A stretch of 64,000 nt of DNA from positions 10,666,175 through 10,730,174 of the forward strand of contig NC_049982.1 of the NCBI RefSeq assembly GCF_000003815.2. The letters run 5' to 3'. The first letter of the stretch is position 1. Each line of letters begins with the position of its first letter. Position numbers and translations under genes: made by a program. Below the pieces are notes generated by a model. It saw only the letters and a program-made list of their open reading frames with translations, was not told the origin of the DNA and made no database searches. Of this stretch, positions 1 through 64,000 are shown piece after piece. The stretch comes from Branchiostoma floridae (taxonomy: Eukaryota; Chordata; Leptocardii; Amphioxiformes; Branchiostomatidae).

Positions 1-3000
1 CTCGCGGTATAAACGAGCAGCCCCCCAAAAATAGCATGACTGGTGATAAGTTTGAAATAAAGCTTGATGATGCACGAGAACGATTGATTGATATAGGGCG
101 CCTCCCTATAACATTTTTACCATAGCCATTCCCATATTGCTGTCTAAGGATTTCCTCTCTTGATCTTCAAAGTTCCTTGAGTTTAGACCTGACTATTCCT
201 AACTTCCTAGCACGTTTCTGAAGCTCTTATGTGGCATGTTTGTTTTACAGAAACCCTGCGTCAGAAATACATTTGTGGTATGTCTCATTTCTGAATCTGT
301 GACAACTTGAATTCAACTTCAATTACATAGACTTATGAAATCCATGATATAATTCCTCTGCTCTTTCCCTGCCGACTGTCGGGGGCATAATAAGGATGGT
401 GATGGATCTTGTTTCATGACTTAGGTCTGAGTTCAGAGTAATCAGGGCTTAATCATGATCGATTGAGAACGTTGATCCTTACTCCGTCTTATTAGTCTGG
501 CAGTGGGATTTTGGCAGGCTTGCCACTCTGTGTTCGTTAGTACCAATCCTTTGAGTCAACGTAGTTATCACAGTTGACACGGAATACTAATATTGGGAAA
601 CATGGTTTGTACTGAGACATCAGTGACGATTGGCCTTCCTGCAAATGTTGTAGACTTGACGACAGCAGATAACAGATGGAAGTATGAGATGCAAACGAGA
701 CTAAATTGACTGAATGACATCAATTTCATTTCATTTTTTTCTTCTTTCTGTTTTCTTGACTTCGTTCATTTATTCAATCAACAAGGCATGTGTCCTGGTT
801 ATAGGAACTTAAGTTATAACATCCGACATAAAGACAACACCAACATTCAATGACAATAGCTAGAGATAGATATGTTTAAGATAAGTTAGAGATAGATATG
901 TATGACCAATGACATGTTATTAACAATGAGAAGAACTAAGCTTTGCATGTTTTCAAATGCTAGTATTCACACTGCTTTCAGTAAGTAAGCAGTAAGTAAG
1001 GGTCCAGTAAGTTGGTCAATGATCTTATATACGCTTCCTTGTTTAGTGGACCCATCCGAGTGAGCCTGAAACAAGCATTCAAAGATTTGCATTTTTTCAG
1101 CAATGGATCTCAGAAAAGGTATACATATAGGTTAATTGTTAATTAGGAGCAGGAGGGCTGAATCTGCTCTCACACGGCTCACCCAGACATGCTCATTTCA
1201 CGGATGATGTATCACCTCCTCCGGTCAGCTCATCCTGGGAACGACAGATAAGTAACATCACGTCTCACTGGGACCGACGGGAGCCAGCTTAGCTACAGCC
1301 CCGGGTCCCGTGCGGTTTGCTCCGTGGCCGGCGACAGAACCCAATTAGACTTACTGAGCTCTAACGCTGTGTCTTGATAAATGTTCCGTGTCTAAGAATA
1401 TGCTTCGGCACCTGCTGGAATTGGATTCATAAAATCTTTGAACACGATCATAACTTTGGTAGCTTTACATCATGGGACTGATTTATGGTCTTGCATACAC
1501 CGCCTTATCTATTAGCAACTGGTCAAATTGATTGCAGCGAATTTACTGCTTAACGCTATGATAATCCATCAAAATCCAACAAAATTGTTAAAGCCGGTGA
1601 AAAGATGGGAAGAAAGCTAACAAGTCAATATTGTCCAATCAATATATAACTCCAAGGTACAGGTACTACTTATCTATGCATGCTAAGTCACCTATAAGAA
1701 AGTGGACCGAATCAATTATGGTTCCTCATGTTATTAAAACTTCAGGTTGAAACTTTTCTTGATGATACAGAAAGATCATGTGATATGCACGGGTCGGTGG
1801 CCGTTTTCTTTTGTCCTTCTCTGACTGTCGGGTATGAAAAAGATAACTTTCCCGGATTTACTAGCCGCGCTGTGTCTGAAGATAACTGAATTATTTTGAT
1901 AGAAGCCTCAAGTCAAGAACCTAGACAGCTTTAGTATGACTGAGATATTGAGACCATGCTATCGAAATCAACACGTTGTTTGATACCGACAGCTTCAAGA
2001 AACGTCTAGGCAGAACCACCCCATACTTTGTTGGTAAATGTTTTTAAAGTAGTGGAAGTAGTGGTGAAGTAAGTGAAGAATTATGCCATACTTTTTCCTG
2101 AGACCATAAGTTTTAATAAAGCTAGCATATCAATGCCATATCTCCCACTTCCGTGGCGGAAATCTCTGTGGTTGATTTCCAATGTCTTTTTTTCACGCTT
2201 GGCTTGGAATTTTAAACTCGTGATTTGTGTACAATAGACCCTATTTGCTGCATTGAACACAAACTGCTAGACATAAGAATCATTCACAAAAGATCTGTTG
2301 CATTTCGTTGCCCAATTACATGTTTTGTGTATTTTAACACTTTGTGCAAGGAAATTGTTTCTGTAGCCAGTTTTTCAAATGAGTTTTCTTGGTCTGCTCT
2401 GTGAAATGATAACCAATCGAACTAGTTTGTTTGGAGTAAGTTTCTTACAGTCCCCGCCATTATGCTATCTTGGTCTGGAGCTTTTCCCCGTTTTCTGTCA
2501 ATGTCTAATGTTCCCAACAGATAAGGCATATCTACCTAGACTTACGGCTAATACTGGGGATTAAACCCACTCGTAGGAGGCGCATTGTATCGGTTGTTGT
2601 ACAGACACCGCCCTTGGGGAACCCTGAACGGGTCCTTTTACATTTGGCTTGGTATTAAAGGCTCTCAATCATTGTAGGGCTGCCACCTTAAGATAAGTAC
2701 TATAAACATATCGAAGAAACTTTTGCGTAAGATCAATGTACTGGATGAAATGAAACAATCATCGGGAACATACAGACTCCAGGTGTGCTTTCAAGCAGAA
2801 CTTGCATCAAACGACATCGATCCTCTTCAATGCTGTATTTTAAATATAAATATTATGATAAGGTAGTAACCTTAGCTAGATCATATAAAACAAGTTGCAT
2901 GTAAGTGCAGTTAAGTAATCTTTATCTTAACCTTTACTTTGCTGTATTTTTTCTCTCTGGTGATTCCACTGCAGTGTATTCACAAGAGTGTGCTACTATC

Positions 3001-6000
3001 CAACCCTCTCCTTCATTGTGCCAAGTTTTGCAAAGTTCCATATCTGGGGAATTCTACCTATCGGGGACGATCTTGTACTTGTAGGCAAGGATGCAGACTT
3101 TGATTTATCTTTAGTAGCTATTCTTGGTAAAACTTGACACGGCAAGTAATGATCCTGTAATCGCACATGTGGAGGGATGACTGATAATTACGTCTATGCA
3201 GTCACCTGAATTCACAGGTGAACAACATTGCACATCATTACAGTCGTTAGCTGGTGAAAGATCGGCCACAGCGAGGACTGAGTCAACGGCGCTCATTATA
3301 GGGGTCCTTAAACTCGTCAGAACAAACCTGAGTGGAATCCACCAACACTACCATCACAAAACTCAGTCGTTGGGAAAACTACCGACACAGAAAAATTGTC
3401 TTACTACAACAAAGCGCCGCGCTTCCTGACATGCCGATGTCTGGCTACCATAGTCCATACATACCTGTCATATACTCTGGTATTAGCCCCCACAAGGCCT
3501 TTCTACGGAGATACCGTAGGCGGGGATCGTAGATCTAGGGGGATCTAGACATTGGCCAGGGTAGTCAGTCCACGCTTAGGTTCATGCCAACTCCTCTGGT
3601 AGCAAAACTTTCCTGGCAAATTTATCATCATCATCATCATCATCTGGCAAATCATTTCCCTATAATAGCCAGCGCAGTCAGTCTGGTAGAGAATACTCTG
3701 GTAGCAATACCTCAGTTGTAATTCACGGCGTGTGCATGCGACAAACATAGGGTAGAGACGTTTTTATAGGGAATATTTGAGCGAACTTTATTTTCTTTTA
3801 CTCAAAAAGCTAACTGTAAATATTGATAGGCTATTCCTCTCCTCGTACACAGACCGTGAAAGCACAGGGGATTTTTCGGTCCATGTTCCGGAAGATTCAA
3901 GGTCATTACTTGGCATTCCTCCAGGATTACATATTTCAAATGCAATATACGCTCATTACCTCTAGTTCAACATCATCAAGTTTTATATCAATTGATTTAG
4001 GTGAAAGAAATTATACCGGTGCCCCAAGTCCAATATTCATTACTTTCAAAGGTTGAGCAGGACCTGCCGCACCACTGCACACATCACTTGGGATTATTGA
4101 GAAAATGATATAACCAAGGTCGTCTCTTTACACACACCAAAGCTAAAACTGTGACTTCAGAGGAATTCCATTAGGGAAGGAGTAGTACGTGTGTGTTTTG
4201 TTAATCAATAACGTAGACAAGTTCCCGCACGTGAAGAATCTCCATCATGCAGACTGAGTTCCCGGGTTAGTTTGATGAGCAGCGACGCCAAGCGAGACCT
4301 GTGGAAAGTACAAGAAGTGTAAGATTGTGTGGTAACAAAGAGGTCTGATATAGCCTCCCTGGTGGTAAGGATGAGAACAACGCCCCCCTCCGCTCACCAG
4401 TAGCCTCCAGTTGCCTTGAAATGTTATCAACAGAGTTAGACAATAACGTCTTACTAAGACATTAAGCGCACAAATTTAGTCAATGGGTGTGCATTTAGTT
4501 GATATTCGTCGTTCATGCAGGCCGGCACAACTTCTTATGGTCATATACGGTGTTTCGGAGCTTTAATACGCAAGTCCTTTTTGAGCGTATATGCACGAGT
4601 ATTGTGAAACAATAAGCCCCTATAACATTTTCTTCCTATAGGTAATAACGACATTTGTTTGTAAAACGCGAGAATATAAATATTTCAACTGCCATGTGGC
4701 CTGTTGGAGGGAGAAGTTTAATCTACTTGGCGAAAATATACTATAATCAAGAAAGACAGCAGCACAACTGGAAGAAATTTCTTGATGTAATCGACATTCA
4801 TGAACATTTCATATAGCAATAGCAGGGAACTTTACAATCATATGATATTCCAGTCAAATAGCCATTTTCTTTATCCCCAATACAAAGCACAGGGTAAGTT
4901 TGATTGCACACACCTCGTAAGCGTCTAACGCATTACTCAAAACAAGTTTGACAAGAGATAACACTAGCAGCAGCATGGTATCTATCTTATTAGGTGATGT
5001 CTGAAAGCGATTAGTACGACATTCTATATGACGTGTAACTGCTACTATAAAAATTACTTACACCAAATATGGTTGTACCTCATATACGTGTAGTTACTAC
5101 AATAATACAGTAGATACAAGGCAACAGCAAATATAGTTCTAATGGAAATGAATTTATGAATTTAAAAAAATCGCTTTGAAACCATTTTACATATACTTAC
5201 TGGTACCTCTATTGCAGCCCTTATCAAATATTGACTTGTATGTACTCAGGAACAGGAACGTGAACAAACTGTCAGTTGGAATAAAGACCCATTCTTGAAA
5301 ATGAAATTCTTTGTCTACGATGTTTCATCGTTTCCTTGCATTAAAAGCAGCATTTCTTAAATCTTATATCACTCTACGCAGTATTTTAGATTACATTACT
5401 TAATCATTTTTATTTAAATCCTAAAAGCAGCGATGATTCAATTTTCCATCCTGGATTCTTTCTATGGTAATACATTACGATCACAGTGGTAATATACGCT
5501 AAGATTCTGGCATAAGATTGCAGTGTGTAGGTTATATTATTAGTGGCATCCAATAGCTTATGACACAAACAACAAGTGCGAATATAGAGCAAAGCAACGG
5601 AAACAATGCGTTTCCAATTGCTTAATGTTGAAGCGTTGAAGACGATCTTACATGTAGATATAATCAGTATACCGGATACCATTTCAAGAAGTTTTTTTTT
5701 TCAGTAATACTGGAATAAATGTTTGTGGCCACAAAAGCGAGTAAGGAACCATACACGTACAGAATATACCGCAATTGTAAAATACATAATACATGTAAGG
5801 TATTGACAACAAAACCAAGAAAGAACTGATGACGCTTGCACATAATATTTCAAAGAATTGATGACGGAAGATAGAGGTCTAGGTAAAAGGAGACCATGTT
5901 GTTCCTAGGGTTGAACAAGTTATCTAAAATTCATTTGTCCTTTCGGGCAAGCATATACAAATTTACTTGCCCGAACCAATTTTTCACTTGCCCCAAATTC

Positions 6001-6274
6001 AAATGCCATTTTTATATGCATTTTCACTTCTAGCAACGGAATTCTTATCATTGACTATATTTTTCTATGTTGGAACATTGCTTAATGTCATAACTGTAAA
6101 CAGTAACAATTATGTCAAAATCTCACTCAATGGAAAAATCTTACTTGCCCGATCATTTTCACTTGTCCTGGACAATAGGGCTAGTGGACTTGTCCAACTC
6201 TGGTTACTATAAACAAATGTGGAAGAGTTAACTGAACTTTACTCCGAAACATGTAACATTCTAAATAGTCTCAA
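1..6274. other. Gene-free stretch downstream of the TRIM gene
   Basis: I see no supported coding exon here; open frames are short and show no family resemblance. It should contain the 3' UTR of the minus-strand TRIM gene just below 6275. Small items: a GC-richer block near 1200-1350, a CAT/ATC microsatellite at about 3624-3645, an inverted E-box pair (CACCTG at 3203, CAGGTG at 3215), and repeated ACTTGCCCG-like words at 5941-6200 that look like an old dispersed repeat. The GC-rich block could be an unrecognised exon or regulatory region. Confidence 0.5.
3624..3645. repeat. (ATC)n microsatellite
   Basis: About seven tandem ATC/CAT triplets lie in otherwise unremarkable intergenic DNA. It underlies a run of methionines in a minus-strand open frame, which is therefore not a gene. 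Confidence 0.85.
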
Positions 6275-6468
6275 TCAGCCAGCTTTTCCAACTTTCTTGA
6301 CGAAGTCGGCGCATTTTCGGCAGAAGGCGGTCTCGGCGTCGCAGTAGGTCCGCTCGACGTGGCCACACTTCAGGCGGTAGGCGGCCAGCTGGCTGCAGGA
6401 GCAGTCATCCTCACCAGGCTCGTGGTCCCCTCCACACAGGTGGCCACACGGCATCATCTTCACACACG
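6275..6468 (-). CDS. Terminal exon of the TRIM gene: Cys/His-rich module
   Basis: Last coding exon, residues 535-598. The acceptor CCCCAG joins the preceding donor in phase, giving GCG TGT at the junction, which is why I treat it as part of the TRIM gene and not a separate small gene. Visible ligand candidates are C536, C542, H544, C546, H550, C557, C559, C569, H571, C577, C584 and C587. There are two CGH motifs about 27 residues apart, suggesting two similar zinc-binding halves. I cannot assign it to a named domain. RING-like or NFX1-like zinc folds are possible. Confidence 0.75.
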
Positions 6469-9400
6469 CTGGGGCTGGGGGAGGACGGAGATAGAAATGA
6501 AAGTTTATTTGCAAGTACATGCCCGGGGGCTTATTGCAAGCACATGGTCGAAACATAGGGAACATGGATACTGACAGATAATATTGTAATAAGAGACAGC
6601 TCAGATGAATGAACTTCGTTGTACGACAATTGTACACGGTACAATGTATGGCAACAACTATTACACAAAGTACGAAGTAGAGGTATGGAGTAAAACTTAA
6701 CATCCTAATTACTGTAACAATAAAGGCTAGCATAAGCTTTGATATGATTTTTCAATCGAATTGGCTAAACATGTTTGACGGTATTTGTTACTGCACTGAC
6801 AGCGGTACTGTACAACATCCAACCGAGTAAGGAATATCAGAGCTGCAGAATCTTTTAGAAAATACTCTTTATGTGAGATAACAATGTCAGTTCTGTCTTT
6901 CTTTACAAGAGCTACCAATACATTCGAATAGGGAATCCTGTTCAAATCATACTTAAGGATTGTTTCCATTGGCTATTTGTTGTGTATTATGTAAATGCTG
7001 TGAATAGGTGAAAATGGATTTGTGTCACATTGTCCCAAGTAGTTGCATGAAAAGGAAAGGTATGTTCTAATTGCATGTCTCAGTTAAGGCGGATTATCTT
7101 CGCCAGCCACTAATTACGTCTACAGTATTGACTAGCCCACCCTTCATGGTATGATTGCTGGACAAATAGGCAGAAGTCTCGATGAGTTAGTTATTTACTA
7201 GTCATGCAATATGTGTGATATGCTGTCACTTTCCGTACTAGAAAGATTTCATGGCGTACATGTATATAATGACTGCAACAATCAAGCTCACATGCGAATT
7301 GCATCAGCTGCAAAGCATATTAGTCATGATTGACACCCAATGACCCGTGTCTTTGTACACGTCATGTCGCCTAAGGCCGTTTCACTCTTAAGATCTTCAC
7401 GAAGCAGTGCAGCGATTCACTTTATAGATATATTGTAAAAAAAGTTTTGTTCGCTTGAAAATCATTTTCAAACGTTTTCAATCTAGTTACTTGCAACTGA
7501 CATTAAACTCAAACTAGGTAGATTTTGTATGAGTATACCAGCATTTTGTATACTTATGCTAGCCTTGAAAAAAGTTGCTGACTGCAAATAGCAACTTCTT
7601 GGAAGGTAGAAATACCCAGGCCCGCAATAAATGGTCCAACTGATCAACAAATTTCTTCACATCCGCAAAGCTTCCCTGTTTCATTCTGCTGGCTTTGACT
7701 GTGTTGGAACTCAGAATACCACATATTTCTATATTCTATATTGTACTCTAAGTGGTTATAGAGCACATAAGTTGAGATACTGACCTTTCTTTCCCGGAGC
7801 CCCCATTCCATTCATGAAACTTTTCCTTGTCGTTCCTGTTTCCATGGAGCTTGAGGATTTACTCCTGTTGATGGGAGTAGACTTGAAACCATACCCCATG
7901 GGGGGAACCGAGGTGTTACTCGTCGAAAAAGACCTTCTTTCCCCTAGCTTGGTTGTCCCCGCCGGTTTTGTCGGTTCTGGCGATGTCTTGGTCTGGCCTT
8001 GACCTGGAGGAGTCGCTGTCCCGTTGGTAGTGGCGGAACTCTTCTCCTCCCCTGTGGTTGTGGTGTGAAACACGGAGCCGGTAGAGCTCGTTCTCCTCCC
8101 GGTGGTGTCTGGGCTAGCCGGCCCGTTGGTCAGCACGGGGCCGTTGGGAACTGGCGGATTCTCGTCGACTTCGGGGATTGGAGGAGTGGAACTGAAGATG
8201 CTGTCGTTCCCAACCCCAGAGTCTAGCGACTCCCCTCTGCTCAGGCGTTTCTTGGGTGTGTCCGTGACAACTCGCCCGATGTCAAGACCATAGAACCTGA
8301 AGGAAGGTAGAAAGTGTGCCTCTTCAATTACCATAAAGTTAAACAACATTGAATTTACATCGTGTACAAATTATAATCAAAAACATGCTCTAAAACAAAT
8401 TTCACATTCTCTTACCTTGGATCCGACGCTGTGAAATCAAATTTGGAAATGTCGTCTGCAATCTTGGGCAGGGACTTCACCAGGAGAGACTGCAGCCGGT
8501 CAATGACCTCCTTGCTGATGTCCATGAGCTCAAAGTTGGAGCCGAGCATGAGTATCCTGTGGGCGTACCCAGCCGCACTGCTCAGGTCTGCGATACTCTG
8601 TCTGACGGAGTCCTTCTGATCGGACAGATTTCTTTGCCGGGTGTCGTGTACCTGAAATCCATCGAGAATTCTATTAGAAAATTTTCTTCCCCTCTCTTTT
8701 ATATCTGATCCACGTTTGTGCAGATGTATTACCAATCATACAAAAGCTACAAAAGGCGTCATGAGAAAGTAAGACGTTGTTAAATTGTACGGAATCTTAC
8801 CTCACGAACTTTCTGTTTCAGTTTGAGTCCCTTCTCGTCCAGGTAATCACACAGCTCCTTCTTGAGTTTGTCTGTTGCTGCATCGATTTCCTCATCAGCT
8901 GTGGACGCCTTCTTACTCACCTCCAGCTCGGTATCGTCCAGGTTCTTGCTGGACTCCTGGAAGTTGTTCAGCTTCTCCTCGCTCCTCTGTAAAAATGTAC
9001 AAATGGTTACTTGCAATTTATATCAACAACAAACTGAAGACCTACAAGGAAGAAAATATAGTGCGCATGTACGCCAAGCTAAGTAAACTGAGGACCTTAC
9101 TGTAGAACTAACAAAATGCATTCAGTTGTATGAAAATTTTCATAAGTGGAGCTGTCATGGCTAGTAAGTCGGGTACCGATAGATACTCGAATCTTTACTC
9201 TACGGATACATTGTAGCATCAAAAGGAATACAATGATAAATGCTACTGTTTGAGTTATCCAACATAAAATCTAGTTTATGGCCAAACAATGAGCATTGTT
9301 CATAGTTGACCCCCAAGGCCAGTCTTTTATGGACATTTAATGGACATGTTTAACAGTGCAGGTTTATGTGCAAAGACATAACATTATCCCCCAAATCACA

Positions 9401-12400
9401 CGGTGTGTGAACATGTTTCTGCAGTCTTGACTCAGTTCGATGAGAAACCACACCTGAATGAGATCCTTGAAGCAGTCCTTGATTCTATCCACCATGTCCG
9501 TCAGGTAGTCATACTGATGATCTCGATGGTCGAACGCTGAGCAGTCCCTACAGATGAGGGTGCGGCAGGACTGGCAGTAGAACTTCAGCGGCTCGTACTT
9601 GTGGATCCGGCAGGGGGCGGTGGTGTGCGTCTTCACGTCATGGGTTTTCCCGCCCTTCAACTCTTCCAGGGTTTTTACCTGGCGGACATAGCACGGAAAT
9701 GTATCAAGTTGGTTAGAGCACTTTTAACTGTGAGGACACTGGCTGACTGTTGCAGGCAGATATTAATATATGTTCTGTGGGTTCCAATACTCCTGGATGA
9801 TTTATCGGATTGGATTGTAAAGAAAACAACAGTTATACTACAGCATGAATTCGCTCATCACAGAAGGATACAAAAATTAAATTGAAACACATGTGTTTAA
9901 CTTTGCAGACAAGATAGATGGCGATCACTGGTTAGATGATCAAGTTGGTTACTTTTCGAGTGCACTAGACGTCAGGTTAACTATAGTGTTCTTGAAATCA
10001 ACTAGGGCAAATAAACAGGGAAGCTTCTATCCATGAGCCATGCAGTTGTACTGGTCATGTAGATCGGTCATAGGTGTCAAGGATGAATCAATGAATGTAT
10101 GAATGGTTTATTGTACTAAATAAAAAACTTTCGCAGCCTCTCGGCTGAAATGCACAATCCTTTCAAACCATTTCTATCTAGGGACTGCTTATGTATTAAA
10201 TTACGCGACAAGAGGTATAATGAAATAATTGCCTTGGAAAATAATGTCAACTTAACTATCATTTGACATTTAACATGCTGTGAGTGAATTGATGGACCCA
10301 TGCGCGTGGATCCCGTGGCCAGATGTCGTCACCAGTGACCTAGACATGCGTGACTCACCAGCACGCTGGAGGCATGTCCATGTTAATGACTTCCACGTCA
10401 CTTGTTACCTGTCAAATTACTTCTCACTTCACCTCGTCTGTTGTCAACCCTACCCACTTCTTAAGTGTGTAATTGTTCGAAAGTTAATAATTTACGCACA
10501 TTTGGCTTCTATGCATGCTCGGAGAGCAGCTGACGTTTTGCCATTCATATGAGTAACAACACTTGAGTGTGTTTTGTCAGACTGCATATAAATGTATCAA
10601 AACAATTCGATATTTTGTGGATGAAATGATAATATTCATACTGCACGACATGTTCCACCCTCATGCCGCACTCTTCAATCAACATTCCTGACCTTATGAC
10701 CTGTAAGAGGCATGCGCATTGTTCACCCTGTGCGGAGGTATGTCCACCCTTTTGAAGATTTAAAGCTTCACCGCACAAAGCATGCTACTAATTCTGTCAA
10801 GGCTGAATATTTTGTTGTTGGGGACAATCTATAAAATCGATACAAAACAATGTGTAGACCATCAATCTTTGAGTACGTGTCTCACGCAAGGCGATTTCTT
10901 AGTTGTCATTTCACGAGTATATAATTGAAAGAAGATATTTATATGTCGATATATTGGATACAAACTACACTGAAACACGCTATGGGACCACCTAATGCCG
11001 TGTGACAGCGCGAGGAAGTCTGGGTATGAAATATATTTGTGAAAATAAACATTAAAGCTCCCATGCAACGGGGGTATGCAATAAAGAAGTTAAGCAATCC
11101 TCAGTTTAGCGTCATTTGCTTTATTACCATTGTTTTTATTTTCCTTTCATGGTCAGAAAATAGCTCCAAATATTAATATAACATAAAACTAGATGAACAG
11201 TTATGACTTCTACTCGAGTGGCTGGTTTTAGAATCAATGTAAGAAATGGAAGCCCTATTTACGGGAAACTTTGTACGCCACATATTTGTCCTCTCCAGCG
11301 ATGCCCTATCGCCTAATTTACAGACCCTTGTCCTGTGTGACCTGTGTTCAGTCAACCGTGTGCCTAAATAGTCGCCAGGTTGATACCATGTCACTCCAGT
11401 TAACTTAGCCAACCCTGTAGGGCAAAAATAGTTGTGTTGTAGCTAGGTTCATTGACCCTTCGTCCTTTATATATACAGATAAACATGACTAGGCTTGTGT
11501 TAATGGCCATAAATACAGATATCATCTGTTTTCACTTCTTCCAGTACACCTAAAGATGTCTGTTTGTTGCTTATATTACCTAGCATGTTCACTGGCTCAA
11601 TCTATAGTAGATGAACTTGGTTGCGATCAAGGACATTATGTACGTCCTTGGTGTGATGAAGGTCATTACAATGCTTAAAACCCACTGCTCATGGATTAAC
11701 AGTATATCACATATTGGAAATAGAGTTTTGACATGTGTAAACTAGGCTCAAAACATCTCTTTCTCCCTGTGATGTTATACGTAACGTTATCTGCAGCTAT
11801 TCCTCTGTGTCTGATTCTACAAGTTGGGTCTTCGGTTTTTAAAGAAATCAAAATATCTGAAGTCGTGACTTGTCTTCTGTGTTGGTAGTTTAAAAAGTTG
11901 TTAGCTCCGTATAATTGAAATATGTGATGATGAGATTTAAAAAATGATGTAAAGACTGTAAAGTAACTGGCAGTCCGTACGACTGTTTTATCAGATAAGT
12001 ATCTTTCGTCTGTCATGGTATCAGCAAGCTTTGTGTCTAATATGTGTTATCGCCTGAATCTTCTGATCACCAGGAGCTGTCAATCATCCCAATGTGGTTG
12101 CCAAAACAACATCAGATTTTCCGGACATTGGTTCCGAGCTATGCATTTGATCCGTGTGCATATGTAGAAAGCCAGCTACCGGTCGGATGGCATGATTTGG
12201 TATGGATGCAGACAACTCAAAAGGAAACGATTCAGTGTGTTATAGTCTTAAAAGGAACAAAGAGAGTGAAAGTAAATTGATCTGTACACAATGCACATTA
12301 GCTTGGGGACAAACGCAGTGTCCTAGATATGACATCAACCTTTTTTTTATTATTTATAACTACTAGAGTGCTTTCACAACACGACAACAGTGAACGCCTA

Positions 12401-15400
12401 TTCTGAACTCTTTCTTTCAAACCAGATGTTAAAACTATACTTCAAACTAGCCAGATAGGCATAATCATTAGTCATTGTCGGCTTTATCACACCGTTCATT
12501 GTGTTCAGCAGTCAGAAGTGTTGACGAGCATTTTTTATAATTTAAAAGTCTCTACTTGCACCTGTACAGAAGGGGTGACTCAAAAGCAGTTACCGTAATT
12601 ACGGATGACAAACAATAAATAGCAGAAGTAATGACCATGGCTGAATGTATCCATCTGACTGTTAATAAAAGGCCAGTGTGTTTGAAAGTAACGATTGTAT
12701 TGACATGGATGCCGCAGTTTTGCCTTAGGGAACCCCCTCCCATACGACACGTCCAGGCTTGAATACGAATGGTTATTAATGTTAGATTTTCCGATACGTT
12801 AGTCCTCGTAGTCACTCCATTTCTAATTTTCTAAAGACTAACAATACACATAACGTTACACACAAACAACTTTGAGTCATTGATGATAGACGTCGTGTGT
12901 TACAACTTACAGCCATTGTGATCACTAAAATGTGTTAACCGATCATAGTCGAAATAAAGCATGACGCAGTGTGATATTATCTTAGAATATATAAATGTTA
13001 AGTAGATTTTGGGTATTCGTCTTCGGTTCTGATCCACTATGGCTTATCCCATTCACCATAGTTGTGATGGGGGATAAGCCAGGAACCCAAAATCTGATAA
13101 TCTGGACTTCAGGAGGGATTTTGTCAAGATGATCTTGTCTTGACCTTGTCAATGCATACAATAGCTACCAGACAATAGCCGTCTCGGTGAGTTTTCGAAG
13201 CGTCATTTGACACAAAGGAAGCCACACTACTTTGTCTGACGCCTGCCCAAGTTGTTATCTGGCCTATATCGAAGTGATATTTATGGAATTCAAACCATTC
13301 ACACACAGGCCTTTGGATAAGACGTCATACAATAGTACCATTGATCCCCTCCCACTGTAGACAGGTTCAGGTTTGTGAAGTTTTGCTAGTTATAGACCTG
13401 TCACGCAATAGGGAAACAGCGATGGAGAGTAGTGGAGAAGTACAAATCCGCATCGAATCACGTACTAGATGTATTGATACAAATCTATGCGTATTCTATC
13501 AAAACATTAGAAAGTCAAACACGTGCTATCGTTTATTTTGCTTTGTAAAATGGCTTTTCCGTTCCTGTCACGACACTGTGTGATGTAGCACCTTGTCATC
13601 ACACGTCACTCCTAGAATATGACTCCACGAATCAAACTACGTTTCAAGTTTCACCTTAAGCCTAAATGTAGCATATCTACTGGATCTTTGTGGCCAATGG
13701 AACAATAAGGGCTATCAGGTGCATCAATTACTAACATGTCGTTTGCTTCTGGTATACTATTAAAGCAAGGTCTCCATTGTCATTGAGACATATTTAACAT
13801 TGATACGGGGATTGGAGCTCTCTAGAAGTGACACACATTTCAGCCCTACGCCTTATGTACTTAAATGTCCCAATTTGTACTTAGATCCATTGTTATCACC
13901 ACCAAACATCCGTTGTCTTGTGAGTACAACGTCACATTTGAACGAATAGATAGTGGTGTCTTGTGGAATCGTTTCTCTTATCCATATACGCTGTATTCAT
14001 AGTTTCTTTCATGTTTTGAACAAAGCTACATGACCTCAAGGCTTCTTAGAAAATGAGAAACGTGGAAAACGATAATTACTCATATGCTTCCCTGATGTGG
14101 TGTTCATCAACCACTTTTTCATCGTCAAAGTCACTAACTAAAATATGTTATACAGCGAGTTTTCGCTTTGGAAGGAACAAAAACATAAATGATCATTAAC
14201 TAGTATAAGACGTTATCTATTGGTCACTGTCTGTGGTGCTTGCGTCTTCAGTGGTGTTCATGAGACGGCTAACAATAGTGATAACGACACCTGGCAGTAA
14301 CCGTCTCAACGTGCTTTCTCACCCACCTCTCTACACAAAGGACGGGAATAATCCTTTGTCTCGCCGTGACAATGTGCAAACCCGTATACGTATATACGTA
14401 TATGATTTGTTGCTTCGTGCACTTGAACTCTAATACAGAACTAAACACAGAGTATAGCAAAGTTTTCCGTCCAATAATAAATCTTCATAAGCTAACAGAT
14501 TATATTTTATGGATATAATCTGTCTGGAATCCATCTCTATATAAGGAAAGGGACATTTAAGATAGGAGGAAGCGAAAACCTCAGTTGCTAGCATCTTCCC
14601 GTCAACTGGTAGTCCCTATATATACAATTCTGAGGTTTTTCTGTTGCTTCTGTCACGTAAATTAAAGAAGAAGACTACGTGCATTAACATGATATCCAAA
14701 AGGCATGTATTCGGGGACTTCGAGAGGCTTTGGACATGACCTGTTCACGTCTCACGTCCAACAATAGGTCTGTTTTGTCTATTTTCGAACAGCTGCACAT
14801 TGAAGAGGAGACAACCATCTATCATCATGATCATACTGGTTAGTTTTAAAAAAATGTTGAAGGAATTATGATTTCCAATGTTTAGGTATGATAGTTTTGG
14901 TATGTTTCGTAGTTTTAGTATGTTAGTATGAGCCAATTTACTAGGACTGGATATAGAAGGACACAACTATAACTGCCAGTACCCCAAGGGCAAAGATACC
15001 AATGTCATGTTGTCATATGACATGGGGGTCAACATATACTGCCTTCCTAGTAAATTTGTCACGCAACACACACGCATTGAATATGTGGACTAGTCACTTC
15101 CTTTGTGATATACATACTATGGCTTTTCTTTGTCATTCTCTTTGGAAGATGGGCAATACATGGGCGCATGCTTATAAAATCCACATGTACATGTATGCTT
15201 GGTACTTTATCACAAACATCGTCTGAGCTCGTTCAGTGTTTGAGTAAACACACAGGCAATCCAAGTTTTGTGGACCATGAAAAACGGCTCGTTGATTACA
15301 ATTTGAATACCGCCTATGCTGGCGTACTGCCAATAAACAGATGCTAACAAGACAAGAATTGTTCCAGAGGAACAAGGTTCGAGGTTTGAAAAACACTGTG

Positions 15401-16760
15401 TTATCACTTGCAAGACATTTTAGAGGTTAGAGCCAGAACCAGCTTGATTGTTGTGTTTTTGTCGTGTCAACTGCCCATTGCTCTGCCAAGTATCTATTTC
15501 GGTAACAGTCCTAATGGTGGTGCTATTCGGGCCCGGATTAGGTTNNNNNNNNNNNNNNNNNNNNNNNNNNNNNNNNNNNNNNNNNNNNNNNNNNNNNNNN
15601 NNNNNNNNNNNNNNNNNNNNNNNNNNNNNNNNNNNNNNNNNNNNGACCATGTCCTACAGGATATGCTGTAATTTAAGCACGGGTATTCTCTACTATAGTC
15701 TTTGCCTTCTAGGAATACAACTTGTGTGACCGCATAGAATATGTCCTTCAAGCGACACCTTATGTCTACAATTAGACACTATGAAAATCGCGAAGTGTAT
15801 TGACACAAAAGGGTAACAAAAACTTGTCCTCGATTATGGTAAAGTTGGTATTCCGCAAATCCTAAAGACCAGCTAATTTACAGGGTGGGAGGGAACTGTG
15901 GAATGTTGGAGAGACCGAGCAACGTAAGAGGTGTAACAAGTGACCTCTATATAATGACAGTCAGCGGACTATGCGCCAGAGGGTTTTTGTGTTGAATGTT
16001 TGATGTCAGACAACATTTTACACTCGGGAGGGTAATTCTGGCTTCAGCTTTGATGTGCCTCTCTCTGTGTATTGCAAGGTGTGTTCAAACTATGCATTGA
16101 ATTCTTATCACGAAAAAAAACCTCTGTCACGACTACATGTCCGCCATGGTCATGGACGCGGTCTAAAACTGTGTCGCAATTCGGACAGGTCGACGCGAGT
16201 GCTGACAAAAGATAATATCACAGTGCCGGTTACTTGTACGTTTAACGTTGTATTGTATTGAATTGAGTCAAATTGACTGGTAGTGAATCTTACTTTGTCG
16301 CAGTACAATGTCTCACCTGATGGTCTCGTGTGAGCTTGACTCTCTGGTGAGCGGACACACACTCGGCGCACAGGAACTCCTCGCAGTGGAGACATCGGGC
16401 CGTGGCCTTCTGTCCGCCGTCGCACACGTTACACACCACGTCAGATTTTATCAGCCTCTTCTGGATCTCCACGCTGTTGGCGAGCGACACGATGAAGTGG
16501 TTATCCTTCAGCCACTGCAGGTGGTTCTCTCCGTCAGGAACGGGCACAACCGTCGTACAGATCGGGCACTTCAGACTTGCCGGCACCTCCTCGTACTCTT
16601 CTCCATGGCTGGGGGACTCGTCTAAGTGTTTCACTAGGCAGTTTTCACAGAATGAGTGAAGGCAAGGCAATAGCTTGGGCCTGTTAAAGTCCTTCTTACA
16701 GATCCCGCATTGCAAAAGGTCGTCTGATAGAGTCTGCGTCAACTGAGCGACAGAAGCCAT
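6275..16760 (-). CDS. TRIM-type RING / B-box / coiled-coil protein with Cys-rich C-terminus
   Basis: Predicted E3 ubiquitin ligase of 598 aa in six exons, listed in transcript order: 16317-16760, 9454-9678, 8801-8986, 8416-8651, 7785-8296, 6275-6468 (stop TGA 6275-6277). All junctions are GT-AG and the phases close. The RING spans residues 18-68 (C18, C21, C33, H35, C38, C41, C65, C68). B-box 1 spans about 110-147 (C110, C113, C123, C126, C131, C134, H138). B-box 2 starts at C171/H174 and runs to about H202. A charged coiled-coil stretch covers about 210-360. A Ser/Thr/Pro-rich linker (about 370-530) follows, and the last 64 residues are rich in Cys and His (see separate entry). No SPRY or NHL domain follows. 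The start at 16760 is chosen because it directly precedes the RING; an upstream in-frame ATG at 16835 is possible. RING-TRIM proteins usually ubiquitinate cytosolic targets, often in immunity or development; the substrate here is unknown. Intron 1 holds a 100-N gap. Confidence 0.85.
13004..13095. repeat. Fold-back element (nested inverted repeats)
   Basis: Outer arms AGATTTTGGGT (13004-13014) and ACCCAAAATCT (13085-13095) are perfect complements. Inner arms TGGCTTATCCC (13040-13050) and GGGATAAGCCA (13071-13081) are also perfect. The sequence would fold into one long interrupted hairpin, typical of a miniature inverted-repeat transposable element. Confidence 0.75.
15545..15644. other. Assembly gap (100 N)
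   Basis: A run of exactly 100 N, a size often used for gaps of unknown length. It lies inside intron 1 of the TRIM gene, so it should not remove coding sequence from the model. Confidence 0.99.
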
Positions 16761-16947
16761 GTCGAGCGCCCGTCTACCCGTCCGTGCCACTCGCCAAGAA
16801 CTACACGGAGCGAGAGCAATTTTCGGGTCCGGCAATTATTCGGGCCCAACCAGCTCTATTGTTCTGTGTCGGTACGAAGCCGGGCGGTTCGGTCAGGTGG
16901 GATAGGCCATACCTTCCCAGCATGGGATGGGTCCCAGCCTCCGAAGA

Positions 16948-16955
16948 TGACGTCA
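16948..16955. promoter_or_regulatory. Palindromic CRE upstream of the TRIM gene
   Basis: A perfect TGACGTCA lies about 190 bp upstream of the chosen TRIM start codon, in a GC-richer block (about 16760-16980) that probably holds the promoter. TGACGTCA is the consensus of CREB/ATF factors. Function is inferred from position and motif only; the assembly gap starts 38 bp further upstream. Confidence 0.4.
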
Positions 16956-16993
16956 CAGCGGCCTCGAACTTGCTGCCGTATATGGTAATTATC

Positions 16994-17253
16994 NNNNNNN
17001 NNNNNNNNNNNNNNNNNNNNNNNNNNNNNNNNNNNNNNNNNNNNNNNNNNNNNNNNNNNNNNNNNNNNNNNNNNNNNNNNNNNNNNNNNNNNNNNNNNNN
17101 NNNNNNNNNNNNNNNNNNNNNNNNNNNNNNNNNNNNNNNNNNNNNNNNNNNNNNNNNNNNNNNNNNNNNNNNNNNNNNNNNNNNNNNNNNNNNNNNNNNN
17201 NNNNNNNNNNNNNNNNNNNNNNNNNNNNNNNNNNNNNNNNNNNNNNNNNNNNN
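16994..17253. other. Assembly gap (260 N)
   Basis: A run of 260 N directly upstream of the presumed TRIM promoter. Any 5' UTR exon or promoter element there is missing. Confidence 0.99.
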
Positions 17254-19201
17254 ACCGATAGTCACAGCACAACAATGCTGTATATGTATATACCGATGCA
17301 TACATTTAAGAATGCCCGGAGATCAAAAATCGATTATAATCACGCCATTTTTCTTCAGTCAAAACACTGAATAAAAACGCATATCATATATACACCAGTA
17401 AATCCTGTGGGCCATTAAGAAATATTGACAACCGAGAAACACAGACAGTACTATCCTGTGTGTTTTCACCTGGGTGATTTTCCCCTTCATCGCCCCTAAA
17501 TAATAACAGGTATGCACATCGCCTACTTACAGGCGCGCGAACAGGTGGTCTGAGGTGTGTAATCTTTCACGCATATAAGGTTATTTTTGTTGACTTTATT
17601 ATCTGATCGTTGTTGTTTCCTTCAGATATACGATCACATTTGATTAGAAAAAATCTTTCGAAAAGCAACCCATACTTCATTAGAAGATACAGTGCTGCTG
17701 TACTTTAACGCATAGACTTGGACCTCCTATTTTAGGCACTTGAAATATACAAAAAGTTTGCCATTTTTAGTTTACCGGGGCTCCCATACTCAAATATCAC
17801 ATCTTATGACAAACAATAAAAGGCTCATTTCACATCTGTACATGTCTCGTGATATATCTGGTAACAAACAACAATGACATGCAGAGGAATGAAAATTGTA
17901 GAATAAAGACGAAGTTAAACTCTCCTAAAATGATAGTAAAACCACAGTCCTTTAATACATATTCATAGAGATAATATCCAAATATTGGACAGCATTTTAT
18001 TTGCTACAATATACATGGCATTATTCCTTATATCAGAGGGTATAATCTGCAAAGAGATTCACAATACATAGATGTAGCTTCCATGTCTTTTGGGTGTATA
18101 AAAATATGTATAACTGTATACTAAACTTTTCATGCTTTTCTATATCAATTTCAAAGGTATTCATATGATACATAATGCTGATACAAAACACTTAGCTCAC
18201 TCCTGTTACCTGTATATGGATAGTATATTCAACATGCTATTATGTTCAAATGCAGACTTCATTTTTTCATTGAGTACTTACTTAACTTGCTTTATGTGTG
18301 AAGTATAATATATATCAATTTTCAAGTATAGTTAAGACAATTTTGTGAATCAAGGATGTGAAAGTGATATTGGTGAAAAACTATAGCATGGACATTGTGC
18401 TAATTTTACAAACATACCATGATCGTTACAACTTTTGCATCTTGTCCTGAACTGGAAAGGTATATGCAGCCCTTTCCCTAGTATAAATTTTGAACACAAT
18501 ACTCATCAACTTCTACAGCTATTTTGACCTCCTACTATTGTATGCACAGCTGAGAAGCAGTAATTTTTGTAACTTATGCTTTGTGTTACACATAAAAATA
18601 AAGAACAATAAAGAAATGAGCAATGCCTTGAGTACATAAGTCTTTTTTCCATTTCCTATGTGTGCAAAAATAGTTCTAGTCATTTACACAAACACAATCA
18701 GAGAAATTTCTACAGCCAGTTATAAGACTTTTGCTACAAGTTTAGAGACAACTTTGTCATTGATGACTTGTCTTTCCTACTACAACTCCATAAAATCCCC
18801 CATACATTCCCTTCACCTCATAAGTCAAACAAAAACTATCATTTCCGAATCTGTTTTCTCAGAAAACTAAATAAAGGAGTCAGAATTCAGGGGGCCTTCC
18901 TGTGAACAATATTGTTCACAGTATGTCAAACTATTAAGCCATATCACATGGAAAAAATATAATTCCCTTTTATGATATCCCAAACTCTACAAATACCACT
19001 CTCAAAATTTACTTTGCACAATATAAATGCACATTCTCTGTAACAATGGGTCTAACCAACATTTACATAAAAATTGTGACTATTGAAATGTACTTTATTA
19101 AGTCATATTGAAACATTCCAAGTGGTCTCGACCTGATATAGTCATTTGTTCCCAAAGGCCTGAAACTTGTGATTGGTCAATAGTAAGTCACATGACCTAC
19201 A
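17254..19201. other. AT-rich gene-free stretch, probable TM7SF3 3' UTR and spacer
   Basis: No supported exon. On the minus strand this lies directly downstream of the TM7SF3 stop codon. An AATAAA on that strand (plus-strand TTTATT near 19093) is a candidate poly(A) signal. The remainder is AT-rich spacer between two minus-strand genes. Confidence 0.5.
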
Positions 19202-19591
19202 TCATGTGACATGATTAATGACGTATGTTGGTGGCTCCTGGTTGCTAAGCAGCGGCTCTGTCTCCTCCCTGTCCTGATGGTCAGGCTGCTGGATGTTTGG
19301 CTGCAGCTGTGACTTCTGCCGTTTCTTCCTGTAGAGTTCGTACGGGCACGGCGGGAAGTCGTCACGTCCGCGCTCCCGGTAGAACTGACACACTGCTCCC
19401 ATGATGCTCAGCAGGGCCCACAGCGCCACCAGGATGTAATCTGTCAGGGGTCAGGATTACGTAGCATTAATGATTAGTGTTTTTTGTGGTTCAATTTTGT
19501 GTACCCACATCAGCTTTGAATTTTTTCTGTCCCATTCAATGTTTGGGGGCCCATGTTGTTACTTTTCCTTGCTAAAAATGTCATTTCAAGC

Positions 19592-19652
<61 letters not shown>

Positions 19653-22600
19653 GAGAGACAGCCATTGTCCATGAGGTGCAACTACAATACATTTCTGACT
19701 ACAGTATATGTTGCATATGGAACTCTTTTAAGATTGCACTACCTGTACTTCCCACTAGGAGGCATCACTGCACCATACCTTTGACTTGGAATGGTGCACT
19801 GATGACGGCTACCCTGAAGTCCTGCACCACAGCCCTCTTGATGGGGTTGAGAGCGATGTACGACAGGCTGGTGTACAGGTACGCATCCAGCGCCATGATA
19901 ACTGCATATGAGCCAACCACGGAACAGGACACGATACTCAACTGGTGGAAATAAGGAAACATGTTGGTAAGAGGCAATGGCAAAGGGTTATGAGGTAATC
20001 ATCACATGCTGTAAAGATTAGAATATTTTCATCATCAGGAAGTCTGTTTTGAATTTCATTACTCAGATGACAAAGTAAAATTTAATGTCCCTTGGGGCTG
20101 ACAAAAAAAGGCTTAAGTAGGCACGTTTTTGCTAGGGTTGGTTAGGTAACCAGAAAAGCAACATTTAATTTCCTAGGCCTTAAGATTTATCTATCAGTAG
20201 TATCACAGTAAATGTTATTGGCAACACAAGTTCCATTGACAACTAAAGCTTTCAAGTGGCTCAGGCGTGTTTGGCACACAGGACATCTTAACAGAACTTC
20301 GACCAACAACATGAGCTAAAAATTGTTAATTACAGAGTAGAAAAGCTCTGCTCACAGTTTTTGTGAAGGCCAGCAGAAATACAGGAACGATCATGATACC
20401 ACAGGCGAAGGACATGCCGTAGTTGAAGTCGTTCTGCCACACATTCAGGTTTCCTGAAATAGTGCAAAACATGATTTGTCAGTGGTGACAAGATATCTGA
20501 GAGTGGTCACAAGAAACGTTTCTACGCTATATATATTTCAGTCTCATTGTAAGCAGTTGTAGCCTTATATTATATAGTACCATTCTCTGTAGTGACTGCT
20601 GCCTCAATCCTTTCGCTACATTGGTTAGCAAGCGAAAAGATTGAGCCAGCAGTCACTACAGAGGATGATACTAAGGCTAAAGCAGTTGTTCATACAGATG
20701 ATTGCATAACATAATATAAAGTTTTCTTATCAACACACTAATAAAAAACCATAAGGACTTACCAAATGGTGTGAAGAAGATGATGGAGGCAAACATGTAC
20801 CCCAGCACCAGGCCGACCAGCAGGACACTCACTACTGCCAGCCCAAACCTCCACCAGAACAGGGTCCACAGGATCCCACCTACTACTCCCACCATACAGG
20901 AGATCCCCACACGAACTGGTGGGGAAGAACAGATACAACGTTTGACATGATCACTGCACAGACTATTTTGGAGATGTACATATACACAGTTTTTTGGGGC
21001 ATGTATAAAGGGGTGGAGCCACTGACATGTTATCTTTTGACATGCAATACAATTACAGCTTTATCTGAGTCGGAGAAGTTACCTATATTCTCTCTGCCAT
21101 GAGAGAGTGGGTGGGTAGGTAACCATACTCCATTACATGGCTAGCTGTTCTTTTCCCTTCCCTTCGTCAGTCCTGCCATTATATATAGCTGTCTAGTCTT
21201 ACCTTATATGGATAAACAAATTACCTCACAAGAAATATAGACAATATGTGGTTGACCCCATAGTAATTTTGTCCCAAAATGGAAACATGGCACACTTGGC
21301 ATATTCCTAACAAAACACTGCTGATCTTATTGATACAGCTGCATGAAACAATACTCCTGCAAAAAAAATCTCACAATAAAATTAAAAGATGAATAATGTA
21401 CTGTTGCATTTTAGATAAATAAATAAATGAATAAAAGATGAAAAGTAAAACTGACTCACCAGCCTGACTCTCTTCTGAATACATGGAGATGAGGATGAAG
21501 GTGATCAGCATGGTTGCCAGGAAACCAAATATAAACAGCTCTGCAGGACATAAGGTACAGTGAGGATGGTTCTCATTACATGTCTAACTAGACCCTAATG
21601 TGTTTAAAACACTCGTGCATTTTATAGCAATTTCCCTTTTGAATTCTTTCTTAACTAGTGAAGTATTTGAAAGTCAGAAAAACTAGGTTAGCCTTGACTG
21701 ATACGTACCGGCACATGTGAATATAATGGTGCAATTGAAGTCCTACCTGTTTTGAAATATCTGTGTCCAGCAAAGCACAGAAAGAGGCCCACGACACCAG
21801 CCATGGTACATAGGGCTTTTGCTACATCATTATCTATAAAAAAATAAACAAAGCATGGTAAAAAGGAGATATCAAAACCCTGTGTTCCACTGAAATACCC
21901 TAGAAAGCTAGGAGGACTCAAGCCCTTTAATTTAAACCTTTGTTTTCTTGACACCTGAGTCCTACTCATCTACCAGATATCATGTGGATACATTCATAGC
22001 TTCTTGTGTTATGCTTTTCACAGACAGACACACAAACAAATGACACATAAAACATTACTTACATGGCTGTGTTAAATGCTACCTGTTGAAATTTGTTGTT
22101 GAATGTGTTTTAAAAGTTTTTTTGTGTGTATGGGGGGGAGGGGGGGAGGGTACATTTGATATTGAGTACAAATGTACCACACATATCCTTTATCAATACT
22201 TACTTGCAAAACAGCCAGCCACAGTATCAGTGAAGCTGCAGGCGTACGTATGTACAGGAATGTAGGAAGCTGAGGTGTTCAGTTTGGGATCACGTACAAT
22301 CACATTGTAGATGACTCCCTGTCCTTTGAAAGAGGCCAGGGTCAGGTTGGGCTTCTTTTTGCTGTCCAGGGTTCTTATCTAATAAAGGATGACATGGCAT
22401 TTTTAGATATTTATCCGTCAATCAAAATACTTACAGAAATGTTTACCTATGTAAGTCATTGTAATGTACATGCAGGTTTCTTTCCCTTTAGCTTATGATA
22501 TCAAAAGTTGCAGCAATTCTACAAAAATGTACTAGTTGAAGTAGGGGTAGTAGAGACATACTGTGCTATTCCATACTGTACAAGTAATTCTAGTCTAATA

Positions 22601-23782
22601 CAAAGATGCGTTACATGGTTGCTCACATAGGGCTGCTTCATATGAAAGCACAAGTAGACAATAACATTTTTAGATGAATTTTTACTCAAAACCAAACATC
22701 TTGCACAACCTTGATTCTCTTTAAATTATTTCAGGGCAGTATTTTCTTCCTTAGCTTTCACAATGTCATGCCCAGGAATTTTGCGATACGAATGGTATGA
22801 ACTATGAACGATAACGAAAATGGCAGGCTCATGATTTCCATGAGTTCTCTCTCACCAGATGTCCATGTGCAGTGATATCTGCCGGGTGAGTCATTCTCTT
22901 CAGGCCCTGTACGAGACTGACCGCGCTGAAGTCACGTTCGGGCAGGTAGTACTGGTACACGTCATACTTCAGCCGATGGTCGGAGGACGAACCCCGGTCA
23001 CACTCCGGGACGCGTTTGGGCTGGCGTGGGAAACCGATGTTGGAGAACTGGAACTGCAGGATGGTCTCGTAGAGGTTGTAGTGGACGTGGATGTTGGGGT
23101 CGTTGTCGAGGGGGAACTCCTGGTTACAGGCGCCGGGAACAGGATCTAAAACAACACAAACACTTAATATATACATGTTGATCTGTGGAAAATAGATATT
23201 ACCCATCAAAGCTCATGACTTCTTCAGACATACGGAATGTTTATGTATATCAGATTACCCCATGATTTTTAGCATTTTATGCATAAACTAGGATTTGAAA
23301 TAACATTAACATAAAAACCACAGTGACTGTTTTTCCAACTTATAATCATATTGGCTACTTAAATAAGATGACAATTAAATTTTCTTATTTGACAGTTTTA
23401 ATTACCAACAATAAAAATGAGTTCGTCCTCTCCATGCTCTATCACAGCAACTGTGCAACAGTATCAATAATTACCTGAAGCGTTATATTCCAGGGCCATC
23501 ATCCAGACCTCAGCACCATCCGTCTCGTTTAGCGTAGAATTGACAAACCAGGTCACCGAACTCTGACCTTTCTCCAGCAGGGTCAGCAGGCCGATATCAG
23601 AGCTGTTGACGCTTGTGTAGGTGTGGTAGTCTGGGGGTCATGACCCAACACAGACTTGTGTACAGCGTGAACATGCAGCATGGCAAAGCTGGTGTTTATA
23701 CTGACATTGGACAGGGTGACGTCCAACATGTCACCTGACCCCAGGGTAACATTGGTCCATGTGTTGTTGAATAGTGATACTC
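19202..23782 (-). CDS. TM7SF3: Transmembrane 7 superfamily member 3 (TM7SF3), 5' incomplete
   Basis: Nine exons in transcript order: 23475-23782, 22856-23145, 22204-22378, 21747-21833, 21460-21540, 20763-20915, 20356-20453, 19779-19941, 19202-19440 (stop 19202-19204). They give about 531 codons against 570 aa in human. The luminal half has the family's DPVPGxCN and YDVYQYYLPE stretches, GQGVIYNVIV, and YIPVHTYACSF. Then come seven hydrophobic segments including FLCFAGHRYFKT, a WWRFG loop, and GSYAVIMALD followed by SLSYIALN. The tail is hydrophilic and ends past a FYRERGRDDFPPCPYELYR-like segment conserved with human. Human TM7SF3 is a multi-pass membrane protein reported to protect cells from stress-induced death and dampen the unfolded protein response. 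The signal-peptide exon was not found; the first mapped exon starts with two bases of a split codon. An apparent one-base loss at 23633-23637 breaks the frame (see separate entry). Confidence 0.92.
19593..19660. repeat. (GA)n/(CAGA)n microsatellite
   Basis: A compound simple repeat of GA dinucleotides followed by CAGA/GACA tetranucleotides and more GA, inside the last intron of TM7SF3. It creates a false plus-strand open frame rich in RE and TDRQ. Confidence 0.95.
20561..20678. repeat. Fold-back element in a TM7SF3 intron
   Basis: Left arm carries CTCTGTAGTGACTGCTG (20585 on) followed by TCAATC and TTTCGCT. The right arm carries AGCGAAA, GATTGAG and CAGCAGTCACTACAGAG in mirror order. Outer edges AGCCTTA and TAAGGCT also pair. 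The arms are about 50 bp with a loop of roughly 10-15 bp. This looks like a miniature inverted-repeat element; its transcript would form a long hairpin, so a microRNA precursor is an alternative. Confidence 0.75.
22132..22150 (+). other. G-run, potential G-quadruplex
   Basis: G7-A-G7-A-G3 on the plus strand, within the intron between TM7SF3 exons at 21833 and 22204. The runs allow four stacked G3 tracts with one-base loops. The motif is visible; folding is inferred. Confidence 0.6.
23633..23637 (-). other. TM7SF3: Apparent frameshift in TM7SF3 at a C homopolymer
   Basis: Upstream of this five-base C-run (read on the minus strand) the frame gives NNTWTNVTLGSGDMLDVTLS, fitting the TM7SF3 N-terminal domain. 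Downstream, only the frame shifted by one gives SSDIGLLTLLEKGQSSVTWF leading into the conserved DPVPGACN. One extra C would restore a single 309-nt exon whose phase fits the mapped junctions. A sequencing or assembly error is most likely; a real allelic lesion is possible. Confidence 0.75.
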
Positions 23783-24955
23783 CTGAAATAAAAGATGAAC
23801 ATGTAGAAAGAGGTTATCTGATAAGATGTGCTGTAACTGAGCATATATACATGTACTGTATATTGTGTGCAACAATGAGGGTCTACATGGGGGTACTGGC
23901 ATTGCTTCATAGTAATCATAATATGAATAAATGTATAGGAAATGCTCAACAGAAAAAGGATATGCATTCTTACATGTATATGCACTACGCTAGATTGCAT
24001 ATTTCAATTGGTAAACCTACGCTGCAAACATGGATACAACCTGATGCTTTGTCATGGCTTTTTGGCGTTCAAGTACACAATAGGACAGATTTGTCAATAA
24101 CCATAATGATAAATGGTTTCTGAACAACAAGTAATGTGCTACCGGTGTGAAGAATCAAAGCTAAAAATACTTGTAAACAAATACTAGTAATCACTTTAAC
24201 TTAAAGTTTAAGTTGCCTTAGACTAGGCCTCCATGATTAATGTTTGCTTCTCCTTACAGAATGAGCAAGGACGTTATATCACTATATAACGTCCTTGGAA
24301 TGAGGCATGGAGACTATAAATAATATAATATTTGCTCCTCATAACTTTAATATGTATGTTCAAAGTTGATGAAAGCTACTTGATGAAAGCTTTGTTCAAA
24401 GACATTTCATAAGACTAGATAAGCTATGGGAGAGCGAAAAGTACAAACAGCAAGAGTGAAGATTAGGAGCTTACAGGCAATGGATCTGCCTTCATCCCGA
24501 GGATGGTATCAAAGGTATGTTCAACAATGAACAAAGGAGGTTAAAAAACCTTTTTTTAGCCTCCTTGGTTCAACTATCATAAATCTTTCTACTTAATTAC
24601 ACCCTCTGTACATATATCAACCACAGAATTCTAAAACTGAAAACACATGAACAGGATAAGCGAATAGATTAGGGATCATGTTAAGATGTCAACAGTGATG
24701 TGTGCAAAATTATCATATCAGAGGAGATAATAAAACAAATTAATCATGTTTTGGTTTTGTTTGTACATCACATTAAGATCGAAGACTTAGCAGCACCAAA
24801 GAAATGTACAGTTAACAAAGCATACCGGTTCGATTTCGTGCATCTAGAGTCATCAGAGTTGAAAATAAAACAGCCGCAAGACACCACCAACTCATCTTGT
24901 GAGGATAACCTGCCAAAACGAAGACTTTAAAGGATCTGAAATCTTCCAAAGTTGG
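23783..24955. other. TM7SF3 5' intron / spacer before the satellite
   Basis: No supported exon. It carries two short palindromes. One is CAAGGACGTTATAT with its complement across a 4-bp loop at about 24266-24297, with weaker outer pairing CTCCATG/CATGGAG. The other is an AGGAGG/CCTCCT inverted repeat at 24530-24570. The TM7SF3 signal-peptide exon would be expected upstream of 23782 on the minus strand; I did not recognise it here. Confidence 0.5.
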
Positions 24956-25441
24956 TTCAAGGTCTCAGAACACAGTATTTATACGCGACCCCCGTCCCCA
25001 AAAGTAGTTCGGGTTAAAATAGTGCACCGCAGTACTTGCAAAGGCCGTAGTTATTCTTCCGTGTACAACAGCGAGGTGGAAACTGTGGTGAATGGTAGAG
25101 GAATATATCGTTGTTGATACGGTATAAGTTGGATTACGTTGCTCCTTCGGCCAGCGGGAATTTGCGCCTTGATACTGTTACCGGCACTTCCTGTTCGTCG
25201 CCTGCAGTTCCATGACCTCCGCTGGGGGTCAAATCAAAGTGTCTTTTATAGAAAAACGAGCAGGCAAATCTATGCTCATTTTCAGATATGTTGTAGGTCG
25301 TACCCTCGACTTCAACATACTAAATTCTTGTAAATTGTATCTGCACCTTTCTATAGGTTTTGAGTCGTCGAACCACCTCACTTTGGGGTCCTTAACCATG
25401 TAAATCCCCATAGGCGAAAAACTGTGTTCTGAGACCTTGAA
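24956..25441. mobile_element. 486-bp TIR element within the satellite (first copy)
   Basis: Bounded by perfect 21-bp inverted repeats beginning TTCAAGGTCTCAGAACACAG (24956-24976 and 25421-25441). The same element occurs at 25938-26423, 26922-27407, 27905-28390, 29388-29873 and 30370-30855. It has no transposase and is small, so it would be a non-autonomous DNA transposon. One spacer copy at 28887 lacks it precisely, leaving GGTTGAATC, which supports it being a discrete insertion or excision unit. A target-site duplication is not clear. Confidence 0.7.
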
Positions 25442-25552
25442 TCACAGCGTTAATTCCCCAGGGACGGGTAATAACATTGAATTCGACTGATATGTTAGGA
25501 ATTGACCTCGGCTGACTTGAACTGTAACGTTTTTGTTACCGTCAGAACCGCC

Positions 25553-25566
25553 GTTACCATGGCAAC
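25553..25566. promoter_or_regulatory. RFX-type X-box in each satellite spacer (first copy)
   Basis: GTTACCATGGCAAC, embedded in CCGTTACCATGGCAACGG, fits the RFX family X-box (two GTTRCC half-sites in inverted order with a 2-bp spacer). It recurs at 26535, 27519, 28502, 29003, 29985 and 30967, always intact. RFX binding is inferred from the motif. Confidence 0.55.
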
Positions 25567-28500
25567 GGCCGCCAAGACCGCTCCCTATGCTTAAGTATAG
25601 GACTTAGTGCGGTCTAAAGCCCGCTCGACCCCCCCCCCCTTTTCCGCCCTAAAAAAGACTAACCCCCAATCCAAATCACTCAGAACGGTAGAATGTGGTC
25701 TGGCAAGCATCTTGTAGAAGAAAAAGTCAACCAGAATATTAAATTTGTTGAGATAATGAGACCAATTAGCGGCCCCTCAGATAGTCCTTGTACAGGGCCG
25801 ACACCTGTGCTAGGCGCCGAAGTGCAAAGTTGGCCATATCTCAGGAACCATTTGGATTTCTGTTCTAAAACTTGGTACGGTTTTATATCTTGACTAGTTT
25901 TATTGTATGAATAAAAAGAAATCCAAGGTCAAGTTGGTTCAAGGTCTCAGAACACAGTATTTATACGCGACCCCCGTCCCCAAAAGTAGTTCGGGTTAAA
26001 ATAGTGCACCGCAGTACTTGCAAAGGCCGTAGTTATTCTTCCGTGTACAACAGCGAGGTGGAAACTGTGGTGAATGGTAGAGGAATATATCGTTGTTGAT
26101 ACGGTATAAGTTGGATTACGTTGCTCCTTCGGCCAGCGGGAATTTGCGCCTTGATACTGTTACCGGCACTTCCTGTTCGTCGCCTGCAGTTCCATGACCT
26201 CCGCTGGGGGTCAAATCAAAGTGTCTTTTATAGAAAAACGAGCAGGCAAATCTATGCTCATTTTCAGATATGTTGTAGGTCGTACCCTCGACTTCAACAT
26301 ACTAAATTCTTGTAAATTGTATCTGCACCTTTCTATAGGTTTTGAGTCGTCGAACCACCTCACTTTGGGGTCCTTAACCATGTAAATCCCCATAGGCGAA
26401 AAACTGTGTTCTGAGACCTTGAATCACAGCGTTAATTCCCCAGGGACGGGTAATAACATTGAATTCGACTGATATGTTAGGAATTGACCTCGGCTGACTT
26501 GAACTGTAACGTTTTTGTTACCGTCAGAACCGCCGTTACCATGGCAACGGCCGCCAAGACCGCTCCCTATGCTTAAGTATAGGACTTAGTGCGGTCTAAA
26601 GCCCGCTCGACCCCCCCCCCCCCTTTTCCGCCCTAAAAAAGACTAACCCCCAATCCAAATCACTCAGAACGGTAGAATGTGGTCTGGCAAGCATCTTGTA
26701 GAAGAAAAAGTCAACCAGAATATTAAATTTGTTGAGATAATGAGACCAATTAGCGGCCCCTCAGATAGTCCTTGTACAGGGCCGACACCTGTGCTAGGCG
26801 CCGAAGTGCAAAGTTGGCCATATCTCAGGAACCATTTGGATTTCTGTTCTAAAACTTGGTACGGTTTTATATCTTGACTAGTTTTATTGTATGAATAAAA
26901 AGAAATCCAAGGTCAAGTTGGTTCAAGGTCTCAGAACACAGTATTTATACGCGACCCCCGTCCCCAAAAGTAGTTCGGGTTAAAATAGTGCACCGCAGTA
27001 CTTGCAAAGGCCGTAGTTATTCTTCCGTGTACAACAGCGAGGTGGAAACTGTGGTGAATGGTAGAGGAATATATCGTTGTTGATACGGTATAAGTTGGAT
27101 TACGTTGCTCCTTCGGCCAGCGGGAATTTGCGCCTTGATACTGTTACCGGCACTTCCTGTTCGTCGCCTGCAGTTCCATGACCTCCGCTGGGGGTCAAAT
27201 CAAAGTGTCTTTTATAGAAAAACGAGCAGGCAAATCTATGCTCATTTTCAGATATGTTGTAGGTCGTACCCTCGACTTCAACATACTAAATTCTTGTAAA
27301 TTGTATCTGCACCTTTCTATAGGTTTTGAGTCGTCGAACCACCTCACTTTGGGGTCCTTAACCATGTAAATCCCCATAGGCGAAAAACTGTGTTCTGAGA
27401 CCTTGAATCACAGCGTTAATTCCCCAGGGACGGGTAATAACATTGAATTCGACTGATATGTTAGGAATTGACCTCGGCTGACTTGAACTGTAACGTTTTT
27501 GTTACCGTCAGAACCGCCGTTACCATGGCAACGGCCGCCAAGACCGCTCCCTATGCTTAAGTATAGGACTTAGTGCGGTCTAAAGCCCGCTCGACCCCCC
27601 CCCCCCTTTTCCGCCCTAAAAAAGACTAACCCCCAATCCAAATCACTCAGAACGGTAGAATGTGGTCTGGCAAGCATCTTGTAGAAAAAAAAGTCAACCA
27701 GAATATTAAATTTGTTGAGATAATGAGACCAATTAGCGGCCCCTCAGATAGTCCTTGTACAGGGCCGACACCTGTGCTAGGCGCCGAAGTGCAAAGTTGG
27801 CCATATCTCAGGAACCATTTGGATTTCTGTTCTAAAACTTGGTACGGTTTTATATCTTGACTAGTTTTATTGTATGAATAAAAAGAAATCCAAGGTCAAG
27901 TTGGTTCAAGGTCTCAGAACACAGTATTTATACGCGACCCCCGTCCCCAAAAGTAGTTCGGGTTAAAATAGTGCACCGCAGTACTTGCAAAGGCCGTAGT
28001 TATTCTTCCGTGTACAACAGCGAGGTGGAAACTGTGGTGAATGGTAGAGGAATATATCGTTGTTGATACGGTATAAGTTGGATTACGTTGCTCCTTCGGC
28101 CAGCGGGAATTTGCGCCTTGATACTGTTACCGGCACTTCCTGTTCGTCGCCTGCAGTTCCATGACCTCCGCTGGGGGTCAAATCAAAGTGTCTTTTATAG
28201 AAAAACGAGCAGGCAAATCTATGCTCATTTTCAGATATGTTGTAGGTCGTACCCTCGACTTCAACATACTAAATTCTTGTAAATTGTATCTGCACCTTTC
28301 TATAGGTTTTGAGTCGTCGAACCACCTCACTTTGGGGTCCTTAACCATGTAAATCCCCATAGGCGAAAAACTGTGTTCTGAGACCTTGAATCACAGCGTT
28401 AATTCCCCAGGGACGGGTAATAACATTGAATTCGACTGATATGTTAGGAATTGACCTCGGCTGACTTGAACTGTAACGTTTTTGTTACCGTCAGAACCGC

Positions 28501-31044
28501 CGTTACCATGGCAACGGCCGCCAAGACCGCTCCCTATGCTTAAGTATAGGACTTAGTGCGGTCTAAAGCCCGCTCGACCCCCCCCCCCTTTTCCGCCCTA
28601 AAAAAGACTAACCCCCAATCCAAATCACTCAGAACGGTAGAATGTGGTCTGGCAAGCATCTTGTAGAAGAAAAAGTCAACCAGAATATTAAATTTGTTGA
28701 GATAATGAGACCAATTAGCGGCCCCTCAGATAGTCCTTGTACAGGGCCGACACCTGTGCTAGGCGCCGAAGTGCAAAGTTGGCCATATCTCAGGAACCAT
28801 TTGGATTTCTGTTCTAAAACTTGGTACGGTTTTATATCTTGACTAGTTTTATTGTATGAATAAAAAGAAATCCAAGGTCAAGTTGGTTGAATCACAGCGT
28901 TAATTCCCCAGGGACGGGTAATAACATTGAATTCGACTGATATGTTAGGAATTGACCTCGGCTGACTTGAACTGTAACGTTTTTGTTACCGTCAGAACCG
29001 CCGTTACCATGGCAACGGCCGCCAAGACCGCTCCCTATGCTTAAGTATAGGACTTAGTGCGGTCTAAAGCCCGCTCGACCCCCCCCCCCTTTTCCGCCCT
29101 AAAAAAGACTAACCCCCAATCCAAATCACTCAGAACGGTAGAATGTGGTCTGGCAAGCATCTTGTAGAAGAAAAAGTCAACCAGAATATTAAATTTGTTG
29201 AGATAATGAGACCAATTAGCGGCCCCTCAGATAGTCCTTGTACAGGGCCGACACCTGTGCTAGGCGCCGAAGTGCAAAGTTGGCCATATCTCAGGAACCA
29301 TTTGGATTTCTGTTCTAAAACTTGGTACGGTTTTATATCTTGACTAGTTTTATTGTATGAATAAAAAGAAATCCAAGGTCAAGTTGGTTCAAGGTCTCAG
29401 AACACAGTATTTATACGCGACCCCCGTCCCCAAAAGTAGTTCGGGTTAAAATAGTGCACCGCAGTACTTGCAAAGGCCGTAGTTATTCTTCCGTGTACAA
29501 CAGCGAGGTGGAAACTGTGGTGAATGGTAGAGGAATATATCGTTGTTGATACGGTATAAGTTGGATTACGTTGCTCCTTCGGCCAGCGGGAATTTGCGCC
29601 TTGATACTGTTACCGGCACTTCCTGTTCGTCGCCTGCAGTTCCATGACCTCCGCTGGGGGTCAAATCAAAGTGTCTTTTATAGAAAAACGAGCAGGCAAA
29701 TCTATGCTCATTTTCAGATATGTTGTAGGTCGTACCCTCGACTTCAACATACTAAATTCTTGTAAATTGTATCTGCACCTTTCTATAGGTTTTGAGTCGT
29801 CGAACCACCTCACTTTGGGGTCCTTAACCATGTAAATCCCCATAGGCGAAAAACTGTGTTCTGAGACCTTGAATCACAGCGTTAATTCCCCAGGGACGGG
29901 TAATAACATTGAATTCGACTGATATGTTAGGAATTGACCTCGGCTGACTTGAACTGTAACGTTTTTGTTACCGTCAGAACCGCTGTTACCATGGCAACGG
30001 CCGCCAAGAAGCTCCCTATGCTTAAGTATAGGACTTAGTGCGGTCTAAAGCCCGCTCGACCCCCCCCCCCCTTTTCCGCCCTAAAAAAGACTAACCCCCA
30101 ATCCAAATCACTCAGAACGGTAGAATGTGGTCTGGCAAGCATCTTGTAGAAGAAAAAGTCAACCAGAATATTAAATTTGTTGAGATAATGAGACCAATTA
30201 GCGGCCCCTCAGATAGTCCTTGTACAGGGCCGACACCTGTGCTAGGCGCCGAAGTGCAAAGTTGGCCATATCTCAGGAACCATTTGGATTTCTGTTCTAA
30301 AACTTGGTACGGTTTTATATCTTGACTAGTTTTATTGTATGAATAAAAAGAAATCCAAGGTCAAGTTGGTTCAAGGTCTCAGAACACAGTATTTATACGC
30401 GACCCCCGTCCCCAAAAGTAGTTCGGGTTAAAATAGTGCACCGCAGTACTTGCAAAGGCCGTAGTTATTCTTCCGTGTACAACAGCGAGGTGGAAACTGT
30501 GGTGAATGGTAGAGGAATATATCGTTGTTGATACGGTATAAGTTGGATTACGTTGCTCCTTCGGCCAGCGGGAATTTGCGCCTTGATACTGTTACCGGCA
30601 CTTCCTGTTCGTCGCCTGCAGTTCCATGACCTCCGCTGGGGGTCAAATCAAAGTGTCTTTTATAGAAAAACGAGCAGGCAAATCTATGCTCATTTTCAGA
30701 TATGTTGTAGGTCGTACCCTCGACTTCAACATACTAAATTCTTGTAAATTGTATCTGCACCTTTCTATAGGTTTTGAGTCGTCGAACCACCTCACTTTGG
30801 GGTCCTTAACCATGTAAATCCCCATAGGCGAAAAACTGTGTTCTGAGACCTTGAATCACAGCGTTAATTCCCCAGGGACGGGTAATAACATTGAATTCGA
30901 CTGATATGTTAGGAATTGACCTCGGCTGACTTGAACTGTAACGTTTTTGTTACCGTCAGAACCGCCGTTACCATGGCAACGGCCGCCAAGACCGCTCCCT
31001 ATGCTTAAGTATAGGACTTAGTGCGGTCTAAAGCCCGCTCGACC

Positions 31045-31656
31045 CTTCGAAGAATAAACTTGCTCTGCAACCAGACCAACTTTATCAATGGTAACGTTAA
31101 GCAGGCAAACGCACTTTCAGCCGAAGTGAAATCCATTTAAAATGCATAACAGCTTGAAACAATAAAACAATCTTTCATTTCTTTTTTAATTTTTCATACA
31201 TACTACTATGGCATAGTTATCATTTTGAAATACTGTTCTGTTTCATACATACGGATAACAATAATATCTGCTTTGCCTCGCTATGATGCGCTCTAAATTG
31301 GGGATCGATCAAAAATAACATATAATAGTGGAACAGTCAAAACTGTCCATGAAATAGTTTTGCTTTATAAGAAAAAATATATATAATGTTGTAACATTAG
31401 ATATTTTCTTATCATTTAATATGAAAGTTTAGATAGATGGACATTTGTAAAAGGAAATTCACATTTCGCCCCCATCCTTTAGATTGTTTCTGGTTGAACC
31501 CCAAACAGGAAGTCCTTGGATCACCAGAAGATTGTTGAGATACCGTGGCGGGCAGATTGGTCTGTGTGGAGGCGTGTGTGTGGAACCGGCATACCTGTCG
31601 TTTTACGGTATTTACGTGACATGTAGGGTTAGAAACGGCAACGAAACTTAGCTGCC
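31045..31656. other. Spacer and probable promoter upstream of TMEM117
   Basis: About 600 bp between the satellite end and the TMEM117 start codon. The first 400 bp are AT-rich without exons; the last 150 bp rise in GC and lead into a CpG-rich first exon. I saw no TATA box close to the start. A divergent TM7SF3 first exon could lie here, but no minus-strand signal peptide is evident. Confidence 0.4.
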
Positions 31657-34600
31657 ATGGCGTCGGGACCGGGGAAAACGCCGCAAGATGTGGACATGAG
31701 GCACTACACGCCGCCGAACACCCCGCTGAAGTCTCCCGGGGAAGGGGAGGGAGGCGGGGCGGGGGGACAGGACGGCGGGGAGGCCGCCGTGTCCTCTGCG
31801 GTAGACGAGGGGGGAGGGGCCGAGACGGACGGAAAGGATCCCGATCGTGATCCCAAGACACCGACAACGCCCCAAGAGCATGGAGATCAAGCCGAAGATG
31901 CCAAAGACGAACCAGATGCCGTAAGTACTGACATATCTTTCAATGTATAGAAAGGTTATACGATGGTATCTGTTACCAAGTCGTTACGGTCTACATATTA
32001 CCGCAAATTATCTAGAGCATTTCCTCAACGATTCACGTGTTCCGCCAAGCTGAAATCCCCCTTTCAGATCACAACAAAACCGTAACATCGGGAAGATTCC
32101 GTGGACCACATTTCTGCGGTTTATTTTTCTTCCCGTTGAATCGATCCGTTTGTACTCCATTCTTTCCATATCATGTATTTGACGTCACGGAATGTTTTGA
32201 TGGTGGCAGCCCGGTGATGGCCATGGCGTTACACAAGGGGACAGGGGCTTGGACGAAAACAAGATTTCTTAACAATCAACAGCATTTAACTTACTATGAA
32301 TATGAAAAGTGTATTTCACTTCCAGCTTTTGTTATTCATATAACGTTATATTTATGAATTTGTATTGACAGTTTCAGCTTTGCCACTGTAAACCATCTTT
32401 TATAATTTGCAAGAAAATTGCTCTTTACTGAGGCGTCAAGGGAGTGATCTGTCAATTCTCAAAAATAGTGGGCTGGCCTGTCTCATTGTAAGAACTAACA
32501 CATAAATCCCACTGTGAAATAATCTAATTATGACAAGTTAAGTGTCAGTAGTTATCAGTCTAAGGTTTTTCCAGTTTCTAAAGCACCATTGTGGAATCTT
32601 TTCACACAATTTGGAGATTTCATGCCACAATGGTGATACCCGGGCAGTTTCTCATCTCCGCTGTCAACCGCAGGTGGAAGAAATGATTAGATATTGGTTT
32701 GTAGGCGGCGGGCTAGTGTCGTTCTGACGTTAAAGTGACGTCCCTCGGCTCTGTTGCCAGGCAACACCGAGCTAACGTCAAGGTGCGGCACATAACCCAC
32801 GTCTGATTATTCTGTGGTAGTGCTCCAGGATATGTCTGACTGCCCAGAAATGATGATTACCAGTGCAGACTATCCACCTATAGAATAAAGATAATGATTT
32901 TACCCATGTACAGAGAGGAAACTTTATCCCTAGAATAAAATCTATATCATTGTGACAAATGAAAGTAGATTGGAATCACTGTCTACAGCATCTTTTGCTT
33001 TGGGACCAGTCATTCATTGATGTAATGTTACTTTTAACTTACACCATGTGATACCATTAAATGAGCAAGTAATAAATCCAGATCGATTCCTAGATGTCCA
33101 GCATCTGTACCTACCATAAAGCATTATGATATGAACAAAGACTACAAAGTAAGAAGTGACATTCAAGCAACAGTTCAAGGTTATGAGTAACTTTTGTCAT
33201 TCTCGATGTTAGACCAAGTTGGCTAGTACTGGCAACGTTCCAGTGACAATTTTTGGAGGCTGGATGGCTGTAGAAGTACTTTCTGGAGCGTCTAATTGGT
33301 ATACGTAGTGACTAAGTAACATACCATGTGATTGTACTTTTTGTGGGTCATATGACTGAGCATGTGCTAGCATGCATGTTTATCGCACTCACATGGCGAT
33401 ACTTGTCCAATATAGAAAAAATAAGTACTACATAGAAAGAACAGAAGTACTACATATAATATTCAAATCTACTGTCTGGAAACTGCCGTGCAAGGCCATC
33501 AAATGAAATAAGAAAATTATGCATTTTTTACCTTTGTTTTAGTTTGAAATGTCACAAGTCAATGACCTACAGTAACAGATTGCTTTAAAAATTCAAAAGA
33601 GATAAGATTTACCAAGCAAATCTAATTAAGTGACTCCAAACTTGTGCATGCAAGCTTAGTTCAAAAGTATGCATTTGGAAATTGAAGTCGACAGAAAATT
33701 GAATTAGGTAATTGTCCTGGTACTGTGCAGGCATGCAAACGTACCAGCCACCAGATGTTACCTTACTGTGGTTGGAAAATACTGTATCATTGCTATGAAG
33801 GTCAAGCCATCATCTGCTACATTTCTAATTACAACATGTCTAAGGCTGACATTTTTAGCCAAGTACACCTGGTCATCCCTGCTCTTCTGGATATGTGTGT
33901 TGGGTTGGACACCTGGGGCTTCCCAAGAGACTAGAGCAACCCCTCACAAACATCAAACCTTCATTCTTTGAACAGCTGGTTGCTTACCACTTGTGCTACA
34001 GGGACTCAGATTCAGAAATAACAGTCGAGAGAGGTATGAAAACTGCTGTGTGGCATTTAGACTTATGAACTCAGAGCTTGGCACATTGTCAGTGCCACCA
34101 TACTTTCTTTCCGTCTCTTTTAGAACAGACATAAGAAAAAGGATCTTGTGGCTGATCCAGTGCTATGTGCTAATTAACCTGCAAAATAGTTATCTACATT
34201 TTAAAATATGTAGGCTGAAATCTCATCTACGTACACACTCACTCAGTTGTAAGATGTACCAGGTGGAATCATTATGACTTCGGGGCTTTGAGGTAATACA
34301 CGATACATGTATCATCTTGGCATATCTATACATATACGTGTGGTACGTGCCTCAGATATCCCATGGGAATACAATGATTACAGTGAACTTCGTGATTGAT
34401 AACAATGCTCAGACATGTTGGCAGATGTTTCAGGTATCATTAAATGTTATTGCCAAGGCAATCCAAGGTCTTCCATGTCATCTTTTTTGTTTGTTCTGCA
34501 TGTAATGAACAAGATGAACACTTTAAATGTATTTTCCATATTTTAAAGAATGTCTGACAGTCTGACATCTCTTTTTGGACTGTTATTCCAAGTGTTAATT

Positions 34601-37600
34601 GGAAAAGCACAGTGTTAGCATTGCCAGATAGTGCGACATTGTTGCATATCAGTTGTAAAGCCCAAGCCAATTCTCCAGGATGATTACTACAGAAGTGGGA
34701 CAGGCATCAATAAAAGTATGGATCCACTTCAATTAAGGTCAATCAGTGACATGTCAAATAGATTTCCATCTCCTTATAAGTTAGTGGCTAGGTGATACTA
34801 AACAATTGTCATACCATGCTTTCTTCTGACATACTCTTGTTAGAATGATGTACAATAATGATGATAGATATTTCACTTTTTAGTTGCCACAAATATTCAT
34901 GTGTCAAAGCAGTAATACTAATGCTAGGTCATCCATGTTATTAATTACATGCATGTACAAATGTATGTTCACTGCTGATGTTATGACTTGTAATCTCCCA
35001 GCTCTATGAGAGTCAACATGTATAGTTGGTATAGCCAAGGAGGGTAGCAAAAATGAATTGTCCCTGATACCCTATAATATAATGGTATGACCAGGGAACT
35101 GTTCAGGGGACTGAAAATAAATTGACACATTTTCAGATGAAATCCAGCCATGTTGTCCAGCCTGGTGTCAGCCCTGGTTGCCTCCACCATTCATACAAAA
35201 TGTCATGATTAATGTATGTAATCAGGGGTGTGATGGCCGTGTGTAATGGGTTTTCCATGGCACACCCTGCTGTTGATAGCAGTTGACACTTTGGCCTCAG
35301 AATCAATCCAGAGGCTTGATTGTTGACCTTTGATGCATGGAGAGTCTTTTATGACCGAGGCTGACCCATGCCCCACCTTAACATAAGTGCCTACATGGTT
35401 TCTGGTAAAATATACACTGTCATGTATCCTGCAGGAACACCCAGCTAGTCTAGAACTTAAGTAGAAAACATATGTTGGGTATACTGTAGGTGGTTGGTGT
35501 TGGTTGCTTAAAAGTTTTAGCCTTGTACAACATGTATCTGGCCTTGAACACATAATTCAAGAACACTGTCCATTTTTGACCATTTCAACATACACCAGAA
35601 AGAAGGAAATAAATGAAGTAAGACTGTTAATTTCATGTTTGATTTTCGTGTCAAGTCTTAGAGCATTTAGGCATTTTAGTATAATATTCAATTGAAGCTT
35701 AGCCATCCAAGCAGTCAATTCTTTTGTAAAAGAATATTATTTGCAATTAGACGCATCATGAATGATTCCCAGTTGATTGAATTATCCTAAACGAGGTTAT
35801 GAATAACCATCCATGTCTGGAATTATTTCCGGTCTAAGTTCTAACACAGCAATAACAATGAGAAGGAAATCAATAGCTTTCTATTGCAATTTTGGCAGGT
35901 TTTGAAATATGAGTTTTCTGATCTGTTATTAAGTTTCCATTGCAAAGAAAAATGCTAACACTATTAATAGTCACCCATAAATGTAGGATGTCCAAATAAA
36001 ATGTCATGGCATGAATAATTCTTCTGGAAATGTCATAATTTCTATTGCTGTCATATTTACATTTGGAGCCAAAGTTTGTCATTAGCTCCAGGAAATGCAC
36101 AGAAAAGTTAATTAGAAGGATGTAGGGAACTAATTATGGCGTAATGGCCTGGAGTATTGCATTTTGGCACTGGGCCACTGAAAGTAGGAACCAAGCTGAA
36201 ACTGTCTCCTCCCTCATCAGTCACTGGAAAACTTCTTCATCAAAGGCAAGAAGTGAAACGGTATGGCTGAATTTGCAGATTTGCTATTGCTTAATTGAAT
36301 CTAGTATGAAAGTAGATTTGATATTGCATTTGCCATAAATGCATTTAAGTTCACAGGAATTTACTTCGCGGTAGTGAGAAAATGGAGTTTTTGCGGTGGT
36401 TTTAAGTTTGCAGTAGTGCCATAGACTGCTGTCTGATCATCTCATACTATATTGGAAAAAATACCCTCCAGATTAATTTTGGACTTCAAGATTAATTCCG
36501 GACAAACTAATTAATTATTTAAAAATTTATGAACCAAATATATAAATATTTGCAAGTATGGTATAGATCGTTTTCATGTGACGTCACAGTGGTGTTCGAA
36601 TGTTCGAACGGCCATATTGGATGATAAGCTAGCTGCTACTCGATCTCCACACTTGTGTTGTACATGGTGGACCCGTTCGTGGAAAGAAGTTTTTTTATTG
36701 TTATTTAGAAACAGGCTTGATGTTTGCCGTCACGGTGCTAACTGGAAGGTTCATGAACACAGGATACAGCCTACTTGCCGTTTCTATCTAACAACACTAC
36801 TAGTAGTTACAGTCCATCTCCTTTTCTAAGCTTGATTGAATCACTTCTAGCGGCCCAGTCGATTTTGTGTACATAAAGACATGTGGTCTTCTAGAAAATA
36901 GCACTCTCCTCTTGAGGAAGCTAGTTTAAATTTCATGGAATACGGCGCATTTACATTTCATTATTCCAGTTATTTGCACAATGAGCATATACGTTTCCCA
37001 CCTTAGTGGTTGAACTTTTACCTTAAGCCAAGTCAAGTGAAGATGCAGGTTAACCAGTTAGACAGCATTACAGACAGGGTGTGACACGGGAAGTTACAAA
37101 TTTTGTCTCACAGTTGGGAATATATTTACTGTGTAGATGCTAGGTGAAGAAATGAAGGTTGTCTTCTGTCGCTGTGAACAGGGTTTGAAAAGCTTCATAG
37201 CATGCAAGTTACCACACATGATGCGTAGCTATTATTGTAGAAAACATGTACCAATGTCTCCTCCTGACTAAAACGACCAAACCTTACCCTCAGAGAATTC
37301 TTCTGGTTTTCATAATGGCTATACGCTCGAATGTTTGTCTTGTTCTCCGTTATCGTATTGGGGGGAGAATACAGTAATGTTACGGTGTCAAGGTGATGTA
37401 CAAATTGATGGGGTAAGACATTGTAGTGCAACTTTGTCGCAGTATGGCTAAACATGGTAATTGTCGGGCTAGGAGAGCGATTGTTGCCAGGCTATGGTTA
37501 CTTAAACGTAGTTGAGTCAGACCGTACTTCAGGCATGTAGTAAAGTCAAGTCATTTTGTGAATTACGCGGGAGTTCGCCAGATTACGTCGCGCCTTGTAG

Positions 37601-40600
37601 TTGGCTGTAGCATGCCGTAGCTCAGTTTTGAACCATAATCGTCACACGGAATCAGAGTGACAGAGTCAGAGAAGCGCCAAATCTTTCCCCTTGTGAGGCA
37701 AGCGGATAGTGGGGGCAGCTGGATAATGGGGCAGGTATAAAGTACGTGCGAGCCGTGGGGGATCGATAGCTAGTCTTCCGCGCGCCTATATGATAGGATT
37801 CTGCATAATGTTATATAGTCACCCAGGGTAGTGGACAACAGATGTCCGGGTATTCGACCATTGTCACCAGCGTTAGATCGTTGAATGGTTTTCCTCTTTG
37901 AAAGCATATATCATATGCATTATTACCAATTTGTCCTGATATCTACCCTTGGCTACATTACTGAATGATTAACAGCACACTTGAACCCACAAGTAACTTT
38001 CATAGCACTGTCCTGTGTTCTATTCATCCAGGTTATCATCCAACATGGCGCCCATGCGTGGCGAAGTGGTTTTCGAACGTTCTGTGAAATGATCTATATT
38101 AAAAGGTAATAAATAAGTAGAATTCTGGCTCAGGTTCCCAGAATTCTGGGGAATTCCCCAGAATTCTGACTCAGAGACAGAATTCTGGTGCAGAGCCAGA
38201 ATTCTCCAGAATCTGGAAACCTTAGCCAGAATTCTGGAGATTTCTCCAGAATTCTCCAGGATTTGATTTGTTCCTGGAGACATCTAATTGCAATCTACAT
38301 ATTATTTACCTCTTATTATACCATACTTGCAAATGGTAATTCATTTGGTGAATCGATTTTTAAATGATTAAGGTTTGTCCGGAATTAATCTGGAAGTCCA
38401 AAATTGATCTGGAGGGTGTTAAAAATGTTTGCAGCAGTTTCAAGTGGTCACTATGACAACTGTGAACATAAAAATACTGCAAACATTTCTGCATTTACAG
38501 TATATGCTAAATGCAGTGGAGTTCTTGTTACACATTCTCCATTGAGAAGCCCGAGATGTGAGCCACCTTTGGCTGGCCACTCTTATGTGTAAACGTTTTT
38601 AACCATCCTTAAAAAAAGTCTGGTAGTGTTTTCTCAATTTATCTCAACAGTGGCTGGGTGAAACAACTGATTAAGGTGTCAAGGTGATGTACAAATTGAT
38701 GGGGTAAGACATTGTAGTGCAACTTTGTCGCAGTCTGGCTAAACATGGTAATTGTCGGGCTAGGAGAGCGATTGTTGCCAGGCTATGGTTACTTAAACGT
38801 AGTAAAATTTTACCTTAGTTGCATTTGTAGTTATTTTGTATGAGTAACTTTGTCATGTCAAAGTACATGCCATAGATTGATAGAAATACACTCAAGCACT
38901 TCTGCAGAAGATATCCAAAGCTGAGACTTTGTGAGAGTAATGATTTTAGGAGGTAGGAATGTAATCATATCAATGTAGGCACCAGCTACCATGTGAATTA
39001 TTAATGTGAGAAAAGCAACTTCCGGAACCACCCACTCAAACAGTGGATTGCCTGCTGGAAACTTCCTTCTCTTGTAACCAACAAACCACGTGACTAGAGT
39101 TTAATATGTAAAGAAGGGGTTGGTCTTGCACAGAGTTTATGAATGGAAGATCCCCTCATATAATCCCTGTTAATAACCATCCCCTTGGGTATATATCGGG
39201 TAGTCCCTTATTATAAGCCAGCAACCATTTGTTGCTGAGTAATACCAGTACTGCGGAACAAAATGTCATCAGAGGACGACAGCCTTCCAGATATTGTCCC
39301 ATGTCCACCTCAGGTAAAAACATTTACAGACGTTACTTCTACTACTTAAAATGTTTAAGCAAAGTTTTCCCAAACTAAAAAGGTATGGGATTAATGATAT
39401 CTGTTTCTGTATATGTTTGGGTTCACATCAAGCTGTCAGGGTCATGTAATGTACAAGTGGTAGTATTTTCCTGTCAACAATGATGGATGTGTTGTTATGC
39501 TAATTGGCTTAATACTGTCAATGTCTATTGCAGCCAGGTAAGGAGAGTGCTGCTGATCTGGTTTAGTAAAGCCTTTCTTTTTTTCCTTGTTAGACTTGCC
39601 AGACCCACACTGTCATACCTGACCTGTGTTATGTTATTGTTAGGAAGAGCAGCATACTCTGGCTTACTGTCAGGGCATGTACAACTGTCAATACGTTGTC
39701 TACTTCCACTTTGTTACCATGCACATGTATGAATCAAGCAATGTCATTGTCATTGTTGCAAAAATGGTAGCCTTCAACCCATCTATAAAAAGGCAACTTG
39801 TGCATTAATTTCCAGAAAAAAATCCCTTCTGTACAAAATGTTCTGGCCATACTACAACAAATGTATATATATTCCTTATATTCCTTAGTTCCATGTAGGT
39901 TAAAATAGTAGATCGTGATTCTCAAGTTATTTCATCCTTCTGTAACAGCACTGTTTAAAAATTCATGGTAATTAAGGTTTTACGAGCACTTCCCCATCCA
40001 ATATAATCCTCTGTACCTGGGTACATTAGTGTGCAAGTGATGGAATCCAAATAGATTTTCATGCCAATTTGGCTATTTTTGCTTCTATTTTGGCAGGAAT
40101 CAGAAAGTGATAAAAAAGATACATATCACATATTATCAGTTTTTGGTGTTTCGTTTCACAGATTGCAAGGACAGATTTTCATTGGCATCAACCCGTTTGT
40201 GCTCAAATAAAGCCTTGTGCCTTTGTTTGCAGGAAATTCCCACTCACACACTCACTATTTGGTTTCTAGTCTGTTGTTCTCGTAAGTGAGGACACAGCCC
40301 AAGTTGGTACACTTGCTGCTGTGTAGGGCAGTCCAGACTTACATGTAGTAACCAACTGACGGTAGTCTCACTCCCTCCTGTAACTTACATAGATTTTTTT
40401 CTCTCCTCCCCAGGCGATGACGGCAGAAGAAGCGTACGATGAGCCCGACCGTGCCAGCATGTGGTCCGTCCACATGATCAAAGACTTCCGTTACTACTTC
40501 CAGCACCCGTACGCGAGGCTGTTCGTGGCGTACCTTGTCGTGTTCTGCAACTTCCTGATGTTTGCGGAGGATCCTGTTTCCCACGGGTTGGTCTCAGCCT

Positions 40601-43600
40601 TTCTTCCTTTTTTTGTTTTCACTGTTCTGTTGGAATCAGATCTTTTGACAATGAAAAAATTTTTCTGTGGAAAAAACGTTGAAACTATGTTGACATTTTA
40701 AAAAGTTATTAATACTCGCTGCTAGTCTATCCATTTAATTAATGGCAGTCACGGAACATAGGATTGTGGATGATTAATTCCAGAAACATTTCTATGGTTA
40801 TTAATCATACATGAATGTGACATGATGATCAATACTCAATCAGGACCTGCAGGGTACTGGTACCCAAGTTAACTTAGCAAACCTTCTCTGTCAGCAAGAT
40901 CTCCCATGTGTTTCTATTACCCAGCAAGGTTCATAATGCATCTAAGATTCTAGAAGAAATACTGTCACAATGTGTTTTCATAGCAGATCGTGTATATCAA
41001 ATCCGTAAACACAGGTGAGATTCTTCATGCAATTCCAGTTCCATAGACAATGTTTCTCAATCCTGTGAATGAAATTTATATCAGTAAGCACCAGTACTGC
41101 TAAGTAAAGCCTCTCCAGAATAGCTTTACAGGGAGATTTCAAGGAAAATTGCAGATTTGGCAAGTAGCCACTACCCAATAAGCCTTGAAAGTGTCTCTGT
41201 CCAAATCAAATAAGCATTGATGCCGACATTGAAGTGGATGAAACCATTCTGATTTTGAGGTTAATTCTATTTACAACAATTTTTGCAGCACCTCAGGGGC
41301 GGATCCTTTCTGTATTTCTGTTTTGGGCAAGTTTCTAGTCGTCCGTTTCCCTCTAGTCTTTGCGTCTCTGACAGAACGCACCCAGTGTGCATTGTGTCTC
41401 TGACAGAATGCATACTGTATGTAGCACTTCGACAGAACACATTGTATAATGTAAAGGTCACATGTATACTACTTCTACTACTACTACTACTACTACTGTT
41501 AGTGTATACTAGTAAGGATGAAATCCCGTCTATAGGTTCTAAATGTTGTGTCGGAAAAGATAATGTATTGTATACAACTGAGGAAATTCTGATGCACCCT
41601 TGACCACAGATCCGACAGAAACCTTGATTCCTTGTCATGTACTTGCTAACACATTGCAACTGAGGCACAATGCCTGCCAAGGGTTTGATGTAAAGAGTTA
41701 AATGTGTCTTGTTATTGGTGACAGTTGACTTTGCCACCGAATATTGATGACTACAGACAGTACACCCGCCAGGCTGATTGTCCCGAGACCTACGTATATA
41801 ATGTTTTGAGACAGAGCTCTAGTGTATTAGTCTTCATCCTGCTTATTCAACCCAATTCTGTCTCCCCAGCATCACACCAGCGAATGTGATTGTCGTGGGA
41901 AACATTTACTCCTTTATTGTGGACAAGTACCCAGGGGGTGCGTGGAACGTGTTCAAGGTCTTCATGTGGCTCCTGGCCATCGTTGTAGGGATGATCCTGG
42001 GCAAGTTTCTTGTACACAAGCTGTTCTTTGGTGAGTGTCAGTTATGTTTAAAGCTATGACTTAAACTTCAATATTTAAATCATCTATATTGTATTGACAC
42101 TTATAAAATGTTTCATTAGTATTTTTGAATCTGGAGAATTAAATTGTATTGTCAGATTATAAGAGGTTGTGCATGTTCAATTTTTTCAGAAGACTGAATA
42201 TGGGATGTCATTTTTTCTTCTTTAAGCATTTTACACAAAAATATGCATTTTAAGGAATATAATATTTATCCAAAGCAATTTCATGTAGATTAAGGTAGAA
42301 ATAGCTGCACAGTAAAGATGTTTGATGCATGTTCTGCCAATATGAATCACACAAGATGTAAGTAATACAGAGTTCTGACTGTGTTTCCCCTCAGGCCGCC
42401 TGCTGCGCCTGAAGATGTTCCACCGTGACGGCGGCTCGTGGTTCATCATGTTCCTCACCACCCTCATGAGCCTCTTCATCTTCTCCAACATCTACAACGG
42501 CATCATCCTGGCCGCCGGGCTGAACTACGACCTGCAGATCTCCGACGTCATGGGCCTGCGCAACTCCTCATTCATGAAGGCTGCGGCTCTCGGCACATGG
42601 ATGGGAGACTTTGTCACTGCATGGATGGTACTGGGATAGTTACAGTTCCTCACAGATATAGCTGTATAGAGCATAGCTCATAGGGGATAGTTACCTCACA
42701 GATGGCTCATACATGGACCACTAAAGCAATGTGTATACAATAAGCTGCAGATTGAGTCATATGGCATTTTGAGTTGGGTCAAAACCAGTGGGACTGGTAC
42801 TGCAAAACAAATAAGCCAGCTGCCAAAATGTGGAGTTCTTGTGTCCCTTATAGCTACAATACTGCAGAAATTTACATCAAGGAGGATGGGTGCAATCTTT
42901 CTTTGTCACTGAGTATTTGTTCAGCATAAAAGAGATAAATGGAACAAAGCTCAAGCCTGTATTATTTGCACCAATGCATAGATATACACACATGCTGATA
43001 CTTGTTCCCCACCACTCCCCCAGGTGACAGATATGATGCTCCAGGACACCCTCTACGAGACGTGGGCTCGACCCGTCCGCCACTGGTGGCGCCAAGGCTG
43101 GCACCGCATCATCCTGTTCTGGACCGTGCTGCTGTCCCTCACGGGGGTCGTCGTCATGGTGATCACCACCGACTACATCGACTGGGACTACCTGAACCGC
43201 GGCTTCCTGCCGACCAATGAGCTGAGCCGAGCCTTCCTGGCCTCCTTCATCCTGGTCATGGACCTGCTCATTGTCATGCAGGTGGGACAGGGTTCTTCCT
43301 TCAGTAAGGGTTAGATGGGAGCGAGTTTATCAATCTGTGAAATTGCAGTGTTCTATGTAACGATAGTTCACCTTTATCCGTTCTTTTTAAGAACAATGTA
43401 TTTAGGGAAATCAACTCGACAGATGATGGTTTCAAACTGTGATACTTTGAAAATAGTACAATTTCAAACTACTGTCCATCGACTTGATATCCCTAGATAC
43501 CCTGTTTAGTAACACAACGGATATAGGTTACCCGCGGATAATGGTGAACTAACTTTTATTCTAAGAAGTGGGATAGCTCAACTTTATGTACATGGAAGCG

Positions 43601-44780
43601 TATTTGAATATCCTTGAAGTCATGTTGTAGTTCAGTAAAGTACACGGATGAGGGGGTCACAGAAAACAGTGGTACATGTATGGTAGTTATGAAACACTTG
43701 TATGATTGTGCTCTTCCCTACAGGACTGGGACTTCCCACACTTCATGGGTAGTCTGGACATCAAACTGCCCGGTATCAACACTACCCATATCAGGCTGCA
43801 CATCCCCAAGTGTCTGCGGAAAGACGAGTGGACGATACACGTCACAGGTTAGGCCCCCATCTCACTTGTTGGTGATTAATTGGATTTGTGTCCCTCTATG
43901 TTCCAATTCATAATTTTGATGTTTAATATGCAAAATGTAAAAGTATGACTGAAAAGACAGCAAAGCAAATATAAGTGTATTGTAAAAAAGTTTTTTTTTT
44001 TTTAAATCTTTCACATTTTGAATAACAGTGGGGTTGCTGCCCTATCAGGAGTGTAAGGAAGCAATACAAAAGTATTGTTGCAAAGTTGATTTTTTTGTCC
44101 CTTTACACTGTATGAGACTGTTTTCTCACTTTGAACGATTGATTTCAGGGAAGTGGTTCAACTATGGAATCATCATGTTGGTGATCATCCTGGACCTGAA
44201 CATGTGGAAGAACCAGATCTTCTACAAGCCGTTTGACTACGGGCAGTATGTGGGGCCGGACGACAGCATCCACTTTGTCCGGGACATCGACACCCTTCAG
44301 GGCGACCTGTTCAACCGGACCACGCTCACGTACGACTGGCGTGCCAACCACACTGACCCAGCAACAAATCTGACATATTTGGAAAGGGACCTTCATATGC
44401 ATTCCAAATATATCGGATTCACGCTGGGTGTCAAAGGCATCGCTTTCGTCCCGGGCCTGATGGCCTTCGTCACGTTTGGTGTCCTCATCTGGTGGTACGG
44501 ACGCTTCAAGCCCAACGAGAAGGATCCCCACGCAGACCGCTACGTTAAGAGGAAGAGGTCAAAGAGACGGAGGTTGTGGCAGAAGAATGCCACTGAGCCG
44601 AAAACAACTCTTGTATCGCTGACAAACGTTCAGCCTCTGAATACTTTGCCGCCGCCGCCGGCATCGTACGACATCCCTGATACAGAACGGGAAAATGGGG
44701 GACCGGCTGTCCCGGCACAGAACGGAGCAGCACCCACTCCGGAGGGACCGGTCAAAGTTCAAGTGCTGTCAAATGTGTGA
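31657..44780 (+). CDS. TMEM117: Transmembrane protein 117 (TMEM117)
   Basis: Seven exons: 31657-31920, 40414-40586, 41870-42030, 42395-42627, 43024-43281, 43724-43847, 44149-44780 (stop at 44778-44780). Phases close to 614 aa. Exon 1 encodes a Gly/Glu/Pro-rich hydrophilic N-terminus after a good start context (GCCATGG). From exon 2 the protein follows human TMEM117 closely: KDFRYYFQHP, FAEDPVSH, ANVIVVGN, SFMKAAALGTWMGDFVTAWM, VTDMMLQD, ITTDYIDWDYLNRGFLP, SRAFLASFILV, then GKWFNYGII, LDLNMWKNQIFYKP and YGQYVGP. About eight membrane segments are visible. The C-terminal tail (about 100 residues) is basic then Pro-rich and differs from human. TMEM117 is a plasma/ER membrane protein with reported roles in ER-stress-linked cell death; its molecular activity is not settled. 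Intron 1 is 8.5 kb and repeat-rich. Confidence 0.95.
32725..32780. promoter_or_regulatory. Palindromic CRE / X-box cluster
   Basis: Within 56 bp there are TGACGTTA (32725), TGACGTCC (32736), the X-box GTTGCCAGGCAAC (32753-32765) and TAACGTCA (32773-32780). The outer TGACGTTA/TAACGTCA pair and an inner CTCGG/CCGAG pair make the module palindromic around the X-box. X-boxes bind RFX proteins and TGACGT sites bind CREB/ATF; the two co-occur in known RFX/CREB enhancers. It lies 0.8 kb into TMEM117 intron 1. Enhancer activity is inferred. Confidence 0.5.
36346..36440. repeat. Fragment of the TACTGTAAAT/TTCGCGGT dispersed repeat family
   Basis: TTCGCGGTAGTGAG, TTTTTGCGGTGGTTTTAAG and a CATAGACTGCTGTCT stretch match, in the opposite orientation, parts of the repeat at 61532-61729. 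It is an incomplete, diverged copy next to the larger transposon remnant. Confidence 0.55.
37384..37512 (+). repeat. 129-bp direct repeat, copy 1
   Basis: This 129-bp segment is repeated in the same orientation at 38675-38803 with one visible mismatch (A/C near 37443). Copy 1 is inside the transposon remnant; copy 2 is outside. High identity points to a recent duplication. Confidence 0.9.
38118..38275. repeat. AGAATTCT-rich palindromic tandem cluster
   Basis: About ten copies of AGAATTCT, often extended to CCAGAATTCTGG, occur in about 160 bp with irregular spacing. It interrupts the right arm of the surrounding transposon remnant. The half-sites resemble heat-shock elements but spacing is not the regular 2-bp alternation, so I do not call it one. 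Confidence 0.8.
38675..38803 (+). repeat. 129-bp direct repeat, copy 2
   Basis: Second copy of the segment at 37384-37512, 1.29 kb downstream, in the same orientation. The edges are sharp on both sides. Confidence 0.9.
39190..39196 (+). promoter_or_regulatory. TATA-like box before possible alternative TMEM117 exon
   Basis: TATATAT lies 73 bp upstream of the ATG at 39263. This spacing allows a transcription start near 39220 and a short 5' UTR. Support is positional only. Confidence 0.3.
39263..39313 (+). CDS. TMEM117: Possible alternative first coding exon of TMEM117
   Basis: ATG followed by 17 codons (MSSEDDSLPDIVPCPPQ) and a donor CAG|GTAAAA in phase 0. This is the same phase as the constitutive first exon, so it splices cleanly to 40414. 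The short acidic N-terminus would give a 543-aa protein, closer to the 514 aa of human TMEM117 than the 614-aa form. The sequence fits an exon, but a chance ORF of this size is possible. Confidence 0.4.
41469..41497. repeat. (CTA)n microsatellite
   Basis: A run of about eight CTA/ACT triplets in TMEM117 intron 2. It explains leucine-rich and serine-rich false open frames on the two strands. Confidence 0.9.
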
Positions 44781-46887
44781 GAAGAGCCCCGGGAGCGACA
44801 GCACTCCCGGGTCGAAAGTCTCGAAATACTGTGGGAGGAGTTTGAGGAATTCTGGGAAGACCATTGCCAGTGTTGGAGGTGCGGACTGTCCTATCATGTA
44901 TCGACTGCCGAACAGGCTAACGCTGGGCCTGATCAGCGGTACCGACAACCACGTCTGTCTTGAAGCACGCTGGCCATTCTTCGCTGAAGGAATGGCCTAG
45001 TGTGGTTCAGTGTGCTACATGTTTTTGTCATGATCTAGTAGCTCTCTACATGTGTTGTGGTAGAGACAGAGGTAGTCGACAGTCCAAAACTCAAACCGTG
45101 TCGTAGTTGAACACTAAAGAACGTAGAAAACATTATCACTATCAGCAATGGTTTCCAACATAGTGAAGAGCTAATTCCCAGACTTAAAGCCCACATTGCC
45201 CCTGAACCCAGCATCACACTTGGGTTCTATGCTGTGAAGAAACCTTAACAGCAAGAAAAGTCAAGATCCTGCAATACCATTAACACCAGCAAGGGGCTCT
45301 TTTCACACAATTGAGGCAAACTCTTCCAAATAGTAGAAGACATAAGTAGCCATTTGTTGCAGGAAGTGTATAGTTGCATGGAGAAATAAAAAAAGACATG
45401 ATCTTGATACCAAAGGAAATTTACTGTCAAGGGGAAATTGTACTTAAAAGACATAATCTCTCCTTATTCTCAATTCTCAGAGAGAAAATTTTATCCTAAT
45501 GAATCATGTTTAATGATTTTGTGTTAAAACAGATTTATTGCAATCTAAAAACATTTAATGAATGAAAAGGGGTTGTAAAAAGGAGAGCTGAAATATATTG
45601 ACATAAATGTTCTGTGAGAAAATGTAGATATTTTGATATCTATATTACGTTTTGTATAAAAAGTATGTAAAAAACGGCAAATTGTTGACCCGTATCACGA
45701 GGGTACATTTTGTCAGGATATATAGACCGTGTCTATGTCATAGAAATAAGAAATGTAGCCACTATTAATGTACATGTATTGACTACTACTTCATCACCCA
45801 CTGTGAATGTTAACTATTGACAAAATAATCATGGAGGGTATCATTACACTACCCCAAATTTCTACTGTAACAGTAGGGAAAGTAGACGGCAGCTATGGAA
45901 AGTTCATTTTATATGGTGGATTTCATCTTGGAAACAAGCAAACACACAAAAGTGTGACATATTAACAGACCAAAGTGAACTTTTTGATTGACTGTGATAG
46001 AACATGCCATGTTCAATATGTTTTGGAGTTGGAAATTCTAAACTGTCAGATTAAGAAATAGATATTGAACAGGCACATTTTAACAAACAAACGTTTGAAA
46101 TTTCAGAGCGGACAAGTAACTGAAAAAAACTTTGTTTCAGTTATTTTCACTTAGCAGCAGTATAATAAAAGTGAAATCTGTTAGTTACCAGATACATGAA
46201 GAGCTATTTGTGAAGTAATTGTTAAGTAGCAGCTTGTACTTGTTGATAGCATAGACAATCACTTTGTAGTGGCTTTGCTGTGATTCTTGCATCTGACTGT
46301 TAATGAGCTTTCCTGCAATACTGGTCTCAAAGTGTGACCAAAATGTGTGAAGTTACAGTCACAGAGTGTTTTTATTAAAAGACTTCACCAGTAACTATGT
46401 TGTCTCCAATATACTTATGTTTTGCTTTAAAAAAGTCTGTTAAAATCTGTGAGTTTCTGCATACAAAAGCAGAGGTATAATGGTTATAATAATTATAAGT
46501 AGTATGTTTTTATCAATTTAAGGGATACTAGTCTTACAACATAGCACTCTTTCTCCTCCACTGTTACATTTGATAAACAGCTGTCATTCATGTACCAAAT
46601 TGGAATACATACATGCAATCTCTTTTCGATGATTACACCATCACATGTTGATGATAAACTTTTAGAGTGCCATAACCATAAGGCACTTTTTAAGGTTTTG
46701 TATAGCATGGTACAGACATAATGAAATTATTGCACAAGCCAATTTTCTTTCAAGCTACAGATAGTAAAAATTTATATACTTGACCAACTTTAAGAAACAA
46801 AAGAAAAATCGACATCCCTATTTACTCTTCCTAGTCTTGCATAGTGATAGCTAAATACTTGCACAGTAATGTCCAACCCTGTACAAA
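44781..46887. other. Convergent 3' region of TMEM117 and AHCY
   Basis: No coding exon. It should hold both 3' UTRs. Candidate poly(A) signals are AATAAA at about 45385 on the plus strand for TMEM117, and AATAAA on the minus strand (plus TTTATT 46371-46376) for AHCY. The two genes are tail to tail about 2.1 kb apart. Confidence 0.5.
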
Positions 46888-51363
<4,476 letters not shown>

Positions 51364-51639
51364 GCTGTGCTGTCTTCTTCGGGATCTTCCAAGGTCAAAG
51401 GTTATGCAACTTACTTGCCTCACCTGGCCAGTTACAAAGTGCAACAGCGCCCTCTTGCTTGTCTGTTGTGAACTGATTTACAGGATTCATAAAGTTCTGC
51501 GTCTTTCAGGAATAACGCCAAAAAGTGGGTAAAGAATAAACCAGTCTCTCACGAACGTGACCACAAGAATTATTTTTCTTTTGATACAACATTTTCATAA
51601 AGTCTTCAGCACTAGGGACAGATATTTCCTGTGTTTGTG
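51364..51639 (-). promoter_or_regulatory. AHCY: AHCY 5' UTR/promoter region
   Basis: Sequence between the AHCY start codon and the minisatellite. AGGTCAAAGGTTA at 51392-51404 fits a DR1 nuclear-receptor site (HNF4/PPAR type). CAGCGCCCTCTTGC at 51445-51458 contains, on the minus strand, AGAGGGCGCTG, close to the CTCF core. No TATA box is evident. These are motif matches by eye only. Confidence 0.35.
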
Positions 51640-53390
51640 TGGATGGATAGTGTTCAGCACAAAGGGTAGGGCAGATGGTCTTTGGATGGTAATCAGCACC
51701 AAGGACAGGTGCGCGTATGTGTGCGCGCGCGTGTGCACACGTGTATACTAGTGTATACAATGTTCAGCACCAAGGAGAGGGCTGTGTGGGGGTGGATAGT
51801 GTTCAGCACCAAGGAGAGGGCTGTGTAGTGGGGATGGATAGTGTTCAGCACCAAAGAGAGGGCTGTGTAGTGGGGGTGGATAGTGTTCAGCACCAAGGAG
51901 AGGGCTGTGTAGTGGGGGATGGAGTGTTCAGCACCAAGGAGAGGGCTGTGTAGGGGTGGATAGTGTTCAGCACCAAGGAGAGGGCTGTGTAGTGGGGGTG
52001 GATAGTGTTCAGCACCAAGGACAAGTCTATGTAGTGGGGGGTGGATAGTGTTCAGCACCAAGGAGAGGGCGGTGTAGTGGGGGATGGATAGTGTTCAGCA
52101 CCAATGACAGGTCTGTGTAGGGGTGGATAGTGTTCAGCACCAAGGAGAGGACTGTGTAGTGGGGGTGGATAGTGTTCAGCACCAAGGAGAGGGCGGTGTA
52201 GTGGGGGGTGGATAGTGTTCAGCACCAAGGACAGGTCTGTGTAGTGGGGGTTGAGGTGGGCAGTGTTCAACACCAAGGAGAGGGCTGTGTAGTGGGGGTG
52301 GATAGTGTTCAGCACCAAGGAGAGGGCGGTGTAGTGGGGGGTGGATAGTGTTCAGCACCAAGGACAGGTCTGTGTAGTGGGGGTTGAGGTGGGCAGTGTT
52401 CAACACCAAGGAGAGGGCTGTGTAGTGGGGGTGGATACTGTTCAGCCCCAAGGAGAGGGCTGTATAGTGGGGGATGGAGTGTTCAGCACCAAGGAGAGGG
52501 CTGTGTAGTGGGGGTTGGGGTGGGCAGTGTTCAACACCTAGGAGAGGGCTGTGTAATGGGGGTGGATAGTGTTCAGCCCCAAGGAGAGGGCTGTATAGTG
52601 GGGGATGGAGTGTTCAGCAGCCAAGGAGAGGGATGTGTAGTGGGGGTGGATAGTGTTCAGCTCCAAGGAGAGGGCTGTGTAGTGGGGGTGGATAGTGTTC
52701 AGCACCAAGGAGAGGGCTGTGTAGTGGGGGATGGAGTGTTCAGCACCAAGGAGAGGGCTGTGTAGTGGGGGATGGATAGTGTTCAGCACCACGGAGAGGG
52801 CTGTGTAGTGGGGGATGGATAGTGTTCAGCACCAAGGAGGGGACTGTGTAGTGGGGGATGGATAGTGTTCAGCACCACGGAGAGGGCTGTGTAGTGGGGG
52901 ATGGATAGTGTTCAGCACCAAGGACAGGGCTGTGTAGTGGGGGATGGATAGTGTTCAGCACCAAGGACAGGGCTGTGTAGTGGGGGATGGATAGTGTTCA
53001 GCACCACGGAGAGGGCTGTGTAGTGGGGGATGGATAGTGTTCAGCACCAAGGAGAGGGCTGTGTAGTGTTCAGCACCAAGGACAGGGCTGTGTAGTGGGG
53101 GATGGATAGTGTTCAGCACCAAGGACAGGTCTGTGTAGGGGTGGATAGTGTTCAGCACCAAGGACAGGGCTGTGTAGTGGGGGATGGATAGTGTTCAGCA
53201 CCAAGGTGAGGGCTGTGTAGTGGGGGGTGGATAGTGTTCAGCACCAAGGAGAGGGCTGTGTAGTGGGGGAAGGATAGTGTTCAGCACCGAGGACAGGTCT
53301 GTGTAGGAGAGGATAGTGTTAAGCACCAAGAACAGGTCTGTCTGTGCATGTCAGGTGTTCAGCACCAAGGACAGGTTGGTTGTAATTCCT
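51640..53390. repeat. G-rich minisatellite of ~40-43-bp units
   Basis: About 40 imperfect copies of GTTCAGCACCAAGGAGAGGG followed by CTGTGTAGTGGGGGTGGATA. The first units (51640-51760) are degenerate and include an alternating purine-pyrimidine stretch. Around 52130-52397 three-unit blocks of about 134 bp repeat almost exactly, a higher-order structure. When the unit is 42 bp it leaves 14-codon open frames on both strands, explaining several repetitive false proteins. It starts about 280 bp upstream of the AHCY start codon. Confidence 0.95.
51708..51757. other. Alternating purine-pyrimidine tract (Z-DNA type)
   Basis: TGCGCGTATGTGTGCGCGCG continues into GTGTGCACACGTGTATACTAGTGTATAC with near-perfect alternation. 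Such tracts favour Z-DNA; GCGCGC and TGTGCACACG are the strongest parts. It lies near the beginning of the minisatellite. Confidence 0.6.
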
Positions 53391-55347
53391 GTGGGTAGTG
53401 CCCAGTTCTAGGTGTGGTTTTGTGATGGAGATGAAATTTTGCAGCAATTGACTGGTTTTGCTCACCTTTGTAGCATTTTGGAAAGGTATATCTACTATGA
53501 TGTGGTTGACAATGTAAACTGAAATTAGCTTCACTTTCTTTTTAGACTTAACCAAACTTAAGAAGTTTCTCAACAAATCACTCACATGTAACATGACTCC
53601 AGTGGTCAGTAGTATTTTCTTTATTAGATAATTGACAGACAAGACATTGCCTTACTGTAGTTACACATAGATGACAAACAATATAAACAGGTACGTGCAA
53701 CATGTACAGTTTACATCAGGTACTCACATCACATCACTTAAGCAAGCGGATAGTACAGTCATCAGATCTTATCACCTTTGAAAACATTTTATCTTATGGT
53801 GGGAACTTCAGGCCAAACCCTGTTACAAGAGTAACATGTAATACAGCCACTGCTGCAGTTCAATCATAATGTACCTTCACACTGGTGATACTAGTGTCTG
53901 CAGAAAGCCAACATGACAGAACCTGTAGAACACTTTTTTATCAATACATGTCCAGATACTTGTCTGTTACTTACACATGTTGGAGTTGGCTATGGCTTAC
54001 CATGCTAGCTTTCATAAACCTCTGAACAACTCAGGTGTTTCCTTACAACTAATACCCAGACTGCAATGTGCATAACATGGTGTTCCAAAGTACAAACCAT
54101 ATCAAGGACTATCTGAAGTTGAAATGTCCTTACTTATGTTTATGCACAAATCTTGTAAACCAAATTTTCAAATGTTAATAATTTGTTGAGGACAGCACAC
54201 AATAAAAGGACTGTACAATGTCTGAACATAACAATGCCTTACATGAACATATCATCATTCCAATAATACATGGCAATAACAAATACCTACTGACATCAGT
54301 CCACAAACTTTTGTTCCAAACATTCAGACACAACGACTTCACTCCTACAGCTTGTCATGCACTGCTGAAAAACATTAAACGGGGCCTATCCGGACCCAAA
54401 ACAGTCTAATTTATATTCAAATCCATGGCTCTTTAAATCCTTACACAAAAACAGAGTACATGTTCACACAACTGTTTCACAGTCAGTTCATATTCATTAA
54501 CACTGTTCCTTTTTTTTATAATAACATATTTACACCTTCATGTATTCACACTTACAAAGCCTAGATTACTCTACAGCTTATTAATAAATCTCTATCAACT
54601 TAACTACTCTGGTATCATCATTCAACATCATTTGAACCACAACTCATCACTAATATTATAGACTTCTACCTTGTTGTGGCCATCTCGATATTTAAATAAA
54701 AGTCTACATCAGTAAATCTACTCATTAGTGCATAACAAACTGTGCAATCAGAACATAAATAGTTTACAGTCTAGATGGGGTTCTCAAGGTTTCTTCACTC
54801 TAATCATCATACTATGGCACTAAGAACAACCATCATCATAGAGAGGCAGATGACATAGGCTCAATTCATGATGTTTCCATTCCAAAGATTAAAAATGCTT
54901 CTTACGTTGCAAAGACTAAAAATACTTGTTCTTACATTCCAAAAAGGCACATAATCCCATTCTTTTCATGGCAACATTATATTGAGGTACCCAGGCACTC
55001 AGGTTTTAAGGCAGCCATATCATAATTTACGTAAAACCTTTGAAGTTAACATCTAAAAGTTTCCTAGCGCCTCTAATTTCATACAATATTAAAATGCTGC
55101 ACCATGGCAACAATGGATACAGCAATAAGCATAAAATATCCCTCTACTTCTGTTCTCCTAAGAAAAATGCCTGAAAAATTCACTGTGTTTAAAAATTTGG
55201 GACAAACTGGTTTAAAAGTTCAGAGTGTTTTTTATTTTTTTCCATTAAAGAGGGTGGGATGGAAGAATTTTGACAATGTGCAAAGCTAGCTGACTACCTC
55301 TTCATCGCTTGTATAATGGAATAGTCTGAGTGTCTACTGCAGGCATA
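53391..55347. other. AT-rich stretch, probable SLC6 3' UTR and spacer
   Basis: No supported exon. On the minus strand it follows the SLC6 stop codon. A minus-strand AATAAA (plus TTTATT near 53617) could end a long 3' UTR. The rest is plain AT-rich DNA. Confidence 0.45.
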
Positions 55348-58300
55348 TCACAAGCTGGTGACGGTTGAGTCCACGACCATGATGGTGGGTTTGGGGGGGA
55401 TGTGGGGCTGACTCAGCACCTTGCCACGCCTCTTCCCTCTGTGGTGCTGCTGGAGGTACGGTCCCCAGTCCGCAGGGGGTCTGATGATGGTGCGACCTTT
55501 GACCTGCAGGGAAAGGTTAGAGATGGGTCAATGAATCCTTACACCCTACAAAGTAGTGAAAGTAATCTCAAGCCAAACAAGCTCAATGAAGATGTGATCT
55601 TCCACTGATCTGAACAGACACAAATATGTGCAGTATCACATTACATTTCTGCCCCAAAGATTTTACAAAAAACTTCAGACTAAGACTCCAAGTCTGAAGT
55701 TAAGTTTCTGCAATGAAATATTCCTCAGACAAAGTACCAGCATACTCACACAACATGCCAGACAGCAGTTGATGATGGCAACAAGAGGAATGGGAGCCAG
55801 CTCTACTCCGACAATGAGCCAACCCATTATTACATGTCCATCTGAGTACTTGTAGCTCTCAAAATATACCTCATTGGGCCACAATAGGGACGTCCATAAA
55901 AGACAACCCTGTAAGAAAACAAAATGATCTTGATGTAAGCCATGAAAAGTTGTATTGTAATTATTAACCTTAATGAAGTTGTATGCTACAAGAAGTTTTT
56001 ATCTTTGTAAGTTATTTACCATGTGTTCCTTATGTTCATTTCCTGCATTCAAAACCCATTGGATAGGGCTATAACAAACATCATATAGGTAAATGGTGAC
56101 TTCATGACTAAATCCATTCTTTTCATATTAGATATTTCCAGAATGGTCTGCAGTCAAATATCCAAAAGAGTGTGACATTTCTTGACAGAAAACTGCAAGT
56201 TATCCCATCCTTTCAATTTAGATTACAACCCATCTTAATCCTCAACCTAAATCAAGTATACTGATGAAGGTAATAAGATGTCCAGGTAATAAGATATGCC
56301 AAATAGCAGTTACTCGAATGACCTACATAGACCTAGGGATGCAGAGGGGGGAGTTCACTCAGGGATAGCCAGGGACAGAGAGAGGTCCGGCCCTGTGTCA
56401 GATGTAGTATATCATGGATAAAAAGCCCACATCAGTCTCACGCCCCCTGACACAATCTGTTATGTCTGTCCATTTCCAAAATCATACCCAGTTCCATGAG
56501 TAACTGCTATTTGGCATATCTCAAGTATAATATGGAAGTCCATACACACATAACTTAATTATTGACATCACAGTGAGACTTACCACGAGGTACAGGGGGA
56601 TGGGTAGACACCAGCACACCTGACACACCACTGTCACTAGCTTATTACAGCAGTAACAGCACGAGTACTGCAGCATGTGGCTCAGGTCACGGCCCCAACG
56701 GTTGATCGCTGAGGAATACAAGAATCTAGTTATAAGGTACTGTGTTAGTTTATCATATCAAATAAACAAAGCCCAGCTGTGGACATGTGTAAAGAAGGAA
56801 CTTCAGCACCAGGGCTGTCTCCAGCTTTAAATTTTTGTCTGTCCCACTCATTGTTTGGGAGCTCATGTTGTGGATTTTCCTTGTAAAATATGTCATTTTA
56901 AGTTTATGAAAGGACATTTTCAACAGTTCCATGTTATTTTTGGGATGGATGGGATAAAATCATATTCTGTCCCAACAAGCAAATTTCCGTCTAAGGATGG
57001 AAGGACAGGTCCTGGAGACAGTCCTGTTCAACACTTACCATAGAACCATGAGATGCCGATGCTCTTCAGCAGGAGGATGGGCAGGATGACAAACCCAGAG
57101 GCTACAAAAGTATCCAGCAGGTTGTACAGGTACAGCCCACCCTGGAGAATGCAAAAAAGATGTGCAGCCTTAAATGCGTATCAAGGTGAGATCAACTACA
57201 TGGTTACCTATATTCATAATGCAGCCTGACCTTTTCTTGACAATAAATGCAAGTCATCAAAGCTTATATCTTTGCTGTTGGATACATGTGCAAAGTAATA
57301 GTTGTCCATAAATACCAAGGTTCAGCTCTACATAGGCAAGAAGGTCGCAATACTTCAGGTAATAATCAAGTTCCTTGCAATGTTCATCTCTACTTATTGA
57401 CTGTTGTGTTGGGTGTTGGCTTATTCTATAAAGCTAAGGGCACAACCCACCGCACGTACAAATACACAATGTGAAAAAGTACAACCTGAACATTTTCGGA
57501 AATACGTGGCAGACATGGCCTCCAAAAAAAACGTACGAACAAACTGCACGTACGGCGGGTTGTGCCCTTAGCTTAAGGGTCACTGCCCCACAGGTTACTG
57601 ACCTGTGTGACCAGCGGTAGGCCCAGCAGGAAGAAGAGGATGCAGCTGGTGAAGGTGAGGAGCAGGTGGAGCAGCATGCGCCTGTTACACAGGCCACCTG
57701 TGCCGTTGTTGCCTGATGGAAACAGGTCCAGTAGTGACGTCACAATGGTCTCCACGATTACAAACTGTGGGATTAGAAGAAACAACCCAGTGAAGCTTCT
57801 TGGTACAGTAAAATAACGGAAAATTCAGGGCAGCCAAATCACAACAATTTTTTTTTCAAAATCAGACTCCTCTCAGTTTAGCTGTCAGAGATGAACAGGA
57901 TGCTGGCAGTGTGCACGGAGGAAGGAAGGTGTTGCCTTCGTCTTTAACTTGACGGTCACACCTGATGTGACATTACCTGGCAGCTGAAGGCGAGAAGCAG
58001 CAGAGTCAGGTAGAACAGGATGGACCACAGGTAGGAGGCAGGCAGCAGCCCCAGCACACGGGGGAACACAACAAACACCAGGTGGGGACCTGCAAGATAG
58101 CCAGGAGGTGAAGCAAGGACTAGAGAGGACGGCAAGAGTCTATCTTTACAAACTGATCAATGCTGTGAAGAGCTGGAGGGTAGAACTGGTTGGAAAAAGA
58201 TTTTAACCATATCTATGCTGGAAGCACCTCCATTCATCACACATGTATTTGAAACACCAGGAAAATGTGCATGGCTCAGCATGAAACAGAAATACCAAGA

Positions 58301-61300
58301 AGACAGAGATTTAATTTTACACAATCTGAAGATTGCTTTTAAACCAATCGAAATCAGCTGTGGAGGATCATTAAGCTAATTGCTTATTCTATTTCCAACA
58401 ATGATTGCATTAGATGACATTAAGCATTACTTTCTGATATATTCAAGTTTCAACAAACTAAGCATATGACAAAATTAACATAAAAAGAAGTCCAGTGATA
58501 CCTGAAGACACTAGATTTTCTATGGGCTCATTTAACTGTTTGCCGAGGAAGCCCAGAAAGCCTGCAGACATGCACAGGCACAGCATACCCACCAAAATGT
58601 TGGCAAACACAACCAGCACTGCATCTCTGTACGGGGAAAAGCAATATTTTGTTTTTTCACAGCCACAGGTAAAATCCAGTTAACATGTTTTCATCATGTG
58701 TTTACTTTAAAAACTATGCAAAAAGCATACTAACACCACTCAGGTATAACATCCAAGCTAGTCAAAGTTTCATCCTATGTACTGTCATTCATAGCCATTA
58801 CATTTGTTTCTGATGCCACTTAAACCTTTATCAAGGCACAATAAAGTCATTGCAAATTCAATATACTGCAGAGTTGCAGGCAGAGCAGCCTCAGAAGCAC
58901 TGTACAAAGCACATGAATATTCTGACAAACTTTGTTATGTACATACAGAGGAATATGAGAGATGAGTAGTAAAAAGTGATGTCCATTCTGACCTGACTGT
59001 GTTGTTGTGAAACCTATTGTAAGAGCTGAGTGTGGTGTAACAGCCACACCCCACACCCAGGGAGTAGATCACCTGCATCACAGCATCAACCCACAGGTCT
59101 GTCCTCTGGTGGGAGGGAAGGGACATATCATCACGCCTTATCTCATTGACTGTTCCACTAGACCTCAAATTACAACAACAAAGATTATCTCATGCACAAA
59201 AATAAGGAAGCATGAAAGATATACACTGTCCTCTGGCAATCATAAATATGACAGAGGTACCAGTATGCAACTTTGGTTAGCGTAAAGCTAGGTAGTTGCT
59301 CTGTAACATTTTTAGAGATAGAAACTTACCCTCTAAGGAAAAGTGACTTTTAATAGGTTCTCTCACAATTATGTTACAGAGGTTAAAATTGTATAATTGA
59401 TGGTCTATAGTTACTAAGTAAAACAGTATCTGAGAACATTGCCCTCAAATGAAAAGTGAACTGTATGGCACACACACTTACATCAAAGCCTGCATATGGA
59501 ACTGGAGTCACGTGATATATCAATCCCTCCACTGCCCCATCCAAGGACATGGCTCGAAACAACAGGAACACCAGAAGCACAAAGGGTATGGTTGTCGTCA
59601 GGTATGCAACCTAAATGGTGAAACAACAGGCTGTTTTTTTTCTAGTTATGCTAAGTGTAATGTACAGAGATGCAACATTAAGAGTTTCATGACACTTACA
59701 CACACTCACTCATACTCACTATCCATTATTCCCCATCTTGCAAGGGCTGGACGTTGCAGACGTTGTCCAGAATAAAGGAATTACTTGCCATACAAAATAT
59801 CCATTGCCTTGCTAGTTTTCTTTTCAGCGAGCATCTTACCATTGTAAAAAATTGTCAAATGCCAAACAGTATATGTGATAAACTGGCAACTTGCTGGATG
59901 TAATTTATACAGGTTGTTCCCCACACCTTGCCAGCAGACTTGATACCAAACGCTAGCACCAGGAACACCATGAGCCAGGACAGGAAGAGAAACCCGGCCA
60001 GACCCGGCTGTACTGCCCCCATGGTCTCCAGACCATCTGATTGCTGCAGCAAATAGTTCCTGGGGTGGGGGTGAGGAAAACAGAGAGGAGTCATGATATT
60101 CCAGTAGATTTAATTCTGTTTTATCCCCTATCATTTATCTTCAGATAACGTTCATAAGTACAATTGGAATGCCACAACACTCTGAAATAAAAACTGACCT
60201 GTGAAAGCAAGGCGGGCAAGAAAATTTTCCTGACACCCACTAGTACTTCATATAGAGTGAAAGATATAGAACATATCTTTACCTCCAATACTCCTCAGGG
60301 GCAGACTTTGTTGGACACTGTGTGTAGTTTTGCCAGTGTCCCGTGCTGTCATCGTACCACATGAAGCCAGCCACTTCACGACACCCGGTCATGTTGGTCA
60401 GGCCATAATCTGCAATATAGTCAACAAGTCAAGATCTCTCCACAAACAACAAAAGGGGAATGGTCTTACAATATTCACAAAAAATTTGCGACCTTTCTCT
60501 GTCAGCCCAGAGCAACATTGGTGACTTAAGTTAAAATATCATAACTATGGCAGGATGTAGAAGTGAATCTACATCATCGGTCAACAAAATGAGGGGTTCA
60601 ATCAGGTCTGTAGCCATTGAGTTGTCCTCACCATTGCACTCCATAGTATTCCAGTAGTTGTCACAGCGCACCATGTGGGGAAGATCACGCAGACTGCCCA
60701 CAAACAAATAGTGTAGGATGTACGCCATGCTGGTGTTTTGGTATATCGCTAGGATGGACATCATGACAACCACTGCAAACCCAACACCTGTAATGGCAGA
60801 AACACCACTGTTTAACGACAGCAACCACACAGCAAGCAATCAAAGTACATAACCTTGACCTTTAGTGTGTAACGATTCAAGAATTTGGCTCTTCTATGGC
60901 TCCACTATCAGAAAGGTTAAACATATAATAGTTGACATAGGCTGAAGACTTTACAATGACAAGCGCAAGACTTTACTTCAAAACTCCTCTGAACAGTCAA
61001 GGTAAGGACGTAGTAAGACTAAAAGGTTGGGGTACCATGTAAGAGTGGAACTCCCCTCCACGCCCGAGGCGGCCCCTGACTGGTGAACTGTCCCAGTGTC
61101 ATCTCCAACAGGACCAGAGGGAAACCCAATACAATGTGCATGACCAGCCACACTGCAAGAAACCCTCCTGTAAAGCAATCAACAAATGTCACATTATATA
61201 CTACTTTCTCGTCTGCAAAGAAAGAAACACAAATTAGCATGGAGTTTTATCAACCTTCCTAGCTATGTGATGAATGTGCACTATTGGATCTATACATCCA

Positions 61301-62147
61301 AGATAAACGTACCTTCTGGTACCAAAACATACTATACTGTTGTGCTTTATCCAGTAGAATTCCAAAAGGTTACGCATGGAGTTTCAAGATTTTTCCTTCA
61401 TAGGGATCTGACTTAAAGAAAGATGAGGAAACTGAATTATAGTTCCCCTAGCAAATCGTAAACATCTAAATGAAGACAACTTTTCTGCTTTGGTGGAGGA
61501 TTGTGTGCTCTCAAAATGCTTTCTGATTGAGTACTGTAAATGCAGAAATGTTCATGGTGGATTTATGTTCGCGGTTTTCGTGGTGACTATTTCACCGCGA
61601 ACTTAAAACCACCGCGAACATTTTTCTATTATGGTAGTAGACTGCAGTCTATGGTGTTACCGCGAACTTAAAACCACCACGAAAAGTCCCTTTTCCGCTA
61701 CCACGAAATTAAACACATTTTCAGTATATGGATGGGCCCAAACAGTGGCAGAGCTGAGGTGTTTGGAAATATGATGATTTTATCATCTGTGTAGCCTGGG
61801 TGCTACCCTATTTAGTAGCAGGGCTCCCTCAAAATGTTCTCATGGAATGAGTATGGGAGCCCTTGCACCCAGGCCATCATCTGTGCTGACAACAATGAGA
61901 AGTACACCCAACCTCCATGCCTGAAGCACAGCATGGGAAACCTCCACAGCTGTCCAAGCCCAGCCGCCCAGCCGATGGAGGTGAGGATCATCTCGCACTG
62001 GCACGTCCAGTTCCCGCGCTCCTTGTTCTCCTCCCCGCAGCCACAGCAGGTCGCCGACGGCTCCTCTATCGGCTCGTCCATAATGAAGATCGGCCGCGTG
62101 GATTCCGTGATGTCGGAGGAGTCTGGATTCTCCTCGGCAGGTTCCAT
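55348..62147 (-). CDS. SLC6-family neurotransmitter/amino-acid symporter-like protein
   Basis: Fourteen exons in transcript order: 61913-62147 (exon extends to 62177), 61036-61167, 60632-60787, 60283-60409, 59927-60059, 59482-59610, 58993-59105, 58502-58626, 57977-58089, 57603-57764, 57039-57141, 56584-56708, 55750-55908, 55348-55503. Phases close to 655 aa, typical for SLC6. Hallmarks: ERGNW then TM1 GLGQLWRFP (residues 63-71), TM2 [13 protein letters not shown], the large loop 2 with CDNYWNT, two Cys and N-glycosylation sites (NMT, NYT), TM6 [20 protein letters not shown]8 [16 protein letters not shown], and WGPYLQQHH in the tail. A glycine (G63) replaces the amine-binding Asp of monoamine transporters, as in amino-acid carriers. 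Several ion-site residues differ from the consensus (see findings). The acceptor upstream of the ATG implies a 5' UTR exon beyond 62177. I cannot assign an orthologue or substrate. Confidence 0.9.
57431..57573. mobile_element. 143-bp inverted-repeat element in an SLC6 intron
   Basis: Ends AAGCTAAGGGCACAACCC (57431 on) and GGGTTGTGCCCTTAGCTT (to 57573) are perfect complements, and pairing continues with CCGCACGTAC/GTACGGCGG at one or two mismatches. No coding capacity. It fits a miniature inverted-repeat transposable element. Confidence 0.8.
61532..61729. repeat. TACTGTAAAT/TTCGCGGT dispersed repeat, full-type copy
   Basis: Starts TACTGTAAATGCAGAAATG and contains GTTCGCGGTTTTCGTGGTG with inverted partners CACCGCGAACTTAAAACCAC and CCGCGAAC. 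Related pieces are at 36346-36440 and 63207-63450. It lies in the first SLC6 intron of the coding region. Confidence 0.7.
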
Positions 62148-62177
62148 CTTACCGTTGTGCACTGCAGCATCCGATGC

Positions 62178-64000
62178 CTGGAGGGGACAGAAGCCATGTG
62201 AAGGGTGAGGAGTCACAGAAATCTTTTATAAGCCATAGGAGTCTGATATCATCAAATAAACAAGGACTTTGCAAAAACATCAGTCACAGAGATACAACTA
62301 TAAAGCAAAATTCTGCTAGTATCAGTAACTGCCAAAGAAGGCTTCAGCGCGGAAGGGTTGCAGACTGCCCAATTTACACATGAAATGGTCCCCTTGGCTA
62401 TCTTTGCTTGCCAAGCTGATTGACATTTGGGTCATGTTATCTGCATTGATAGGCACAGTAGGAAGCTTTGGATAGAAAACTATACCAGCGGCAGACTCCT
62501 GCATAAAGCTGATAAGATTTGCATAAATAGGACATGCCAATGAAACAAAGGAGAAAAAAAGCACACCAAAGCTTAGGTTGTAATACTACCAATCTCTCCT
62601 GTGCTATAAAAAGTAAATTTTAATTGGCTATGTTAAAATAACAGGAATGATCATGATGATGAATAATGTATACTAACAGGCATATCTGCATATGCATTGG
62701 TCAACTGGTATGGAAAGATACCCCTTTGCTGCAGGTGGCTGAATGAATGCAATAAGTTATAATGCAGAATATGTTATAATGGAAAGCAATATGAACAAAA
62801 TTCAAAGTACATTACTATCCATCTCCACTGGTATCTAAATATGTGTTGCTCCTTATACTTATACGAGTTATATGAGTTATACGAGTGCCTATTTGTTTGC
62901 TTTGTACAACTTTGAAAAGGACAATAAAACCCCTGAAAGGAGAAACTGCTCTAGCATGTGTGTAATTTGTTCATGATAAATTGACCATGAAATCCATGGT
63001 GATTTGCTGGTTATTCCCTCTTGTTCAGGGCCAGCACAGCCTGACCACATAACAGTGACAGGTATGGTGTTTGTCAACAGTACAGTACTTAACCCCTGGC
63101 TTCTTGTTACTATCACTGCTGCATCCTACAACTGTCAACTTGCTTTTGTCAAAACTTTCAAACTACCGGTACATGTGCCAGAATTTTCTGCCTTAGGAAG
63201 TACCGGTACTGTAAATTCATCTACATTTTCGCAGTGGTTTTACTTCCTAGTGTTTTAAACTTGACTGAATGAGACTAAAAGTAAAACAATTCCATAGTAC
63301 AGTAGTGATAAAAGGTCAACTTGCATGGTAAAAAGGAAGACACATGTGTACATATTGGCAGTATCATGAATTAACGGTGTAGATCAGGTCCGACTACAAA
63401 ACTGTTGAAGTAAAACCGCTACGAAATTTCTACAGAAAAGATTTACAGTAAATGACAGCACAATGTAGTTTATGAAGTTCTGACTGTTTGTCATCTTTTT
63501 CGCACCAAATCATGACATACCAAACTCATGTTTCCTTAATGTTCTTATCATTATCCCTGTGTTCAAATGTTAGCCATCTCACAATAGCCATTATTCCCTT
63601 AAGCAATTACTGGACAGTCCCTACAAGTATTGAAATTGGAATCACTTGTATCCTGCTGCCATAGGTCACTTGGGGTCACTGCTGGACAGATAGGATTCTC
63701 AAAAGTCCCTTTGTCAATGAGACAGTCATGGGAGATGTGTACCCATTTATAGGTATCCTATGTTCCTGGTATCTGGGTCTTCTTTGCCTAAATCTACTTT
63801 ATCTGTAACCTAAAAGTTTGAACACAACTCACAAAATAGCTTAGGCAGGTACTAATTATGCAAAAGCCACTAATAATTCGGTGTGGGTAACTACTAACTA
63901 CGTGTACTGTAACGATACATGTCAAAACCAATATTTTTTCAATAATGTGCATGTTGTGGGAGCTGGAGAAACTATGACTTTGCCCTCCTACATTTACCTG
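62178..64000. other. Upstream region of the SLC6 gene
   Basis: Because the first coding exon begins at a splice acceptor (62177), this should be a 5' intron and possibly a 5' UTR exon. I could not identify a coding exon. It holds the repeat at 63207-63450. Confidence 0.45.
63207..63450. mobile_element. 244-bp inverted-repeat element of the TACTGTAAAT family
   Basis: Left end TACTGTAAATTCATCTACAT and right end (complement) TACTGTAAATCTTTTCTGTA are inverted, followed on both sides by TTCGCAGTGGTTTTACTTC-like sequence. The central 150 bp are unrelated. It is a diverged member of the family seen at 61532. Confidence 0.65.

Follow-up and report, generated by a model that had tools for sequence, protein, structure and literature searches.

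The tandem array in the analysed window, a 64,000-nucleotide stretch of Branchiostoma floridae DNA, is very probably (with a rough probability of 0.85) a composite DNA transposon in multimeric form, nonautonomous and KolobokP-like. According to the available part of Kojima & Bao 2022 (PMC9587614), KolobokP elements are composite-like DNA transposons organized as LTDR-INT-LTDR and are present in B. floridae; that study reports 228 KolobokP families, which may include the one described here. Six copies of an LTDR-like element E alternate in the array with an INT-like spacer S, and at one position (28886/28887) two spacers are joined without an intervening E (Table 1).

The boundaries of E, GGTC...GACC, were defined from dispersed copies, at outer ends where the two flanks are equal, and the 16-bp TIR is present at both ends. 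All six window copies are identical across the 476 bp. The preliminary description had given a 486-bp element with perfect 21-bp inverted ends; six units indeed carry the element, but both figures include five flanking bases per side (TTCAA-E-TTGAA). Its report of one spacer copy at 28887 lacking the element was borne out. The spacers between E copies are 506-508 bp long, with the length differences located in a C-run of 11-13. The S-S segment measures 1007 bp, i.e. 5 fewer than two 506-bp spacers, and the join AAGTTGGTTGAATCACAG, which begins at 28880, has a single occurrence in the window on the + strand. Both edges of the array (24949 and 31045) fall within S. The window array neither starts nor ends with E and shows no duplication, which counts against the composite-transposon reading. 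Neither E nor S in the window array contains a stop-to-stop frame of at least 120 aa. The array was absent from the TRF output, in which the longest period was 500, and a check for an RNA origin of E or S gave no Rfam match in 25900-27000 at E-values up to 1.

Table 1. Features of the E/S array, in window coordinates
Feature	Position	Strand	Remark
Left array edge, final 12 bp of a spacer (AAGTTGGTTCAA)	24949..24960	+	same 12 bp close all five inter-E spacer segments
E copy 1, LTDR-like, 476 bp, TIR GGTCTCAGAACACAGT	24961..25436	+	
Spacer S 1, INT-like, 506 bp	25437..25942	+	
E copy 2	25943..26418	+	
Spacer S 2, 508 bp	26419..26926	+	
E copy 3	26927..27402	+	
Spacer S 3, 507 bp	27403..27909	+	
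E copy 4	27910..28385	+	
Spacer S 4a, abuts next spacer directly	28386..28886	+	
S-S join AAGTTGGTTGAATCACAG, putative excision footprint of one E	28880..28897	+	
Spacer S 4b	28887..29392	+	
E copy 5	29393..29868	+	
Spacer S 5, 506 bp	29869..30374	+	
E copy 6	30375..30850	+	
Truncated spacer, broken at C-run; right array edge	30851..31045	+	matches S 1-190

A genome-wide search with the 16-bp TIR, allowing at most one mismatch, gave 548 occurrences versus 8 for a reversed control, far more than chance would give. The element was found outside the window array, including as solo copies, so the refuting condition named in the preliminary description, its absence outside the array, does not apply. 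The initial interpretation of the array as a satellite is not supported: across the 513-Mb genome, the units recur at scattered sites as solo E, as E-S-E and as longer E/S arrays. E and S occurred together at 20/20 fetched array loci and in the window; these loci were the best matches to an E-S query, not a random sample. Equal 4-bp outer flanks enclosed 15 of the 22 arrays with both ends readable (14/21 without L018, which was added by hand) and 11 of 15 solo E copies; the unequal flanks of the other seven arrays tell against the transposon reading. Nearly all of the equal flanks (25/26) fit WYRW, compared with 8.5% of the 4-mers in the window; eight of the 26 are TTAA and 18 are other sequences. 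The flank count left out loci with one or no readable end (L013-L017, L019, L042, L044, L047, L048, the window and one of two L043 pieces) and also four arrays, C14:7567, which has a degraded right end, C6:27438, C13:13550 and C6:26635. One imperfect E-TTCA-E join was seen at L026.

We propose a mechanism in which E, with 16-bp inverted ends of its own, would serve as a long terminal direct repeat (LTDR), and S, which here lacks a long open frame, as the internal region (INT). Acting in trans, a transposase would accept every combination of a left and a right TIR, and owing to such free pairing whole E(SE)n blocks would be mobilized in addition to single E copies. Insertion of an E(SE)n block would produce 4-bp duplications fitting W-Y-R-W, and excision of an internal E followed by end-joining repair would leave an S-S join. 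The most likely source of both tandem growth and the homogeneity of E would be unequal exchange between direct E repeats, or conversion among them. The homogenization noted earlier applies to E, for which identity is 99.8-99.9% within arrays and 98.5-99.0% between those belonging to one subtype; it does not apply to S of subtype B, with 97.1% within and 97.4% between arrays. The solo E at L038 is identical to array E. The values for S of subtype B and the two E copies of L029, which are only 96.4% identical, count against the proposal.

Where the outer flanks are unequal, they tend to match the flank of E inside arrays, a tendency that is possibly new. The right flank was TTCA at 7/11 unequal-flank loci and at 0/26 equal-flank loci; the Fisher test on this contrast was post hoc, its loci may be related by descent, and one of them, L018, was a manual addition. 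Gene conversion by internal E-TTCA-S units is a serious explanation for these TTCA flanks, to which we give a little under an even chance. E is strongly homogenized within arrays, and TTAA and TTCA are one base apart; however, L009 (ACAA/TTGA) and L020 (TTTT/TTCA) would require conversion into poorly matching sequence, and the solo copies L032 and L045 likewise end in TTCA. We tentatively put forward, at perhaps one chance in three, that mobilized units instead take a 4-bp donor flank to the new site, so that the outer flanks remember the donor. If this is so, insertions found in nature would preserve the trace of an excised intermediate that still has its donor flanks: a form with 5' overhangs, like that of piggyBac hairpin chemistry, or else an IS3-like circle containing a flank spacer. 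This would bear on the pathway that Kojima & Bao left open in the available part of their paper (PMC9587614). An exact genome-wide pattern for circle-like abutted E ends with a spacer of 0-10 gave 0 matches.

The equal outer flanks would also fit arrays that grow in place, where E-S circles arising from E-E recombination insert by homology into a resident solo E and the outer duplications date from older solo insertions; this corresponds to model b1 in the available text of Kojima & Bao (PMC9587614). Consistent with this, identity to the consensus in subtype A was slightly lower for the outer half of the left-end E (0.989) than for the corresponding half of internal E (0.994). Elsewhere, outer halves of E at the array ends showed no clear excess of divergence (in subtype B, 0.992 at the left end and 0.992 internally), whereas the average difference among solo E copies is ~6%. 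Growth in place does not predict the donor-like outer flanks either, and we consider it unlikely.

Further information on the history of the arrays came from the S-S joins. Among the fetched array loci 13 such joins were found, and genome-wide there were 15 exact-edge joins in five length classes. These joins differ between loci yet are stereotyped, being combinations of two E flanks. Ten of the 15 were 30-long (5 bp lost), 31-long (4 bp lost) or 33-long (2 bp lost), and one was 26-long with 9 bp lost. The other four were 35 long with no flank lost (three read by letters, one by length), and three of these sit in one C12 array. L023 and L028 are both E-S-S-E loci with an identical join, although their S copies, free of substitutions inside each locus, differ by 6 between the two. 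The recurrence at several loci of varied yet stereotyped joins of two E flanks points to excision of E, one of the two origins originally suggested for the short unit. The other was that an older S satellite captured a transposon E and the compound unit was then amplified, the short unit being the ancestral state. S-S joins as such, including a run of four S at L022, agree with that order of events, but their variation between loci as combinations of two E flanks, the E-bounded arrays with equal flanks and the finding of E at every fetched array locus (0/20 without it, though chosen by the E-S query) make it very improbable. That the short unit is an assembly collapse deserves hardly any credence, since the window spacers differ in C-run length and S-S joins occur at several loci, on different contigs and with different sequences.

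We infer that the mobilizing enzyme is a Kolobok transposase supplied in trans. The available part of Kojima & Bao (PMC9587614) places an I-PpoI-type His-Me nuclease in the INT of KolobokP and the Kolobok DDD/E transposase in an autonomous partner. The nuclease family PF05551 gave 32 matches in the genome versus 0/14 control genomes, including two pairs 3952 and 4152 bp apart. None of the 32 was placed beside the E/S family. For 15 of the 16 PF05551 matches on contigs C1-C6, which lay in the listed range, 0/15 were at most 5 kb from an exact TIR among the matches listed, a weak test as TIRs with one mismatch fall outside that list. No transposase linked to the E/S family was found, which tells against the KolobokP assignment, and the TIR followed by G/C gave 0 matches. 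The ORFs of L042 and L043 as a possible autonomous copy were inspected by eye only, with nothing evident.

What looked like a satellite becomes a good example of entire tandem arrays that move as transposons, and a composite eukaryotic transposon would offer a route by which tandem repeats arise and spread. The joins, varied but stereotyped, and the outer flanks that resemble a donor allow the chemistry of KolobokP excision and insertion to be tested on genome sequence.

Members of the Kolobok superfamily make a 4-bp TTAA target duplication, and piggyBac duplicates TTAA strictly. An assignment to piggyBac was rejected on the 18 of 26 equal flanks that are not TTAA. Satellite DNA, whose arrays are not bounded by transposon ends, was rejected on the 15/22 arrays with E ends and equal flanks, although the window array itself is not E-bounded. 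Bacterial composite transposons have the structure IS-gene-IS. As in those, mobile elements at both ends move an enclosed segment and single ends can move alone; E/S differs in being eukaryotic, in forming tandem multimers and in the absence from E and S of long frames. Ginger1 was rejected on the CCGG/CCGT duplications and TGT ends given in the available part of PMC2836005. The Xenopus MITE-derived satellites miDNA4 and Xstir, as far as the available text of PMC12628747 describes them, likewise associate tandem repeats with a TIR element, but in Xenopus the repeated unit is located inside the MITE or comes from its interior, whereas in E/S the TIR element itself forms the repeated end, with arrays enclosed by element ends. 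TRIM LTR retrotransposon tandems, in the available part of PMC9587614, share with E/S the direct-repeat arrays with common terminal repeats and the solo terminal repeats; E differs in its 16-bp TIRs and in S-S joins resembling excision footprints. For KolobokP itself, the same part of PMC9587614 reports no strong target preference, 1.7-3.3 kb for oyster nonautonomous families, and INT-INT joins from LTDR excision with a flank loss of 1-5 bp, almost always 3-4 bp. Here the equal flanks fit WYRW, E-S-E is ~1.46 kb and 4/15 exact-edge joins lose no flank, the last of these counting against the proposed assignment. In that source KolobokP LTDRs are ~450 or ~660 bp long, have their own 11-18 bp TIRs and end in 5'-RR..YY-3', which covers the length and TIR of E and its GG...CC ends, and they occur as monomers, solo LTDRs and (LTDR-INT)n-LTDR multimers, usually with TSDs, just as E-S-E, solo E, multimers, equal 4-bp flanks and S-S joins occur here.

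The array in the window consists of six mutually identical copies of a 476-bp element with terminal inverted repeats (E), with spacers of 506-508 bp (S) between them. At one site two spacers abut directly, and this S-S segment is 5 bases shorter than two 506-bp spacers. Dispersed copies define the termini of E as GGTC and GACC; the 486-bp element with 21-bp inverted ends of the preliminary description was real, its size having included five flanking bases on each side. Both edges of the array (24949-24960 on the left; 31045, at a C-run, on the right) lie inside S, and therefore the locus shows no target duplication. Several further arrays of the same subtype (A) also start within S or E; the fetched subtype B arrays differ.

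The window corresponds to G000:C4:10666175-10730174 in a genome of 513.4 Mb and 431 contigs. No open frame of 120 aa or more was found within the array, and a comparison of one E-S unit with Rfam matched no family. An ATG at 31657, located by eye about 600 bp downstream of the array end, may be the start of a TMEM117 gene; a TMEM117 domain lies at 44022-44780. Elsewhere, a minisatellite at 51761-53376 has a 43-bp unit in about 31 copies (87% match) plus higher-order variants. Translation of ~16990-17310 gives X throughout, so N or masked bases occur there.

A 1-kb query gave at least 181 matches in the genome (best 40 of 845 candidates scored), and the 16-bp inverted repeat with at most one mismatch occurred 548 times, against 8 for a control. 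We fetched 20 array loci, 20 loci around further repeat matches, and 20 very short stretches comprising 19 array ends and one S-S join. E occurred together with S in all 20 array loci, which fell into subtype A (the window type) and subtype B, the latter ~93% identical to the window in E and mostly ~92% in S. Several A arrays end early or reach N. Solo E was frequent among the repeat matches.

Inside A arrays E is mainly flanked as GGTTCAA|E|TTGAATC, and inside B arrays as GGCTTAA|E|TTCATCC. The mapped loci contained 13 S-S joins, mostly end-joins of these internal flanks. Genome-wide, an exact-edge pattern gave 15 joins, with lengths of 30 (n=4), 31 (5), 33 (1), 35 (4) and 26 (1); lengths were obtained for all and sequence letters for 8. 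L023 and L028 share one join, yet the spacers of either locus are free of substitutions among themselves and those of the two loci differ by six. This points to separate events that yielded an identical join, although spacers homogenised afterwards at each locus would give a similar picture. Since flank end-joins recur across loci in varied forms, the precise element-less unit noted earlier in the window belongs to a class of probable excision footprints.

Features of the window and S-S joins at individual fetched loci (L-numbers)
Feature	Location	Remark
Open frame, RING/B-box domain	window 16290-16835 (-)	
Open frame, S-adenosylhomocysteine hydrolase domain	window 48222-48632 (-)	
Open frame, neurotransmitter symporter domain	window 61812-62225 (-)	
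S-S join GGTTGAATC	L018, window; L013	L013 with its own base change
S-S join GGTTCAATC	L016, L019	once in L016, twice in L019
S-S join GGCTTCATCC	L023, L028	
S-S join GGCTTAATTCATCC	L026	
S-S joins	L022	two of intermediate form, a third with a larger loss
S-S join	L021	retains TIR remnant

Within arrays, E identity was 99.8% for subtype A and 99.9% for B; when different arrays of one subtype were compared, it was 98.5% for A and 99.0% for B. Full-length solo copies were ~94% identical to one another, and the one at L038 matched array E exactly. These identities are consistent with recent movement of E combined with exchange or conversion among its repeats. Spacer identity in subtype A was 99.5% within arrays versus 97.9% between. 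Homogenisation of spacers is not general, because in subtype B they were no more alike within arrays than between (97.1% versus 97.4%); those of L022 are 10-11 substitutions apart.

Equal 4-bp outer flanks were present in 15 of the 22 arrays with both ends readable (14 of 21 excluding L018, which was entered by hand via its flank sequence) and in 11 of 15 solo E. The pattern W-Y-R-W was matched by 25 of 26 equal flanks versus 8.5% of window 4-mers. L021, among the longest such units, reads E-S-E-S-E-S-E-S-S-E-S-E-S-E with TTGT on each side. The equal flanks thus suggest that whole arrays inserted as transposons; a less probable rival is that they expanded in place within older solo E insertions. 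The rival predicts that the outer halves of end copies resemble random solo E. This was not seen, as these halves showed 98.9-99.8% similarity to the subtype consensus; only the left end of A fell more than 0.3% below internal copies, and slightly (0.989 versus 0.994), as in-place expansion would have it.

The unequal outer flanks look non-random. TTCA, the sequence that borders E within B arrays, does not fit WYRW. As a right outer flank it was present at five B arrays and two solo E, making 7 of the 11 unequal loci, but at none of the 26 loci with equal flanks (post hoc Fisher test, 3e-5). The A array L009 has the A internal flank TTGA on its right. The B internal left flank TTAA was found at C6:26643 and in three TTCA arrays; it is also the commonest among equal flanks. 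Gene conversion is a fair rival explanation of such flanks. Because they match the internal array flanks of E, mobilised units might instead carry donor flank along, a possibly new point that we offer tentatively. The carried flank would represent 5' overhangs, as described for piggyBac chemistry (PMC7351741), or alternatively the spacer of a circle, as suggested by Kojima and Bao (2022) from footprints (PMC9587614). At ~1592-1596 of L026 (G000:C12:15164500-15170200) two E copies stand 4 bp apart as E-TTCA-E, the first base of the second inverted repeat being changed, an arrangement that resembles a joined-ends intermediate. Against donor-flank carriage, an exact search for abutted E ends found none, and the footprint does not simply complement the carried flank, since B joins with flank loss mostly lack the left flank and the carried one is mostly the right.

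KolobokP elements, composite-like transposons of the form LTDR-INT-LTDR that are present in three Branchiostoma species, have ~450- or 660-bp LTDRs that carry short inverted repeats of their own and RR..YY ends, occur as solo LTDRs and (LTDR-INT)n-LTDR multimers, and show INT-INT joins losing a little on one side (PMC9587614). The I-PpoI-type nuclease family had 32 matches in this genome, whereas 14 control genomes had none. Two pairs of these matches, each spaced by roughly 4 kb (G000:C10:11452370 and 11456322, 3952 bp; C2:16466279 and 16470431, 4152 bp), are possibly autonomous KolobokP tandems; among matches in the listed part of C1-C6, 0 of 15 lay within 5 kb of an exact E-family inverted repeat. 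The E/S family agrees with KolobokP in the structural features compared. This argues strongly that it works like KolobokP, and it likely is KolobokP. The earlier reading as a satellite is thereby overturned: an already described transposon class explains the array, which is therefore ordinary in kind, yet a rich and well-preserved example of that class that offers a testable lead on its mechanism.
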